A DNA stretch of 64,000 nt from Dioscorea cayenensis subsp. rotundata (Eukaryota; Streptophyta; Magnoliopsida; Dioscoreales; Dioscoreaceae). The stretch spans positions 1 through 64,000 of the forward strand of contig NW_024086962.1 in assembly GCF_009730915.1 (NCBI RefSeq), read 5' to 3'. Below, one piece after another: positions 1 to 64,000 of this stretch. Made by a program: the position numbers and the translations under genes. The notes below the pieces were generated by a model. That model did no database searches. It was not told where the DNA came from and saw only the letters and a list, made by a program, of their open reading frames with translations. Positions within the stretch are counted from its first letter, which is position 1. Each line of letters opens with the position of its first letter.

Positions 1-1125
1 CCACATGTGTCCTCTTTTTATAAACCCAACTTGAAATAAAAAATAATGCAATGCACAGTATGTGTTTTATCAATTTTTTTTAAAATTAATTTAAAAATAA
101 AATAAATATGTATTGCTAGGCTGTTTTGATTTTAAAGAAATAAAAAAACACAAAAAGAGAGGAGATTGAGAGAGAAGAAAAAGAGAGAGCTTCATCTTGA
201 AATTATATTGAAAGCGCTTGTTTAACCTTGGCTCGACTTTACTCAAAATCAAAATGAAGTACATTTAATTTTTTGAATTTAATTACGAGTAGATTTATTT
301 TGAAAGTAAAACTACCATTTATATAAAGATTTTAGTTATTAAAATAAAAAATGTAAGTTATATAAAATTTTTAATATTATAATATATAATAATATTGTAT
401 ATTAAAAATATATTTATATATTTTATGATATTGAGTTAAGATCACCTCACAATTGGAAAACAATAATTTACTTTTCTTCTAAATAAGACAGTGAGGGTTC
501 AACTCCCTTTTATAATAATGGTTGAGAGTTATGACTTATCCACATTTTCATATTTATACAAAAAAAATCAAGACCACCATGGTTGATCGAGTTGAGCTTT
601 GGTCGGAGCTCCACTTGAAATTAATTTTGAGTTTCGAATTCTGAGCGGAGTTTAACGCAAAGCTAAGTTCATGGATTGTTTGATAAATTGACATACTATT
701 CTTAAGATAATTATATCGGTTTTCTCCAAAATTGAGACAAAGTCTATATGGCTTGTTTTTTGCAAAAATAACAATGTGACTCCATTGCTTCTCTAATTTG
801 ATCCTCCTGACTAATTCTCATGCCAAGCAAATAAGACCATAGGAAATTGATATTTTAATTGCAACAAAATGGATATTATATAAATTTAAATCTTGAGGTG
901 ATTAACTTTTTTATTTTTTATTGGATAAGTGTGATGAGTATATGTTAGTCAGGGGCGTGCCGCAGTATACAATCGGAAATGAACATTTGACTGTGTCCCC
1001 TCACCCAATAACACAGGGTGTAAATTGCAAGCCCACACGGCACAAGAAAGACATGTTATCACCACTATCTCTAGTGAATTTTGAATTTGGCAATTTTGAA
1101 TTTGGGCAATAAATATCCCACGCCA
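1..1125. other. AT-rich intergenic sequence
   Basis: No coding region or RNA gene is supported here. The stretch is AT-rich. Around 425-520 a segment ends in GTGAGGGTTCAACTCCC, which resembles a degenerate tRNA-type B box and may be an old SINE tail, but no A box is convincing. The short open frame near 921-1112 has no recognisable similarity. Confidence 0.5.
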
Positions 1126-1128
1126 ACC

Positions 1129-1515
1129 AAAGGCGAAGCCAAGATTTTTTGTGTTTTTAAAGGGGGAAACAAATCATTATAATTCTAATTAAACTAGTAA
1201 AAACATTGATGGGGACATACACCAGTTAAAAGATGGCAAATAATAGAATTTTTTTCATCATATAAACTAATTTATAAAAAAAATAAATGGATTTGTGAAA
1301 AAAAAAATCCCTCTAAAAATATAATTTGCTTAAACTATATATAAATTAATGTAAAAAAAAATTGGAGATTTGTAATACTATATATATTCATTTATAAACA
1401 AAATTTGGGGAAATTTGTAAAAATTATATATATTTAAATATAAAACATCTTAATGGAGGATTTGTAAAAAGGGAGGGGCCATGGTCTCCCTTCACCCACT
1501 CTGGCGCTGCCTCTA
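1129..1515. mobile_element. MITE-like repeat with GGCGAAGCC / GGCGCTGCC ends
   Basis: The left end (AAGGCGAAGCCAAGATTTTT) and the inverted right end (AGAGGCAGCGCCAGAG) are imperfect inverted copies of a terminus common in plant repeats that begin GGGGCGGAGCCAG. The interior is AT-rich and noncoding, with a GGGGCCATGG block near the right end. No clean target-site duplication was found, so class and exact ends are uncertain. Confidence 0.3.
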
Positions 1516-2066
1516 ATTGAATCGCCTATGACTGTAACACCTTTTAGGTCACCCTAATACTGCTTGGCTATGAAACCGTTGAGGTGATTAATTATTTTCA
1601 TATGCCATTTGTGTCATTTAAAAAAAAAAAATGGAAAAGACAACAAAATTACCTGTTAGAAACTCATTAACTAATAAAAGGTTGGTTGGATAATACATAC
1701 ATTTGGACACATCATCACTCAAATTTGGTGAAAGAAAACCCACCTAGACAAACTTCATAATGCGAAAGCCCATAATTTGCATAATGCCTTCTCCGTTAAA
1801 AAGTACAATTTTGACATTTCAGAGTGATAAAATTAACTAATGAATGACTCATGTCATAAATTACATCTTGAAGGAGAATTAGAATAAGTCTGTCTGCAGT
1901 TGGATCTTCATATCTTGACCAACATTTTGACAAGTCATGCACATAAATGAACGGAGACCAAAAACGAAACCGAAAACTACTCTTTCCCAGAACAAATATA
2001 TCAATTGAAACACGGATATAATTGAAGAGCTGTCGAATTTCAGCTAATTTCTGTCATCATATCTCC
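1516..2066. other. 3' flank of SMT1
   Basis: Downstream of the SMT1 stop codon on the minus strand. It probably holds the 3' UTR and polyadenylation region. Nothing else is recognisable. Confidence 0.4.
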
Positions 2067-3244
2067 TCAATAATTTGAAACCGGCTTCCGTGCCAAAAAG
2101 AAATACATCGGTGTGAAAATCTCCATTCTGTACATAAAAAATTCTCGGAAATATGATAAATTCTTACAAAGGTTTAACTCTTAATGATTTTTTCTGAAAA
2201 TTCATTATAATTGTACTTAGCTTTTAAGTTTTTAAAATGAATTGAATCCATATAATATGTTTAATTTGCATCTAGCATGATTATAACTCCATGAATCAAT
2301 AAAGTCATTTAATGTCACACATGCTACTTGAAATAATGAATCTTCATAAACACATAAGAATAGCTAAAAATGTTTGCCCACCTTCCGCCTTCCACAAGGC
2401 CTTCGGCAGCCTTCTCTAAAATGGATGAGACTCTCTGACTTCCTGCTGGCGCAAGATGCACAAACTCTAATGCCTTGACCTACAACTCAAATTGTTGAAC
2501 TAAATACAATAATCTCAAGGCATAACCCAAGAAAGATTATAAAACAGCTTCTTATGAATGTAGGTATGTATGTATATACCATTGTTCTAGTGATGAAACT
2601 TCCTAATGATGTTAAACGAAAGCTGGTTAACGAGAACTGACTAGTATCAAGAGGTAGATACCAAGTTACAGGGGAATCTGCTGCAAGATCCTTTTCTGAT
2701 AAAACCTTCAAAGAAAGAATGCAGTAAATTGTTATGCAATTAGCAGCCTTTAGATTGCGGACATATCATGCATATCTTTACCTCAAAACCGGCAAGTTTC
2801 AAAGCCTCAAGGCATTGAGTTGTTGATCTTATGTCAGGGAGTCCATTACCAAGCTCAATTTCAGCTTTTATTCTCTGATGAATTTGGTTGTTAGGATCAA
2901 AATTATCAGTCATGCACCATTCATAGGCAGCGAAACATTGTCCGGGCTTTAGAACTCTGTATATCTCCTTATAGCATGCAACCTATGCCAAGCAAGAACA
3001 TAAATCACAAAACATTTTTAGTACATTCATTGTAAATAGAAATTTAGACATGAAATATAGCAACATATGCCACATCAGGGTGCATGGCATGTTGCTTCGA
3101 TCGCATATATTGCATCATAAGTATTGTCAGCAAATGGCATCTTCATAAAATCGGCCTAAATCAAACCAAAAATCAAGAGCATATTAGACTAGAAATTAAT
3201 TGCAGCATATGACAAGATTACTAAGTTACATGGATGAAAGAATG

Positions 3245-3290
<46 letters not shown>

Positions 3291-6200
3291 CTTGACAAAA
3301 TTACAGGAATCACTCAATCCTAATAAGCGGTTCAACTCCTGTTGAATTATACTTGTTAATGTAAATATATATATAACACAAGTTCGAATTTTATAAATGC
3401 AATGGGAATTTGAATATAATCAAATCAATTTTAACCATGCAATGAAAATAAACATTTCAATTTGAGGATAATTAAAAGCAGAAGAAACTTACAGTTCCTC
3501 TTGAGATTTGGTATTCATTGTTGTTCAAGCCAGTAATAGATGTTGAGCTGCAATGAAATATATTATTGTTGTTAAAAGCCACTAATAACTATCAAACATC
3601 CAATTTTAGTTATTTGTACATTTAAATGTTAGATGCTCATTCGTGATTTCAATTTTTTATTTTTTATTTTATTTTTATCTTTATATTTTAAAATATTTAA
3701 TATTATTTTCCTCTTAAGATACATATGTTCACATAGATTAACCTTTTACTTCATAAATATTTATATTTGGTTAATAGAAGTGGAGCAAAGTGGCAGAAGT
3801 GTAAAAAGTTGGAGTCACTCTTCCATTAAATTCTCACTTTTAGTTTAAAACGTAATTCTTAACTATTGAGTAAATCAACGAAATGGAGAAATAAAAATAG
3901 TGTCAAGATAAAAAAAATATATATATTTGGAAGAAAATTGCATATATATATCCTCCTAAAAGTTTATATTTGAATATATTTTAATAAATAATAAATAAGT
4001 GTGTATCCCATAAAATTTATCTTTTTATATATTCAAATCGATAAAATTATTTTTACAACATCTAACATTAAAATACTTAAAATATCCAAAAAAAAAAAAA
4101 ATTTCAAATTTTTCCCTTTTTACTTTATCAAATTTTAAGTTTTCTCTTAATTTCTTTTCTTGGAAAGGGGAAAAACATTGTTACAATCTAGTTGAATTAG
4201 ATAAATAAGAATTAAGAATGTTTAATCAAGATGAAACTATTTCTGCCCCACCCAAGAAGTAGTTTAACCTATAACAAGAGGTATAGAAAAAATTTCCTTC
4301 GTAACCTTTTTCATATAACATTTTTTTTTTTCAATTTTCTCTTCTCCACCAACTGTAACCAACACTCATGCCTTCTTTCCTCTTGTGCCTATGGTTTCTA
4401 ACTCTTTTGTGATAAATTATTTGTGACTTTATTGAATTTTAGCTTTTTAATTTCATTATTTTGAGATTTTTTATAACTTTCATTGTATTTTTTTTTTTTA
4501 CATTAGAGATAGTGATAACGAATGTTTATATTCACAATATATAAAGCAAGGCAACAATAAACTATGACTACAATGATGTTTGTATGTACCATTATTAGAA
4601 ATATGGATTATCACGTATTTTAACTTAATTTGTATATTAAAATAGAGTCGTTTCAACTAAATTGGTGTGTTTTACGGTATATACAATAATAGTTATTATA
4701 CAAAACAATATAATATAAGTACATTCCACAATAATTAAGCATATTAAATAATAAAAAAATATTATAATAGTTAAAAATAATGTTATTTATAGTAATAATA
4801 AAAATATTGATAGTTATATATAATTATGCTAATATTAATATAACATAATGATAATCATAACTCTAATTTTTTTAATCCAACGGATATCATTAAAGTGGAA
4901 TAAATGGAGTGTAAAAATGTTAAATTTGAAGCAAAAATTTCTTAATCAAAATGCTATTATAATATATTCTTTCTTATTCCTCCTTTCCGTCAATCAAAAC
5001 TCCTTAATTCAAATGGCTCTCCTTCAAAAGAAATGATATTAATCTACCAAAATGATCTACTTTTGACTTAAAACAAATAGTACAAGTCTACCAAATGTCA
5101 GCATTGCCACTCTATTATGACTTAGAGCACCATCCACTTCTATGCTAAGTTTTTATAACAATTGAGGTAAAGAGGACAAGGTTAACAAGTCACACAATAG
5201 AGGGATGTTGCTCTAACAGATAACTTCTTATTTACCAAAGCAAAGCATAATAACTAAGCTACAATGTATTATTATTAGGTTGTTAAGAAAATCTATATCT
5301 GTGAGTGTATATATAAATGTCTAGATAATTGTTGGACCTTAACTTTACTCAAGTGCTACTTTCCTATTCATTGAGAACATCAACCCGGATATGAACTTCA
5401 ATATCTTTGAACAGTGGCAAAGTAATAAAAACTCATATCGCATCCTTTTGATTAGTTGTAAAAAGTATTTATGCATGCTCTATATTTACGATAGTGTGTG
5501 AGCCGACATTTAATGCAGTGAAAACCATACTAAATACTACAAGTTCCTAATTGTTACCATAAAATATTAAAATGCAAATTTGCATGGATGATTAAATGCG
5601 TGTTTAAGTTTAATAACAAAAAGTAAAGATAAGAAGCTCTGAAATCAATAAATTTTTTTCAATGACAATATGATAGTACAACCAAACCAACATCCAAGAG
5701 TTTGAGATCAAAACCAAGACCGAGACAGACCCTAGTGGTAACAAATAGTAAATGAGTGACAACTCTAATCCAAATAAAGAGAAATATGCGAGTTTTAATT
5801 TCTCTCACGCTCAAGTAGGGGTGGACATGGCAGTGGATCGGGATCGGGCCTCAGACTCAAATATCAACCCATATATTCGGGAATTTGGGTCGGGCATGTC
5901 ATGCCAAATGTGTTGATCCAAGCCCCGACCCGACTTTGATTGTCGTTAAGCTCAGACCATTTAACCCGACCCAAAAAATAAATAATTTTTATGAAAATAA
6001 TTGAAATAACTAAAATAAAAACTACTACAACCCCTAAAATTTTTTTCAAACATTTTAAAAATACAACATGAAGTATTATAAATGTTTCTATCTTTTTCAA
6101 AGCATATTACTATTATATATATAATTATATATATTTAAAATATATATAATTATATATTATTTATTTATTCGACTCAGTACGGGTCGGGTCAAAATTCATC

Positions 6201-6676
6201 CAGACCCAGGCCCGAGATTCAATCGGCTAAAACATTTGAAAGCTCAGCCGATTTGTACTAAATTTTCTAAACTCAGGACCAGATTTTTTGAGCTAGGTCA
6301 GGTCATGGGTCGCTCTACCTATGTCCACCTCCCTACACTCAAGAGCATATGTAGACAACTTAATTTAATTCAATATGAAAATGAATTAAGTGAAATCCAT
6401 TCAATTTTTTTTAAGTTATTTTGAATTATTTTGGGTTGTCTCAATATTTTTAATTTATTAAGAATTATTTTTATTTATTTTTAAATTTTTAATTAAATTT
6501 GTTTTAAAAAACTCAGTTTATAATTTATTTTTAAAAACAAAACAAAACGCAAATCAAATCAAGTAGTTGGCAAGTTGGTATGGTATTGGTTTAATTTCTT
6601 TGGTGCCTTTTTTCTCACATGTTAGTTGTTTCACTCATCTATTTCTAATTTAATTAAATAATAAAATGATATTTAA

Positions 6677-6730
<54 letters not shown>

Positions 6731-9244
6731 CTTGTTGGGACCAAGTTCAGGTCACTCTAAAGTGTTCCGTGACTCAGATGGGCCCGGCTAACCAACTTCT
6801 GCTCACTATTAATTGTTACAATCATAATAATCACTTTGACAAAGCATAAGAACCGCCTATTCAATATGATGGTTATGTTTTATCATTTTATTTATTACTA
6901 ATTTTGTATAAGGATTATATTCAATATTTTTTTTAAAAAAATATGGAACTAAACATTTAATGAATAAGAACATAAGTAATTTTATTCCAAAAATAAATAT
7001 TAATTATAACATGTAACAGAAGATGAAAATGATATGATGTTCTATCAAGTTTTTTTTTTTAAAAAAAAAATAGAAATTATTTTGAAAAAAAAAACTTGAC
7101 GAAAATATTCAATGTAACATAAATATGGTCCTTAAAAAAAGATAATGTTCTTGAAAACCACATTTACCTAAATCTTGCAATTTCTCGCAGTGGTCCACCA
7201 ATTCCACATCCCACGTCCAAAACCTATATTGACAAATAAAATATATATATATATATATATGTATAGCACCAAAATATCATAAATACATTTGCTTGTTACT
7301 GATCTATAAGCACAATGGTAAAAAAGAGAAAATATAAACTTATAAGTAATGAACACCTTCATTCCCTCTTTCAACCCCAACTGTAGTGCAAGATAGTGTT
7401 CATGTCTTTTGATGCTCTCACGTAAGGACTCTCCTTTCCATCTTCACCATCAAAATTTTATAGGCTAATTAATTCATCACAATCACCAAAAATTTTTCAT
7501 AATATAAACAGTAAATTATATATATATATATATATATTTTTATTTACATACCTGTGAGCAAAATGAAAAGACTCTCCCCATCCATATTCGTAGAAGCTGG
7601 TAGCAAGGTCATAGTATTTATTCACCTGAATTATTTACACATGCTTAAGAGATACTATCATCTTGAAGATATAAAACCACTATTCTCTCTATATATATAT
7701 AGATATATATATATATATATATATATACATTATGTACATCAATTGAGCATTCAAATGGGGATAGGCATCTATATATATAAAATAGAAGAGTTAGTATTTT
7801 ATTTGAGTCTTAAGTTAAAGCTCCAAAATTCTAATGTATGACTAGCCTATATTTCTTTAAAAAATAAAATAAAATATAAAATATAATTTGAGCAATATTG
7901 ATGTTTCATTAGATGAATCGAACTGTTAATTACAAATAATAAGTATGAATTATAGGACATGTAATGTATGCCACTGATATTGTAAATCATCCAAGGCAGC
8001 TTTCAAACTTAATAATCAGTCTTATTCCTTGAGAAAAGCAAATTATCAATGACTCAAAATAATCAATAAAGATAAGATTTAAAGAAAAAAGTTATGACGG
8101 AATAAAAGTCAATTATCATTAACTTCGAAATTTTAGGCTTCCGTATGAACTTGTTCCGAAAAATATGAACAAATAATTTTGCTAAATGCAAACTAAACAT
8201 ATTTTATCTTAGTCAATCCAACCAATAATTAAATGAACTCACACATTCATATTTATATTTACTGGCTTAATTAACATGAGACTATTAATTACTCTCCATA
8301 AACCATCAGTTATACCATATCAGCGTAGTTGGCCTTTCTTGTCTCTTCATCTCCTCCAAAACAAACATGATATTTCTCATACCTGTGTCAAGAAAAGCAA
8401 GTCACTATCTATTTTTATAATTTTCAAAAATTATAAAAGTATTAGATAAAGCATTGATAATCTCAAAGAAAAAAAAAATCAGAAATTTCTGTTAGAAGAA
8501 CTTTAAATTTCCAAATGAACTATTTATAGATTCTAGTCATCTAAAATCACAGAGAATAGTTTAGATAATTTAACATGTTTTAATAATTAGTGATGGCAAT
8601 TAATAAATACAAAAAAACATAAAGAGGAAATCCACTCAACACTAGAATAACATCACTAAATTCTAATGAAGCAAAGGAATTTCCACATAAAAATTCATCA
8701 TGAACCAAAACTGATGGAAAGACCAAAACCTCCAAACTTGTCAACATTAAAATTTGAAAAAAAAAAAAAAATGGGGCACAATCAACAAATCAACAGCCAT
8801 TGAGAAGAACATCAAATATTAGACAGATCAGAGGAAGGCAAAAGCAATATAAATTCAACCAACGACAATGTTATATTTAACCATGGTAAGGCCATAAATA
8901 ACATCAATATTTTAAGAACACAAGATAAAATATATATAGCACTAATCCAGTCTTAATCTCTGAGAACATTTGGATTAGTCCTTGCATTATTGTTCTAAAT
9001 CCATTAAGGAAAAAACACAATTCCTATTAAGAACCACGTTAGAATCTAATTACAGGATAATACCATATGATCACGTACCTCATTAGAACATGGATCAAGT
9101 AAAAAAAAAAATTTTAAATAACAGATGACAACATTAAAGAAATAGTATGAAAAAACATTACTGTTGTACAGCAGATTGAACTTCCTGCTTCTTGATCTTC
9201 CCACCCAAATTAGTGGTAAGATCCAAAGCTCCAGATTTTGACAT
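2067..9244 (-). CDS. SMT1: Cycloartenol C24-methyltransferase (sterol methyltransferase 1), 12 exons, one +1 frame break in exon 8
   Basis: Transfers a methyl group from S-adenosylmethionine to C24 of cycloartenol, the first committed step to 24-alkyl phytosterols, at the ER membrane. Coding exons (minus): 9162-9244, 8316-8382, 7552-7625, 7357-7441, 7168-7223, 3493-3547, 3291-3338, 3074-3155, 2782-2982, 2580-2705, 2382-2479, 2067-2127. All introns are GT-AG with compatible phases. The exons sum to 1036 nt, 344 codons plus stop after removing one extra base, the usual family length. Visible motifs are [15 protein letters not shown] (residues 62-76), the SAM-binding [10 protein letters not shown] (105-114), IEATCHAPD (175-183), YEWCMTD (203-209) and C-terminal [14 protein letters not shown]. 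The start is the first ATG after a 5'-UTR intron acceptor. Oddity: exon 8 has CCC where CC keeps frame (plus 3078-3080). Intron 5 (3.6 kb) holds a hAT MITE. Identity is near certain; functionality depends on the extra base. Confidence 0.96.
3078..3080 (-). other. +1 frame break in SMT1 exon 8
   Basis: Exon 8 (3074-3155) is 82 nt but 81 are needed for frame. The coding strand reads GCACCCTGAT where GCACCTGAT encodes the invariant HAPD. The extra C lies in a short C run, four codons from the donor GTGGCA. Everything on both sides reads in frame, so a consensus error is the simplest explanation; a genuine recent mutation is possible. Confidence 0.8.
3249..3286. repeat. (TA)n microsatellite in SMT1 intron 7
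   Basis: About 19 TA units. On the SMT1 sense strand it directly follows the intron 7 donor GTACAT, so the repeat starts within a few bases of a splice site. Confidence 0.9.
5816..6335. mobile_element. hAT-type MITE inside SMT1 intron 5
   Basis: A 520-bp element beginning TAGGGGTGGACA and ending TCCACCTCCCTA, imperfect inverted termini. It is flanked by 8-bp duplications CGCTCAAG (5808-5815) and CACTCAAG (6336-6343), one mismatch. The 8-bp duplication and TAGGG terminus fit a non-autonomous hAT element. Subterminal regions carry many CGGGTCGGG-like and CCCGACCC motifs. No transposase is encoded. Confidence 0.75.
6676..6730. repeat. (TAA)n microsatellite in SMT1 intron 5
   Basis: About 18 ATA/TAA units in the largest intron. 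Further (TA)n tracts occur at about 7240-7261, 7516-7538 and 7687-7728 in the same gene. Confidence 0.9.
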
Positions 9245-9900
9245 TTTCTCCCAATCCCTAATATAAATAAATAAATAAATAAAATCACAGCTTAATATTA
9301 AGAAAACAGCATAAAATTTTTAATAGAAGTGGTTTATCTACCTTTTTCAAAAAAAAAAAACATAAAAATCTCACTTTCTTTTTTCTCAAACTTGACAAAA
9401 TGAAACAGAGAAAACCCACAGAAAAGCACAACAAATTAAACATCAACTTAAGAAAAAGAAATAATGCCTTCAAAAGCATGCAATATAAAATAACATTAAA
9501 TATTTCACAGGCACATGGTATGCAGTATACTACAAAACTGACAAAAACGTAATGCGACAAAAACTTTGCTTTGTCATAACATTGAACTTTTCTCAAACAG
9601 ATCAAAGAACCCGCTGGACACTAAAAACCATCTAAAAGCTAAAAAAAAAGTTATTTATTTATTTAATAATAAAGAACTAAAGAAAAAAAAATAAAGTAAA
9701 ATAAAATGAAGCAAAATTAACATCACCACATCAAAACTTAAGATCAGAACACACAACAAGGACATGAAATCAAAAGAAAGGTTACAACTTCACTAAATTA
9801 CACTAGAGAAAACAGACCCAAAAATGAGAGAGAAGTAGAGCAGTTAATGGTTTTCCGGGAGGAAGAGTGCTGGTTGTCTTGGCTTATTTATGGAGATGGG
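9245..9900 (-). promoter_or_regulatory. SMT1 5' UTR, leader intron and promoter region
   Basis: On the minus strand a leader-intron acceptor ends at 9258 (TTAG before GGATTGGGAG), just upstream of the ATG at 9244. A TATA-like CATAAATAAG lies at 9883-9892 (minus), which would put transcription start near 9855, followed by a pyrimidine-rich leader. The leader intron donor could not be fixed. A transposon begins about 140 bp upstream of the TATA-like element. Confidence 0.4.
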
Positions 9901-10031
9901 GAAGTGGAATGCAAGGGTATTTTGGGAATAAAGAAAGTTATGAGAGGACCGGATAACCGGTTATCAACGGTAAATGGATTAAGAACCGTCGGATTGAAAG
10001 CACAACGGACTGATCTATGACTGAAAAAATG

Positions 10032-10895
10032 CAATGTTTTCAGAACCGGACCGGAAAGTGAACCGGTCAAATAATCGGGTCATGGGTCAATCGGTTGGAC
10101 CGGATGAACCGGTTTGGTCGAACCGGATGACGTAATATATATATATATATTAATATATACACGAAAATATCAATTATTCAAACCCTAATATATTTAAGGC
10201 TAATTCAAACCCACCACATCCTTCCTCGGTCATTGTGTTCAACTATACATGCTTGATGCTTTCCCTGAAAAAGTGAAAATCAAAATAATTAAATAAATAA
10301 ATAATCAAAATTCCAACCAATCTCATTCAAAGATCAACTTCTCATCCTCCAACCACTAATATATATCAACCGTCAATCCATCTCAAGATCCGTGCCAAAT
10401 CCTAATATGAAGACAGCCATCAACCCGTGAAGACCTAGACCCTTCTTCCCCAGCTTATCTCCAGCCCACAAGGTACCGCAAACTGTAACCTCCTCACCGG
10501 AACACCAAATTTACCATGGTTCCCCAGCACAAGCTCATCGACCACCACCACATGCTAGGACTGTGTCGTCGCAGCCTCAGCCAAACGCTCCATCTCTAAA
10601 CACACACTCCTTTCCTCTGCTTCATCACCATTTTCCAAATCATCTCTTCTGCCGATCTGCGCTCGTCTTCGTCCCACGCTTCTTCTCTCCAGGCTTAAAA
10701 GTTGAAAATTGAGAAAAAAAAAAATAGAACCGGGGTCAACTCGGTTCCGATCAAACCGGGCAGTTCGGTGGGTTTGACCGAGTTTGACCGGGTCAACATC
10801 TAGTCAATGATTTTCATAGAACCGGACCGGACTGCTGGCCGGTTCCCGGTTTTACCGGTCTGACCGGCCGGTCCGGTCCGGGTTTCAAAACATTG
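10032..10895. mobile_element. CAATG-ended hAT-like non-autonomous element, copy 1
   Basis: An 864-bp element with termini CAATGTTTTCAGAACCGGA and, inverted, CAATGTTTTGAAACCCGGA. The 8-bp duplication AAAAAATG flanks it (10024-10031 and 10896-10903). The uninterrupted target survives in unit B at 33061-33090. Subterminal regions are packed with ACCGGTT/CCGGTCC and GGTTTGACCGGGTC-like motifs. The GC-richer interior (about 10430-10690) may be a captured host fragment, but I could not identify it. It lies about 790 bp upstream of the SMT1 start codon. Confidence 0.8.
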
Positions 10896-11436
10896 AAAAA
10901 ATGTCACGTTGTTAAATGGATTGGTGAAAGGTGGGTGGACCCCTCACCATGTGCCACCAACAAAATGAGCTGTGTATTATTATTATTTGGAGAGGGTCAG
11001 AGAAAAGACAACTCATGATGAAAAATTTTCAGATAAATTTTAGTAAATTATGAATAAATTAATAGCTTAAATAAATATTTCCAATTTTAATTATGTTTTT
11101 CAGTTGATTTTTTTTTAAAAAAATATATTTTATATAGATAAGTTTGGGGAACCAAACCGTGAAAAAGGTGATTTTGGAATTTTTTTTTCTGGAAAAAAGA
11201 GTATTTTTTTAAATCCTATTTTTTTCTAAAAAAATGTTTGTTTGAAATGGGACATATTTATTTAATAATTTTTACTTATCTTCATCAAGTCTAATGCATT
11301 ATGCTTATAAATTTCATTTGTTTCCTTATTTATTTGGCACTCATGTGAAGTAATGTATTTATATTTTAAAAATTTACTCGATGTTGATAGGTATGTATTT
11401 TTATAACTTGGCTATTAACATATGTTTCGACACAAA

Positions 11437-11645
11437 AAAAACTCATAGCCCAATGGTAATGATCGTATTCTAAAAAGTAATTATGAGACATTTAAAAAAT
11501 CTCAAGTTTAAATCTTTTAAATGTAGTCTCTGTAATGGGTCTCTAGTCATAGGTGCAGATTTACTAATTAAAACCTATATTATTGAATGAGAGTGTATGA
11601 ATTGAATGATTAATTTTCAGTCTTTCCGTATCATCCTCTCATATA
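11437..11645 (+). mobile_element. Probable tRNA-derived SINE remnant
   Basis: TAGCCCAATGGTAATGATCG (from about 11447) resembles a pol III A box as found in plant SINEs. About 45 bp downstream, CTCAAGTTTAAATC resembles a decayed B box. A pyrimidine-rich tail with TATCATCC follows. No target duplication was resolved. Confidence 0.45.
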
Positions 11646-12146
11646 TATTGCCTTTTGTTTTTATAAAAACCAAATAAATAAAAATACGTGAGATGTGGCA
11701 CATCACTCCATATCACCTATTGGCAATTTTTTTTATTTTTAAAAATAAATTAAGTGATATAATTTGCCATATCAACGACCATGTGATTGTTTTTAAAATA
11801 TGAAATAAATGAACAAATTACCCTGTGACAAGTGATCATATGGGACAAAATAAGCTCTATATGCATAGTGCATGGGATTAATATTATTTTCTAAAATACA
11901 ATTACCGAAGTGTGATGGGTGATGTATGCCTATTAAAATGACTAATAGGGGCACTTTAAGTTAATACATAAATAAATAAGTTCCTAATATATATTTGATT
12001 GAGTTGAAGGACAGGGATAATCATTGGTTAACTATCTTACGAATCATTTAGCATAAGTTAATTAAATATTTATGGGAGAAGGGTTATAAGTTATAACTCA
12101 CTGGATGGGAAGGTTTGCACAAATTTCTAGATCTCACTAAGGAAAA

Positions 12147-12345
12147 GAAAAGAATTAATGCTTTTTTGTGGTCAAGTAATGAGGTGCACAAATGTGACTG
12201 ATCTCCATCAATCAATTCTCCCGGACCTCGTTCTGCCACTCAGAAAAGTAAGAATTAATGCTTTTTTGTTGTCAAGCAATGAGGAGCACAGATCACCATA
12301 AATCACGTATGCCGTACCTCGTACTGCCACTCAGAAAAGTAATGG
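12147..12345. repeat. Two-copy tandem repeat of about 100 bp
   Basis: The block from AGAATTAATGCTTTTTTG to CTGCCACTCAGAAAAGTA occurs twice in succession (about 12151-12250 and 12251-12342) with scattered differences. Noncoding. Confidence 0.8.
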
Positions 12346-13314
12346 TCCATACACAAGCCGCGTTCAAAGAAATGAATGAAACCATCAGCGATTTAAAATT
12401 TTTTGGTTTTTTCCAATTAAATTAAATATACAAGCCATACTATAAATAGCATTCATCAAATGAGAGAAATAAAATTTGGATTCTTAAGTTCTTAACTTTC
12501 GGTGTGAAATTTCTGGGTTTTACCATTGGGTGGGTTACATCAATACTATTTTTTTTTTAAAAATCAATTAAGAAAAATATAATCATAATTAAATAATTTA
12601 AAATATCTTGATAAATGTGTTTAAAGCATATTTAATTCATTCACAGAATAAAATCACTTGTTAACAATATCAAGATATTTAAATTACCGGTAAATAGGTT
12701 TTTTAATTAATTTGAGGGTGTAGTGCAGTAACTAATACTTAATTATCTAGAAATCCACAGGAGTCTCATATTTAGGGTTGTGGGTGAAATTTTAAATTGT
12801 TACAAGGATATTCATCATTCATGAGAAGCAAACCTCTTCATTTACAACAATCATCCGATAAAAACTGGTCAATAAAAAAATAGTTTAGATAATAATAATT
12901 TAAAAATAATTTTTTATAAATATGAACACATTTTGGGATTAAACTCTAATTTTTGAATTGAAAGAGGAATAAAATATTAAAAATTTGAAATTAGAGTTGA
13001 AAGAGAAATAAAATATTAAAAATTTTATCATAATTTAATTGTTAGAATAAATAAAATAATAAAATAATAAAATAAATAAATAAATAAAGATCACTAAAAC
13101 CAAAAGAAAATCTAAATAAATAAAATTTGAATTTTAGATGGCAGCGCCTTGTATATGTACTTATTTAAAACTTATAAAAAGATATATTATTTTCTAAGAC
13201 AAGATTAATGGTGACAAAAATATATTGCATCACTTCACTTGTAGTGTGCCAAACAAGGTAGTCAGATTCGATCTGGGCATCCTTTCGACCAAACCTAAGG
13301 GTCGCAGGTTAAAA

Positions 13315-13332
13315 GTTCAACCCGGGTTGAAC
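13315..13332. repeat. Perfect 18-bp palindrome
   Basis: GTTCAACCCGGGTTGAAC is its own reverse complement. It lies in a 170-bp stretch (about 13262-13430) that unit B lacks. Confidence 0.85.
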
Positions 13333-13437
13333 CTTTGTCAATAATAAAATTTATAAAATATACAGCATAACAATTAATAATGACAAAATATTATATAAAA
13401 TGCAATAATATAAACATAATTAGTTTAATTTAATATT

Positions 13438-13640
13438 GTGGAAATTGCCAGAAAACCCCTTAAGTTTGCCATATTACCAAAAAAAACCCCTAATTTTGCA
13501 ATCCCCAAAACCCCTTCCTTTTACACTCCATGATTTTGAAACCCCCAAAGTATGTAACGGTGGTTAACGGAGTGATTTTTAAATTTTATGGACGAAAATG
13601 CCCTTGCACGGGAAGTCGAGCTGCAGACCCATTTTCGCAG
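13438..13640 (+). repeat. Left terminal inverted repeat region of the MULE
   Basis: Alternating ACCCC and AATTTTG/AAGTTTG blocks, then AAAATGCCCTTG. The inverted right end (about 22890-23095) shows the same order: CCCC, AATTTTGG, AACCCTTCC, TTTTTGCCCTTG. The match is degenerate rather than perfect. Confidence 0.65.
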
Positions 13641-14136
13641 GTGTGAGAGGAAGTGGGGGGAGGGGGGTTTGTTAGGGCTACAGCCATTTGAGTCGTTTGC
13701 TTGTCTTCTCTCAACTCGCCTCCACCATTTTTTGCACATCCTCTCAGAAATTCAACTTTTTTCCCTCGCCACCGTGTCTCAAGGAGAAGTCCCGCGCAAG
13801 TATTCGAGATTTTCATCGCTTTGTAATCTAAGGTATTGATTATGGTTTTTATGTTAACTATTCGTTATAAAGAAACATTTTTTTCGGGCTTTTTGTTTTT
13901 GTGATTTTGTTTTTTTATTGAAGACATCGAAGCCCGTAGGGGATTTATCGGCTCGGGGTTTTTGTTAGTCTGCATGGAGATTTCTCGCTAAGGTTTTTGT
14001 TTTTGTTTTTACATTTTCGTCTCAGGTACATGATCGAAATAGTTTTTTTCGATTGTTGTGATTTGTGTAATCGTTTATAATATACGCTTTCCCCTTTCAA
14101 TTGATATGGTTGCAGCTAGTACAAAATGAGGTCTCC

Positions 14137-14286
14137 GTTTAAAGAATGTGCTTTTACCGTTTAAGTTTTGTCGTCTTCGTTTAAATATTGGCATCCCTAT
14201 TTAATAATATAGGTCTTTGTTTAACAAGTGATATTACTGTTTAAGAATTAAGAGTTTACCGTTTAACAACTTATATTTCCGCTTAA
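14137..14286 (+). repeat. GTTTAA array 1 (leader of the Ulp1-like gene)
   Basis: Core starts at 14137, 14159, 14179, 14199, 14219, 14239, 14261 and 14281; spacing 22, 20, 20, 20, 20, 22, 20. Variants are ATTTAA at 14199 and GCTTAA at 14281. Bases before the core are often CC or CT; the roughly 14-bp spacers are not conserved. Confidence 0.9.
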
Positions 14287-15159
14287 CAATTTGTGAATAC
14301 GGCTGGCTGAATGTGCTGTTATTGTCACAGGCTTGTGATTATAGCGGTCAATCTAGTTAATGGGCGATGCTACTTGACACCGGTAGTGGAGACCGTGGCT
14401 GAATTGAAAGTTCACATGATCCCTCAACACTGGAGATCATCCGAAGGACACCGTTTGCAGCATTCACTGAGTTGGAAGCTGTATTCCAAGAGCGGGCCCT
14501 TCTTGATTCTCTGTTGCAAAAGTACAATAGCCGCACCAATAAATTCAGGATCGGGGAAAGCATGCTGACTTTCAGGCCTAAAGATTTGGCCCTCGTTCTT
14601 GGTCCGCGTTGCGATGGAGACGCAGTCATGTTTCAAAAGAAGAAAACACGCTCAGCTTTCGAAGAGAGGTATTTATCCAAAACCTACGAGAGACAGAGAC
14701 TCCATCAGGAGCACTCTTCAGTAACTCGTTGGACAGAGGGGAGAAGAAGAAAATTTTGTGAAACTACTGATGGTATACCTCATGGGTACAATCCTCTTCT
14801 CAAATACCTCCTGCTCGGTTCCTAACTGAATCGTTGATTATGTCGATGATCTACCTAGCATGGGGCAATACGTATGGGCGCAAGCGACGCACAAGTGGCT
14901 TATGGAGGACATTCCACAAGCAGCTGCTCGAGTGCAAGCTAGATGCGCGGGGAAGAAAACCAACACATGGTATATCAAGGGTTGCACGGTCGCGCTTAAC
15001 ATATGGTTTTATGAGATGACCAGAACCGGAAAGAAAGTCTGTTTCGGCAAGATCCCAAGGATGCTGTGCTACGTTGAAAATAATTACCGGAAGCAAGCGA
15101 TGATAGAAACCAGTTTGTCATCTCTCGAAGGAAAAGAGGTAATAAATCATGAACAATGT

Positions 15160-15327
15160 GTTTAACAGTAGATGTTAATGTTTAAACATATTCTTTACCG
15201 TTTAACTTTGTTCATTTACCGTTTAAAAAGTATCTTCAATGTTTAAAACTTTTGTTCTCTGTTTACGTTTATGTTATAATGTTTAAATATATAAGTTCAA
15301 TGTTTAACTATAGTTTTTATTGTTTAA
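15160..15327 (+). repeat. GTTTAA array 2 (intron of the Ulp1-like gene)
   Basis: Cores at 15160, 15180, 15200, 15221, 15241, 15261, 15281, 15302 and 15322; spacing 20, 20, 21, 20, 20, 20, 21, 20. It starts about 20 bp after the exon donor. The 15261 unit reads GTTTAC. Confidence 0.92.
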
Positions 15328-16502
15328 ACTGAATGATTTCGCTAAATTGTTTGGTTTACACATGTTAAATTCCTGAGATGGTTCCGGCGAATGCTGATGA
15401 AGATATATTTGTTCGGGCCAACCATAGGTTCGATGTTATTGCTCCGGAACCACTTGCTCGAAGGCAAGATGAGAGGGCAACCTCTTCAGTGCGAGCTCGA
15501 CGCCGGAGAAGCCCTCCCCTACCCCGCTAAATTGCAACACCCCCACCGACGATGACAACGACAGTCCCCTCGACCGTGGCAGCGCCCCCGACGATACTAT
15601 GCGAGGATGTCACTGCAACTCTTATGTAGGCCTGCCAGATATTGATGACCGAGTTCTCTCGGCTTGTCGCTCGGGTTGAGGTATTGGAAGGTCGGTCACA
15701 ATCGACTGCGTCGTCCCTCCGAACAAATAAATCACCCGGGATGGACGAGGCGTCGGATTTTGACGACGACGACATCATCGCGGAGGCCATTCGAAAACGG
15801 CCTCATTCGAAGAGGCTTGCGAAAAAGAGGAAAACAATAATGCCTCTGTCTCCACCGCCGACTGATGGTGTTACCGTTAATGACATGGCTGTCACGGTGG
15901 AGGAGATCGCAGATGATGTTACCATTGCCGCGGTTGATAAGATCAATGACTCCGTCATGAACCCGGTGGAATGGGCGGCTGACAGTACGGCATCAAAGAT
16001 GGACACAATCCCTGAAGAACAAGAACCAGCTAACATAGGGTCTCCAATTGATGTTGTTGCCGTGGCCACGGTTGAGAAGGTCGTTGACTCTATTGTCAAC
16101 AAAATCATAGTCACGGTGGAACCAACGGCCGACATTACCGCATCGAAGGCAGACACAATCCCACAACAACAAGAAGCATGTAAAGATATGTCTCCTCTTG
16201 ATGCTGCCGTCGTGCCCGCATCGAAGGAAGATGATGCTGGTGCTAAACTCCGACGACCGTCAACAACAGTGCAGCATGATGATCCCAAAACAGCTGTTGA
16301 CGAGGGTCAAGGGAATACCGCCGAAATGACGACGAGAGAGAAGATCAATGCGAATAAAAAATTAGAAGAAGTTCGGAAAGTCTTTATTCCGAAGAAGAAA
16401 AAATACGTTGGCCAATTGCGCCACAATAAGTACGAACAGGAGTTGATAAGGATCTTCCTCAACTGCCCTTTGGACAAGTAAGTTTGAAGTTTTTATGGTA
16501 TT

Positions 16503-16692
16503 GTTTAAACTATTACATGTTACCCTTTAAGTTATATATTTAACGTTTAACTATTCCAGATAGAATTTAAACTATTATATTTTACCATTTAATTTATTTA
16601 GTAACCGTTTAAATATTCGACATAGAATTTAAACGGTTGATGTATCAGTTAAATATTTACAATATTGTTTACGTATCTCTGTTACCGTTTAA
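16503..16692 (+). repeat. GTTTAA array 3 (intron before the protease domain)
   Basis: Cores at 16503, 16525, 16545, 16565, 16587, 16607, 16627, 16648, 16667 and 16687, as GTTTAA, CTTTAA, ATTTAA, GTTAAA or GTTTAC. The last unit is followed at once by the CGCAG acceptor, so the array fills nearly the whole intron. Confidence 0.9.
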
Positions 16693-17595
16693 CCGCAGTA
16701 CTGTCCTGTGGAAGAATGACTCTGTCAGAATCACACGGTCCAGATTATTCGATCTGCTTGAGGGGAAGGAGATGGTCGCAGACGATGTGATGGACGCTTT
16801 CGTATGTATAATCCAAAATTCGCTGATGATAGTACCATATTGTTATAAGAAGCGCGCCTCCATCACACGACTACTGGCGCTGTTTATGTCAATGCAGGAA
16901 GACGCACATGATACCACTATGGCTATGATCGGAGATGCCGCGCGCAACTTGCATGATGTTGAAATTGTCATCCTCCCGATAATTATGAATGACCAATTCC
17001 ATGTCGTCGTCCTTGACAATGACAAATAAGAATACAAGAATTATTCTTCATGCCACAGCAAGGAATACGATAAAGGCGCGCTAGACATGGTAAGTGCTTT
17101 AATAATTTATGTTTAATTAATAGTGTTTGGTAAATAACCGGTATCCTAATATGAACTTGTATACCTCCATAGCGGAACCTATTCGACCTTTGTATCGACA
17201 TGGAGTTCGGCGAGTCGGTGACCGCAAAGTACCCACTTGTTCATGACACTGAAACCCCACGACAAAACAAGGAAGTGTCGACTGCGCCGTCTATGTGATG
17301 CGGTTTATCGAGCAGTTATTCACAGATGAGAAGCTACGGCTACCGCAGACGAACGTCCCTTATCTGCGATTAAAGTATGTTTCCCGCATACTTAAGGAGG
17401 GGAGGGCAGCCGACATCACTGCCAAAGGGGAGTGTTCGAAAGCGGGTTCATAGAATACGTTGTCTTAGTTTCAAATGTATACCAGTTTAAATTCAATTCA
17501 TTGTTTTCGAAGAACATGACAAATTTTGTCAATGTAAATTTATATGTATCTATATTTATATACTTAACTCATTTTTTTAACCTTCCAGTATCATT

Positions 17596-17784
17596 GTTTA
17601 ACTTGCACTTTCATTGTTTAATTTTAAGTTTAATTGTTTAACTATCAATATCATTGTTTAAATATCCATGTTACAGTTTAAGAAGAACTAGTTACTTGTA
17701 AAAATAAATATTTAACGTTTAAAATAATAATGTCTCTATTTAAATACATGTGTTAACTATAAGAATAAGATTTTCTCTGTTTAA
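17596..17784 (+). repeat. GTTTAA array 4 (3' of the Ulp1-like gene)
   Basis: Cores at 17596, 17616, 17636, 17656 and 17676 at exactly 20 bp, then 17698 (GTAAAA), 17717, 17738 (ATTTAA) and 17779. It lies between the ends of the convergent Ulp1-like and transposase genes and follows the Ulp1 orientation. Confidence 0.9.
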
Positions 17785-18420
17785 AAATGAAAAGTTGGCA
17801 CACAATTAAGTTTGTTTCTTTTTAAAAATCAGCTGTTTTACAATGGCTAGTCGGCGACAGTTTCATTGTAAGATCTGCGATTGTGACTGGAGCCGTAGTA
17901 GCGGTTGCAACGTAACTCGCGGACCTCAAAGGCTTGTGACTCGATCCTTTTTCGCCTAGGACGCCCAGGTTGCCTTCTCGTCACAGGCGGTCGCAGACGC
18001 AGTTCACGATTTCCGTCCGTAGGCTTGTCATCGTCGGGTATGGGGAATATAGCTTCCTTATACACCAGTTTGTAATTATCGACGGTGAAGTAGCCGCTAA
18101 TAAATCGATGAACGTTGGTGTCTATCTGTATTATTGCAGAGCAAGCACGTTTACACGGTATACCATAAACTTGCCACCTGTGACATGAACATGTTTTGAT
18201 GGCAAGATCTACAGAGTAGCTGCACTGGTCAATCACTTCATAACGATCATCGACACAACGACCAACACGAAAATTTCGGCTATCCTCCACAAGTATCTCC
18301 ACCTTCGAATGTATGTCCGGGCACAAGTAGGTCTCCCATTTGTTTTCTTGCTCACGGCGGTCGCATAACATGCGCATCAACTTGAACTTGTACAGCGTAC
18401 AACACAAATCTCAGACAATG

Positions 18421-18506
18421 TTAAGCGAAGACATTGATATTTAAACATAAACACACTTTATTAAACAGTAGTATCATAAATTAAACAATGATGTAGATGG
18501 TTAAAT
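18421..18506 (-). repeat. GTTTAA array 5 (transposase intron)
   Basis: On the plus strand the inverted core TTAAAC/TTAAGC/TTAAAT starts at 18421, 18441, 18461, 18481 and 18501, exactly 20 bp apart. The core therefore points along the minus-strand transposase. Confidence 0.93.
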
Positions 18507-19852
18507 GCAGAGAAATATATTTGAATATTTATAAACTATTTTAAAGGATAATACGAATTCGTAAGTGAAAATGAACATTCGAATACCTTATGGAATCGAC
18601 CATCTTCGTTACCGGCAAATACCGAGCTTTTTTGATCCAAGCATTGAACATCTCACCCCAACGTTCACCTCTGAACAGATAATTCGACCAATGTGCCATA
18701 TCCGATTTATTAATCAACCAGTGATGGGCTTCGGGTGATGTGGCCAGCAGTTCATTCACAGTATCATCGAAACCTTTAGCCATGGATGCCCACGCAATAT
18801 GAAAGTATATAGACCAGCACTCCTCTCTCAATGCCTTCGCTAGTCTGATGTTGCCTTTCATGAAATTGGCCTCCAAGTGTCGAAGACAGTATGCATGTGG
18901 GGAAGAAGGGAAGACTCTCGCAATAGCGTTCACAAGGCCCTTGGACCTGTCTGAGACGAATGTAATTATCTCATGATAATCTCCTTACTCGTATAAAGCA
19001 TCACCTGACTTGGATATGAACCAAGTCCAATTGGCATCGGTCTCGTTGTCGACAATACCGAAGGTGATGTGGAAGAAACCATTGTTTCCATCTTTGCATG
19101 TAGCACCCAGTAGAGTACCCCGATACTTTCCAAGGAGGTAAGTACCATCGACAAATAGCAGCGGCCTGCAAGCCTTCTTGAATCCGACAATACACGCTCT
19201 GAAAGAAAAGAATGCACGTTTAAATCGCTCACCGTCTCTTTCAACAATCGCAATGCTGCCGGGGTTTGTCTCAACCACCTTATCCACGTACCAAAGCAAC
19301 AAATCGTAACTGGAGATGTCGCTGCCGTCGAGCACCACCCGGGCATACTGTTTCCCAACCAAGCCTGCTTGTATGGAATGTAGACACCATGTTCCCGCAA
19401 CATGTCCTTCTGAATGTCGATGGCTTTGTACAAGGGCCGGTCTTTGAGTTTCTGAATCACCCGTGCGCTTACCCATTTTTTGGACTCTTTTGGGTGTGAG
19501 GCCGATCCCACTCCACCACCACAAGTGTGTGACGGGTTCATTATCTTTATTCTGAAAGTATTTCTATTATATTCTTTTGATGCATAAAGGCGCCATTGAC
19601 AACCAATGGCAGCGCATTCCACAGTGACCCGGTGTTTCTCGTTCTTTATGAATTTGAAATTGAAAATCCGTTTGATTGCAAAATTTCAAAGTGCGTCCCT
19701 GAAATGTTCAACACCTTCAAAACATTGTTCGATATCCAACGACAACACTTCAGAATGATCTGACGAGGAAGGAAGGCATCCCACACCGTCAGGTTCGCCA
19801 TGGGGTTGACCGGGAGCGCTCGCAGAATCTGAATTCCTGCCAACACTTCAGT

Positions 19853-20001
19853 TTAAACGAAACCATCCATAAGTTAAACAGAGACATAACGTGCTTAAAT
19901 GATAAAATCATAATTTAAACGTTAAGTCAAAGAGTTACACGATGAAGATAAAATTTAATTGTAATCAGAATATATTTAAACAGAGCCTGTTAAACTTAAA
20001 C
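19853..20001 (-). repeat. GTTTAA array 6 (transposase intron)
   Basis: Inverted cores at 19853, 19874, 19895, 19915, 19935 (TTACAC), 19955, 19976 and 19996; spacing 20-21 bp. Orientation again matches the minus-strand gene. Confidence 0.9.
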
Positions 20002-20327
20002 CGTAATGAACTTATACAACTAGATAAACATAAAATAGAATAATCTTACAACGAGAAAAACTCGTTTTCAGTGAACGTGACACATCCGCTGGAAGTCGAC
20101 ATCGTTTTCTATTGGACAAGCCATTTAATACCCATCGGGTGTGATAAACTTTACCCTTACACGGGAAACATCGAGATCTCATTGTTCACATATCTCAGCT
20201 AACACTGACTCCCAAGAAGTCAGCGCCGTGAACATTAGCACTCTTCCCTCCCCGTTGTATCTAGCAATACCACAAAAACTATCCATAATATAACTACTGA
20301 ACTCGAATCTAATAAACTAAATGAGAA

Positions 20328-20328
20328 G

Positions 20329-20357
<29 letters not shown>
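20328..20357. repeat. (GAA)n microsatellite
   Basis: About ten AGA/GAA units just upstream of the transposase start. The equivalent place in the second derivative (about 22795-22823) carries a shorter, interrupted version. Confidence 0.85.
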
Positions 20358-20360
<3 letters not shown>

Positions 20361-20525
20361 GATAATGTAAAGAGCCTTCTAAAATGTGTTTCATAAAAAA
20401 GTACGCAACTGTATGCATAAAGTCAGACATGATGTGATTGGGCACTATTTTTCCCACCATTTTAAAGGGCAAAAGAGGTATTTCATTACATGGACCCACT
20501 TGAAGTGACCGACAAGGGTTAATCC
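20328..20525. repeat. Internal copy of the MULE right terminal region
   Basis: From the GAA tract through GAGCCTTCTAAA, GACATGATGTGA, CCATTTTAAAGGGCAAAA and ATTTCATTACATGG, this matches 22795-22985 near the right end. It is what would be expected if a full-length element once ended here, before a second truncated one. Confidence 0.7.
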
Positions 20526-20761
20526 CTAGAGACAATCATTACTAGCTCCTTGGCTCGTAATTCTTCTTCGTTTTCCACCATTGCCGCTTTCAACCATTGT
20601 CTCAAAGTTTTTCTTCGCTTGTAAGGACGATGTTGCAGTGTGAAGTCCTTGCAAGCGACCGGTCGACTACAAGCGAGAAGCGGCGGGAAGTAAGCAAGTG
20701 ACGATAGAAGCCAACCTGTCATCGCTCAAAGGAAAGTACTCCACTTATCATGATTCTCTTT

Positions 20762-20913
20762 GTTTAAATATAAATCTTTAATGCTTTATCAAATATGATA
20801 TAGTGTTTAATATATTGGTTCACTATTTAAAATCATTTTATATAGTTTAAACAAATATGTAAACCGTTTAAATATTATCATTTCACTATTTAACAATATA
20901 TGTTATTGTTTAA
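20762..20913 (+). repeat. GTTTAA array 7
   Basis: Cores at 20762, 20805, 20825 (ATTTAA), 20845, 20866, 20888 (ATTTAA) and 20908. It follows the PMD-exon-like remnant at 20640-20745, as array 2 follows its exon, and has the same orientation. Confidence 0.85.
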
Positions 20914-20976
20914 ATTGAATGCTTTTACTGATAGAGCCTCCATGAAGAGAACACTTGAGCAGCTTGCTTGTTCACT

Positions 20977-21335
20977 GTTTAAAATAATTCTTAACCGTTT
21001 AAATATTTTGATTTAACTATTTTAAAATATATGTGATTGTTTAAATTGAATGCTTTCTGCGACATCGTGTTGAAGATGGATATTTTTCCAAAACATTGTG
21101 TTACAGGCATTCCATCAATCCTCTTGGGTACCTCATGGGTCTCTGTTTAAACGTCAACCTTTTACGTTTAAACAATTATATATATTATTTAAACTGTCGG
21201 TTCACTGTTTAAATAATTTGTATATCTTTTAAACATATTTATTTTTTTGTTTAAACCATTGTCACTGTTTACACATATTTATTTTTTGTTTAAACATCGT
21301 TGTCACTGTTTAAGTAGTAAGACGATTTTGTTTAA
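20977..21335 (+). repeat. GTTTAA array 8
   Basis: Cores at 20977, 20997, about 21019 and 21039, then 21145, 21166, 21187, 21207, 21227, 21249, 21267 (GTTTAC), 21288, 21308 and 21330; spacing mostly 20-22 bp. CAC or GTCACT often precedes the core. Confidence 0.85.
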
Positions 21336-22279
21336 CATTTTGTTTGTTTACAATGCCGTTTTTTGTTACTAAAAATACTTAAATATCAAAGGTTGACACT
21401 CAAATAAGTTTGTTTCATTTATAATATTTAAACATTAACAATGACCTCTGATTAACTATCAAAAGTTCACACTCAGATACGCTTGCTTCATTTCAAATAA
21501 AATATTTACAACATCCACAACATTTACAATGTCTTCACGGACATCAAACACTTGCGAGTCTATCCTAGTTCGTCTATTAAGATTTCGGCTTTCCTCAACA
21601 AGTATCTGTACCTTCGAATGCTCACGGCGGTTGCATAACATGTGCATCAACTTGAACCTGTACAACGTAGAACACGAACAGTTAAAAAAGGGAGTTAAAC
21701 AGTTAAATGAAGACAATAATATTTGTACACTAAGGAACTTTTTTTAAACGCTGAGAACAATTCTCAAGTGATAAATATCAATTTTGTTTTAAAGTATATG
21801 TCGTGGTCACCCTCTCCGGAGAATCCTCCACAATCAAGCAATGCGTGAAAACTTTCTTGTCCTGATCAAGTCAAAATGCCCGCTTAATTGCTTGCCCATC
21901 ATCCTCCGCATTCAAGCAATTAGGCGAACTTTCTGACTTGAACAGGAAAAGAAAGTTTAACTTGTTGCGTGATCAATTCTCCAGAAGAGGATGATCACGA
22001 CAAATCCTTTAAACGCATATCCTGGACACATGAAGATGAAACTCATCCGAGAAGAAGCAGAGGAAGAGAATGAGGGGGTGTTCAGGGGAATTGGTCTTTC
22101 TTCTCATTTATGATGTGAAATCCGTAAGCCGGTTGACACTTCGATTTCGAGAAAGAATAAATTTGCCATAAATTTTTGTGTACGGGATACCGTAACGAGA
22201 TATAGAATTTAATGCCGTCATTAATTCTTGTGCATGGGATACCATAAATTTGCCATTGGCCACCTGCCAATACTTCAGT

Positions 22280-22447
22280 TTAAACGAAATAGAAAATATT
22301 TTAAGCAGAGACATAAAATGTTTAAACGATACATTACAATGTTAAACGGTAATGCAAATAGTTAAATACTGACAAATAAATTAAATGAAGAAGACAATTG
22401 TTAAATATAAAAATAATATATTAAAACAGAGATAGGCGACGTTAAAC
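22280..22447 (-). repeat. GTTTAA array 9
   Basis: Inverted cores at 22280, 22301, 22322, 22342, 22362, 22381, 22401, 22421 and 22442; spacing 19-21 bp. It lies in the minus-sense transposase derivative, between the SWIM-like and PB1-like remnants. Confidence 0.9.
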
Positions 22448-23389
22448 GGTAATCAACTTATACAACTAGATAAGCATAAAAAAGAAGAATCTTACAACGA
22501 GAAAAACTCATTTTAATTAGGATTCGACAATGCCACATCGTCTATCTCGACAAGATCGACAATGGCACATCCGCTGGAAGTCAACCTCATTTTTTATTGG
22601 ACAAACCATTTTATATCCATCAGGTGTGATAAACTTCACCCTGACATGGGGAACATCAAGACCCAATCGCTCACGTATCTCAGCTAAGCTAACACCAATT
22701 CCCAAGGAGACAATGCCGTGAACAATAGCCCTCGAATTGAAGAAATTCTAACCTTATTAAGAAACCGGCAGAATTTAAATATAACAAACCAAATGAGGAG
22801 AATAAGAAAAAGAAGAAGAAGATGTGATGAGCCTTCTAAACTTTGTTTGACAAAAGGCACCAAAAAAATCAGCAAAATTGTATGTATAAAGATTGGACAT
22901 GATGTGAGTGGCCGTTTTTTCCCGCCATTTTCAAGGGCAAAAATGAAATTTCATAACATGGTCGCATTTCAAGTGAACGGCAAGGGTAAAAAGAGAATTT
23001 AAACAATAACGGAAGGGTTGTCCGAGGTTTACCAAAATTGGAGGGGCTGTTTGGGAAATTTTTAAAATTCACGAGGGGTAAACAATAATTTTCCCTTTAA
23101 TATTTAAATTCATTCTATTCTCTAAAAAAATTATAAATAAATCATTTTATATTTATAAAAAATAATTTACATACTACCTATTTTATATGTATGCTAATTT
23201 TTTTAATAAACTTAAATTATATATATATTGTTAAAAAATTTTGTTGTTTTCAAATTTTATCCTATATATTTTATTGAAAGGAAATATTCAATTTAACTAA
23301 TTTAGTATGTTTTACTTAAAAATAAATAAACAAATGAATATATAGGAGTTTTTGAAACTAAAAAAAAATCTCCATCTCTCCCCACAAGA

Positions 23390-23692
23390 AGAAGGGACCC
23401 ATGGCAGGAATCATACTACGAGAGCCAATGGGTCGTTCCTTAACCCCTGATGGCCACAAACAGATCAATGACGATCAACAACATCTGAAAAGAAATGAGG
23501 TTCTCAATGTTCAACAATGGCTGAGAAAGTCATCCTTTCCCTCCTTTTGCGAACTTGATCATCCCTTTGATTCTCTCTTCTAGTACGCCCCTCCGCCATC
23601 TTCCTCATTCTTCTCCTCTCCATTAATCCTCTGGCCAACCTTATCTTTGCAAAGCCTACCACCTCAACCATGGCAAGCCCAATACCTAGCAA
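23390..23692 (-). pseudogene. Start of a Tekay/Del-type gag region, truncated
   Basis: Just inside the LTR on the minus strand, TAGGTATTGGGC may be a degenerate tRNA-Met primer-binding site. A basic, arginine-rich open stretch follows (RRENQRDDQVRKRRERM). It stops near 23504 and the element is cut off by about 23390. The same truncated form occurs in unit B at 38642-38830. No polymerase genes remain. Confidence 0.45.
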
Positions 23693-25934
23693 TGTGACCC
23701 CTTATACCCAGTAATTCCACCAATTCTAGGTCAAACCGGTATGATCACCTGGTCTTGGTCGGGTTTATTAAATCTGGTTCTTGGGTAATGATCTGAGAGG
23801 CCTCATGTGTCATGGCACAACCTACGGGCCTGGCATATGATAACTATCGCGACAACCAAAGGAGGGATACCCACACCACTCAACTCTCGAGTAGCTGCAT
23901 GGCTAAAAAAATCCCTGAAATGAGCAACACTTAATAGAATATACAAAAATATGAAATATACAAATACATAGGGGAAGCAACAATATCACAACCTGGTAGA
24001 TGAGTTCAAAGAAATATTCTTGTCACAAGTATAACAAAGTTTTCAAGACCTAGATAAGCAAGCAAACCAAGCATACAGAGTTTAAACACACTAATGGATC
24101 CATGTCCGTATACAACATATACATGTTCAAAGGATAACATATATGATACTGGAAATGAGTGATGAAAGAACGATGATGAATGCCCACTACTTCGCCTCCT
24201 TGCCACACTATTGATCGCTAGAGCCTGAAAAGAAGGGAGGGTGAGTAACCTAAGTCACTTAGGGAATGGGTTAGCACATTTCCAAAAGAATATCAAACCG
24301 AGTAAGATAAACATCAAAAATTTTCGCATAAATATACCAACTTTGAAGGATTCAACAATTTGCATAACACACACACACACACACACATATATATAAGTGA
24401 AATCCATAAACAACATAAATGATAAATTTTCCCCAATTAAAGGTTTCACTTTCAAAATAATCATCTTCAAGAATAAAATGAGTTTGTAAAACATCAAACT
24501 GTGAAACTCGTTATAAAACTCATTCTTTACAAATATATGAGGAAACAGTGCACGAGAGTTCAACATAATAATCACGAAGTCTCAAATAATATAAAGCATC
24601 TCAGAAAGCCGAAGAATGGTCTAGAAAACCATTTAAATTGTAGCCGTAGTCGTGGCTAAGTTCAGAGCCATCAAGGCCCTCATGTCCTTGGTGTTGAACC
24701 ACGGGTTCTGTAAGTTAACTTCGGAATCCCGATGTATCATCCAGTCAGGACTCTACATGCCATTTGAGATGGATAAGCAAAATTGGGTTGTTCACACCAC
24801 CTCTAAAGGCTAGCCCATGGGGACCCCCTACTTCAATAGGCGGGTTCCAATCCCATCACTATCAAACCCCTTCCTCCCCTTCCCTCGCCTTGTAGGTGTA
24901 ATAGTAATATAAACCACAACAATGTAACAGTTGGTCCATAACCAGGCCAATGTTCCCATGCTAGGAATGAGCATCATTCCACATAAATGTATATCACAAG
25001 CATTATATGCATATAAGATTCACACTTCATTTCAAATTTGAAAAACCAATTAATATACCCAAAGGCATAATCATCAAATATCAATACTTTAGTTCATAAT
25101 TTAATAACATAGAGATTCAACAAAACCTCCTTTTAAGATGATAATTTCTGGAAAACTTGTAATTAAAACCATCAAAGGACACAAGTGACATTCTAAGAGA
25201 ATCATGCAATATGAACAATACTCACAACTTAGGCGAGGAAGCCTCAGGTGCACTACTCCATGGCCGGCTCCTTGCCTCGCGACGAGCCTTCACCACCTAA
25301 CCAACCAACACAAGCACAAAAAAGCACCAAGAATTACACAAAGAAGGCAAGCATGAAATCCTAAGGTACAAAATGCAAATGAAACCCTAAATCGTTTCTG
25401 AGGTTGATTCAAGACTGGCTTCCAAGGTTCCCAATGAACTCCTAAGGGCCTAAGCTTTATTCTAACGCAAAGAAGTGAAAGAAACAACTAAAGTTCACTT
25501 GTGCTACAATAATGCTACAATGAACTATAATAATCGTGATTTTCCTACAAAAACTGGTTCTAGTTTACAACCAAATGAAGGCTCCATTCAGTCTTCTAAC
25601 TTAACAAACAACAAAGGAGAACTAAGGCCAAGCTTTACAAGCCATAATTCACAACCTAGGTCTATCATCCTCATCCAAACTACAAGGATGAGAAGAATGA
25701 AGGCCAGGCTTACCTCTAATCCCAAGGAGAAAGGATTTTAAAGCTTCAATTAGCAAGAAAGAAAGGTTAACCCACCTTCTTCTCCTCCAAGAAAAGAAAC
25801 TAAGCAAGATAGGAGGAAGTGGAAAAAGGGGCTGAAGTTGGAAATATAACCTCGGGTTGCCACAATTCTGCATTAAGCTACAATACTGGGTGGAAAGTGC
25901 TACCGTAGCAGCCTTGGAAAGCTGGGTTATAACA
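23693..25934 (-). mobile_element. LTR of a Ty3/gypsy (Tekay/Del-like) retrotransposon, unit A
   Basis: On the minus strand it begins TGTTATAACCC (25934) and ends GGGGTCACA (23693), a TG...CA structure of about 2.24 kb. Long noncoding LTRs beginning TGT-ATAACCC are typical of plant Tekay/Del chromoviruses. Open frames inside, such as 25475-25741 (plus), are intact in both duplicates only because the copies are young. No matching second LTR is present within the unit. Confidence 0.6.
24369..24388. repeat. (CA)n microsatellite
   Basis: About ten CA units, absent from the unit B copy (39510-39525), where a short (TA)n stands instead. Part of the LTR interior. Confidence 0.85.
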
Positions 25935-27506
25935 CCATGGATGGTTCTTGGTTTTTCTAGTTAGACTAGCTTAGCCAATCTATGTTTGACTATCTTGCCA
26001 ATAGTGTGGAGCCTGAGCTTAATTAACATCTATATCACATTATGATCAAAGAAAGATGAAACTTCCCGATTGTATTTATATAGAAAAACAAAAGGGTAAA
26101 GTGGTTACTAAATTATTTGTAAAATTTAATTCTGGTCACTCAATTAAAATAAAATTTTCAATTAAATCACTTAACTTATTATTCTTTTCCAATTAGGTTA
26201 GTATGGCTTACGCCATTAACAGTATGTAGTATGTTGACAAGCCACGTTACAAGCAATCAACCACATTAGCATTGCAATAAGCGTAATGTAGTTAATGAAG
26301 ATCCCCTTCCCGCAAGGCGTCGTAGCTACTGCTAATGCTTGAGCAGCTTTTGCTTTCCTGCAAAGGCTTTGAAGCGCTAAATATTTTCCTATTCCTCACT
26401 TGAAATCCAAGAGAATGAGAAGTCACCGATGATGGCAGAAATGTTGGTAGTGCAAGTCAGAATAATGGTCACCAAAACAATCCCAAGTTAAGATCAATTT
26501 GAAATTAGATGTTAGCGTGGAGATGCAGTAAACCTGCTGCTTAAAAAGAAAGTGTTAAGTACCTTTCAAATCATATGATTTTTTAATTCTCATTTTACAA
26601 TTTTAACAAGAGAAAGTAACGGGAGAAATGTGAATATTTCCAAAATTGGTGCATTATTTGATGTCCTTATCTTGTCTTGAATGTAGTATTGATAAAGAAA
26701 TACCTTTATGTAATATTTACTTGTTGAAATTTAATGTATTCTCAATTTTTTTTTTCAAATCTTTCATTTATTTTTGGCTATAAGTCTCCTTACATTAGCT
26801 ATTTGGTGGGTTTGCAAATTCAATGTGTACATCACCTCAATATTAGAAGATATCTAAATAATTGAAGACCCAATTTCATTAACCTAGAATGCTTGTAGAT
26901 CATAAATATTTATGTATAATATCTTTTGCTATGTAACATTGTCATTGCTCTTCATAATGAAAATTTTAAATTTGTGATTGTGTTATAAAATTGTATTTCT
27001 AAATGTATAAAATAGAAGTTTGTAAATTTACCATATGACTAAATGAAGTTTTTAGTATGGCACAATCTAGAAACTGTAATTTCTGCAAAATGGTAATTAT
27101 TATGCTAGTGAGCTGTATGTCACACTGGATATGAATTTTTTTATTATAAAATTGTTACTCTTTGTGCACCCTTTTCTGAATTACTATGTTTGTAAACTGA
27201 TAGTTGCTCTGTGAAATTCATTAAGTTGCTTGATCTTTGTCAATGAAATAGATACTTCTATTAATAACAAAACACAATCACATTCAAATTTCTTTCTTTT
27301 GCATGCCACAACCTAGAAATTGTAATTTATGTAAAATGACAATTGTTGTACCAGTGAACTGCATGTCTCAATTGTAAGCATCTAAACTAGAAATTGTAAG
27401 GTAATAATAACCTAGAAATGTTTAAGATTAATAACCTTACATCATGCAACCTTATATGTGGGTGAATCGATCTATTTTTCTCTTATTGAAGTAAGCATCT
27501 AAACTA

Positions 27507-27570
<64 letters not shown>

Positions 27571-28608
27571 TCTCACGCATAACCAAAAACTCTATGAAAA
27601 AGAACATTTTGGAATAATAGAACTTATAATAGGCATCCACCTAAAGGTCACTACAAGTGGTTGCCTTGAGCTGCTTTATCTTCTTAGAGTAGATCTCTAA
27701 GTTAAAAAAAATTTAAAAATAAAAAATAAAACAAGACACACACACACACATACAAGCTCGCAGCTCACTCAAGGTCAAGTAATTAAGAGCAATTTTTATC
27801 TCTTCCCTTGCCCCTAAATGTAGCTTTCGAGATCCAAGTTGATTTACATCGTGCCTTGCAGTATTCCACTAGCTCTTCTAACCAAGAAGAAACACAAAGC
27901 AATAGCAATTAATAAATCACAACTTACATTACTTCCAATGTCAATCCCGTAAACGGTAGCTTTTGGCAGAGAGATGTAGTTATTTATGTTGACAACTACA
28001 CTCATTGTACAATAATTTGTGATAGAATGTACTGTGATATCTAACAATTTGGCGAGGTCGAAGTGCTCTGCATTTGCGATCAGTTGTGAAGTTGACTATA
28101 CACGGCCAAACAATTCAGTAGGAGGGTTGACCTTCTATGTCAAGAGAGGTTTTGTTAGAAAAGTATAGTAAAATATAAAATAAAATCAGATATAGCAAAA
28201 GTAGGAAATTTCATTACATCAACTAGACTATTTGATAAACACTCAAATTTAATTAATATAATTAAATACATATATGAATAAATTACCTCTGAATGTTCCA
28301 AATCTATAACTCGAATCATGGCTAGGGTTAGAAAAGGAAGAGAGATCAAGGAATTAATCTCACAAGAGAAGAGAATTATTATCCAACGGTTAGAGAGAAA
28401 TCATATTTATATAAATTTCATAAAACATGATAAACATGATCATGTAATGAAGTGACATGATACACATATGAGTCCTAAAACAACTTTTCTCTTCATGCCC
28501 TTATAATTTAATTAACTATTCGATTCCATCAAAATTTAATCACAATTTAAACTTAAAACAAAACCCTAGCTTGTTTTACAATTTCACTTCATACCATAAG
28601 GTAAATTG
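25935..28608. other. Gene-free shared part of duplication unit A
   Basis: AT-rich sequence matching 41067-45056 in unit B. It contains a long (TAA)n tract at about 27510-27570. Relative to B it lacks about 640 bp near 27375 and the 689-bp Tourist MITE. On the minus strand around 28320 an ACCCTAGCCATG context with a following GT donor looks like a plant 5' exon (also in B at about 44760), but I could not link it to a protein family. Confidence 0.5.
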
Positions 28609-29624
28609 CAATGTTTTCAGAACAAGATCGGACCGGCCTGTTGGACCGGTAGAACCAGGAATTGGCTAGCAGTGTGGTCCGGTTCTATAGAGTTTGTTGA
28701 CCAAAAGTCAACTTGGTAAAACTCGGCGAACCGGCCAGTTTGACCAGAACTGGGTTGACTCAGGTTCTGAATTTTTGTTCTAAAATTTAAGACTCCCATT
28801 CTTATTTCGCTTATTCACAGTGGCATCAGAGCTAGTGGAGTTGATACCTTTGATCAAATCCAAGGTCCCCATGGCGGCGAGGTTCTCTTGCATGAACACA
28901 TGATTGTGCGGCACCCCGTTAGTCACCAACGAACCAACCTGCCAAATGTGGTTGATGGTCTTCATCTCCATGTCGAGGCCGGTCGAGTTGATGGCCTAGG
29001 CCATCTAGCCGTCGGAGGTGGCTGGTGGGGCAAGGAAAGCGAGGGAGAGGGTGGAGTTTGATAGATCAAAGGTCCAATGGATGGAGGAAGAGAGGTGCGG
29101 CAACGACCTGCAAACGGCGTAGAGCTGGTTCTTAGGGAAGGCGACGGAAGAGCAAGACTAGGCAATGACGCAAGCGAAGATAGCAAGTAGAATTTTCGAC
29201 GATGGCAACGGCGACTGCGACGCCATTGATGGAGCTTCGATGGTTTGAGAAGGAGAAAAGAAAGGAGTGGTTTTGTATAAAGTTGGTAAGATTTTATTTC
29301 TTTTGAACATTTTTTATTGTAAATTGGTTTAAAATATTAAATTGGCTTGTAACCATTTTTAATTTTAACTTTTTTTGTATTATTTAATGAATATGTGCAT
29401 TTACATTATGATCTATATATTATATTTTCATCTCTAGTGTGTATTGTGTAGATTACTTTATACTTGTTGGAATTAAAATTGTGAGTTTAGAATTTTGAAG
29501 AATATATCTATATATATATATTATGCCATCACGTTCAACCAAACTAGGTCATCCGGTCCAACCAATTGACCCTTGACCTAATTGCTCGGCTAGTTCACTT
29601 CCCAGTCCAGTTTTGAAAACATTG
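28609..29624. mobile_element. CAATG-ended hAT-like element, copy 2, carrying a captured DOMON gene fragment
   Basis: A 1016-bp element from CAATGTTTTCAGAAC to GTTTTGAAAACATTG with 8-bp duplication GTAAATTG (28601-28608 and 29625-29632). Same family as copy 1, with subterminal ACCGG and GGTTTGACC-like motifs. The interior holds a host-derived gene fragment on the minus strand. No transposase. The orthologous copy in unit B is 45057-46067, so insertion preceded the duplication. Confidence 0.85.
28805..29226 (-). pseudogene. Captured AIR12-like (DOMON-domain) gene fragment
   Basis: AIR12-type proteins are secreted plasma-membrane-associated b-type cytochromes with a DOMON domain. From ATG at 29226 (minus): a hydrophobic leader with KILLAIFACVIA, then CSSVAF, NQLYAVC, IHWTFDLSNSTLSLAF and AINSTGLDMEM, recognisable DOMON N-terminal features. 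The frame then jumps directly to INHIWQVGSLVTNG and AAMGTLDLIKG, which in AIR12 proteins lie about 70 residues further on. The central part of the domain is therefore missing. At least three in-frame stops (after CVIA, and at the two tryptophan positions of the expected GWMAWAI) make this a pseudogene. Confidence 0.8.
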
Positions 29625-29632
29625 GTAAATTG

Positions 29633-31787
29633 TCAATTATTAATAGCTTCTCTCTAGGTTCATAATGATTGACAATAGGATGACATGAGTGACATCTAGC
29701 TAGTCCATGATCCACATCGTAGCCCTATTGGTTTGATTACCTTGGTCAAGGTCTTTAATCTCACCTACTCATGATTGCAAAGGATACTAACTCGTTTACT
29801 TCCGAGGGAACAAATTCTTTCTTGGTGGTCACTTATAATTGCTACTTGCCTGACATAGCCGCACTTTGAAGTTAACCCTACCAAAGGGTAAATAGAGCCT
29901 AAGTACTCTAATAATAGGCTAGACATCACAAGCACATCATGATCATGATACCTAAGGTCTAAGGTCCACTCATATGATAATAATCAACAATTCCAATCAT
30001 TGACGGTCAAAGGTAAAACTGATATGATTGGATTGTAATGAGTCATGTTTGAATACACCAATCTGATCGATGTATCTATGGCATATGCTCCCACTATCCC
30101 ATATTGTTCAACTAACACTCTTTTTCAAAGTATATACCATACAAATCATTACAAATCCTTAATACCCAATTAAAGATTATTTGATTTGTGAATAATTTAA
30201 GAGTAAAAGTATTAAACCTTTTTACTGCAATTTTTATTCTATTTGTAGAAGGTCTAGCTTAATACATATGAACTATAATGTTCAAAACTTTTTAAAATAC
30301 CAACACAAGATTTATCTGAACATCAAAATAAATGTCTATTATTAATAGCAACAAAGTATAATACGAATGAAATGCTCCAATACAAGTATTACCATTGGCT
30401 TTCAACAGCATATTCCTAACAGGTTTTCCATTGCAAGTGCATGAGGACAACACACCTAACATGAATACTAATCCTCATTCACCTATTTAAAGTGCTTGCC
30501 TAGAGCAAGGTTTTTCACCAAAGGTACATCTTCAGAAGGACAACCCAATGGTGGAAGTGAATCATCTTAAGGCAAATTTCTTCACTGAATCGCTACTCTT
30601 GTAAAATGCAATATTGCGGATGATTCTTTAGTCTTGGGTCCCATTATTTCTAAAGTTTATGGTTGAAATTATTTGATTATTTTGGACACATTGCAGCAAC
30701 ATCATATTTCAATCTTCGAGTTGGGCCAACCCACATCGTTGGGTTCACTTTTGCATTTATGATCATCAGGACTCCGTTACCCAGCAAATGTTTCTCATTC
30801 GCCCTAACTTGCTACATATACATCACTCAAGGATGGTGATTATTTCTATCTTCAATGGCTTGCCTTGTGATCTTGCGATGGTGATTGATGGGCTTTGCTT
30901 CAGGAGAGGTTTTCCATAATAATTTCATGAGGGAAGAAAGATTATTTATCATAACATGGTATTCTCTCTTCCTCCATACTACTCGGGGCCTCAGAATGTA
31001 CAAAGATAAAATAGGGTAAGAGTATGGTGTGTACATACATGATTTTCCATGTTAGAACAACATGAAGTCATACATCTACACACCATGTCCTTTCCTTATT
31101 TTGGCTTATTCGTATTGTGGACTTATTCCATTAGTTCCCTTCAGGAGAAATTTTCCATCATAATCAGAAGAGGCAAGAAAGATATCCATGATAACCTTCA
31201 TTTTCCATCACTTTTCTTCTAGTAACTCACTTCTACATCCTTGAACATCTTTGCCCTTACCTTTCTCAGACTTGGAGAAGATGGTAGATGTGCAACAGAT
31301 GAATGACTTCTGCCCAACAAAATCTCTCGCCGAAACATACTCCACCAATAACAAAGAGAGATTTTAGGATGAACACCCTCCTAGTGCTCCTATATTACCT
31401 AGCCTTGTAGAGGGTTCAATCTTTTGTTGCCTGCGAAATGGACTATTTGGTAGATCGCTATAAATTTTTAGTGTGGACTTTGGGTATACTTTATCTAACT
31501 GCTATGTAGAGCACAAACGGATGAGAGCTTCTATTGTTTTGTTTTTAATTTTTTTATTTTTGCTTTTTGCCTTGTAAAAACACTTCATGTGTAACGCAAA
31601 CATTTACAAGTTCGTATACTTGTAAGGCTAAATTTTTGCAAGGATATGAATCCAATTGTCCATTTTCATTTCCAAGGATCTAAAACTGTTTAAATTTGTC
31701 ATAGAATAGTGTTATCAAGCAAGTCTCTTGATTACATGCGAAAACAATGCTGAAGAAATCATAATTCATGGACATAATAACCACAGT
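29633..31787. other. Unrecognised intergenic sequence
   Basis: 29633-29811 is shared with unit B, less about 190 bp that B keeps at 46165-46355. From 29812 to 31787 no domain is recognisable. It may be decayed gag or leader of the gypsy fragment that follows, but no motif supports this. Confidence 0.4.
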
Positions 31788-33060
31788 GGAGATGGCATCT
31801 CAGCGGGAACGGGGCCTATGCTTCAACTATGATTTCGCCTTTTAGTCGGGGATACCGATTCAATCCGCCACAATCCTTTGCTTTCTTATCGATGATGAGG
31901 AAGAATATCAGGGAGAAATTCTGGAGTCTAATCCTCCAAAGCAACCGATGCAAATAGTTGAACCCACTCCAGAACTATTGCCCGCCATAGAGATACCATG
32001 TATCTCGTTTCATGCCCTGACGAGTGTTTTGGTACCATCCACACTCAAGATCACTGGCAAAGTAAACTGCAAGAATGTACTAGTTCTCATTGATGGCGGA
32101 TCAACGAACAACTTCATCCAATCTAGATTGGTTACCCATCTAGGGTTAACCGTATAGACAACACCATATATGAATGTGATGGTCGGCAATGGTGCCCAGC
32201 TTCAGTGTCGAGGGGAATGCATGCAAGTCCCTTTACAACTTGGTGATGCTATTTTTCCTGTTGACCTATTACTTCTTTTAGTCTTTGGCGCTGACATTGT
32301 CCTTGGGGTGCATTGGTTAGTATGACATTGTCCGACTCTCTTTGACTAATATCAATTATAGATGGAGTTTGATAACAATGGGACATATGTTAGGTTGCAT
32401 GGCTTACCAAGTCCTCAGTTGCACGGCGCTTCGCCTTCATCATTGAAATGCGACATCCGAGGCCAGCATGTAAGTCAGTACTTCCACTTGTCCGTTTCTT
32501 TGAATGCCACCACAACAAGGTTGCCACAATCCACAACATGTGAAAATTCCACCAGGTCACGTGGTTTACTTGACCACTTACATGCACTGTTGACCAGATT
32601 CAGTGACATATTCTCGGTGCCTCATAGCCTTCCACCTGTGTGCGAATTTGATCACAAAATTCCTCTGCAGGACAACACCTCTCCTGTGAACGTGTGCCAT
32701 AACAAGTACCCGCACTTTCAGAAAATCGAGATTGAAAGACTGGTTGGAGAAATGTTAAAGGAAGGCATCATTCGTCCAAGTACCAGTCCGTTTTCCTCTC
32801 TGGTGATTATTTTCAAGAAAAAAGATGAAAAGTGGAGATTCTGTGTTGACTACCAGGCACTTAATGCGGTGACTATTCGAGATCGATTGTCCATCCCAAC
32901 TGTTGACGAGCTACTCAATGAACTCGTCGTCGCTCATGTTTTCTCGAAGAAGGATTTGCATTTCGGGTATCATCAAGTGTGGATCAATCCAACGGATGTC
33001 GAGAAAATGGCTTTTTGGACACATGAAGGACATTACGAATTCCTCGTAATGCCCTTTGGC
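31788..33060 (+). pseudogene. Ty3/gypsy retrotransposon fragment: zinc knuckle, protease, first part of reverse transcriptase
   Basis: In order: a decayed zinc-knuckle start (RERGLCFNYD, about 31800); an aspartic protease with LVLIDGGSTNNFIQSR (about 32085-32135) and GADIVLGVHWLV; then the N-terminal half of reverse transcriptase with EGIIRPSTSPFSSLVIIFKK, WRFCVDYQALNAVTI, FSKKDLHFGYHQV and FLVMPFG. The active-site YxDD block and everything after it are missing: the frame is cut at 33060, exactly where unit B begins. Stops occur near 31833, 32155 and 32320. The protease motif reads DGG rather than the usual DSG. Confidence 0.85.
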
Positions 33061-33692
33061 TGATCTATGACTGAAAAAATGTCACGTTGTTAAACAGATT
33101 GGTGAAAGGTGGGTGGGCTCCTCACCATGTGCCACGTCAGCAAAATAGGCTGTGTATTATTATTTGGAGAGGGTAAGAGAAAAGACAACTCATGATGAAA
33201 AATTTTCAGATAAATTTTAGCAAATTATGAATAAATTAATAGCTTAAATAAATATTTCCAATTTTAATTATGTTTTTCAGTTGATTTTTTTTTAAAAAAA
33301 TATATTTTCTATAGATAAGTTTGGGGAACCAAACAGTAAAAAAGGTGATTTTGTTTTTTTTTTCTGGAAAAAAGAGTATTTTTTTAACTCTAAAATATAA
33401 TATTTTAAGAATATTCTTCTCACTTCACACTTTTATATTCATACTATTAATAGATTTAATCATCTTTAATTTTTCACTTTTAACCATTGAATTTAAATAT
33501 ATATTATTTAAAATATAAGTTTTATTTTTCTATTATTTATAATTATTTATTAAATATAAAATATGATTGATAAACTACAAAAATAAATATAAACATTACA
33601 TTACATTAATTACTTCATAAAAACATAACATACAAACAAGCACCAACAGTGAAAATAACACATTATTAAAAGCTAAAGTAGCACACAAGCTT

Positions 33693-35053
33693 TTAATTAT
33701 CTTCGTTATTTGCATAGCGCAACCACAAATGTTCAATCAATGCATTGCGAAGTGCAATATGAGCGTCTTTGTCCTTAATTTGCCTGTAACGACCAAAAAA
33801 TTGTTCAAATCGAGCATCTTCATCTTGTACCAATTTAACTGCTAAGGTCGGCACTTCACTTACATCCACAATTGATGCATTGAGATCTCGTTCATCCTCA
33901 ACTATCATGTTGTGCATAATAATGCATGCAGTCATTATGTCGTGTAAGATATTTTTCTTCTTAAACTGTGTTGGTCCTGCCACAATTGCAAAACAAGATT
34001 GTAGAACACCAAATGCCCTCTCAACGTCTTTTCTGCATGCTTCTTGTCTCATTGCAAAATATTTTTTCTTCGGAGTTCGTGGTTGATGAATAGTTTGTAC
34101 AATAGTAGACCATTTTCGATATATGTTATCAGCTAAATAATATCCCATATGGTACTCATTTGCTTGAATAACGTAATGAACAGGAGGAGCAATACCTTGT
34201 GCTAGGTTGGAGAACAAATTCGAAGACTCCAAAACATTTGTCATTGTTGGTGCCTGGCATACCAAAATAAGTGTGCCATATCCAAAGATCATAGTCAGCT
34301 ACTGCTTCAAGAATAATGGTTGGACATCCATACCTTCCTCTATATTGTCCAACCCATGTTGTGGGATAATTTTTCCACTTCCAATGCATACAATCCAAAC
34401 TTCCTAACATTTCTGAAAAGCCACGTTGTTCTCCAATGTGTAAGAGTCTTGCAATATCATTAGCATTAGGTGGTCTAAGATATTGCTCAACGAAAATCTC
34501 TACAATGGCTCGACAAAATCTTTTGAAGTTTTCAATTGAAGTTGATTCGCCGATTTTGAAATATTCGTTTGTAGCATCAGCAGGTAAACCATATGCCAAC
34601 ATTCGAAAAGCAGCAGTAATTTTTTGTAAACTAGATAACCCAACTCGACCTAGACCATCACAGCGCTGTTGGAAGTAACTATCATGGTCCTTAATTACCT
34701 CAACAATGCGAAGAAACAAACTTCGTGACATCCGATATCTTCGGTGAAACATTTCAGCATTGTATCGTGGATTCTCTGAAAAATTAATCATTCCACAAAT
34801 TGCGCTTTACTTCTTCACGGTTACGATTGAAAACAACATGCCCTGTAATAGAGCCACCATGGGAGCGACGATTGTTCAGATGACTAAGGGTTAACTCTAA
34901 TATCATGTTATTATTTTAAATAACATGATGCATTACATCATCTTCCACTGAAAATAGATCATACATCCATAACATATTGTCATCATCATCTGAAGATGAT
35001 GATGACAATATGTTATTTTCAGTATTCGAAGTTTCTCCAATGTTGTAATTCAT
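33693..35053 (-). pseudogene. PIF/Harbinger DDE transposase, broken
   Basis: From ATG at 35053: a low-complexity NNILSSSSSDDDDN start, then NRNREEVKRNLWND, YRMSRSLFLRIVEVI, RVGLSSLQKITAAFRMLAYG and GESTSIENFKRF. Catalytic DDE: first Asp in GSLDCMHWKWKN, second in FGMPGTNND, Glu in CRKDVERAFGVLQS, followed by IIMHNMIVEDE. Order and spacing match plant PIF transposases. Breaks: an in-frame TAA near 34911, one extra A near 34787 (ahead of FSENPRYN) and a two-base loss near 34235, just after the second catalytic Asp. Confidence 0.85.
34971..35014. repeat. Perfect 44-bp inverted repeat in the transposase N-terminus
   Basis: Two perfect 21-nt arms (34971-34991 and 34994-35014) around the loop GA. 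The arms code for the serine run and the aspartate run of the transposase N-terminus: TCATCATCATCT on one side and AGATGATGATGA on the other. Confidence 0.95.
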
Positions 35054-35120
35054 TTTGAGTATATGTTTATGGCTCTATGGATGGAAAGAATAATAAAAAG
35101 TTCAATTAATAAGAATTGGG

Positions 35121-35850
35121 GACATTATTCAATTCTCTTATCTTCTGGCATTGGAAAGTGTGACAAGATAGGGTTTGGTAAAATGAATTCAAATCCAACG
35201 GTGTCGATGCAGATGAAATCCATCTGATGGTTGCTAAGAAGATAAGGTGGCACGTTATTCAATTCTCTTATCTTCTGGGATTGGAATGTGTGACAAGATA
35301 GGCCGGGTTTGGTAAAATGAATTCAAATCCAACGGTATCGATGCAGATGAAATCCATCCGACGGTTTCTAAGAAGATAAGGTAGCACGTTATTCAATTCT
35401 CATATCTTCTGCCATTGGGAAGTGTGACAAGATAGGGTTTGGTAAGATGAATTCAAATCCAACGGTGCCGATGTAGATGAAATCCATCATACGGTTGCTA
35501 AGAAGATAAGGTGGCATGTTATTCAATTCTTTTATCTTCTGGCATTGGGAAGTGTGACAAGATAGGGTTTGGTAAGATGAATTCAAATCCAACGGTGTTG
35601 ATGCAGATGAAATCCATTCGATGGTTGCTAAGAAGATAAGGTGGCATGTTATTCAATTCTCTTATCTTCTAGCATTGGGAAGTGTGACATGATAGAGTTT
35701 GGCAAGATGATATCAAATCCAATGGTGTCGATGCAAATAAAATCCATCCGATGGTTGCTAAGAAGATAAGGTGGCACATTATTCAATTCTCTTATCTTCT
35801 GGTATTGGGAAGTGTGACACGATAGGGTTTGGTAAGATGATATCAAATAT
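35121..35850. repeat. About 130-bp tandem repeat between the Harbinger genes
   Basis: Nearly six copies; ATTCAATTCTCTTATC starts at 35127, 35257, 35391, 35521, 35651 and 35781. Each unit contains TGTGACAAGATAGGGTTTGG, TCAAATCCAACGG and GATGAAATCCATC. At every junction AGAAGATAAG and CTTATCTTCT are inverted around about 20 bp, so each junction can fold into a hairpin. The array fills the shared upstream region of the two divergent genes. Confidence 0.92.
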
Positions 35851-35859
35851 TATGTTGCC

Positions 35860-35867
35860 TATATAAA
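35860..35867 (+). promoter_or_regulatory. TATA box for Harbinger ORF1
   Basis: TATATAAA directly after the tandem repeat. The first ATG at 35875 is too close to be used; ATG 35938, beginning MSKHSGSAGYSP, is the better start. Confidence 0.5.
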
Positions 35868-35937
35868 CAACTTCATGTCGTCTCTCATTTCAACCAGTAT
35901 TATCAAAAAATCTCGCTTTCATTGTAATCCAAGAAAA

Positions 35938-36943
35938 ATGTCTAAACATTCTGGTAGTGCGGGGTACTCTCCTTATGAAGATGTCCATTTCTGTGGAAAT
36001 TTACATGGAAATGACTCAAGACCTCATTATTGGTATGAACCAATCTTTAGAGCAATTATGGTCTCGAGTGGAAGAGAAATACAATTTGACAAGAGACAAA
36101 TCTTGGGTGGAATGTTCTGCTCGGTCTTTACAGTGAAGGATGCAAACAACAGAAAAGACAGTGAAGAAATTGAACGGATGTATTCGACAAGTGGAAAATT
36201 TAAATCCGAGTGGTGCATAAGACGAAGATATTGTAAGTATTTTATATATTTTATTCTTCATAAATTTATATTTTTACAAATATACAATTCATAACATCTT
36301 TTACAGATGAATTGAGCAAAGAGAATGCTTTTGGACGATCCCAACTATAAGAAAGGGTTCAAATTTGATCATGTGTGGCAAATTGTGAGGAACTTTGAGA
36401 AGTTTAAAGATAATGTTATTACATCTAGACAAATTGATCGAAAGCATGGATTTGACTATGTGTCATCAGAATCTGAAAATCCCACGCCAGAATCGCAAGT
36501 ACCAGAATCTCCTAGACTTTCTCAATTTTCTCTTAACTTAGATGATAGTGTTGGTGGCTCACCTTCTGAATGCCCAATTGGACAGAAGAAAGCCAAATTG
36601 AAGAAAAAAATGGATGACGAGTAGCATCTTCTATTAGTCGTTTAAAAGATGATAACTCCAAGATTATGGAGATGTTAGAGAAGACTAATGCAGATCGACA
36701 AATGTTCTTAGAAATGCAGAATAAAAATCTTGCTTTTCAACAAATGAGATATGAAGACAAAATTTTGATGCGAGACTTGAAGTCTATACCTGATCCAAAT
36801 ATCTGTGCTTGTATACAAGCACAATAACAAGAAATTTTACAGAAAAGAGGATATTTTCAACAATCACCCCCTTCTGGATCTAACATGTTTAATGAAATCT
36901 TTGGCAATATTCGTGGAAGTGGCGATAACATGCCAGACTATTA
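35938..36943 (+). pseudogene. Harbinger ORF1 (Myb/NAM-associated accessory protein), broken
   Basis: ORF1 proteins are DNA-binding partners needed by PIF/Harbinger transposases; plant annotations often mislabel them glutathione S-transferase T3-like. Visible are an intron with donor GTAAGT at about 36233 and acceptor TTTTACAG at about 36306, the motif DDPNYKKGFKFDHVWQIVR, a serine/proline-rich spacer, the conserved PIGQKKAKLKKK block, and a coiled-coil-like tail (RLKDDNSKIMEMLEKTNADR) ending GDNMPDY with TAG near 36941. Breaks: a slip in the TTTT run near 36332, a shift near 36610 after KKMDD, and an in-frame TAA near 36826. The DNA-binding N-terminus is not clearly preserved. Confidence 0.7.
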
Positions 36944-37716
36944 GACATATCTACTTCAGCCTTCATTAGTTGTATTTTGAGTGTTGTGGTTTTTTCTTAT
37001 TGCTATCGATAATAATCTATGTTATAACTATTTTCTATGTTTTTATTTTAATGTTCGTGTAATTTTCGTTAATTGTAATGGATTTATATTTCATATATTA
37101 TTTTCATTAATTTTTATTTTTTTATTAATTAAAAAGTACAAACTTAAATTATAAGTTATTAATTTAATTAAAATATAAAATTATAAATATAAATTTTATA
37201 AAGGAAGAAAAAAGAATGAAAAAGAAAAAAAAACTAAAAACTAAAACTGAAAAACAAGAAAAGAATAAAAAAGATAAAAAATTAAAAATTAAAACTGAAA
37301 ACCAAAAAAGATAAAAAAAGATAAATAATAATCTGAAAAATTAAAAAAATTAAAAAAAAAAATAAACTGAAAATTAAAACTAAAAAACACTAAAAACTAA
37401 AAAGATAAATAAAGATAAATAATAAACTGAAAATTAAAAATTTAAAAATTTAAAAATTAAACTGATATTTAAAACTAAAAAAATAAAAAAAAACTAAAAA
37501 AATTTAAAAAAAAAGAAAAATAAACTAAAGATTGAAGAGAAAAAATAAACTCAAAATTAAAACTAAAAATAATTAAAAATAAATAGCGTTGCCACAGTGA
37601 TGGGCAAGAAGTTGTGTGTCACTGTAGCATTTTCCCAGATTTGTCGCCAGATTGGAGCTAATCTTGCGCCAAATCTAGGTTAAAACGCTAAATTTCCACT
37701 AGCGTTGGAGATGGCC
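36944..37716. other. A-rich subterminal region of the Harbinger element
   Basis: An A-rich run of AAACTAAAAACTAAAACTGA-like phrases (37200-37580), then a GC-richer terminal 140 bp. The same two-part layout, inverted, makes up the MITE at 63271-63912. Confidence 0.7.
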
Positions 37717-38830
37717 TAACTAATAGTTAATTATCTAGAAATCCACAGTCTCATATTTAGAGTTGTGTGTGAAATTTTAAATTGTTGTAAGGATATTCAT
37801 CATTCATGAGAAGCAAACCTCTTTATTTACAACAATCATCCAGTGATAACTGGTAAAAAAAAAAGTCTATATATTATAAATTTAAAAATAAATTTTTATA
37901 AATATGAACACATTTTGGGATTAAACTCTAAATTTTTGAACTTAAAGAGAAATAAAATATTAAAATTTTGAAATTAGAGTTGAAAGAGAAATAAAATATT
38001 AAAAATTTTATCACAATTTAATTGTTAGAATAAATAAAATAAATAAATAAATAAACAAAGATCACTAAAACCAAAAGAAAATCTAAATAATTATAAAATA
38101 AATTAAATTTGAATTTTAGATGGCAGCGCATTGTATATGGACTTATTTAAAACTTATAAAAAACATATTATTTTCTAAGATAAGATTAATGGTGACAAAA
38201 ATATATTGCATCACTTCACGTGTAGTGTGCCGAACAAAGGTAATATTTAAATTCATTCTATTCTCTAATAAAATTATAAATAAATCATTTTATATTTATA
38301 AAAAATAATTTACATACTACCTATTTTATATGTATGCTAATTTTTTAATAAACTTAAATTTTATATATTGTTAAAAATTTTTGTTGTTTTCAAATTTTAT
38401 CCTAGATATTTTATTGAGGAAATATTCAATTTAACTAATTTAGTGTGTTTTACTTAAAAATAAATAAACAAATGAATATATAGGAGTTTTTGAAACTAAA
38501 AAAAAATCTCCATCTCTCCCCACAAGAAGAAGGGACCCATGGCAGGAATCATACTACGAGAGCCAATGGGTCGTTCCTTAACCCCTAATGGCCACAAACA
38601 GATCAATGACGATCAACAACATCTGAAAAGAAATGAGGTTCTCAATGTTCAACAATGGCTGAGAAAGTCATCCTTTCCCTCCTTTTGCGAACTTGATCAT
38701 CCCTTTGATTCTCTCTTCTAGTATGCCCCTCCGCCATCTTCCTCATTCTTCTCCTCTCCACTAATCCTCCGGCCAACCTTATCTTTGCAAAGCCTACCAC
38801 CTCATCTATGGCAAGCCCAATACCTAGCAA

Positions 38831-41066
38831 TGTAACCCCTTATACCAAGCAATTCCACCAATTCTAGGTCAAACCGGTATGATCACTTGGCCTTGGTCGG
38901 GTTTATTAAATTTGGTTCTTGGGCAATGATCTGAGAGGCCTCATGTGTCATGGCCCAACCTACGGGCCTGGCACATGATAACTATCGCGACAACCCGAGG
39001 AGGATACCCACACCACTCAACTCTCAAGTAGCTGCAAGGCTAACAAAATCCCAGAAATGAGCAACACTTAACAGAATATACAAAAATATGAAATATACAA
39101 ATACATAGGGGAAGCAACAATATCACAACCTGGTAGAAGAGTTCAAAGAAATATGTTTGTCACATGTATAACAAAGTTTTCAAGACCTAGACAAGCAAGC
39201 AAACCAAGCATACAGAGTTTAAACACACTAATGGATCCATGTCCGTAGACAACATATACATGTTCAAAGGATAACATACATGATATTGGAAAGGAGTGAT
39301 GAAAGAAAGATGATGAATGCCCTCTACTTCGCCTCGCTGCCATGCTATTGACCGCTAGACCCTGAAAAGAAGGGAAGGTGAGTAACCTAAGTCACTTAGT
39401 GAATGGGTTAGCACATTTCCAAAAGAATATCAAACCGAGTAAAATAAACATCAATATTCATTTTTTCTCATAAATACACCAACTTTGAAGGATGCAACAA
39501 TTTGCATAACATATATATATATATAAGTGAAATCCATAAACATCATAAATGATAAATTTGCCCCAATCCAAGGTTTCACTTTCAAAATAATCATCTTCAA
39601 GAATAAAATGAGTTTGTAAAACATCAAACTGTGAAACTCGTTATAAAACTCATTCTTTACAAATATATGAGGAAACAGTGCACGAGAGTTCAACATAATA
39701 ATCACGAAGTCTCAAATAATATAAAGCATCTCAGAAAGCCGAAGAATGGTCTAGAAAACCATTTAAATTGTAGCCGTAGTCGTGGCTAAGTTCAGAGCCA
39801 TCAAGGCCCTCATGTCCTTGGTGTTGAACCACGGGTTCTATAAGTTAACTTCGGAATCCCGATGTATCATCCAGTCAGGACTCTACATGCCATTTGAGAT
39901 GGATAAGCAAAATTGGGTTGTTCACACCACCTCTAAAGGCTAGCCCATGGGGACCCCCTACTTCAATAGGCGGGTTCCAATCCCATCACTATCAAACCCC
40001 CTCCTCCCCTTCCCTCGCCTTGTAGGTGTAATAGTAATATAAACCACAACAATGTAACAGTTGGTCCATAACAAGGCCAATGTTCCCATGCTAGGAATGA
40101 GCATCATTCCACATAAATGTATATCACAAGCATTATATGCATATAAGATTCACACTTCATTTCAAATTTGAAAAACCAATTAATATACCCAAAGGCATAA
40201 TCATCAAATATCAATACTTTAGTTCATAATTTAATAACATAGAGATTCAACAAAACCTCCTTTTAAGATGATAATTTCTGGAAAACTTGTAATTAAAACC
40301 ATCAAAGGACACAAGTGACATTCTAAGAGAATCATGCAATATGAACAATACTCACAACTTAGGCGAGGAAGCCTCAGGTGCACTACTCCATGGCCGGCTC
40401 CTTGCCTCGCGACGAGCCTTCACCACCTAACCAACCAACACAAGCACAAAAAAGCACCAAGAATTACACAAAGAAGGCAAGCATGAAATCCCAAGGTACA
40501 AATGCAATGAAACCCTAAATCGTTTCTGAGGTTGATTCAAGACTGGCTTCCAAGGTTCCCAATGAACTCCTAAGGGCCTGAGCTTTATTCTAACGCAAAG
40601 AAGTGAAAGAAACAACTAAAGTTCACTTGTGCTACAATAATGCTACAATGAACTATAATAATCGTGATTTTCCTACAAAAACTGGTTCTAGTTTACAACC
40701 AAATGAAGGCTCCATTCAGTCTTCTAACTTAACAAACAACAAAGGAGAACTAAGGCCAAGCTTTACAAGCCATAATTCACAACCTAGGTCTATCATCCTC
40801 ATCCAAACTACAAGGATGAGAAGAATGAAGGCCAGGCTTACCTCTAATCCCAAGGAGAAAGGATTTTAAAGCTTCAATTAGCAAGAAAGAAAGGTTAACC
40901 CACCTTCTTCTCCTCCAAGAAAAGAAACTAAGCAAGATAGGAGGAAGTGGAAAAAAAGGGGCTGAAGTTGGAAATATAACCTCGGGTTGCCACAATTCTG
41001 CATTAAGCTACAATCTTGGGTGGAAAGTGCTACCAGTAGCGACCTTTGGAAAGTCGGGTTATAACA
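38831..41066 (-). mobile_element. Tekay/Del-like LTR, unit B copy
   Basis: Counterpart of 23693-25934, beginning TGTTATAACCC on the minus strand and ending GGGGTTACA. A truncated gag start follows at 38642-38830. Confidence 0.6.
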
Positions 41067-43235
41067 CCATGGATGGTTCTTGGTTTTTTTCTAGTTAGAC
41101 TAGCTTAGCCAATCTATGTTTGACTATCTTGCCAATAGTGTGGAGCCCCGAGCTTAATTAACATCTATATCACATTATGATCAAAGAAAGATGAAACTTC
41201 CCGATTGTATTTATATAGAAAAACAAAAGGGTAAAGTGGTTACTAAATTATTTGTAAAATTTAATTCTGGTCACTCAATTAAAATAAAATTTTCAATTAA
41301 ATCACTTAACTTATTATTCTTTTCCAATTAGGTTAGTATGGCTTACGCCATTAACAGTATGCAGTATGTTGACAAGCCACGTTACAAGCAATCAACCACA
41401 TTAGCATTGCAATAAGCGTAATGTAGTTAATGAAGATCCCCTTCCCGCAAGGCGTCGTAGCTACCGCTAATGCTTGAGCAGCTTTTGCTTTCCTGCAAAG
41501 GCTTTGAAGCGCTAAATATTTTCCTATTCCTCACTTGAAATCATGGTGTCAGGCAAGAGAATGAGAAGTCACCGATGATGGCAGAAATGTTGGTAGTGCA
41601 AGTTAGAATAATGGTCACCAAAACAATCCCAAGTTAAGATCAATTTGAAATTAGATGTTAGCGTGGAGATGCAGTAAACCTGCTGCTTAAAAATAAAGTG
41701 TTAAGTACCTTTCAAATCATATGATTTTTTAATTCTCATTTTACAATTTTAACAAGAGAAAGTAACGGGAGAAATGTGAATATTTCCCAAATTGGTGCAT
41801 TATTTGATGTCCTTGTATTGTCCTACATGTAGTATTGATAAAGAAATACCTTTATGTAATATTTACTTGTTGAAATTTAATGTATTCTCAATTTTTTTTT
41901 TCAAATCTTTCATTTATTTTTGGCTATAAGTTTCCTTACCTTAGCTGTTTGGTGGGTTTGCAAATTCAATGTGTACATCACCTCAATATTAGAAGATATC
42001 TAAATAATTGAAGACCCAATTTCATTAACCTAGAATGCTTGTAGCATCATAAATATTTATGTATAATATCTTTTGCTATGTAACATTGTCATTGCTCTTC
42101 ATAATGAAAATTTTAAATTTGTGATTGTATTATAAAATTGTATTTCTAAATGTATAAAATAGAAGTTTGTAAATTTACCATATGACTAAATGAAGTTTTT
42201 AGTATGGCACAATCTAGAAACTGTAATTTCTGCAAAATGGTAATTATTATGCTAGTGAGCTGTATGTCACACTGGATATGAATTTTTTTATTATAAAACT
42301 GTTACTCTTTGTGCACCCTTTTCTGAATTACTATGTTTGTAAACTGATAGTTGCTCTGTGAAATTCATTAAGTTGCTTGATCTTTGTCAATGAAATAGAT
42401 ACTTCTATTAATAACAAAACACAATCACATTCAAATTTCTTTCTTTTGCATGCCACACCCTAGAAATTGTAATTTGTGTAAAATGGCAATTGTTGTACCA
42501 GTGAACTGCATGTCTCAATGGCTATAAAATTTTTTTGTTGTAAAATTGTAACTATTTATGCACCTTTTTCTATTATTTTTGTAAACTGCTAATTTCTCTA
42601 TAAAACTCTTTATGTTGCTTTATTTATGTCAGTGAAATGGATATTTTTATTACTGAGAAAATACTATCACATTCAAATCTTCAATCATTTGTAACAAAAA
42701 TTAGTACTATGATGTAATTCATTTTCAACTAGTTAGCATAACCATATTTACATGTAATTTGCTTCAAAATTAAATTTTTAAAAAAAAAACACTTTGCTTA
42801 TTTAATACTCCCACAATATGCACAACCTCCCAAGTGGTAGTCCCTCTGTTCATGTGCACCCTTGAATATTTCTTTTTTTATTGTTGAGCATTGCCAACAA
42901 ATTGAGATGCTTTCCTTTTTTCATTGTACCATACTTCCAGCTTGAGATAAATCTCCCATATACCTTGAAGGGACTTGTCTCCCTTATTTTCTTTGTTGTT
43001 GCCTAAGTGGATTTGCAAAACCAGCTAAAGTGACGCAACTTTATTGTGTGTTTATAACTTCAGAAGAACCTTATTCAATAACCCCAAATAAGAAAACTCA
43101 TCAAAGCAAAAAAGCATTATGACCAAGAAAAAAAATGTTTAAGATTAACAACCTTACATCATGCAACGACTTGGTAGTTATTATATGTGAGTGAATCGAT
43201 CTATTTTTCTCCTATTGAAGTAAGCATCTAAACTA

Positions 43236-43303
<68 letters not shown>
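41067..43303. other. Gene-free shared part of unit B with (TAA)n
   Basis: Counterpart of 25935-27570. About 640 bp at 42515-43130 has no equivalent in unit A, where the flanks are joined. It ends in a (TAA)n tract of about 23 units (43235-43303). Confidence 0.5.
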
Positions 43304-43992
43304 GGGGATGTTTGGTTGCAATGCTTGGATTGGGAATGGATTGCGAATGGGCTCAATGCTTTGTTTGGTTGGCAGGCTTGGGAATGTGGGAGGAATCTAT
43401 GAGGAATGAGATGAGAGGAGAGGGTTGATTGGCATTCACCCCAATTGGTTGAGGAATGCCCAATCCGGATGGTGAAATGTCCATTTTACCCTTGACTTTA
43501 AAACTTTATCTATATATATAGGAAAAATGTTGAGAACATTGTAAACAAATAATAATGATAACATATTACAAATAAATTAATACTATAAAAATACAACAAT
43601 AACAATAAATTAAATTAATTCTAAAATAATAAAAATAAAATGATAACATTGTAACAAAACAACAATATTAATAATGAAGATTGATTGTAAAAATTAATTA
43701 TAAAAATTAATTATAAAAATTAATTATAAAAATAATTATGACAATAATGACAACATATTACAAATAAAATAATATTATTGGCCAATGTATTTATTTATTT
43801 AATATTTACTCTATAAGGGCATAAAAGACATTTTGCACATATTTTTTCTATTTACTTTTCTCATTCCCAATGAATTACTCTCTCATACCTTCCAACCAAA
43901 CACAGTTTTCCTTCCATTCCTAATCCATTCCCCCTTATTCTCATTCCTATCTCATTCCTCCTCAACTCCATTCCTTGCAAACAAACAGTCCC
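43304..43992. mobile_element. Tourist-like (PIF/Harbinger) MITE in unit B
   Basis: Begins GGGGATGTTTGGTTGCAATG and, inverted from the right, GGGACTGTTTGTTTGCAAGG. Flanked by TAA on both sides (43301-43303 and 43993-43995). The interior holds GGAATGG-type subterminal repeats and AT-rich sequence. Unit A at about 27570 continues from (TAA)n straight into ATATCTCACGCATAACC, so it shows the empty site. Confidence 0.85.
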
Positions 43993-44164
43993 TAATATCT
44001 CACACAACCAAAACTCTATGAAAAAAGAACATTTTGGAATAATAGAACTTATAATAGGCATCCACCTAATGGTCATCGCAAGTGGTTGCCTTGAGCTGCT
44101 TTGTCTTCTTAGAGTAGATCTCTAAGTTAAAAAAAAAAAAAATAAATAATAAAAAATAAAAAAA

Positions 44165-44201
<37 letters not shown>

Positions 44202-45056
44202 GCTATCAGCTTACTGAAGGTCAAGTAATTAAGAGCAATTTTTATCTCTTCCCTTGCCCCTAAATGTAGCTTTCGAGATCCAAGTTGATTTACATCATGC
44301 CCTTGTAGTGATTCCACTAGCTCTTCTAACCTAGAAGAAACACAAAGCAATAGCAATTAATAAAGCACAACTTACATTACTTCCAATGTCAATCCCATAA
44401 ACGGCAGCTTTCAGCAGAGAGATGTAGTTATTTATGTTGACAACTACACTCATTGTACAATAATTTGTGATAGAATGTATTGTGATATCTAACAATTTGG
44501 CGAGGTCGAAGCACTCTACATTTGCGATCTGTTGTGAAGTTGACTATACACTGCCCAACAATTCAGTAGGAGGGTTGACCTTCTACGTCAAGAGAGGTTT
44601 TTTTAGAAAAGTATAGTAAAATATAAAATAAAATCAGATATAGCAAAAGTAGAAAATTTCATTACATCAACTAGACTATTTGATAAACACTCAAATATAA
44701 TTAATTATAATTAAATACATATATGAAAAAATTACCTTTGAATGTTCCAAATCTATAACTCGAATCATGGCTAGGGTTAGAAAGGAAGAGAGATCGAGAA
44801 ATTAATCTCACAAGAGAAGAGAATTATTATCCAACGGTTAGAAAGAAATCATATTTATATAAACTTCATAAAACATGATAAACATCATCATGTAATGAAG
44901 TGACATGATACACATATGAGTCCTAAAACAACTTTTCTCTTCACGCCCTTATAATTTAATTAACTATTCGATTCCATCAAACTTTAATCACAATTTAAAT
45001 TTAAAACAAAACCCTAGCTTGATTTACAATTTCACTTCATACCATAAGGTAAATTG
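43993..45056. other. Gene-free shared part of unit B
   Basis: Counterpart of 27570-28608. Contains (CA)n at about 44166-44201, much longer than in unit A. No supported gene. Confidence 0.5.
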
Positions 45057-46067
45057 CAATGTTTTTAGAACATCATCGGACCGGCCTGTCGGACCGGTAG
45101 AACCATGAATCGACCGGCAGTCTGATCCGGTTCTATAGAGTTTGTTGACTGAAAGTCAACCAGGTCAAACTCGGCGAACCTGCCGGTTTGACCAGAACTG
45201 GGTTGACTCCAGTTCTGAACTTTTGTTCTAAAATTTAAGACTCCCATTCTTATTTCACTTATTCACAGTGGAATCAGAGCTAGTGGAGTTGACACCTTTG
45301 ATCAAATCCAAGGTCCCTATGGTGGCGAGGTTCTCTGGCACAAACACATGCTTATGTGGCACCCCGTTAGTCACCAACGAACCAACCTGCCAAATGTGGT
45401 TGATGGTCATCATCTCCATGTGGAGGCCACTCGAGTTGATGGCGTTGGCGATACAGCCGCCGGAGGCGGCTGATGGGGAAAGGAAAGCGAGGGAGAGGGT
45501 GGAGTTTGATCGATCAAAGGTCCGATGGATTGAGGAAGAGAGGTGCGGCAACAACCTGCAAGCGGCGTAGAGCTGGTTCTTGGAGAAAGCGACGGAAGAG
45601 CAAGACTGGGCAACGGCACAAGCGAAGACAGTAAGTAGAATTCTTGACGATGGTAACGGCGACTGGGACGAAATTGATGGAACTCGGATGGTTTGAGAAG
45701 GAGAAAGAAAGGCGTGGTTTTTATAAAGTTGCTAAGATTTTATTTCTTTTGAGCAGTTTTGATTGTAAATTGGTTTGAAATATTAAATTGGCTTGTAGCC
45801 ATTTTTTTAATTTTAAATTTTTTTAGTATTATTTAATAAATATGTGCATTTACATTGTGATCTATTTATTATATTTTCATCTCTAGTGTGTGTTGTGTAG
45901 ATTACTTTATACTTGATGGAATTAATATTGTGAGTTTAAAATTTTGAAGAATATATATATATATTACGCCATCCTGTTCAACCAAACCAAGTCATCCGCT
46001 CCAACCAATTGACCCATGACCCAACTGATTGGCCGGTTCACTTCTCGGTCCAGTTTTGAAAACATTG
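45057..46067. mobile_element. CAATG-ended hAT-like element, copy 3 (duplicate of copy 2)
   Basis: 1011 bp with the same GTAAATTG target duplication (45049-45056 and 46068-46075) as copy 2. Contains the same DOMON gene fragment on the minus strand (about 45250-45660), here with a different set of lesions. Confidence 0.85.
45250..45660 (-). pseudogene. Captured AIR12-like fragment, unit B copy
   Basis: Reads LPHLSSSIHRTFDRSNSTLS, AINSSGLHMEM and INHIWQVGSLVTNG without the two internal stops seen in copy 2. It has lost the start codon (ATG replaced by ATT) and the Trp positions of IHW and GWMAW. Independent decay of the two copies argues against function of either. Confidence 0.75.
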
Positions 46068-46075
46068 GTAAATTG

Positions 46076-47503
46076 TCAATTGTTAATAGCTTCTCTCTAG
46101 GTTCATAACGATTGATAATAGGATGACGTGAGTAACATCTAGCTAGTCCATGATCCACATCGTAGCCCAATTGAACATGAATAAATAGATCATTACAAAC
46201 CATTCTGGTTATAATTAACATATATGTATAAATCTTTCTTTCTTGTATCTCAACCGAGTGAGAGCCGTAAAAAATGTCAAACTCACTAAAGTTGATCATA
46301 CGCAAATAATTATGGAGACTAAAATTATCAAACTACCATTCATGTCTCATATGATTAGTTTGATTACCTTGGTCAAGGTCTTTAATCTCACCTACTCATG
46401 ATTGCAAGGGATACTAACTCGTTTACTTCCGAGGGAACAAATTCAACTTTTCAGCGGTAAGTACAATATTCAAATTTCTTTTCTAGTCACTGTAATTTGT
46501 ACCTTTAAGACGATTCTCATCTAAAAGTCTCACAAATGGGCAATAGTTGTTCATGTTGTCTACAAATAATACAATAACCAACAATCAAAAACAAATTCCA
46601 CAACAAACATCACATGCATCTACCATTAAATTGGGCTTTTAATAAAATGGTAAATCTCACAAAAATAATTTAATACTTTGACATATATCACATATGTGAT
46701 TTTAGTGAGAAACAAGAACTTCACTCAATTACAAAAACACTCCTTTTGGAATAATTTAAGAATTAAGGTGAAGCAGATACTGCATATCTATCTCATAACA
46801 ATTATAAAATACTTGTTATTTTTTGGCCTATAATAGAACACATCAGCCACCTATTTCAGAACGACATGTCTTATTGGTCAAGTGTATACCCATTGTCTAG
46901 ACATATTATGTGAACTGTAAGAGCAAACCTTTTAGGATATACTCCCACTAGCCATGACATGCCTATCATCTCCATGAAATAAATAATATAATAATAATTC
47001 AAGAAAAATCTTATCCTTTCGGCTTCAATTAATCTCAAAATATTATTATAATTATTTATTAACAATGGAAGGCCTTTAGAAAATATTTTCATAAAATAAT
47101 TTCTATCTCCCACACTTGATATTAAATACATCAAGAAAATTATATAATAATATACAAATTATCAATTAAATCCCACTAATTGTCGGATCTCATCAACCAT
47201 TGTTAATCATAATACATAATCAATCAAATGAGTAAAGCTTGCATATTATCACAATATAATATTCATGCATTGATGATGGATCAAAAAAACTTTATGCATA
47301 TTAGCACAATATAATATACATGCATGGATGATGCTAACATAACATGCATGCATGGATAGATCATAAAATGTTTGTATAATCTAAACCATCACTATGTAAA
47401 ATCAAGATATTTCTATTAAATAGATATAATCTAACATTATATATCTATATATATTATGTATTAAATTATAAATAAGGCATAATTCATGTATTCATGGAAC
47501 CTC
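46076..47503. other. End of unit B and internal stub of a Copia element
   Basis: 46076-46443 is shared with unit A. From 46444 the sequence belongs on position to the interior of the minus-strand Copia element whose primer-binding site is at 47504. No gag or pol motif is recognisable. Confidence 0.4.
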
Positions 47504-47515
47504 GCTCTGGTACCA
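47504..47515 (-). other. Primer-binding site (initiator tRNA-Met type)
   Basis: On the minus strand TGGTACCAGAGC follows the LTR end CTAACA by one base. One mismatch from the usual plant TGGTATCAGAGC. Confidence 0.8.
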
Positions 47516-47516
47516 C

Positions 47517-48862
47517 TGTTAGTAATTATCGATCTACTCAAATTAGGGTTAGAAAAATCGTTCTTATCAAATTAGGACTATCAATTACAATTAATTGATA
47601 TTTAATCAACAATTGATTAATTATCAAGAATCGATCACATGAACACATGAATATATGTGAAAGATCAGGGTTACCTCACAGAGATTTCATAAGCGCAAAA
47701 TCCTCCAACGCACACATGCAATGTTCTCGAACTTTTCACCTTTGATCCGGAAGAAGTGATGGCTTCTTTTGCTCCAAGCAACTAATGTGAATATTAGGGT
47801 TTTTGCCGTAGCCGTCTTTTGATGGCAATCACAAATTAATTAATTGAGAAACCCTAATCTCATATCACATATTTATAGGGAGTAAATATATTCGGATAAG
47901 GTTAGAACATGTAGGGTGGACCCGTTTGGGATCACTACATCTTTAGCAAATTAGTCCATACTAATTTTATAATCACAATCATGTCCATCAACAAATTGCA
48001 ATTTAATCCAAAGATTAGAGATATTCATATTTGAGACCCCAATATAATATTGTACTTATTAGTCCTTCTATCAATAAATATTCCATATAAGTGGGATAAT
48101 TAGACCACCAGTGGCACTGTCGATCTCCACTTATATGTGTGTTTCTTTACACTATTGGACATAAAAACAATTTAAGAAAAATGTATAATAATATATATTA
48201 TATATATAATAAAGTACTTTCAAAAAATTAACCGGCCGGATTTATCCAACACATAAGAAACACAATCTAGAATATTCTCTTCTACAATAAGAGTGATAGA
48301 TCTCATCTTTGATGATTACAAACCTTCATGTATTTATTATATAACCCAATGTGTCCGTATATAGCCTGTAATTAGCATCACTGGTTGACACTATCAAAGT
48401 AATATAATTTATACATAAGATTTAATAACATCCTCAGATAATAAGGACTTTCTGTAACAGAATAACTCTTTTGTTCTATGATAGTGTTTGGTCTAAGAGT
48501 TCTGTATGATCCAGTTCAATATTTGTCAATTACAAATATCCACAATGTTACTAAGAGTCTTCACTCTAGTGGCTAAGACATACCACTCTATCATATATAA
48601 TAGTACAACATATGACACCCAATAATGAATAGAAAATTATATTTTATCTCATAGGTTATGAACTATTTTGGGTTGCATGGAATATAGATAATCATGTCTC
48701 ACTTTAATGATCTCTATCATTAATTTGAAATCTATACAATGCAAGCCCATAATAATATATCATCAAACATGAATAATACAACACTCATAATTATGTATGC
48801 AATGAAATAAAACTATTTTATTATTAAACAATAACTAAAATTGGATTTGTAGGGCATACTAG
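47517..48862 (-). mobile_element. Copia (Angela-type) LTR
   Basis: On the minus strand it starts near 48862 with TATGCCCTACAAATCC, close to the start typical of Angela LTRs, and ends CTAACA at 47517 followed by the primer-binding site. It holds a TATA box (TATAAATA, 47870-47877 on the complement) about 350 bp before the end, marking U3/R. Length about 1.35 kb. The first few bases (usually TGTTGGAAA) are not preserved, and no second LTR lies in the window. Confidence 0.7.
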
Positions 48863-48884
48863 TTTTTCATCTCAAATCATGCAC

Positions 48885-49565
48885 CAGCTAGTAATTAGGA
48901 TGGTAAAACATACATCGGTCAGTAATTAGTACAAAGTAAAACGGTCAAACTTGCACCGATTAGTACTTAGTACAAAGTTGGACTGTCAAACCTACACCGG
49001 TAAGTAATTGCACAAAGTAGAATGATCAAACCTGCACCGGTTAGTACTTAGTACAAAGTTGGACGAGTCAAATCTGCACCAGTAAGTAATTAGCATAAAC
49101 TAGGTCCCTAAAACCTGCACCGGTCAGTAATTAGCACAAAGTAGGATGGTTAAACCTGCACTGGTTAGTAATTAGCACAAAATAGGATGATCAAACATGC
49201 ACCGGTCAGTACTTAGCATAAAGTAGGTCAGTCAAACTTGTATCAATCAGTAATTAGTACAAAGTAGGTCGGTCAAACCAGCATAAGAGCAACTAGCACA
49301 AAGAAGGTCTATCAAACCTGCACCGGTCAGTAATTAGCACAAAGCAGGACAGTCAAACCTGAATCAGTTAGTAATTATCACAAAGTAGGATGACCAAACT
49401 TGGACCGGTCAGTAATTATCACAAAGTAGAACGGTTAAACTTGGACCGGTCAGTAATTAGCATAAAATATGATGGTCAAACCTACACTGGTCAGTAATTA
49501 TCACAAAGTAGGAAGGTCAAAAACCTACATCGGTCAGTAATTAGAACGGTTAAACCTGCAATGAT
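48885..49565. repeat. 41-bp minisatellite
   Basis: About 16 diverged copies with core CACCGGTCAGTAATTAGCAC followed by AAAGTAGGAYGGTCAAACCTG. AGTAATTAG-type anchors fall at 48921, 48962, 49003, 49043, 49085, 49126, 49167, 49208 and 49249. It ends about 35 bp before the TATA box of the next element's gene. Confidence 0.92.
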
Positions 49566-49597
49566 CATAAATAAAAGTAGTCAAAATTCGAGCTCTT

Positions 49598-49605
49598 TAT
49601 ATAAA
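49598..49605 (+). promoter_or_regulatory. TATA box of the second MULE transposase gene
   Basis: TATATAAA followed about 30 bp later by a pyrimidine-rich ACTATTTACTCTCTTTCAAC leader. It sits between the 41-bp minisatellite and the MULE reading frame. Confidence 0.5.
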
Positions 49606-49832
49606 CCAACCTTAGTAACCCATTTTCATTCTTGCACACTATTTACTCTCTTTCAACTCACTCACACATACTTATTCTTCTTGACTTTAACAATTGCAGA
49701 GACTTCACTTGTTTTGGTTTACTACAATAGTTTCAATTACTGCAAGTGAAGACACAATTATATTTTCGTCTAAGGTTCAATCATATTTTTATGTCGAAGA
49801 CGACATCTCTTATTAAATCTTAAAGAGATCCA

Positions 49833-50545
49833 TTGCAGAAAGAATTGAGACTGCTGGATAACCAAGGAGTTTCACGTATCAAATATTGGCTCCCAATTTC
49901 TTCAAGATCCGGCAAGATTTGCTATCGGTCATTCAAATTACGTAATGACCGAGATGTTTGGATGATGTTCGATTACCACAAAAAAATCTCGATATTGGCA
50001 TTATTAAATTGCATGTGGAGTTTAGCGCTGCAACTTTTGAGGGTGCTTCTTCCCGACAACAAACTGCCACAGATGACCAAGTTCAACGCAACATGGGACG
50101 GGAGAAGATTTTATCACCATGCCAACTTAATGAACCTGAAAGGCTTTCTACAGAATGGAAGGCATAAGATGATCCACTACCCAATATTGATTTTACTAAT
50201 TCACAACATCCAGAAGACGGAACGAGCTTTTTTCATGATACTCATGAAACCGAATTCGGTCGGTATGGGTGATCTAGTGGAGACGATGAAGATGACGACG
50301 GTGACAGCTTTAGGGAGGACAATGAAGCAAGCGTTGATGATATTCACTTAGAAGACCGCAATTTCGAAGACGTTCCTTTGCCAGACCATAATTTCATGAT
50401 GACACCAATGGAGCCTCCAGCACATATGTGGACCCTTGATTTGGAAGCAATGTCCACACAAGAATTTCCCAAGTACTCTTTATTGCACATCCTAAAATCA
50501 ACCGAGTATTTGCTGGGCTCAATTGGAGGAAATCCATGGAGATGA
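49833..50545 (+). pseudogene. MULE transposase N-terminal fragment (second MULE)
   Basis: Contains GKICYRSFKLRNDRDVWMMF and, after a frame slip near 49985, LDIGIIKLHVEFSAATFEG, a leader found in plant MULE transposases. An acidic stretch follows (GDDEDDDGDSFREDNEASVD) and PPAHMWTLDLEAMSTQEFP. It stops at TGA 50543-50545 before the MuDR DNA-binding and DDE domains. Only the N-terminal third survives. The end abuts the convergent PMD gene six bases away. Confidence 0.6.
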
Positions 50546-50550
50546 GACAA

Positions 50551-52090
50551 TCAACTAACGTTGATATCATCTGATGAGTAAAATGTCTCGTACGTCTCGT
50601 GTTGTGGTTGTCGTGGAATATGTGCCTTATCGTGTTCGGCTTGAGAACTATATCGACGACGTCTTCGTAGAGGAGGACTCGATGGTGGCACGTCTACAAC
50701 TATTGTTGAAAACACTCTGAGTGGTGCTGGAAGAGCGTTCCCTCTTGTACGAGGATCCAGTAGGTCTTGATCAGTCGATAAAAATAGTGTGGTGTTAGTG
50801 GTATACCATTCATAATATTCCGCCGATATTGCATTATTTCCGATAGGAACATGAAGGGTGAGGCAACGTGATGCTTTATCTCTCCAATATCCAATCCATC
50901 TCCAATGCATTAGTGCCCAATCTGTGTCGATTCTACACCGAAGATCATGATCATGGGTCAGTCCAATGCAAACTGGAGCAAGCAGAACACCTTGGGCGAA
51001 ACCAAATTGTCTTGTTACCCGATCGGTTTGGTGCCACTCAACAAATTCGAAGCAAATCATTGATGTAAACGCATTCTATAAACTTATGTTAGCAAAGATG
51101 TCAAGTGGCACTTGTGCTATTATCTTGTCCACATCGTATGACCGCCATATAAACTATTCAAAATTGTTTACCAAATAATCAACAATTATTAATACCTAAA
51201 ATATGTGCATGAATTATCAGTTGTTATAATAACATTACCTATTGCATCTCTAAGCGATCTAGTAACTGCCTGTATACCTTCACATTGTGCTTGTTGCTAC
51301 GACTATCGTTATCCACTTCAATGTGCACCCACTTAAAAAATAGGAATGAATTACAATTCAATGTATTATAATTGAGTATAAAATGAAGCAACAATTTAAT
51401 TTGTTCTTACCTACGAGCTAGAGGAAAGGATACGATAGAACTGGTTCGAGGGGATATATTTGAAATCCTGTACCATGCCAATGATTGAAGTAATATCATT
51501 AATCCACTAATATTCTTTATATCCCTGTTGGATGCACGGCATAAAGGCATGCCCATGGTTGCTAGACATGCTGAACCCCAACTGTATCTTTCTACTTCTG
51601 TAAAATCCCTTAGAAGTGGTGACCACTTCAGATGAACCATGTTCTGGGACATATCCGGCATGAAGATGCAACCGATAAGCCTTAGGATATAGGCACGTGC
51701 ATAACATTCTATCTCTCATTAACCTGCATCATATGACAACATGCCAAATGTTTTCTCAAGCCACGTTAGTGTTATATTTTGACCTTTCCTTTGATCCGCT
51801 GATGGGACTACTTCAAGCAACTCCGCATAGACAGCACTTCCTAATCTGGAAGTCTGTCCGATGACTTCATGGCCGTTAATGGGAAAGCCCAGTAATGGCA
51901 CCATATTTTCCAAAGTGATTGTTGTTTCACCGCATATAAGGTAAAACTTGCGTGTTTCTGTCCGCCATCTCTCCACTAGTGCGCTCACAAGAGCGGTATC
52001 AATTCCGAAATTAAGAATGTGAGCAGCATGATAGAATCCGGCTTCTCTTAAAAGACTTATGATTTTAGGAGGAGGCTCTATAATAGCCAC
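50551..52090 (-). pseudogene. Plant mobile domain gene (MAIN/PP7-long-form-like), MULE-associated, broken
   Basis: PMD proteins occur in host genes such as MAIN and in many MULEs. From ATG 52090: REAGFYHAAHILNFGIDTAL, ALVERWRTETRKFYL, GETTITLENMVPLLGFPI; then, after a shift near 51720, RAYILRLIGC, RYSWGSACLATMG, SGLMILLQSLAWYRI (51440-51700). A short exon at about 51245-51330 contains VYRQLLDRLEMQ. Last exon (to about 51150): VDKIIAQVPLDIF, MICFEFVEWHQTDRVTRQFG, ISAEYYEWYTTNT and a basic tail RRRRRYSSQ. Breaks: a shift near 51720 and an in-frame TAG at 51076-51078. Domain order and spacing are those of full PMD proteins. Confidence 0.8.
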
Positions 52091-52229
52091 ATGTCTGCAC
52101 CTTAGAACCCGATCAGGCTGTAAAAAGTTATAAATTAATCAATTTCATAATAAATAACACAAATAGAAAAATAAAATAGGATGACCTGAAAAAAAATATA
52201 AGGCACGAAATAAATCATAAATCCAAACA
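52091..52229. other. Flank of the PMD gene
   Basis: AT-rich sequence upstream of the PMD gene, leading into the tandem repeat. No promoter element is convincing. Confidence 0.3.
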
Positions 52230-53365
52230 TATCGTCGAAAAATTAAATATGATTGCACACTAAACCATAAACCTTGATTTTACACTAAAACATAATATAC
52301 TAGGTTATCTAAATAAACATGCTTCGACCCTAATATAACAATTATTAATACAATAATTAATTACGACCAATACAATTATTCATAAAAACTAATGCCCTAA
52401 TACAATTATTAATAAAAAATTAGCCTAAAAATATAGTGGGTTATCTAATTAAACATGCATGGGGCGTTAATAATACAATTATTAATATAATTAATAATTA
52501 TGACATAATACAATTATTAATAAAAAAACTAATGACTTAATACAATTATCAATAAAAAATTAACCTAATAATATACTAGGTAATCTAACAAAACATAGTT
52601 TGGCACTAATATAACGATTATTAATACAATAATTAATTATGATATAATACAATTATTCATAAAAACTAATGACATAATACAATTATTAATAAAAGAATTA
52701 GCCTAAAAATATAGTGGGTTATCTAATTAAACATGCTTGTGGCGCTAATAAGACAATTATTAATATGATTAATAATGATGACATAATACAATTATTAATA
52801 AATAATTAACCCAATAATCTACTAGGTTATCTAAATAAACATGCTTCGACACTAATATAACAATTTTTAATACAATAATTAATTATGACATAATAAAATT
52901 ATTCTTAAAAACTAATGACATAATACAATTATTAATAAAAGAATTAGCCTAAAAATATAGTGGGTTATCTAATTAAACATGGTTGGGGGCTAATAAGACG
53001 ATTATTAATACAATTAATAATTATGGCATAATACAATTATTAATATAAACTAATGACTTAATACAATTATTAATAAAAAAAATTAACCTAATAATATACT
53101 AGGTAATCTAAAAAACATGCTTCGGTGCTAATATAACGATTATTAATACAATCATTAATTATAATATAATACAATTATTCATAAAAACTAATGACATAAT
53201 ACAATTATTAAAAAAAATAACCTAAAACTATAGTGGGTTATCTAATTAAACATGCTTGGGGTGCTAATAACACAATTATTAATACAATTAATAATTATGA
53301 CATAATACAATTATTAACAGAAATTAATAACTAAATACAATTATTAATAAATAATTAACCTAAAG
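52230..53365. repeat. Dimeric AT-rich tandem repeat
   Basis: Two related half-units alternate. One has TAGTGGGTTATCTAATTAAA (anchors 52436, 52714, 52960, 53233), the other ACTAGGTTATCTAAATAAAC (anchors 52299, 52575, 52821, 53098). The dimer is about 246-278 bp, in four copies, linked by TACAATTATTAATA spacers. Higher-order organisation is clear; no coding. Confidence 0.85.
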
Positions 53366-54876
53366 ATTATTTAAGTGTAAAAAAATTATCTTTACTGGCA
53401 AAATAGATGAAATGTGATCACTTTCTAATCTTAAAAATGCCATCGAAAATTATCAACAGAAATCCCGTATATGTATAAATATAAAACACCGAATAATTAA
53501 TAGTTAAAATAGGATTCGAAAAGAGAGAAAATGAGAATGGAGGAGATATGGCATGAAGTGGAAGGTAGGGGTTATATAAAAAATAAAAAATAATAATAAA
53601 TGCAACTGTATTATAGCCGTTATCCACCCTGATTAACGGCCACTACTATATATATATAATATTTTTGACCAAGCGAAAGTGGAAAATGGGAGAGTTTCCA
53701 CTTTCTTTTAAATAAAAAAAAAATGGATTTCTCCTGGTTTCTACTTTTCATTAATTTTTTAAAAAAAAGGAGCAATTCCCGTTTTTCATAATTAATAAAT
53801 AAAAAATTAAAAAAGTGAAAATGGGCACATTTTTTTGTAACATTTTAAAAAAAAACCCAACAATGAAGTGATATTTTGATCAAATACAATCTATTCAAAT
53901 ATGCTCGAATCCTTCACACACTAAATTATTTTAAAACTCAAGCGCATTAACCCCAAGTTTTGTCCAGGGATAAATCCTATTTTCCCAACCGAACAATTTG
54001 ATATAACTTTTTTTAAATTTTCATTAGTCAATAATTATTTTTAAAATTAATTATTACTAAAATTTATAATATTAATTAAATAAAAAAATTTGTTCATCCT
54101 ATGTAATATTTAGTTTTTACGAACAGCAAACTCATGAGAGGAATTTAAAATCCCTCTTTTTAAGTGCTTTTGATCCGCCCAAAAAGGAATAACATACCAC
54201 ATTTTTATTGTGTTTTTGTTTAATTTGTAAATAAGGTCTGATTACAGAATTAAAAAGCTAGAAACAACATAATTTAATAATTTTTTTTATTCCACCATAA
54301 TTATAGTACAAGAATTTAAATAAAGAACAGGAAAATTAAAAGACATTGTTACCATCACCGCCAGTCCGCCATTGGCAATCATCGTTGATAGGCCAGTGAC
54401 GTCATCTAACCAATTTCACTAGCCAATAACTTACCACCATCGATCGCTATTGGCCGACCACCGGTGTCATCCGTCCATCATGTCTGGCTGCCCATTTGCG
54501 CCATCCGATCATCCTCGCCGGCCAATATTTTGTGTTATTTATTAACTGTCAGACATTATAATCTGTTTTTTTTTATATATTATTTTTATATATCAAAAAC
54601 TATTTATTATTATATTTTTTTAAAATTACTCTAACACTCTATTCAATTATCTTCTTGAAATTTAATATGAGAGAGAAATGTAAATATATAAATTATGAGT
54701 AATTTTAAAAAAATAACTAATTTTTTATTAAATTATGTGAAATAACTAATTTTTTTGGTATGATGAAATTCAGATTATTCACGACAGATAAAAAAACCGG
54801 AGAAGTATAATACAATCACTTGTAGTGTACTCTACCCATTTGTGTTATATTTTACTACTTATATTATACCCGGCCA
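53366..54876. other. AT-rich intergenic sequence with a GC-richer patch
   Basis: No gene. A GC-richer stretch at about 54345-54525 contains GCCATTGGCAATC and TATTGGCCGACCACCGG and stands out from its surroundings, but reads open in no recognisable frame. It may be a remnant of a captured or decayed gene. Confidence 0.4.
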
Positions 54877-55193
54877 AAATATCAAAATAATCCCTCTATT
54901 TTATGTTTTTCGTCTTTTTAGTCCCTCTAATATGATATCCGTTTTTTTATCTTCGTATTTGAATATTTTTGTCTTTTTAGTCTTCCAATTGACGGATCTA
55001 CCCTTTTAGTCCTTCCACCTGATGAATTGAAAAACCCAAAAAAGATGAAAATGTGTAAATATGAGAATCAAAAAAGTGAATTTTATAGCTAAAAGATAAA
55101 AATGTGCAAATAAGAGGATTAAAATAGCGAATTTTATCTTAACAGGACTAAAAGAGCGGAACATACAAAATAAAAAAATCATTTTGATATTTA
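54877..55193. mobile_element. Foldback MITE
   Basis: The left arm AAATATCAAAATAATCCCTC... and the inverted right arm AAATATCAAAATGATTTTTT... pair over about 50 bp, ending in TTTTTAGTCC / CTTTTAGTCC. Interior noncoding. ATTTTGATATTTATACCTAT at the right end is repeated once directly after (55208). Confidence 0.65.
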
Positions 55194-55962
55194 TACCTAT
55201 TATACTCATATTTTGATATTTATACCTATTATACCCATATGCGAATTAAATCGGCAATTTAAGTAGAGGAAAAATTAAAATACTAAATAATGTTATATAA
55301 ATTTCTGTTTCCGAATTCAAAATCTAAAAAAGATTTTCAAACACGTTTTAAATTTAAATGCACAAACTTGTCCGTTTCTCATTGAATGTCGCCAGCCTGC
55401 ATGCAGTGTTTTGTCAATGTCATCTTGAAAATTCATTAGTTTTCAAACAGTATTGGTTCCACAGGTGCTCTGATAGTTTTGTTTTATTTTTATTATTTTA
55501 AATTCTAAAATTTTAAGATTTTTTTTTTAAATTTACTTCCATAGTAGTGATTTGGTGAAAAAAAAATTATTAATAATAATTTGTTTTGTAACCATTTTAA
55601 TTCGAATTGTTTGAACCCAAATAAAAATAAATCATAATTTAATGTCTTATTAAAAAAATCTACACAGTAAAAGTGATTCAAAACTTACCCATATTCTCAT
55701 ACTTTTGTTTTTATTTTTTATTTATTTATTTTCCATATTTTAAATTTTTTATTTTTTTAAATTAAAACGACCGTCTATCACCTCTAAAACGTAAAAGGAC
55801 AAAAATGGAATTAAAAAAATGGAATTAGCGCTGGAATCAAGGATTGATTTTCAAAAATAATTCGAATATTAATTAATATTATTATAAAAATATCCTTAGG
55901 AATAAACGTGTTTATATATATTCGTGAAACCAAGTGTTACTCGTATACTGTAATGGTTTCAT

Positions 55963-55997
<35 letters not shown>

Positions 55998-57300
55998 CTC
56001 CTTTTCACTGTTTTTCACCGAGGCTCTTGACATTATTGTAATTTTTTTTTTTACAACAATGACAAACCTTGAGTTAATTAAAAGGACATGCATAAAGTTA
56101 ATGTCTCACATGCTCTCGACTATGAGTCATTGATATCGGTACAGAAACTAAATTCTCATATAGTAAATTCTTCTGCATGAGATTCAATTTCTAGCTACCT
56201 TTCTTTTGGAGAATGATTAGTATCGCTAATCACTCTATTCGAATCTTTTTCATTAAATGAATACTTGATTTATTCTATATTTTATATCATCCAAAATATT
56301 TTTGTTTGGTATATCCTAATATAAAAGATGCAAAATGTGTCTTAACAAGTTGGATTAGGAAAAGTAGAGTTGAATAACATATAATATCTTTTTATTTAAA
56401 ACCAAATCAATAATAAAAACCCTACCCCTACGTTAACCACACACCCCTCACTCTTATAATATCTTAACATAAACTACGTCTATTCAAGTAACATGAATTA
56501 AAATTGTTAAAGATATGCCGATAACTTTTTAGTCTATTGACACCACCCCCTATGAAAGATGTTTATGTCATTATTGAAAAAATAGATTCAAATCTCAACT
56601 CATATAGAATAAAAGCACAAATATGTTAAGATGTTAACTCCACATCTATTCATATTCCTAATATATGGCTTGCTCACATTTTTTTTTTCCAAAAAAAATT
56701 CTTCAAAATATAATTTTTTTATAAAATTTAAATCATAATTCAGAAAAATAAAATCTATTATTTTTATAAACTATTGTTGTGTAGGGAGATAATTTTGCTA
56801 ATTTCAGATTTTAGAATAGTAAATTGAGGTATTTTTTATTTTTTAAAAAAATTAAAAGCATTGACTTTAGATTATTAATAAACAGGACAAACCCTTAAGT
56901 TAATCAAGAGACGTTTGCAGAATTAATACCTCATGCACCATCACCTTCGGTTATTGGGTCCATATGAGATCCAAACTCTCATGAGTTAGAAGTTCGAACC
57001 CGCTAACCACCCGGGTGGCTTTGGCAACTTCAGGAGTTTTTCTTTCAAGATAAATTGCACAAGTTTATCAAGAGAGACAAAAATATATATATGTATATTT
57101 GACAACAAATTAAGAGATAAGCATATACCTCCTCCCAGAATACAAAACCCCTCATCTCTAGGGAAATCAGAAAACCAGCAAGTTTAATGAAAGTTATCAA
57201 TTACTCCCTTTCTTACTTCTTTTCTTAATATTTAAAATAAAAAAATTTATGAACTTCAAGTTTTACTCCCTATTTAAATTTCAACCTTGTTTTGAAATAG
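55194..57300. other. AT-rich intergenic sequence
   Basis: No gene recognised. (TA)n at about 55966-55993. GAAGTTCGAACCCG near 56990 resembles a tRNA-type B box (possible SINE), without a confident A box. Confidence 0.4.
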
Positions 57301-60300
57301 TTTGTATTTCAAAACCCTAATTTCTCACCTTAACCCTTTCCCTTTAAGCATCTCTCTCCTCTGTGACAATCAGTATGAGCATAATACCTTCATTTTATTC
57401 AAAGCACTTAATGCTGGAGGAAAAAAGGAAGATCCCCCACTTGCACCATTTGTTTAAGGGGAAAAGAGGGAAAGATTAGGGCAAAATTAGAACATAATGT
57501 GCTTGTGTCGAAGAAGATAATAGGTCTCACAAAAAATGAGCATCGCACCGGAGAAAATGGCGCCACTTCACACAGAAATAGATGAAAGGGTTTCAGAAGA
57601 TTTATAGCATAACAAAATTAACTATTATGTTCGTGTCTCTAATACACTACAAAAGCTTCTGCATTTTCAACAATTCAATATAAGATTACAAACCTAGTAA
57701 TAGTCATGGAGTTGACACAACCAAAAACAAAAGCTTTATGTGAAATTGTGAAGTTATATACTAGCTGGCAGTTCTGATAGCAATAGAGATCAAAGCACTT
57801 GGTTGATACCATAAAAGGGCCACAAAAAATTGATATCGGTGATCATAGTTAATAGGTGAACCGAATCAATAAGAAATAATTAGGCATACCTTGGAATAGA
57901 TATCCCCAAAATTGAACAAAATCAGTAGGAAACACTTGCAGATCCTCATTTTCCTCAAAATTGTCTTTCAAACCAGTTGATAGTTTCTCGGTCTTTTACT
58001 TGTTTCATCAGGAAATATCCGTATCCTGAAACAACTCCTGTTCATGAAGAATAACTCATCCATTAATACACCTGGTCATGAATCCTCTAGTTCTCCATTA
58101 AGAAGAGATTTGGCAAATCAGGCAGCAAAAGCTGGGAAAACAAATGTCCCTATAAAACATTAGTAGATCGAGCTTTACCTCACATTTAGTCGAAGAAGTA
58201 ATATGAAGACTTAAGAAAACTGTGCAGTTATTGGTGTCATAGGAGAGGAAAAAGACGCAGAGTAGCGAGATATCAGCAGGGGTTTGCTTTGCACACTGGT
58301 CAACATCGAAGCCACAAACGACATTATCCATGTTTGCACCATTAAAATTTTTGCAATATGGTAAGATGCATTAGAAGATTAACTCTTAGTTGCATGAACA
58401 TATCAATGGACCCAAAAGAGCAGCATGTTGGCAGCATATGACTGCCACCCCCTAAAAAAAGAAAATCATCAGTGTATCGATTTTTCTGCTATAATCTCTT
58501 AAACACAACAAGGAAGGCTTATAAAAGGGTTGCAGCTGAAGTGAAAGTTCTAAAGCAAAAGTATCACAATGAGAAGCAACCAATAAAATCAAATAAAATA
58601 AAGCCAATTTTGAGGAAAAATATGATGATAGATATGTGCTTTGAAAGTAAGTTAAATAACCATCATCAAAGATGTAAAGGAAAAATTAATTTTTTTCTTA
58701 GCCAAAATGTGATCATTATTCACTTGAAAAAGCTGGCACAATCAAGTTTTGTAATCAGATAGTAATAAATTTGGTGTACTTAAACTATTAAAGGTATGGG
58801 TTCGTCTAAGTAGATGACGAGCTTCAAACACGGATTCGGGATTTCAATTAATCTCTAGAGAATGACAAATTTAGGTTTATATACATCAAGCAGGGGAGGG
58901 AAGGAACAGCAGCATGCCACCAACATCAATAGAAACCACAATTGAAGCTTAACCATGGTAATAAATAATGTTTATTCCATTTACCATGGTGGACAGCTTC
59001 TATTAATTACTTCAATTTTAACGCACATCATGATATACTCGGAGAAAACCACATGTAATTCCCTTGATAAATGATTTCTTCCTTGCAAGCACTTTCATGT
59101 AATAGCCTATCAAATTTCGATTGTAAAGATAAATGTAGTTGAAAGCCATGCCTCTAGCAAATCCACTTACTTCAAAATATGCATAAGATGAATGAAATTT
59201 TACTACCTTGGGTTCACAACACAACCTTGTGCTTGCCACCTTGAACCGTTTGGTGCCCTTTACATAAAATAAGACTTTCCAGAAAGTTGAACAAAGCAAA
59301 ATCACTTCTCTTTTGTAAAAGACAAACTAATATAATAATTAAAAAAAAGAAAAAAAAATGATGATTCATCTACTGTAATTTCAACAAAAATAAAAAAGGA
59401 ATGTGCAATCGCATGATATATCTTAAAAGTAAATAATGCAACTAAGGGTGTATATACATTTGTGTGCATTGTCGCAAAGATATTTGCTTGCATGATTTGA
59501 TCTTTACCAAAGTTTTTCATAATTCCAACATAGATAATACGCTCATGAAAATCACAACCAAAGAAGCCTTGAGACCAGAAGAAGTGTTGTTTAAATATAA
59601 GAGAAAGTTTACTATGCTTTAAGTCCATGGAAAAAGTCACCTTTCAAACATATGAACATGAAATGAATTACAATAATTATGTGGTTCAATATGAAAAGCC
59701 ATTATACCTCAACCAGTTTAAACATGTTAGAAACAGTTCACACATAGCACAACATTAAGACAGTGATATGGATTAATATATATCATGCTCTGGTGAACAT
59801 CAACTTACATCCCACATGGGTAATAAACACAAACAATTAGAAAATGTCCTGCCAGAAGGGCTGATATTAGACAAATACATTTCCAACATGCATCAGCAGT
59901 TGTACATATGCAATAAGATCAAGTATGACCATAAAGCAAAAGCTTATCTCAAATATGATAAGCGGCTTCTCTTAACATATCAGCAAGAAAAATGGACAGA
60001 TTCCTTGTTGACATGGAATGCCCAAAATGCTTGGTTGACTAAGTAAATTTCTTTCATTTTATAGACCTTCTTATTTTCTTCATCCCAACAAACACAAGAA
60101 AAACAAGTTCCCTTCAAAATTTTTATATCTTTTACTTTTCCAAAATATAATAACCACTAAATATGTTTGTTAATCACTTATTTGGGGACGAGTCTTTATG
60201 GTTCACTCCATAATAAGTTACTCAACATCAAGAAATGGAATTTTGATTGACATGAGTTTGAATGGCAAAAATCAAATTGCATAATAGCATTGTACAAGCG

Positions 60301-60960
60301 TTTCCCTGTTAAACGAAATGCAAAAAATGGGGCACAAACCTCTTTGCACCTTTAAAAACTAAAAGTATTAAAACGTTCAGCTAAGTGCAAAACAATAAGT
60401 TACTTGAAATATGAACATCATAGATTAAACATGAAATAAAATTGACTTTGGGAAATAGAAATTGTGGCAAACAAGACATAAGGAAAACCAAATTAATTAC
60501 TTGGAATCCAAATAGACTTATGGAAAGGCAGATAACGAAAGGTAGTGCTAAATTCAAGATTTAACAATTATCTACTGCATGAAAAATAAAAAAAATGACA
60601 AATTCAAGTGCTAACTCTACAATGAGCATCATGGAATACATGAATAATTCGTCAAACAATTCACAACTATGGAGACCTTAATATGCTATAGCTGAGGACC
60701 TGAAGTTCACTTTTTTCTGACTTGGTAAAACTCAGTAGTAGTAAAAACATTTCATGTGAATAAAACTAATCACAACGACTGAAAATAAAATCAGATCCAT
60801 AAAAGTAAATAACATAACCATGTACATCAGCAAATAAAGCAATGCAGTCCAGAGCACATACCACAATGCAAGTAATGAAGCAACTGAACCAAGAACTAAA
60901 AGATCCACAGCAATTTTACATAATGACTTCCATCATGGGTTCTTTGCAGTTCTGATTCAA
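57301..60960. other. Unrecognised region 3' of the PPR gene
   Basis: AT-rich but slightly more mixed than the rest. An AAAACCCTAATTT motif near 57312 resembles the telo-box of plant promoters. Several short open frames on both strands (for example minus 59018-59640, plus 59816-60046) show no known motif and no consistent splicing. It may include the PPR 3' UTR. No gene is claimed. Confidence 0.35.
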
Positions 60961-62743
60961 TCAATCTTCTGTCCTCCAATTTGCTTTAACTGGAGAAAGA
61001 GATGACTCCGCAAACTCTTCTTTTTTCCTGTGAATTGCCTTTACTAGAAACCTAGTTTGGGGTTCTGGTATCATTCCTTTTGCCCTCATCTCACTAAAAT
61101 AATGCAATGCCTCATCTAAATTTTCCTTGGCTGTGAAGCCCATGGACCATAATTGTGTAAGAGCGTTGATCAGGACCCAAACCACATGTCTCCATTTCTG
61201 TCCATACAGTTTGTACACCTCTCTGGTAATTCCACCTGACATAAAGGTTTAATATCAAGTTATATGTGTCACTATCAATCTTGCAACTGCCTCTTTTCAT
61301 ACGCTGCAGAAATTCAACAACCTCTTCTGGCTTCTTCATGGTCTTTAGAATGTAAGAGTAAGTCCTCGAATTTGGAAGGCAACCTTTCTGCTCCATTTCA
61401 TCCAGAAGTTCACGCACTTTCTCCATCCTTCTTATTTTGCAGAGATGTTTTATGAGAGAGTTATAGGTAGCCACATCAGGAAGACAACCCCGTTCATTCA
61501 TTTCCCCAAATATCTCAAGAGCTTCAGGAATTCTTTTCTTGAAACACAATGCATCAATGATACAGTTGCAGATTGTCACATCAGGCTGGCACCCTTTCTT
61601 CCACATGGCAGTGAACAATTTAACCGCTGTTCCAAGTTTCCCAGCCTTTGACAAAGAATTAATGAAAATGCCATATGTGAACAAATCGGGCTTGCATTTG
61701 GAAGATATTATGTCATTCCAAAACCTTTTAGCTTCACGCAAGCTTCCTAAAACACACCAACCATTTAGAATAATATTTCTACTCTTAATAACTGGAGGAA
61801 ACTCATCCTTTTTTAGGAGAAATAGTGACTCAGCTTCCTCCACATGTTTATATCTGCAGAGAGACATAAGAAGTGTTTGGAAAGCAACCAGATCATGTTC
61901 AAATCCATAATCCTTTCTCTTGTAAAAGATTTCTATAGCATCTTCAACCTTTATGAGCAGCAGCATATCTGTTCAATAAAACTGCAAATGTTTTCTCATT
62001 GATTATAGTGGCAGCTCGTTCTTGGGTTTATGTATTTTACTCAGATGTATTTTTTGTTATTATATTATAAATATGTTTATGTTATTGTTGTATTTACATT
62101 GTTTGTTTTACAATTATTTGGATGAATTTATCGGCAAAGTAGATATTCCATTAACTGTAATTACATCATTACACAAAACTAAGCCTTGTATTAATGCCGA
62201 TCTGTACAATAGCAACTCGCTCTTTTGGTATCTCATCAAAAATATGCCACATGATATTGATTTGCTTCATCCTCCCAAGAATATTAAGCATCTCATTATA
62301 TGCCCTTGACTCATGAGCATAACCCTGTTGTTTAGATGCCCAATTAAAAGAAACATAAAGCTGACTTCCAATCTGAACGATGTCTTCGAAGAACTTGAAC
62401 AACTAAATCCTCACTTAAGGTAATGACATTTTCTTTGAGGGTTGATTTCTAGCTTGTCACTATCTTCATAAGATTTCAGAATTTTTTGGATCATGGTGGC
62501 ATCTCTAGTAACTAAAGAACCATCAGAAGCTTGATGAATAGAGTCAGACAATGAAACAACTCTACTAGAATTAGCACAATCTATACTAGAATGAGGAGAA
62601 GACGCAAATGTTCTTCCCAGAGAAAAATTCCAACCAGGACTATAACCATAAAAAGTGACATTCAGCAGGTAGAAATGCACCTTTCTATATCTGCCACAGC
62701 AGCATCCAATCTTATGCAGGATAAATGGTGCAAAATGTGCCAT
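60961..62743 (-). pseudogene. Pentatricopeptide repeat protein gene (At3g15200-like), with frame breaks
   Basis: P-class PPR proteins bind organellar RNA. From ATG 62743 (minus): an organelle-type presequence with R, S and aromatic residues (KIGCCCGRYRKVHFYLLNV, GRTFASSPHSS), then SEDLVVQVL, NWASKQQGYAHESRAYNEML, FDEIPKER, TFAVLLNRYAAAH, and an unbroken run of PPR motifs from 61966 to 61112 (LVAFQTLLMSLCRYKHVEEA, NIILNGWCVLGSLREAKRFW, ICNCIIDALCFKKRIPEALE, TYNSLIKHLCKIRRMEKVRE, DQRSYTIMVHGLHSQGK), ending LDEALHYFSEMRAKGMIPEP and NWRTED. The implied length, about 530 residues, matches the family. Four one-base additions break the frame: 62439-62441, 62346-62349, 61948-61949 and 61118-61121, all in short homopolymers. 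About 185 bp of AT-rich DNA (62030-62214) interrupts KER. Either a young pseudogene or a real gene with consensus errors. Confidence 0.8.
62030..62214 (-). other. AT-rich interruption in the PPR gene
   Basis: Separates two half-matching copies of a PKER-encoding segment (GAGCGAGTTGCTATT on the 5' side, GAACGAGCTGCCACT on the 3' side). The downstream copy continues in frame into NEKTFAVLLN. No GT-AG pair joins the flanks in frame with a good pyrimidine tract, so it may be an insertion or an unusual intron. Confidence 0.55.
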
Positions 62744-63200
62744 AAAAGAATGAATAACTGCATAAACCAATAATATTGGACAACAAGCTGATCGTGATCT
62801 GAAAATAGACAAACACAACAACCCTAAGATCAAAAGCAAGGCTTTTTATTGACTGAAGGACAATGAATATCCTGCAGCCTTGCAAGATTGCAATTCAGAT
62901 ATGCATAATATACAAATTAAAACAACAAATCAGAAATCTATCAGCAGATAAAACAATAACAGAACAAAAGAATTAAAAGATTAATAGCCAAACAAAAATC
63001 TCAGGAACCACACAAACAGATGTTCAAAAATATAAACCTAAAATTATAAAATTTATATTAAAATCTTGAAGAAACCAAACCTAATATCCTGAACGGCCAG
63101 TTTTCGTTGCTTGTCTTCTTCTAGACACGGACATCGGATGGCTTCAGGTATAGAAAAAAACTAGGGTTCAAATGAGCTGAGGCGAAGGAGAAGAACGAAT
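62744..63200 (-). promoter_or_regulatory. PPR 5' UTR with probable leader intron
   Basis: On the minus strand, GAACCCTAG and a purine-rich leader near 63140-63170 are followed by a probable donor (ATTAG/GTTTGG near 63085) and acceptor (TTGCAAG near 62882). No exact TATA box is clear. Confidence 0.35.
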
Positions 63201-63270
63201 TCAGTGAAATTTTGGACATTTTTATATTTATACCCATGAAAAGTTATAAAATTAAAAGTGCAGGTGCGAA

Positions 63271-63912
63271 GGGCTTCTCCAACCCTACTTTAAATATAGA
63301 GTTTTGCAACAAAACTGGCGCAGGATTGGCTCCAATCTGGCGCCAAATCCTGCACCAGATTTGTGGAATGCTAAGCGCTATATTTTTTTTTATTTTTATT
63401 TTTTTTCAGTTTTTATTTTGAATTTTTGTTTTCTCTTTTCTTTCAGTTTTATTTTTTGTTTTTTTTATTTTTTCAGTTTATTTATCTTTTTCGGTTTTTC
63501 AGTTTTAATTTTTAGTTTTTTATTTTTTATTTTTTTAGATTATTATTTATCTTTTTTTATCCTTTTTGATTTTTTTAGTTTTAATTTTCAGTTTTTTTTT
63601 ATTTTTTCAGTTTATTATTTATCTTTTTTTATCTTTTTTGGTTTTTTAGTTTTAATTTTTAGTTTATTTTTTTTATCTTTTTTTATTTATTTTTTTCTTT
63701 TTATAAAATTTATATTTATAATTTATATTTTTAATTAAATTAAAAATTTATAATTTAAGTTTGTATTTTTTTAGACTAATAAAAAAATAAAAAAATTAAC
63801 GAAAAATAATACAAAAAAATAGATATGAGTGGTTGGAGAAAACTTTTTCTGCAAATTTGTATTTTTTTTGTGTCTTGATCGTAAATATAGAGTTTTTAGG
63901 TTGGAGATGGCT
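63271..63912. mobile_element. Harbinger-derived MITE upstream of the PPR gene
   Basis: Starts GGGCTTCTCCAACCCTAC; inverted right end AGCCATCTCCAACCTAAA. The terminal 100 bp shares CAGGATTGGCTCCAATCTGG-type sequence with the right end of the Harbinger element at 37620-37680 (inverted), and the T-rich interior mirrors that element's A-rich subterminal region. No 3-bp target duplication was confirmed. Noncoding. Confidence 0.7.
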
Positions 63913-64000
63913 AGCAAGTAGAAAGCTGTTTTACATCTAAACCCCTGAAAACTCCTGAAATTATAACCAATATTCTTAATGTTTCTTTGCTGGTCATGCT
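63913..64000. other. Window edge, nothing recognised
   Basis: Short flank after the MITE with no identifiable feature. Confidence 0.3.

Follow-up and report, generated by a model that had tools for sequence, protein, structure and literature searches.

Phased arrays of a 12-bp motif in the non-coding parts of a yam Mutator-like element, candidate targets of a self-encoded anti-silencing system

Anatomy of the element

The window, that is, the whole stretch of DNA that was analysed, comprises 64,000 nt of Dioscorea cayenensis subsp. rotundata, and the sample consists of one copy of a Mutator-like element (MULE) therein, at 13438-23095. As the first-pass annotation had recognised, this MULE carries an Ulp1-like gene and a transposase gene (Table 1), which is in agreement with the Pfam results and the target-site duplication (TSD). 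The TSD TTTAATATT is the sole 9-base word common to both border stretches searched, no longer word being common to them, and the terminal 120 bp of the MULE align with a score of 55, the maximum among 300 mononucleotide shuffles being 49. An inverted repeat of at least 40 nt was not found in the element, the ends of which share degenerate similarity only. With a MULE transposase gene, a 9-bp TSD and degenerate terminal inverted repeats (TIRs), the element agrees with VANDAL elements, for which a TSD of 9 bp is reported (extract of PMC6446971).

Table 1. Features of the yam MULE
Feature	Position	Strand	Remarks
Whole MULE	13438..23095	.	9,658 bp; based on 9-bp TSD and degenerate terminal inverted similarity
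TSD TTTAATATT, left copy	13429..13437	.	9-base word matching right copy
Array A, 8 units	14120..14310	+	Ulp1-like gene leader or first intron
Exon, plant mobile domain/DUF1985	14341..15138	+	Broken by frame shift and stops; Pfam, Dioscorea relatives align here
Intron with array B, 10 units	15139..15377	+	GT-AG, phase preserved across intron; borders by eye
Linker ending ...LNCPLD	15378..16477	+	Interrupted by one stop and frame change; open frames 15369-15527, 15630-16478
Intron with array C, 9 units	16478..16698	+	GT-AG, phase preserved; borders by eye
Ulp1 (Peptidase_C48) catalytic part, with stops	16699..17460	+	Pfam, joined read-through
Array D	17475..17830	+	3' flank between convergent genes
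Transposase, DBD_Tnp_Mut + MULE + SWIM	17847..19852	-	Frame-shifted; Pfam on separate pieces
Transposase intron with array E, 5 cores at exactly 20 bp	18408..18586	-	Borders approximate, by eye
Array F	19836..20050	-	Probably transposase first intron or leader
Partial second copy, parts of both genes and their arrays	20500..23095	.	Internal duplication or composite
Array G	20737..21060	+	Within Ulp1-like gene remnant
Array H	21138..21440	+	3' of Ulp1-like gene remnant; strands mixed
Array I	22263..22490	-	Within transposase leader remnant
TSD TTTAATATT, right copy	23096..23104	.	9-base word matching left copy

On a joined read-through of the plus-strand gene, Pfam lists the plant mobile domain (PMD; 5.6e-12) above its cut-off, DUF1985 (4.6e-7, 30.3 bits) below its cut-off of 35.1, and Peptidase_C48 with 22.6 bits against a cut-off of 20.7. 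In the separate, unjoined pieces, PMD reaches 20.1 bits, below its cut-off of 34.9, the last piece alone gives 20.0 bits for Peptidase_C48, and DUF1985 is absent from the listing (E up to 1). By Pfam, an element-encoded DUF1985 protein, as in VANDAL elements, is weakly indicated. DUF287, shown in the VANC proteins of VANDAL elements (extract of Hosaka et al. 2017, PMC5735166), was not listed in the scanned pieces, the leader and 15379-15629 lying outside the scan.

All named relatives of the plus-strand gene are from Dioscorea, and one of them (P0008) stops at the very end point of the linker. Among nine relatives, DUF1985 is listed in six and exceeds its cut-off in one (P0012, 43.0 vs 35.1 bits), while PMD is listed in seven and exceeds its cut-off in three. 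The AlphaFold2 model of the relative P0001, based on an alignment of 14 sequences, was too poor (mean pLDDT 45.9), a profile search of solved structures gave two matches at the level of noise (E 0.44 and 0.47), and none of the 10 pattern matches obtained with P0001 in viral contigs was confirmed. Of the 8000 candidates with most shared words, none matched the 827-residue read-through, used as protein query, at E <= 0.001. As this query contains the domain that did find relatives, the miss is probably due to crowding by the low-complexity linker, and it says nothing on a fused PMD/DUF1985-Ulp1 architecture.

In the transposase, separate pieces yield DBD_Tnp_Mut (2.5e-12), MULE (3.7e-9) and SWIM (2e-5), all exceeding their cut-offs. 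Having Peptidase_C48 on the plus and a mudrA-type transposase on the minus strand, the element corresponds to a KI-MULE, i.e., a MULE in which the Ulp1 domain and the mudrA-type gene run in opposite directions (extract of PMC2528002).

The observed/expected ratio of CpG is 1.06 in the element compared to 0.61 and 0.56 in its flanks; two 2-kb blocks elsewhere in the window have ratios of 0.94 and 1.24. The high CpG of the element is compatible with low past methylation and could equally be explained by youth or coding composition.

Phasing, placement and orientation of the arrays

When [AG]TTTAA, GTTTAC or GCTTAA are counted as cores, and palindromic sites on both strands, there are 80 matches on the plus and 58 on the minus strand of the element, with 39 and 22 pairs, respectively, being 19-22 bp apart. 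In dinucleotide shuffles (500 for each strand) the mean number of such pairs was 0.19 and 0.15, with a maximum of three, and the window outside the element has one on both strands together. The 20-bp-phased GTTTAA arrays proposed in the first-pass annotation are therefore real, and the core positions given there (15160-15322 and 18421-18501) are correct. In a scan of hexamers at spacings of 8-60, GTTTAA at 20 bp ranks first in the element by number of pairs (12, with 0.24 expected). The strongest period of the arrays is 10.15 bp, followed by its double, 20.3 bp.

Nine non-coding array regions (2,216 bp) were drawn by eye and assigned the strand of the adjoining gene. They hold 81 sense cores, 55 of which are GTTTAA, as opposed to one sense and one antisense GTTTAA in six coding stretches (4,454 bp, also drawn by eye), where the lone sense copy, at 17111, lies inside an apparent small intron. 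The arrays thus do reside in non-coding parts, as had been noted, and a short motif tandemly repeated in such parts is a further feature in common with VANDAL elements. It had also been noted that the core follows the sense of the gene, and this is mostly so, with 44 sense and five antisense copies of non-palindromic GTTTAA, plus 11 palindromic GTTTAAAC. The antisense copies are found in arrays C (two) and H (three); moreover, arrays D and H are flanked by convergent genes, so that sense is a choice of label there. A branch-point role of the cores was rejected, since the final core of array C is, at 6 nt upstream of the intron end, too close to it.

Motif and spacers

The array motif is approximately TYAYYGTTTAAM and spans 12 bp. 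Conservation is hence wider than the core and one to three preceding bases initially described: positions -5 to -1 each have a relative entropy of 0.33-0.39 bit, and position +6 has one of 0.47. Between adjacent spacers (51 pairs, all arrays) identity is 0.358 vs 0.331 between arrays, which is close to chance, and yet in 38 of 50 cases the next phase holds a core, as compared to 12 of 250 at control offsets. In a simulation of neutral decay at the observed spacer divergence, without indels and with one fixed offset, the next-phase core was kept in 9-12%.

The assertion that the spacers are free accordingly holds overall, but not for three stretches of 2.3-3.5 copies each in which Tandem Repeats Finder detects similarity of whole 20-21-bp units, at 14219-14289 (69% matches), 15180-15227 (78%) and 17591-17661 (78%, 3.5 copies); it also detects longer units, one of 62 bp (84%) and one of 39 bp (87%). 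For comparison, an ordinary minisatellite with 41-bp units, at 48896-49544 of the window, has 75% over 15.8 copies. Head-to-tail repetition is common to both, but most of the arrays share a motif and not the whole unit, so that the distinction drawn at the outset from an ordinary minisatellite, a fixed core amid near-random spacers, is retained for the arrays overall.

Between the internal duplicates of the element, identity is 84% in the core vs 75% in the spacer (p 0.28 and 0.012 in the two directions) and 79% vs 76% for the 12-bp motif; the advantage of the core is weak and that of the 12-bp motif almost nil. As to selection on the core or template-driven spread, the two origins envisaged initially, selection is better supported in the long term, but weakly so between the duplicates.

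Comparison with known systems

Although the first-pass annotation knew of no description of such arrays, they have been described in kind in the VANDAL MULEs of Arabidopsis. According to extracts of Hosaka et al. 2017 (PMC5735166), the introns of these elements and their intergenic and terminal non-coding regions carry short motifs in tandem repeats, and VANC, a DUF1985 protein, binds the tandem motifs of its own VANDAL element and removes DNA methylation. The yam element resembles VANDAL21/VANC21 and VANDAL6/VANC6 in being a MULE with degenerate termini, a putative DUF1985 gene of its own and a tandem non-coding motif. It differs from them in the Ulp1 domain and the probable monocot host, in the motif (YAGTATTAY and AGTTGTCC/AGTTGTAC in Arabidopsis VANDAL21/VANDAL6) and in the strict 20-bp phase with near-random spacers, of which no mention was found for VANC21/VANC6 in these extracts. 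Likeness of its motif to the published VANC21/VANC6 motifs is no better than for shuffled ones (32%, 90% and 42% of shuffles reach it). The VANC21 and VANC6 motifs differ between themselves, too.

With the KAONASHI (KI/KIU) MULEs, which have captured Ulp1, the element shares the Ulp1-like gene opposite the transposase and the lack of a clear TIR, but phased arrays as in yam were not found described in the extracts of PMC13317346 and PMC2528002. The former, a 2026 review, refers in its extract to Sasaki et al. 2022 for the statement that Ulp1-carrying VANCs (KIU) also act on non-coding motifs of their own kind. MAIN/MAIL1 are likewise PMD proteins, TE-derived and with a role in TE silencing; they are, however, host genes, whereas the yam gene is element-borne, and arrays were not found described in the extract of PMC7156037. 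A literature search for yam Mutator-like elements with Ulp1/VANC anti-silencing gave none among the matches listed, and the sole match for GTTTAA tandem repeats in transposon introns, as far as its extract goes, concerned soybean flower colour. On the best reading, which relies on analogy, the kind of array would already be known from VANDAL/VANC, and its own motif and strict helical phasing would set the yam element apart.

Possible function and origin of the arrays

Taken together, the arrays probably form the cis component of a VANC/KAONASHI-type anti-silencing system in a monocot, sequence-specific and encoded by the element itself, for which we infer protein binding, cooperativity and demethylation at the arrays. 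The plus-strand gene, joining PMD/DUF1985 to Ulp1, would encode a nuclear protein binding TYAYYGTTTAAM; with one site every 20.3 bp, or about two turns, bound copies would come to lie on one face of the helix and mostly in one orientation, and cooperative binding might be possible across 150-350 bp. If the protein acts like VANC21 and VANC6, the removal of DNA methylation along with other silent marks would start at the leader, intron and flank arrays and then extend to the whole element, which might make transposase expression possible. As the genes of the copy analysed here are broken, a target for intact copies is the most it could be.

In favour of this VANC-type reading are the phasing of the non-coding arrays, which far exceeds that of shuffles and flanks, the core kept amid spacers that are near random overall, and a placement in introns, leader and 3' flanks that parallels the one reported for VANC21. 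On a VANC model the element should also contain a DUF1985 gene, and PMD (5.6e-12) and DUF1985 (4.6e-7) were then obtained on the joined read-through. The DUF1985 and PMD listings of the relatives, the Ulp1 gene opposite the transposase as in KI-MULEs, the action stated for KIU VANCs in the 2026 review and the high CpG of the element, with the reservations given above, point the same way. Against it are the sub-threshold DUF1985 score, the absence of DUF1985 from the listing and the sub-threshold PMD score on the unjoined pieces, the lack of DUF287 among the domains listed in the scanned pieces, a motif no closer to those of VANC21/VANC6 than shuffled ones are, the weak core conservation between the internal duplicates, and the three short stretches resembling ordinary 20-bp tandem repeats.

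These three stretches, with 69-78% whole-unit similarity over 2.3-3.5 copies, would also be expected if the arrays were degenerate minisatellites without function, whose 20-bp units first spread within AT-rich introns through slippage and unequal exchange, to decay later; in line with this are the higher-order units of 62 bp and 39 bp, the weakly conserved core of the duplicates and the broken genes. However, adjacent spacers are hardly more alike than those of different arrays while the core recurs at the next phase, which the neutral simulation (without indels, one fixed offset) seldom retains; the true 41-bp minisatellite of the window holds its similarity across all its copies, and the same motif in the introns of two unrelated genes would be left unexplained. 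Such an origin is therefore considered unlikely.

Short repeated sites are also bound by transposases and host factors. In view of such binding and of the location of array A in a leader, the arrays might be enhancer or promoter sites for the transposase of the element or for a host transcription factor in place of the DUF1985 protein, but this is quite improbable, as the cores are dispersed across introns and 3' flanks, the 600 bp at either end, in which a transposase should bind, hold none of the nine arrays, and the known precedent for such a layout is VANC. Least probable of all is a role as chromatin or RNA signal, i.e., rotational nucleosome positioning by TTTAA phased at 10.15 bp, or branch-point-like or U-rich splicing signals: the best period of 10.15/20.3 bp and the mostly sense orientation of the intron cores would fit, but arrays D and H are outside any intron found in the element, and a 12-bp motif with a fixed G exceeds the needs of positioning or U-richness.

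Within the VANC-type reading, a more specific and rather doubtful extension would be a polar, helically phased lattice, in which the DUF1985/PMD-Ulp1 protein forms an oriented one-sided filament over each non-coding part with one subunit per two turns, reading the 12-bp word and skipping the intervening 8 bp. The address distinguishing self from host would then lie in spacing and polarity beside the motif, and Ulp1 would strip SUMO from silencing proteins there. If this were true, transposon anti-silencing would have a monocot branch that uses an architectural code.

If the VANC-type reading is right, the anti-silencing system known experimentally in Arabidopsis would also be present in a monocot (yam) lineage, in a version whose motif is another one and whose DUF1985 gene includes an Ulp1 domain. 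The 20-bp phase and the mostly free spacers lead to a structural prediction, namely, oriented and cooperative binding on one face of the helix, which would be the route by which one protein specifically recognises a long target.

Structure of the element and its relatives

The first-pass annotation had delimited the MULE exactly, as it is flanked on both sides by copies of the same repeat, and the domains of the plus-strand Ulp1-like gene and minus-strand transposase that it had claimed were found on those strands.

Features of the element and of the remaining window
Feature	Position	Strand	Description
Flanking repeat, left copy	13429-13437		TTTAATATT
MULE	13438-23095		
Ulp1-like gene		+	PMD/DUF1985 part, then linker, then Peptidase_C48 part (Pfam on joined read-throughs)
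Transposase		-	DBD_Tnp_Mut, MULE and SWIM, each over cut-off on separate pieces
Second gene set	about 20500 to 23095		truncated; parts of the ends of both genes and of their arrays
Flanking repeat, right copy	23096-23104		TTTAATATT
Transposon-like ORFs	32362-34791	+ and -	taken to resemble Ty3/gypsy reverse transcriptase (+) and PIF/Harbinger-type nuclease (-)
Tandem repeat	35125-35848		130-bp unit, 5.5 copies, 90% matches
Ordinary minisatellite	48896-49544		41-bp unit, 15.8 copies, 75% matches, includes AGTAATTA; contrasts with the phased arrays
ORF	61112-61966	-	taken from its motif to resemble a pentatricopeptide-repeat protein

In the joined read-throughs, the plant mobile domain (PMD) scored 45.9 bits (cut-off 34.9) and DUF1985 30.3 bits, under its cut-off of 35.1; in the unjoined pieces, PMD (20.1 bits) and Peptidase_C48 (20.0 bits) both stayed under cut-off and DUF1985 was absent from the Pfam listing. 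Since stops or frame shifts are present in both genes, this copy is probably dead. The second gene set, lying within one TTTAATATT target-site-duplication pair, represents an internal duplication or a composite element.

Protein searches with the DUF1985 part yielded 10 matches, five with an organism name, and, with 8000 candidates scored in a second search, 19 matches, ten of them named; all named relatives belong to Dioscorea (D. cayenensis subsp. rotundata, D. alata, D. zingiberensis), which makes a yam or a close relative the probable host. Among nine relatives scanned, DUF1985 was listed in six and over cut-off in one (a D. alata protein), PMD in seven and over cut-off in three. The conceptual translation extends beyond the exon end in at least seven relatives (P0001, P0002, P0005, P0015, P0017, P0019, P0020), and P0001, P0002 and P0015 have a V-stop ending like the window's TGTGTTTAA; judged from the translations alone, these three may thus share the first intronic core.

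Periodicity, orientation and CpG content

Nine array regions totalling 2,216 bp contain 81 sense copies of the core (GTTTAA and its variants ATTTAA, GTTTAC and GCTTAA); as they were delimited by eye, their density contrast with the exons is partly circular, which does not apply to period, strand ratio and shuffle test. The claimed phasing of about 20 bp stood up well, with 39 and 22 core pairs 19-22 bp apart on the two strands of the element, far more than in shuffles (means below 0.2, maxima 3) or in the remainder of the window (one pair), and GTTTAA at 20 bp ranks top in a hexamer scan of the element. Some top spaced hexamers of the right flank come from the 41-bp minisatellite. Consecutive-core spacings within 18-23 bp average 20.33 bp, distributed over 20 (32), 21 (11), 22 (4), 18 (1) and 19 bp (1). 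The aligned unit consensus is TYAYYGTTTAAM, followed by about eight poorly conserved bases, and TTTAA is preceded by TG at 30 and by CG at 19 of 80 sites.

That the core follows gene sense is a real tendency, non-palindromic GTTTAA occurring 44 times in sense and five times in antisense orientation. However, antisense cores are found in arrays C (in an intron of the Ulp1-like gene) and H (3' of the duplicated gene remnant), and since the arrays belong to only two genes, in part duplicated, few independent events underlie the rule, which falls short of proof for a directional function.

The CpG observed/expected ratio is 1.06 for the element and 0.61 and 0.56 for its flanks; 2-kb blocks starting within the element range from 0.74 to 1.23 and those outside from 0.13 to 0.89, save 0.94 (52001) and 1.24 (54001), and two other transposon-like ORF stretches have 0.77 each. 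The high CpG ratio fits an element that has escaped methylation, but age or composition could equally explain it.

Origin and possible function of the arrays

The earlier picture of conserved cores and free spacers describes much of the arrays: 8-bp spacer identity is 0.358 between adjacent pairs (n = 51) and 0.357 between other within-array pairs (n = 279), near the between-array level of 0.331 (n = 2,899), and 38 of 50 GTTTAA sites are followed, 20-22 bp further downstream, by a core that deviates in no more than one base (control offsets 12 of 250). However, Tandem Repeats Finder reports 20-21-bp units in three stretches, each holding 2.3-3.5 copies that match at 69-78%, as well as longer units of 62 bp (84%) and 39 bp (87%), so that recent tandem duplication has also been active. 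This whole-unit similarity slightly raises the standing of a degenerate minisatellite origin, which we regard as improbable. Selection on the core, as had also been suggested, is favoured by a simulation of neutral decay to the observed spacer identity, which retains 9-12% of cores against the 38 of 50 kept (a rough guide, because indels were ignored and one offset examined), but in five ungapped internal-duplicate pairs core identity is just slightly above that of the spacer, at 84% versus 75% (Fisher test, p 0.28 in one direction and 0.012 in the other), and the 12-bp motif is hardly better retained (79% versus 76%). We read this as expansion via tandem duplication, with the motif selected in live ancestors and little selection since. 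Tandem duplication has been proposed for VANDAL21 array growth (Hosaka et al. 2017, PMC5735166).

Such arrays had been thought to lack any description; as a kind, however, they are already known as VANC targets. According to Hosaka et al., VANC proteins contain DUF1985, VANC21 is enriched over VANDAL21 introns and over the non-coding parts between the genes and at the termini, and binds in vitro a nine-base motif often found in tandem repeats with rapid turnover, and VANC6 uses different motifs. The same non-coding regions are re-silenced by RNA-directed methylation, and in VANDALs degenerate TIRs co-occur with VANC-related genes (Sasaki et al. 2023, PMC10398659). A 2026 review (PMC13317346) states that VANCs with an Ulp1 domain (KIU) similarly target non-coding motifs of their own element type, and dates Ulp1 capture to the monocot-eudicot split. 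In KI-MULEs the Ulp1 domain lies opposite mudrA (PMC2528002), the same arrangement as in the yam element. The presence of the DUF1985 gene that the VANC model predicts is weakly supported: in the read-through PMD passes its cut-off and DUF1985 stays under its own, which it passes in one of nine relatives.

Together, the VANC and KIU precedents, the DUF1985/PMD gene and the Ulp1 domain opposite the transposase make it probable that the arrays serve as targets for an anti-silencing protein which the element itself encodes, a probability slightly lowered by the Tandem Repeats Finder stretches and the Pfam result on unjoined pieces. This protein would bind the arrays cooperatively, which would lead to demethylation. 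An oriented one-face protein filament, with one subunit per two helical turns, is retained as a further, rather doubtful candidate. Arabidopsis VANC arrays may be phased in a similar way; relative to the literature examined, what is new is the lineage of the host, the sequence of the motif, and a strict helical phase combined with spacers that are for the most part random.
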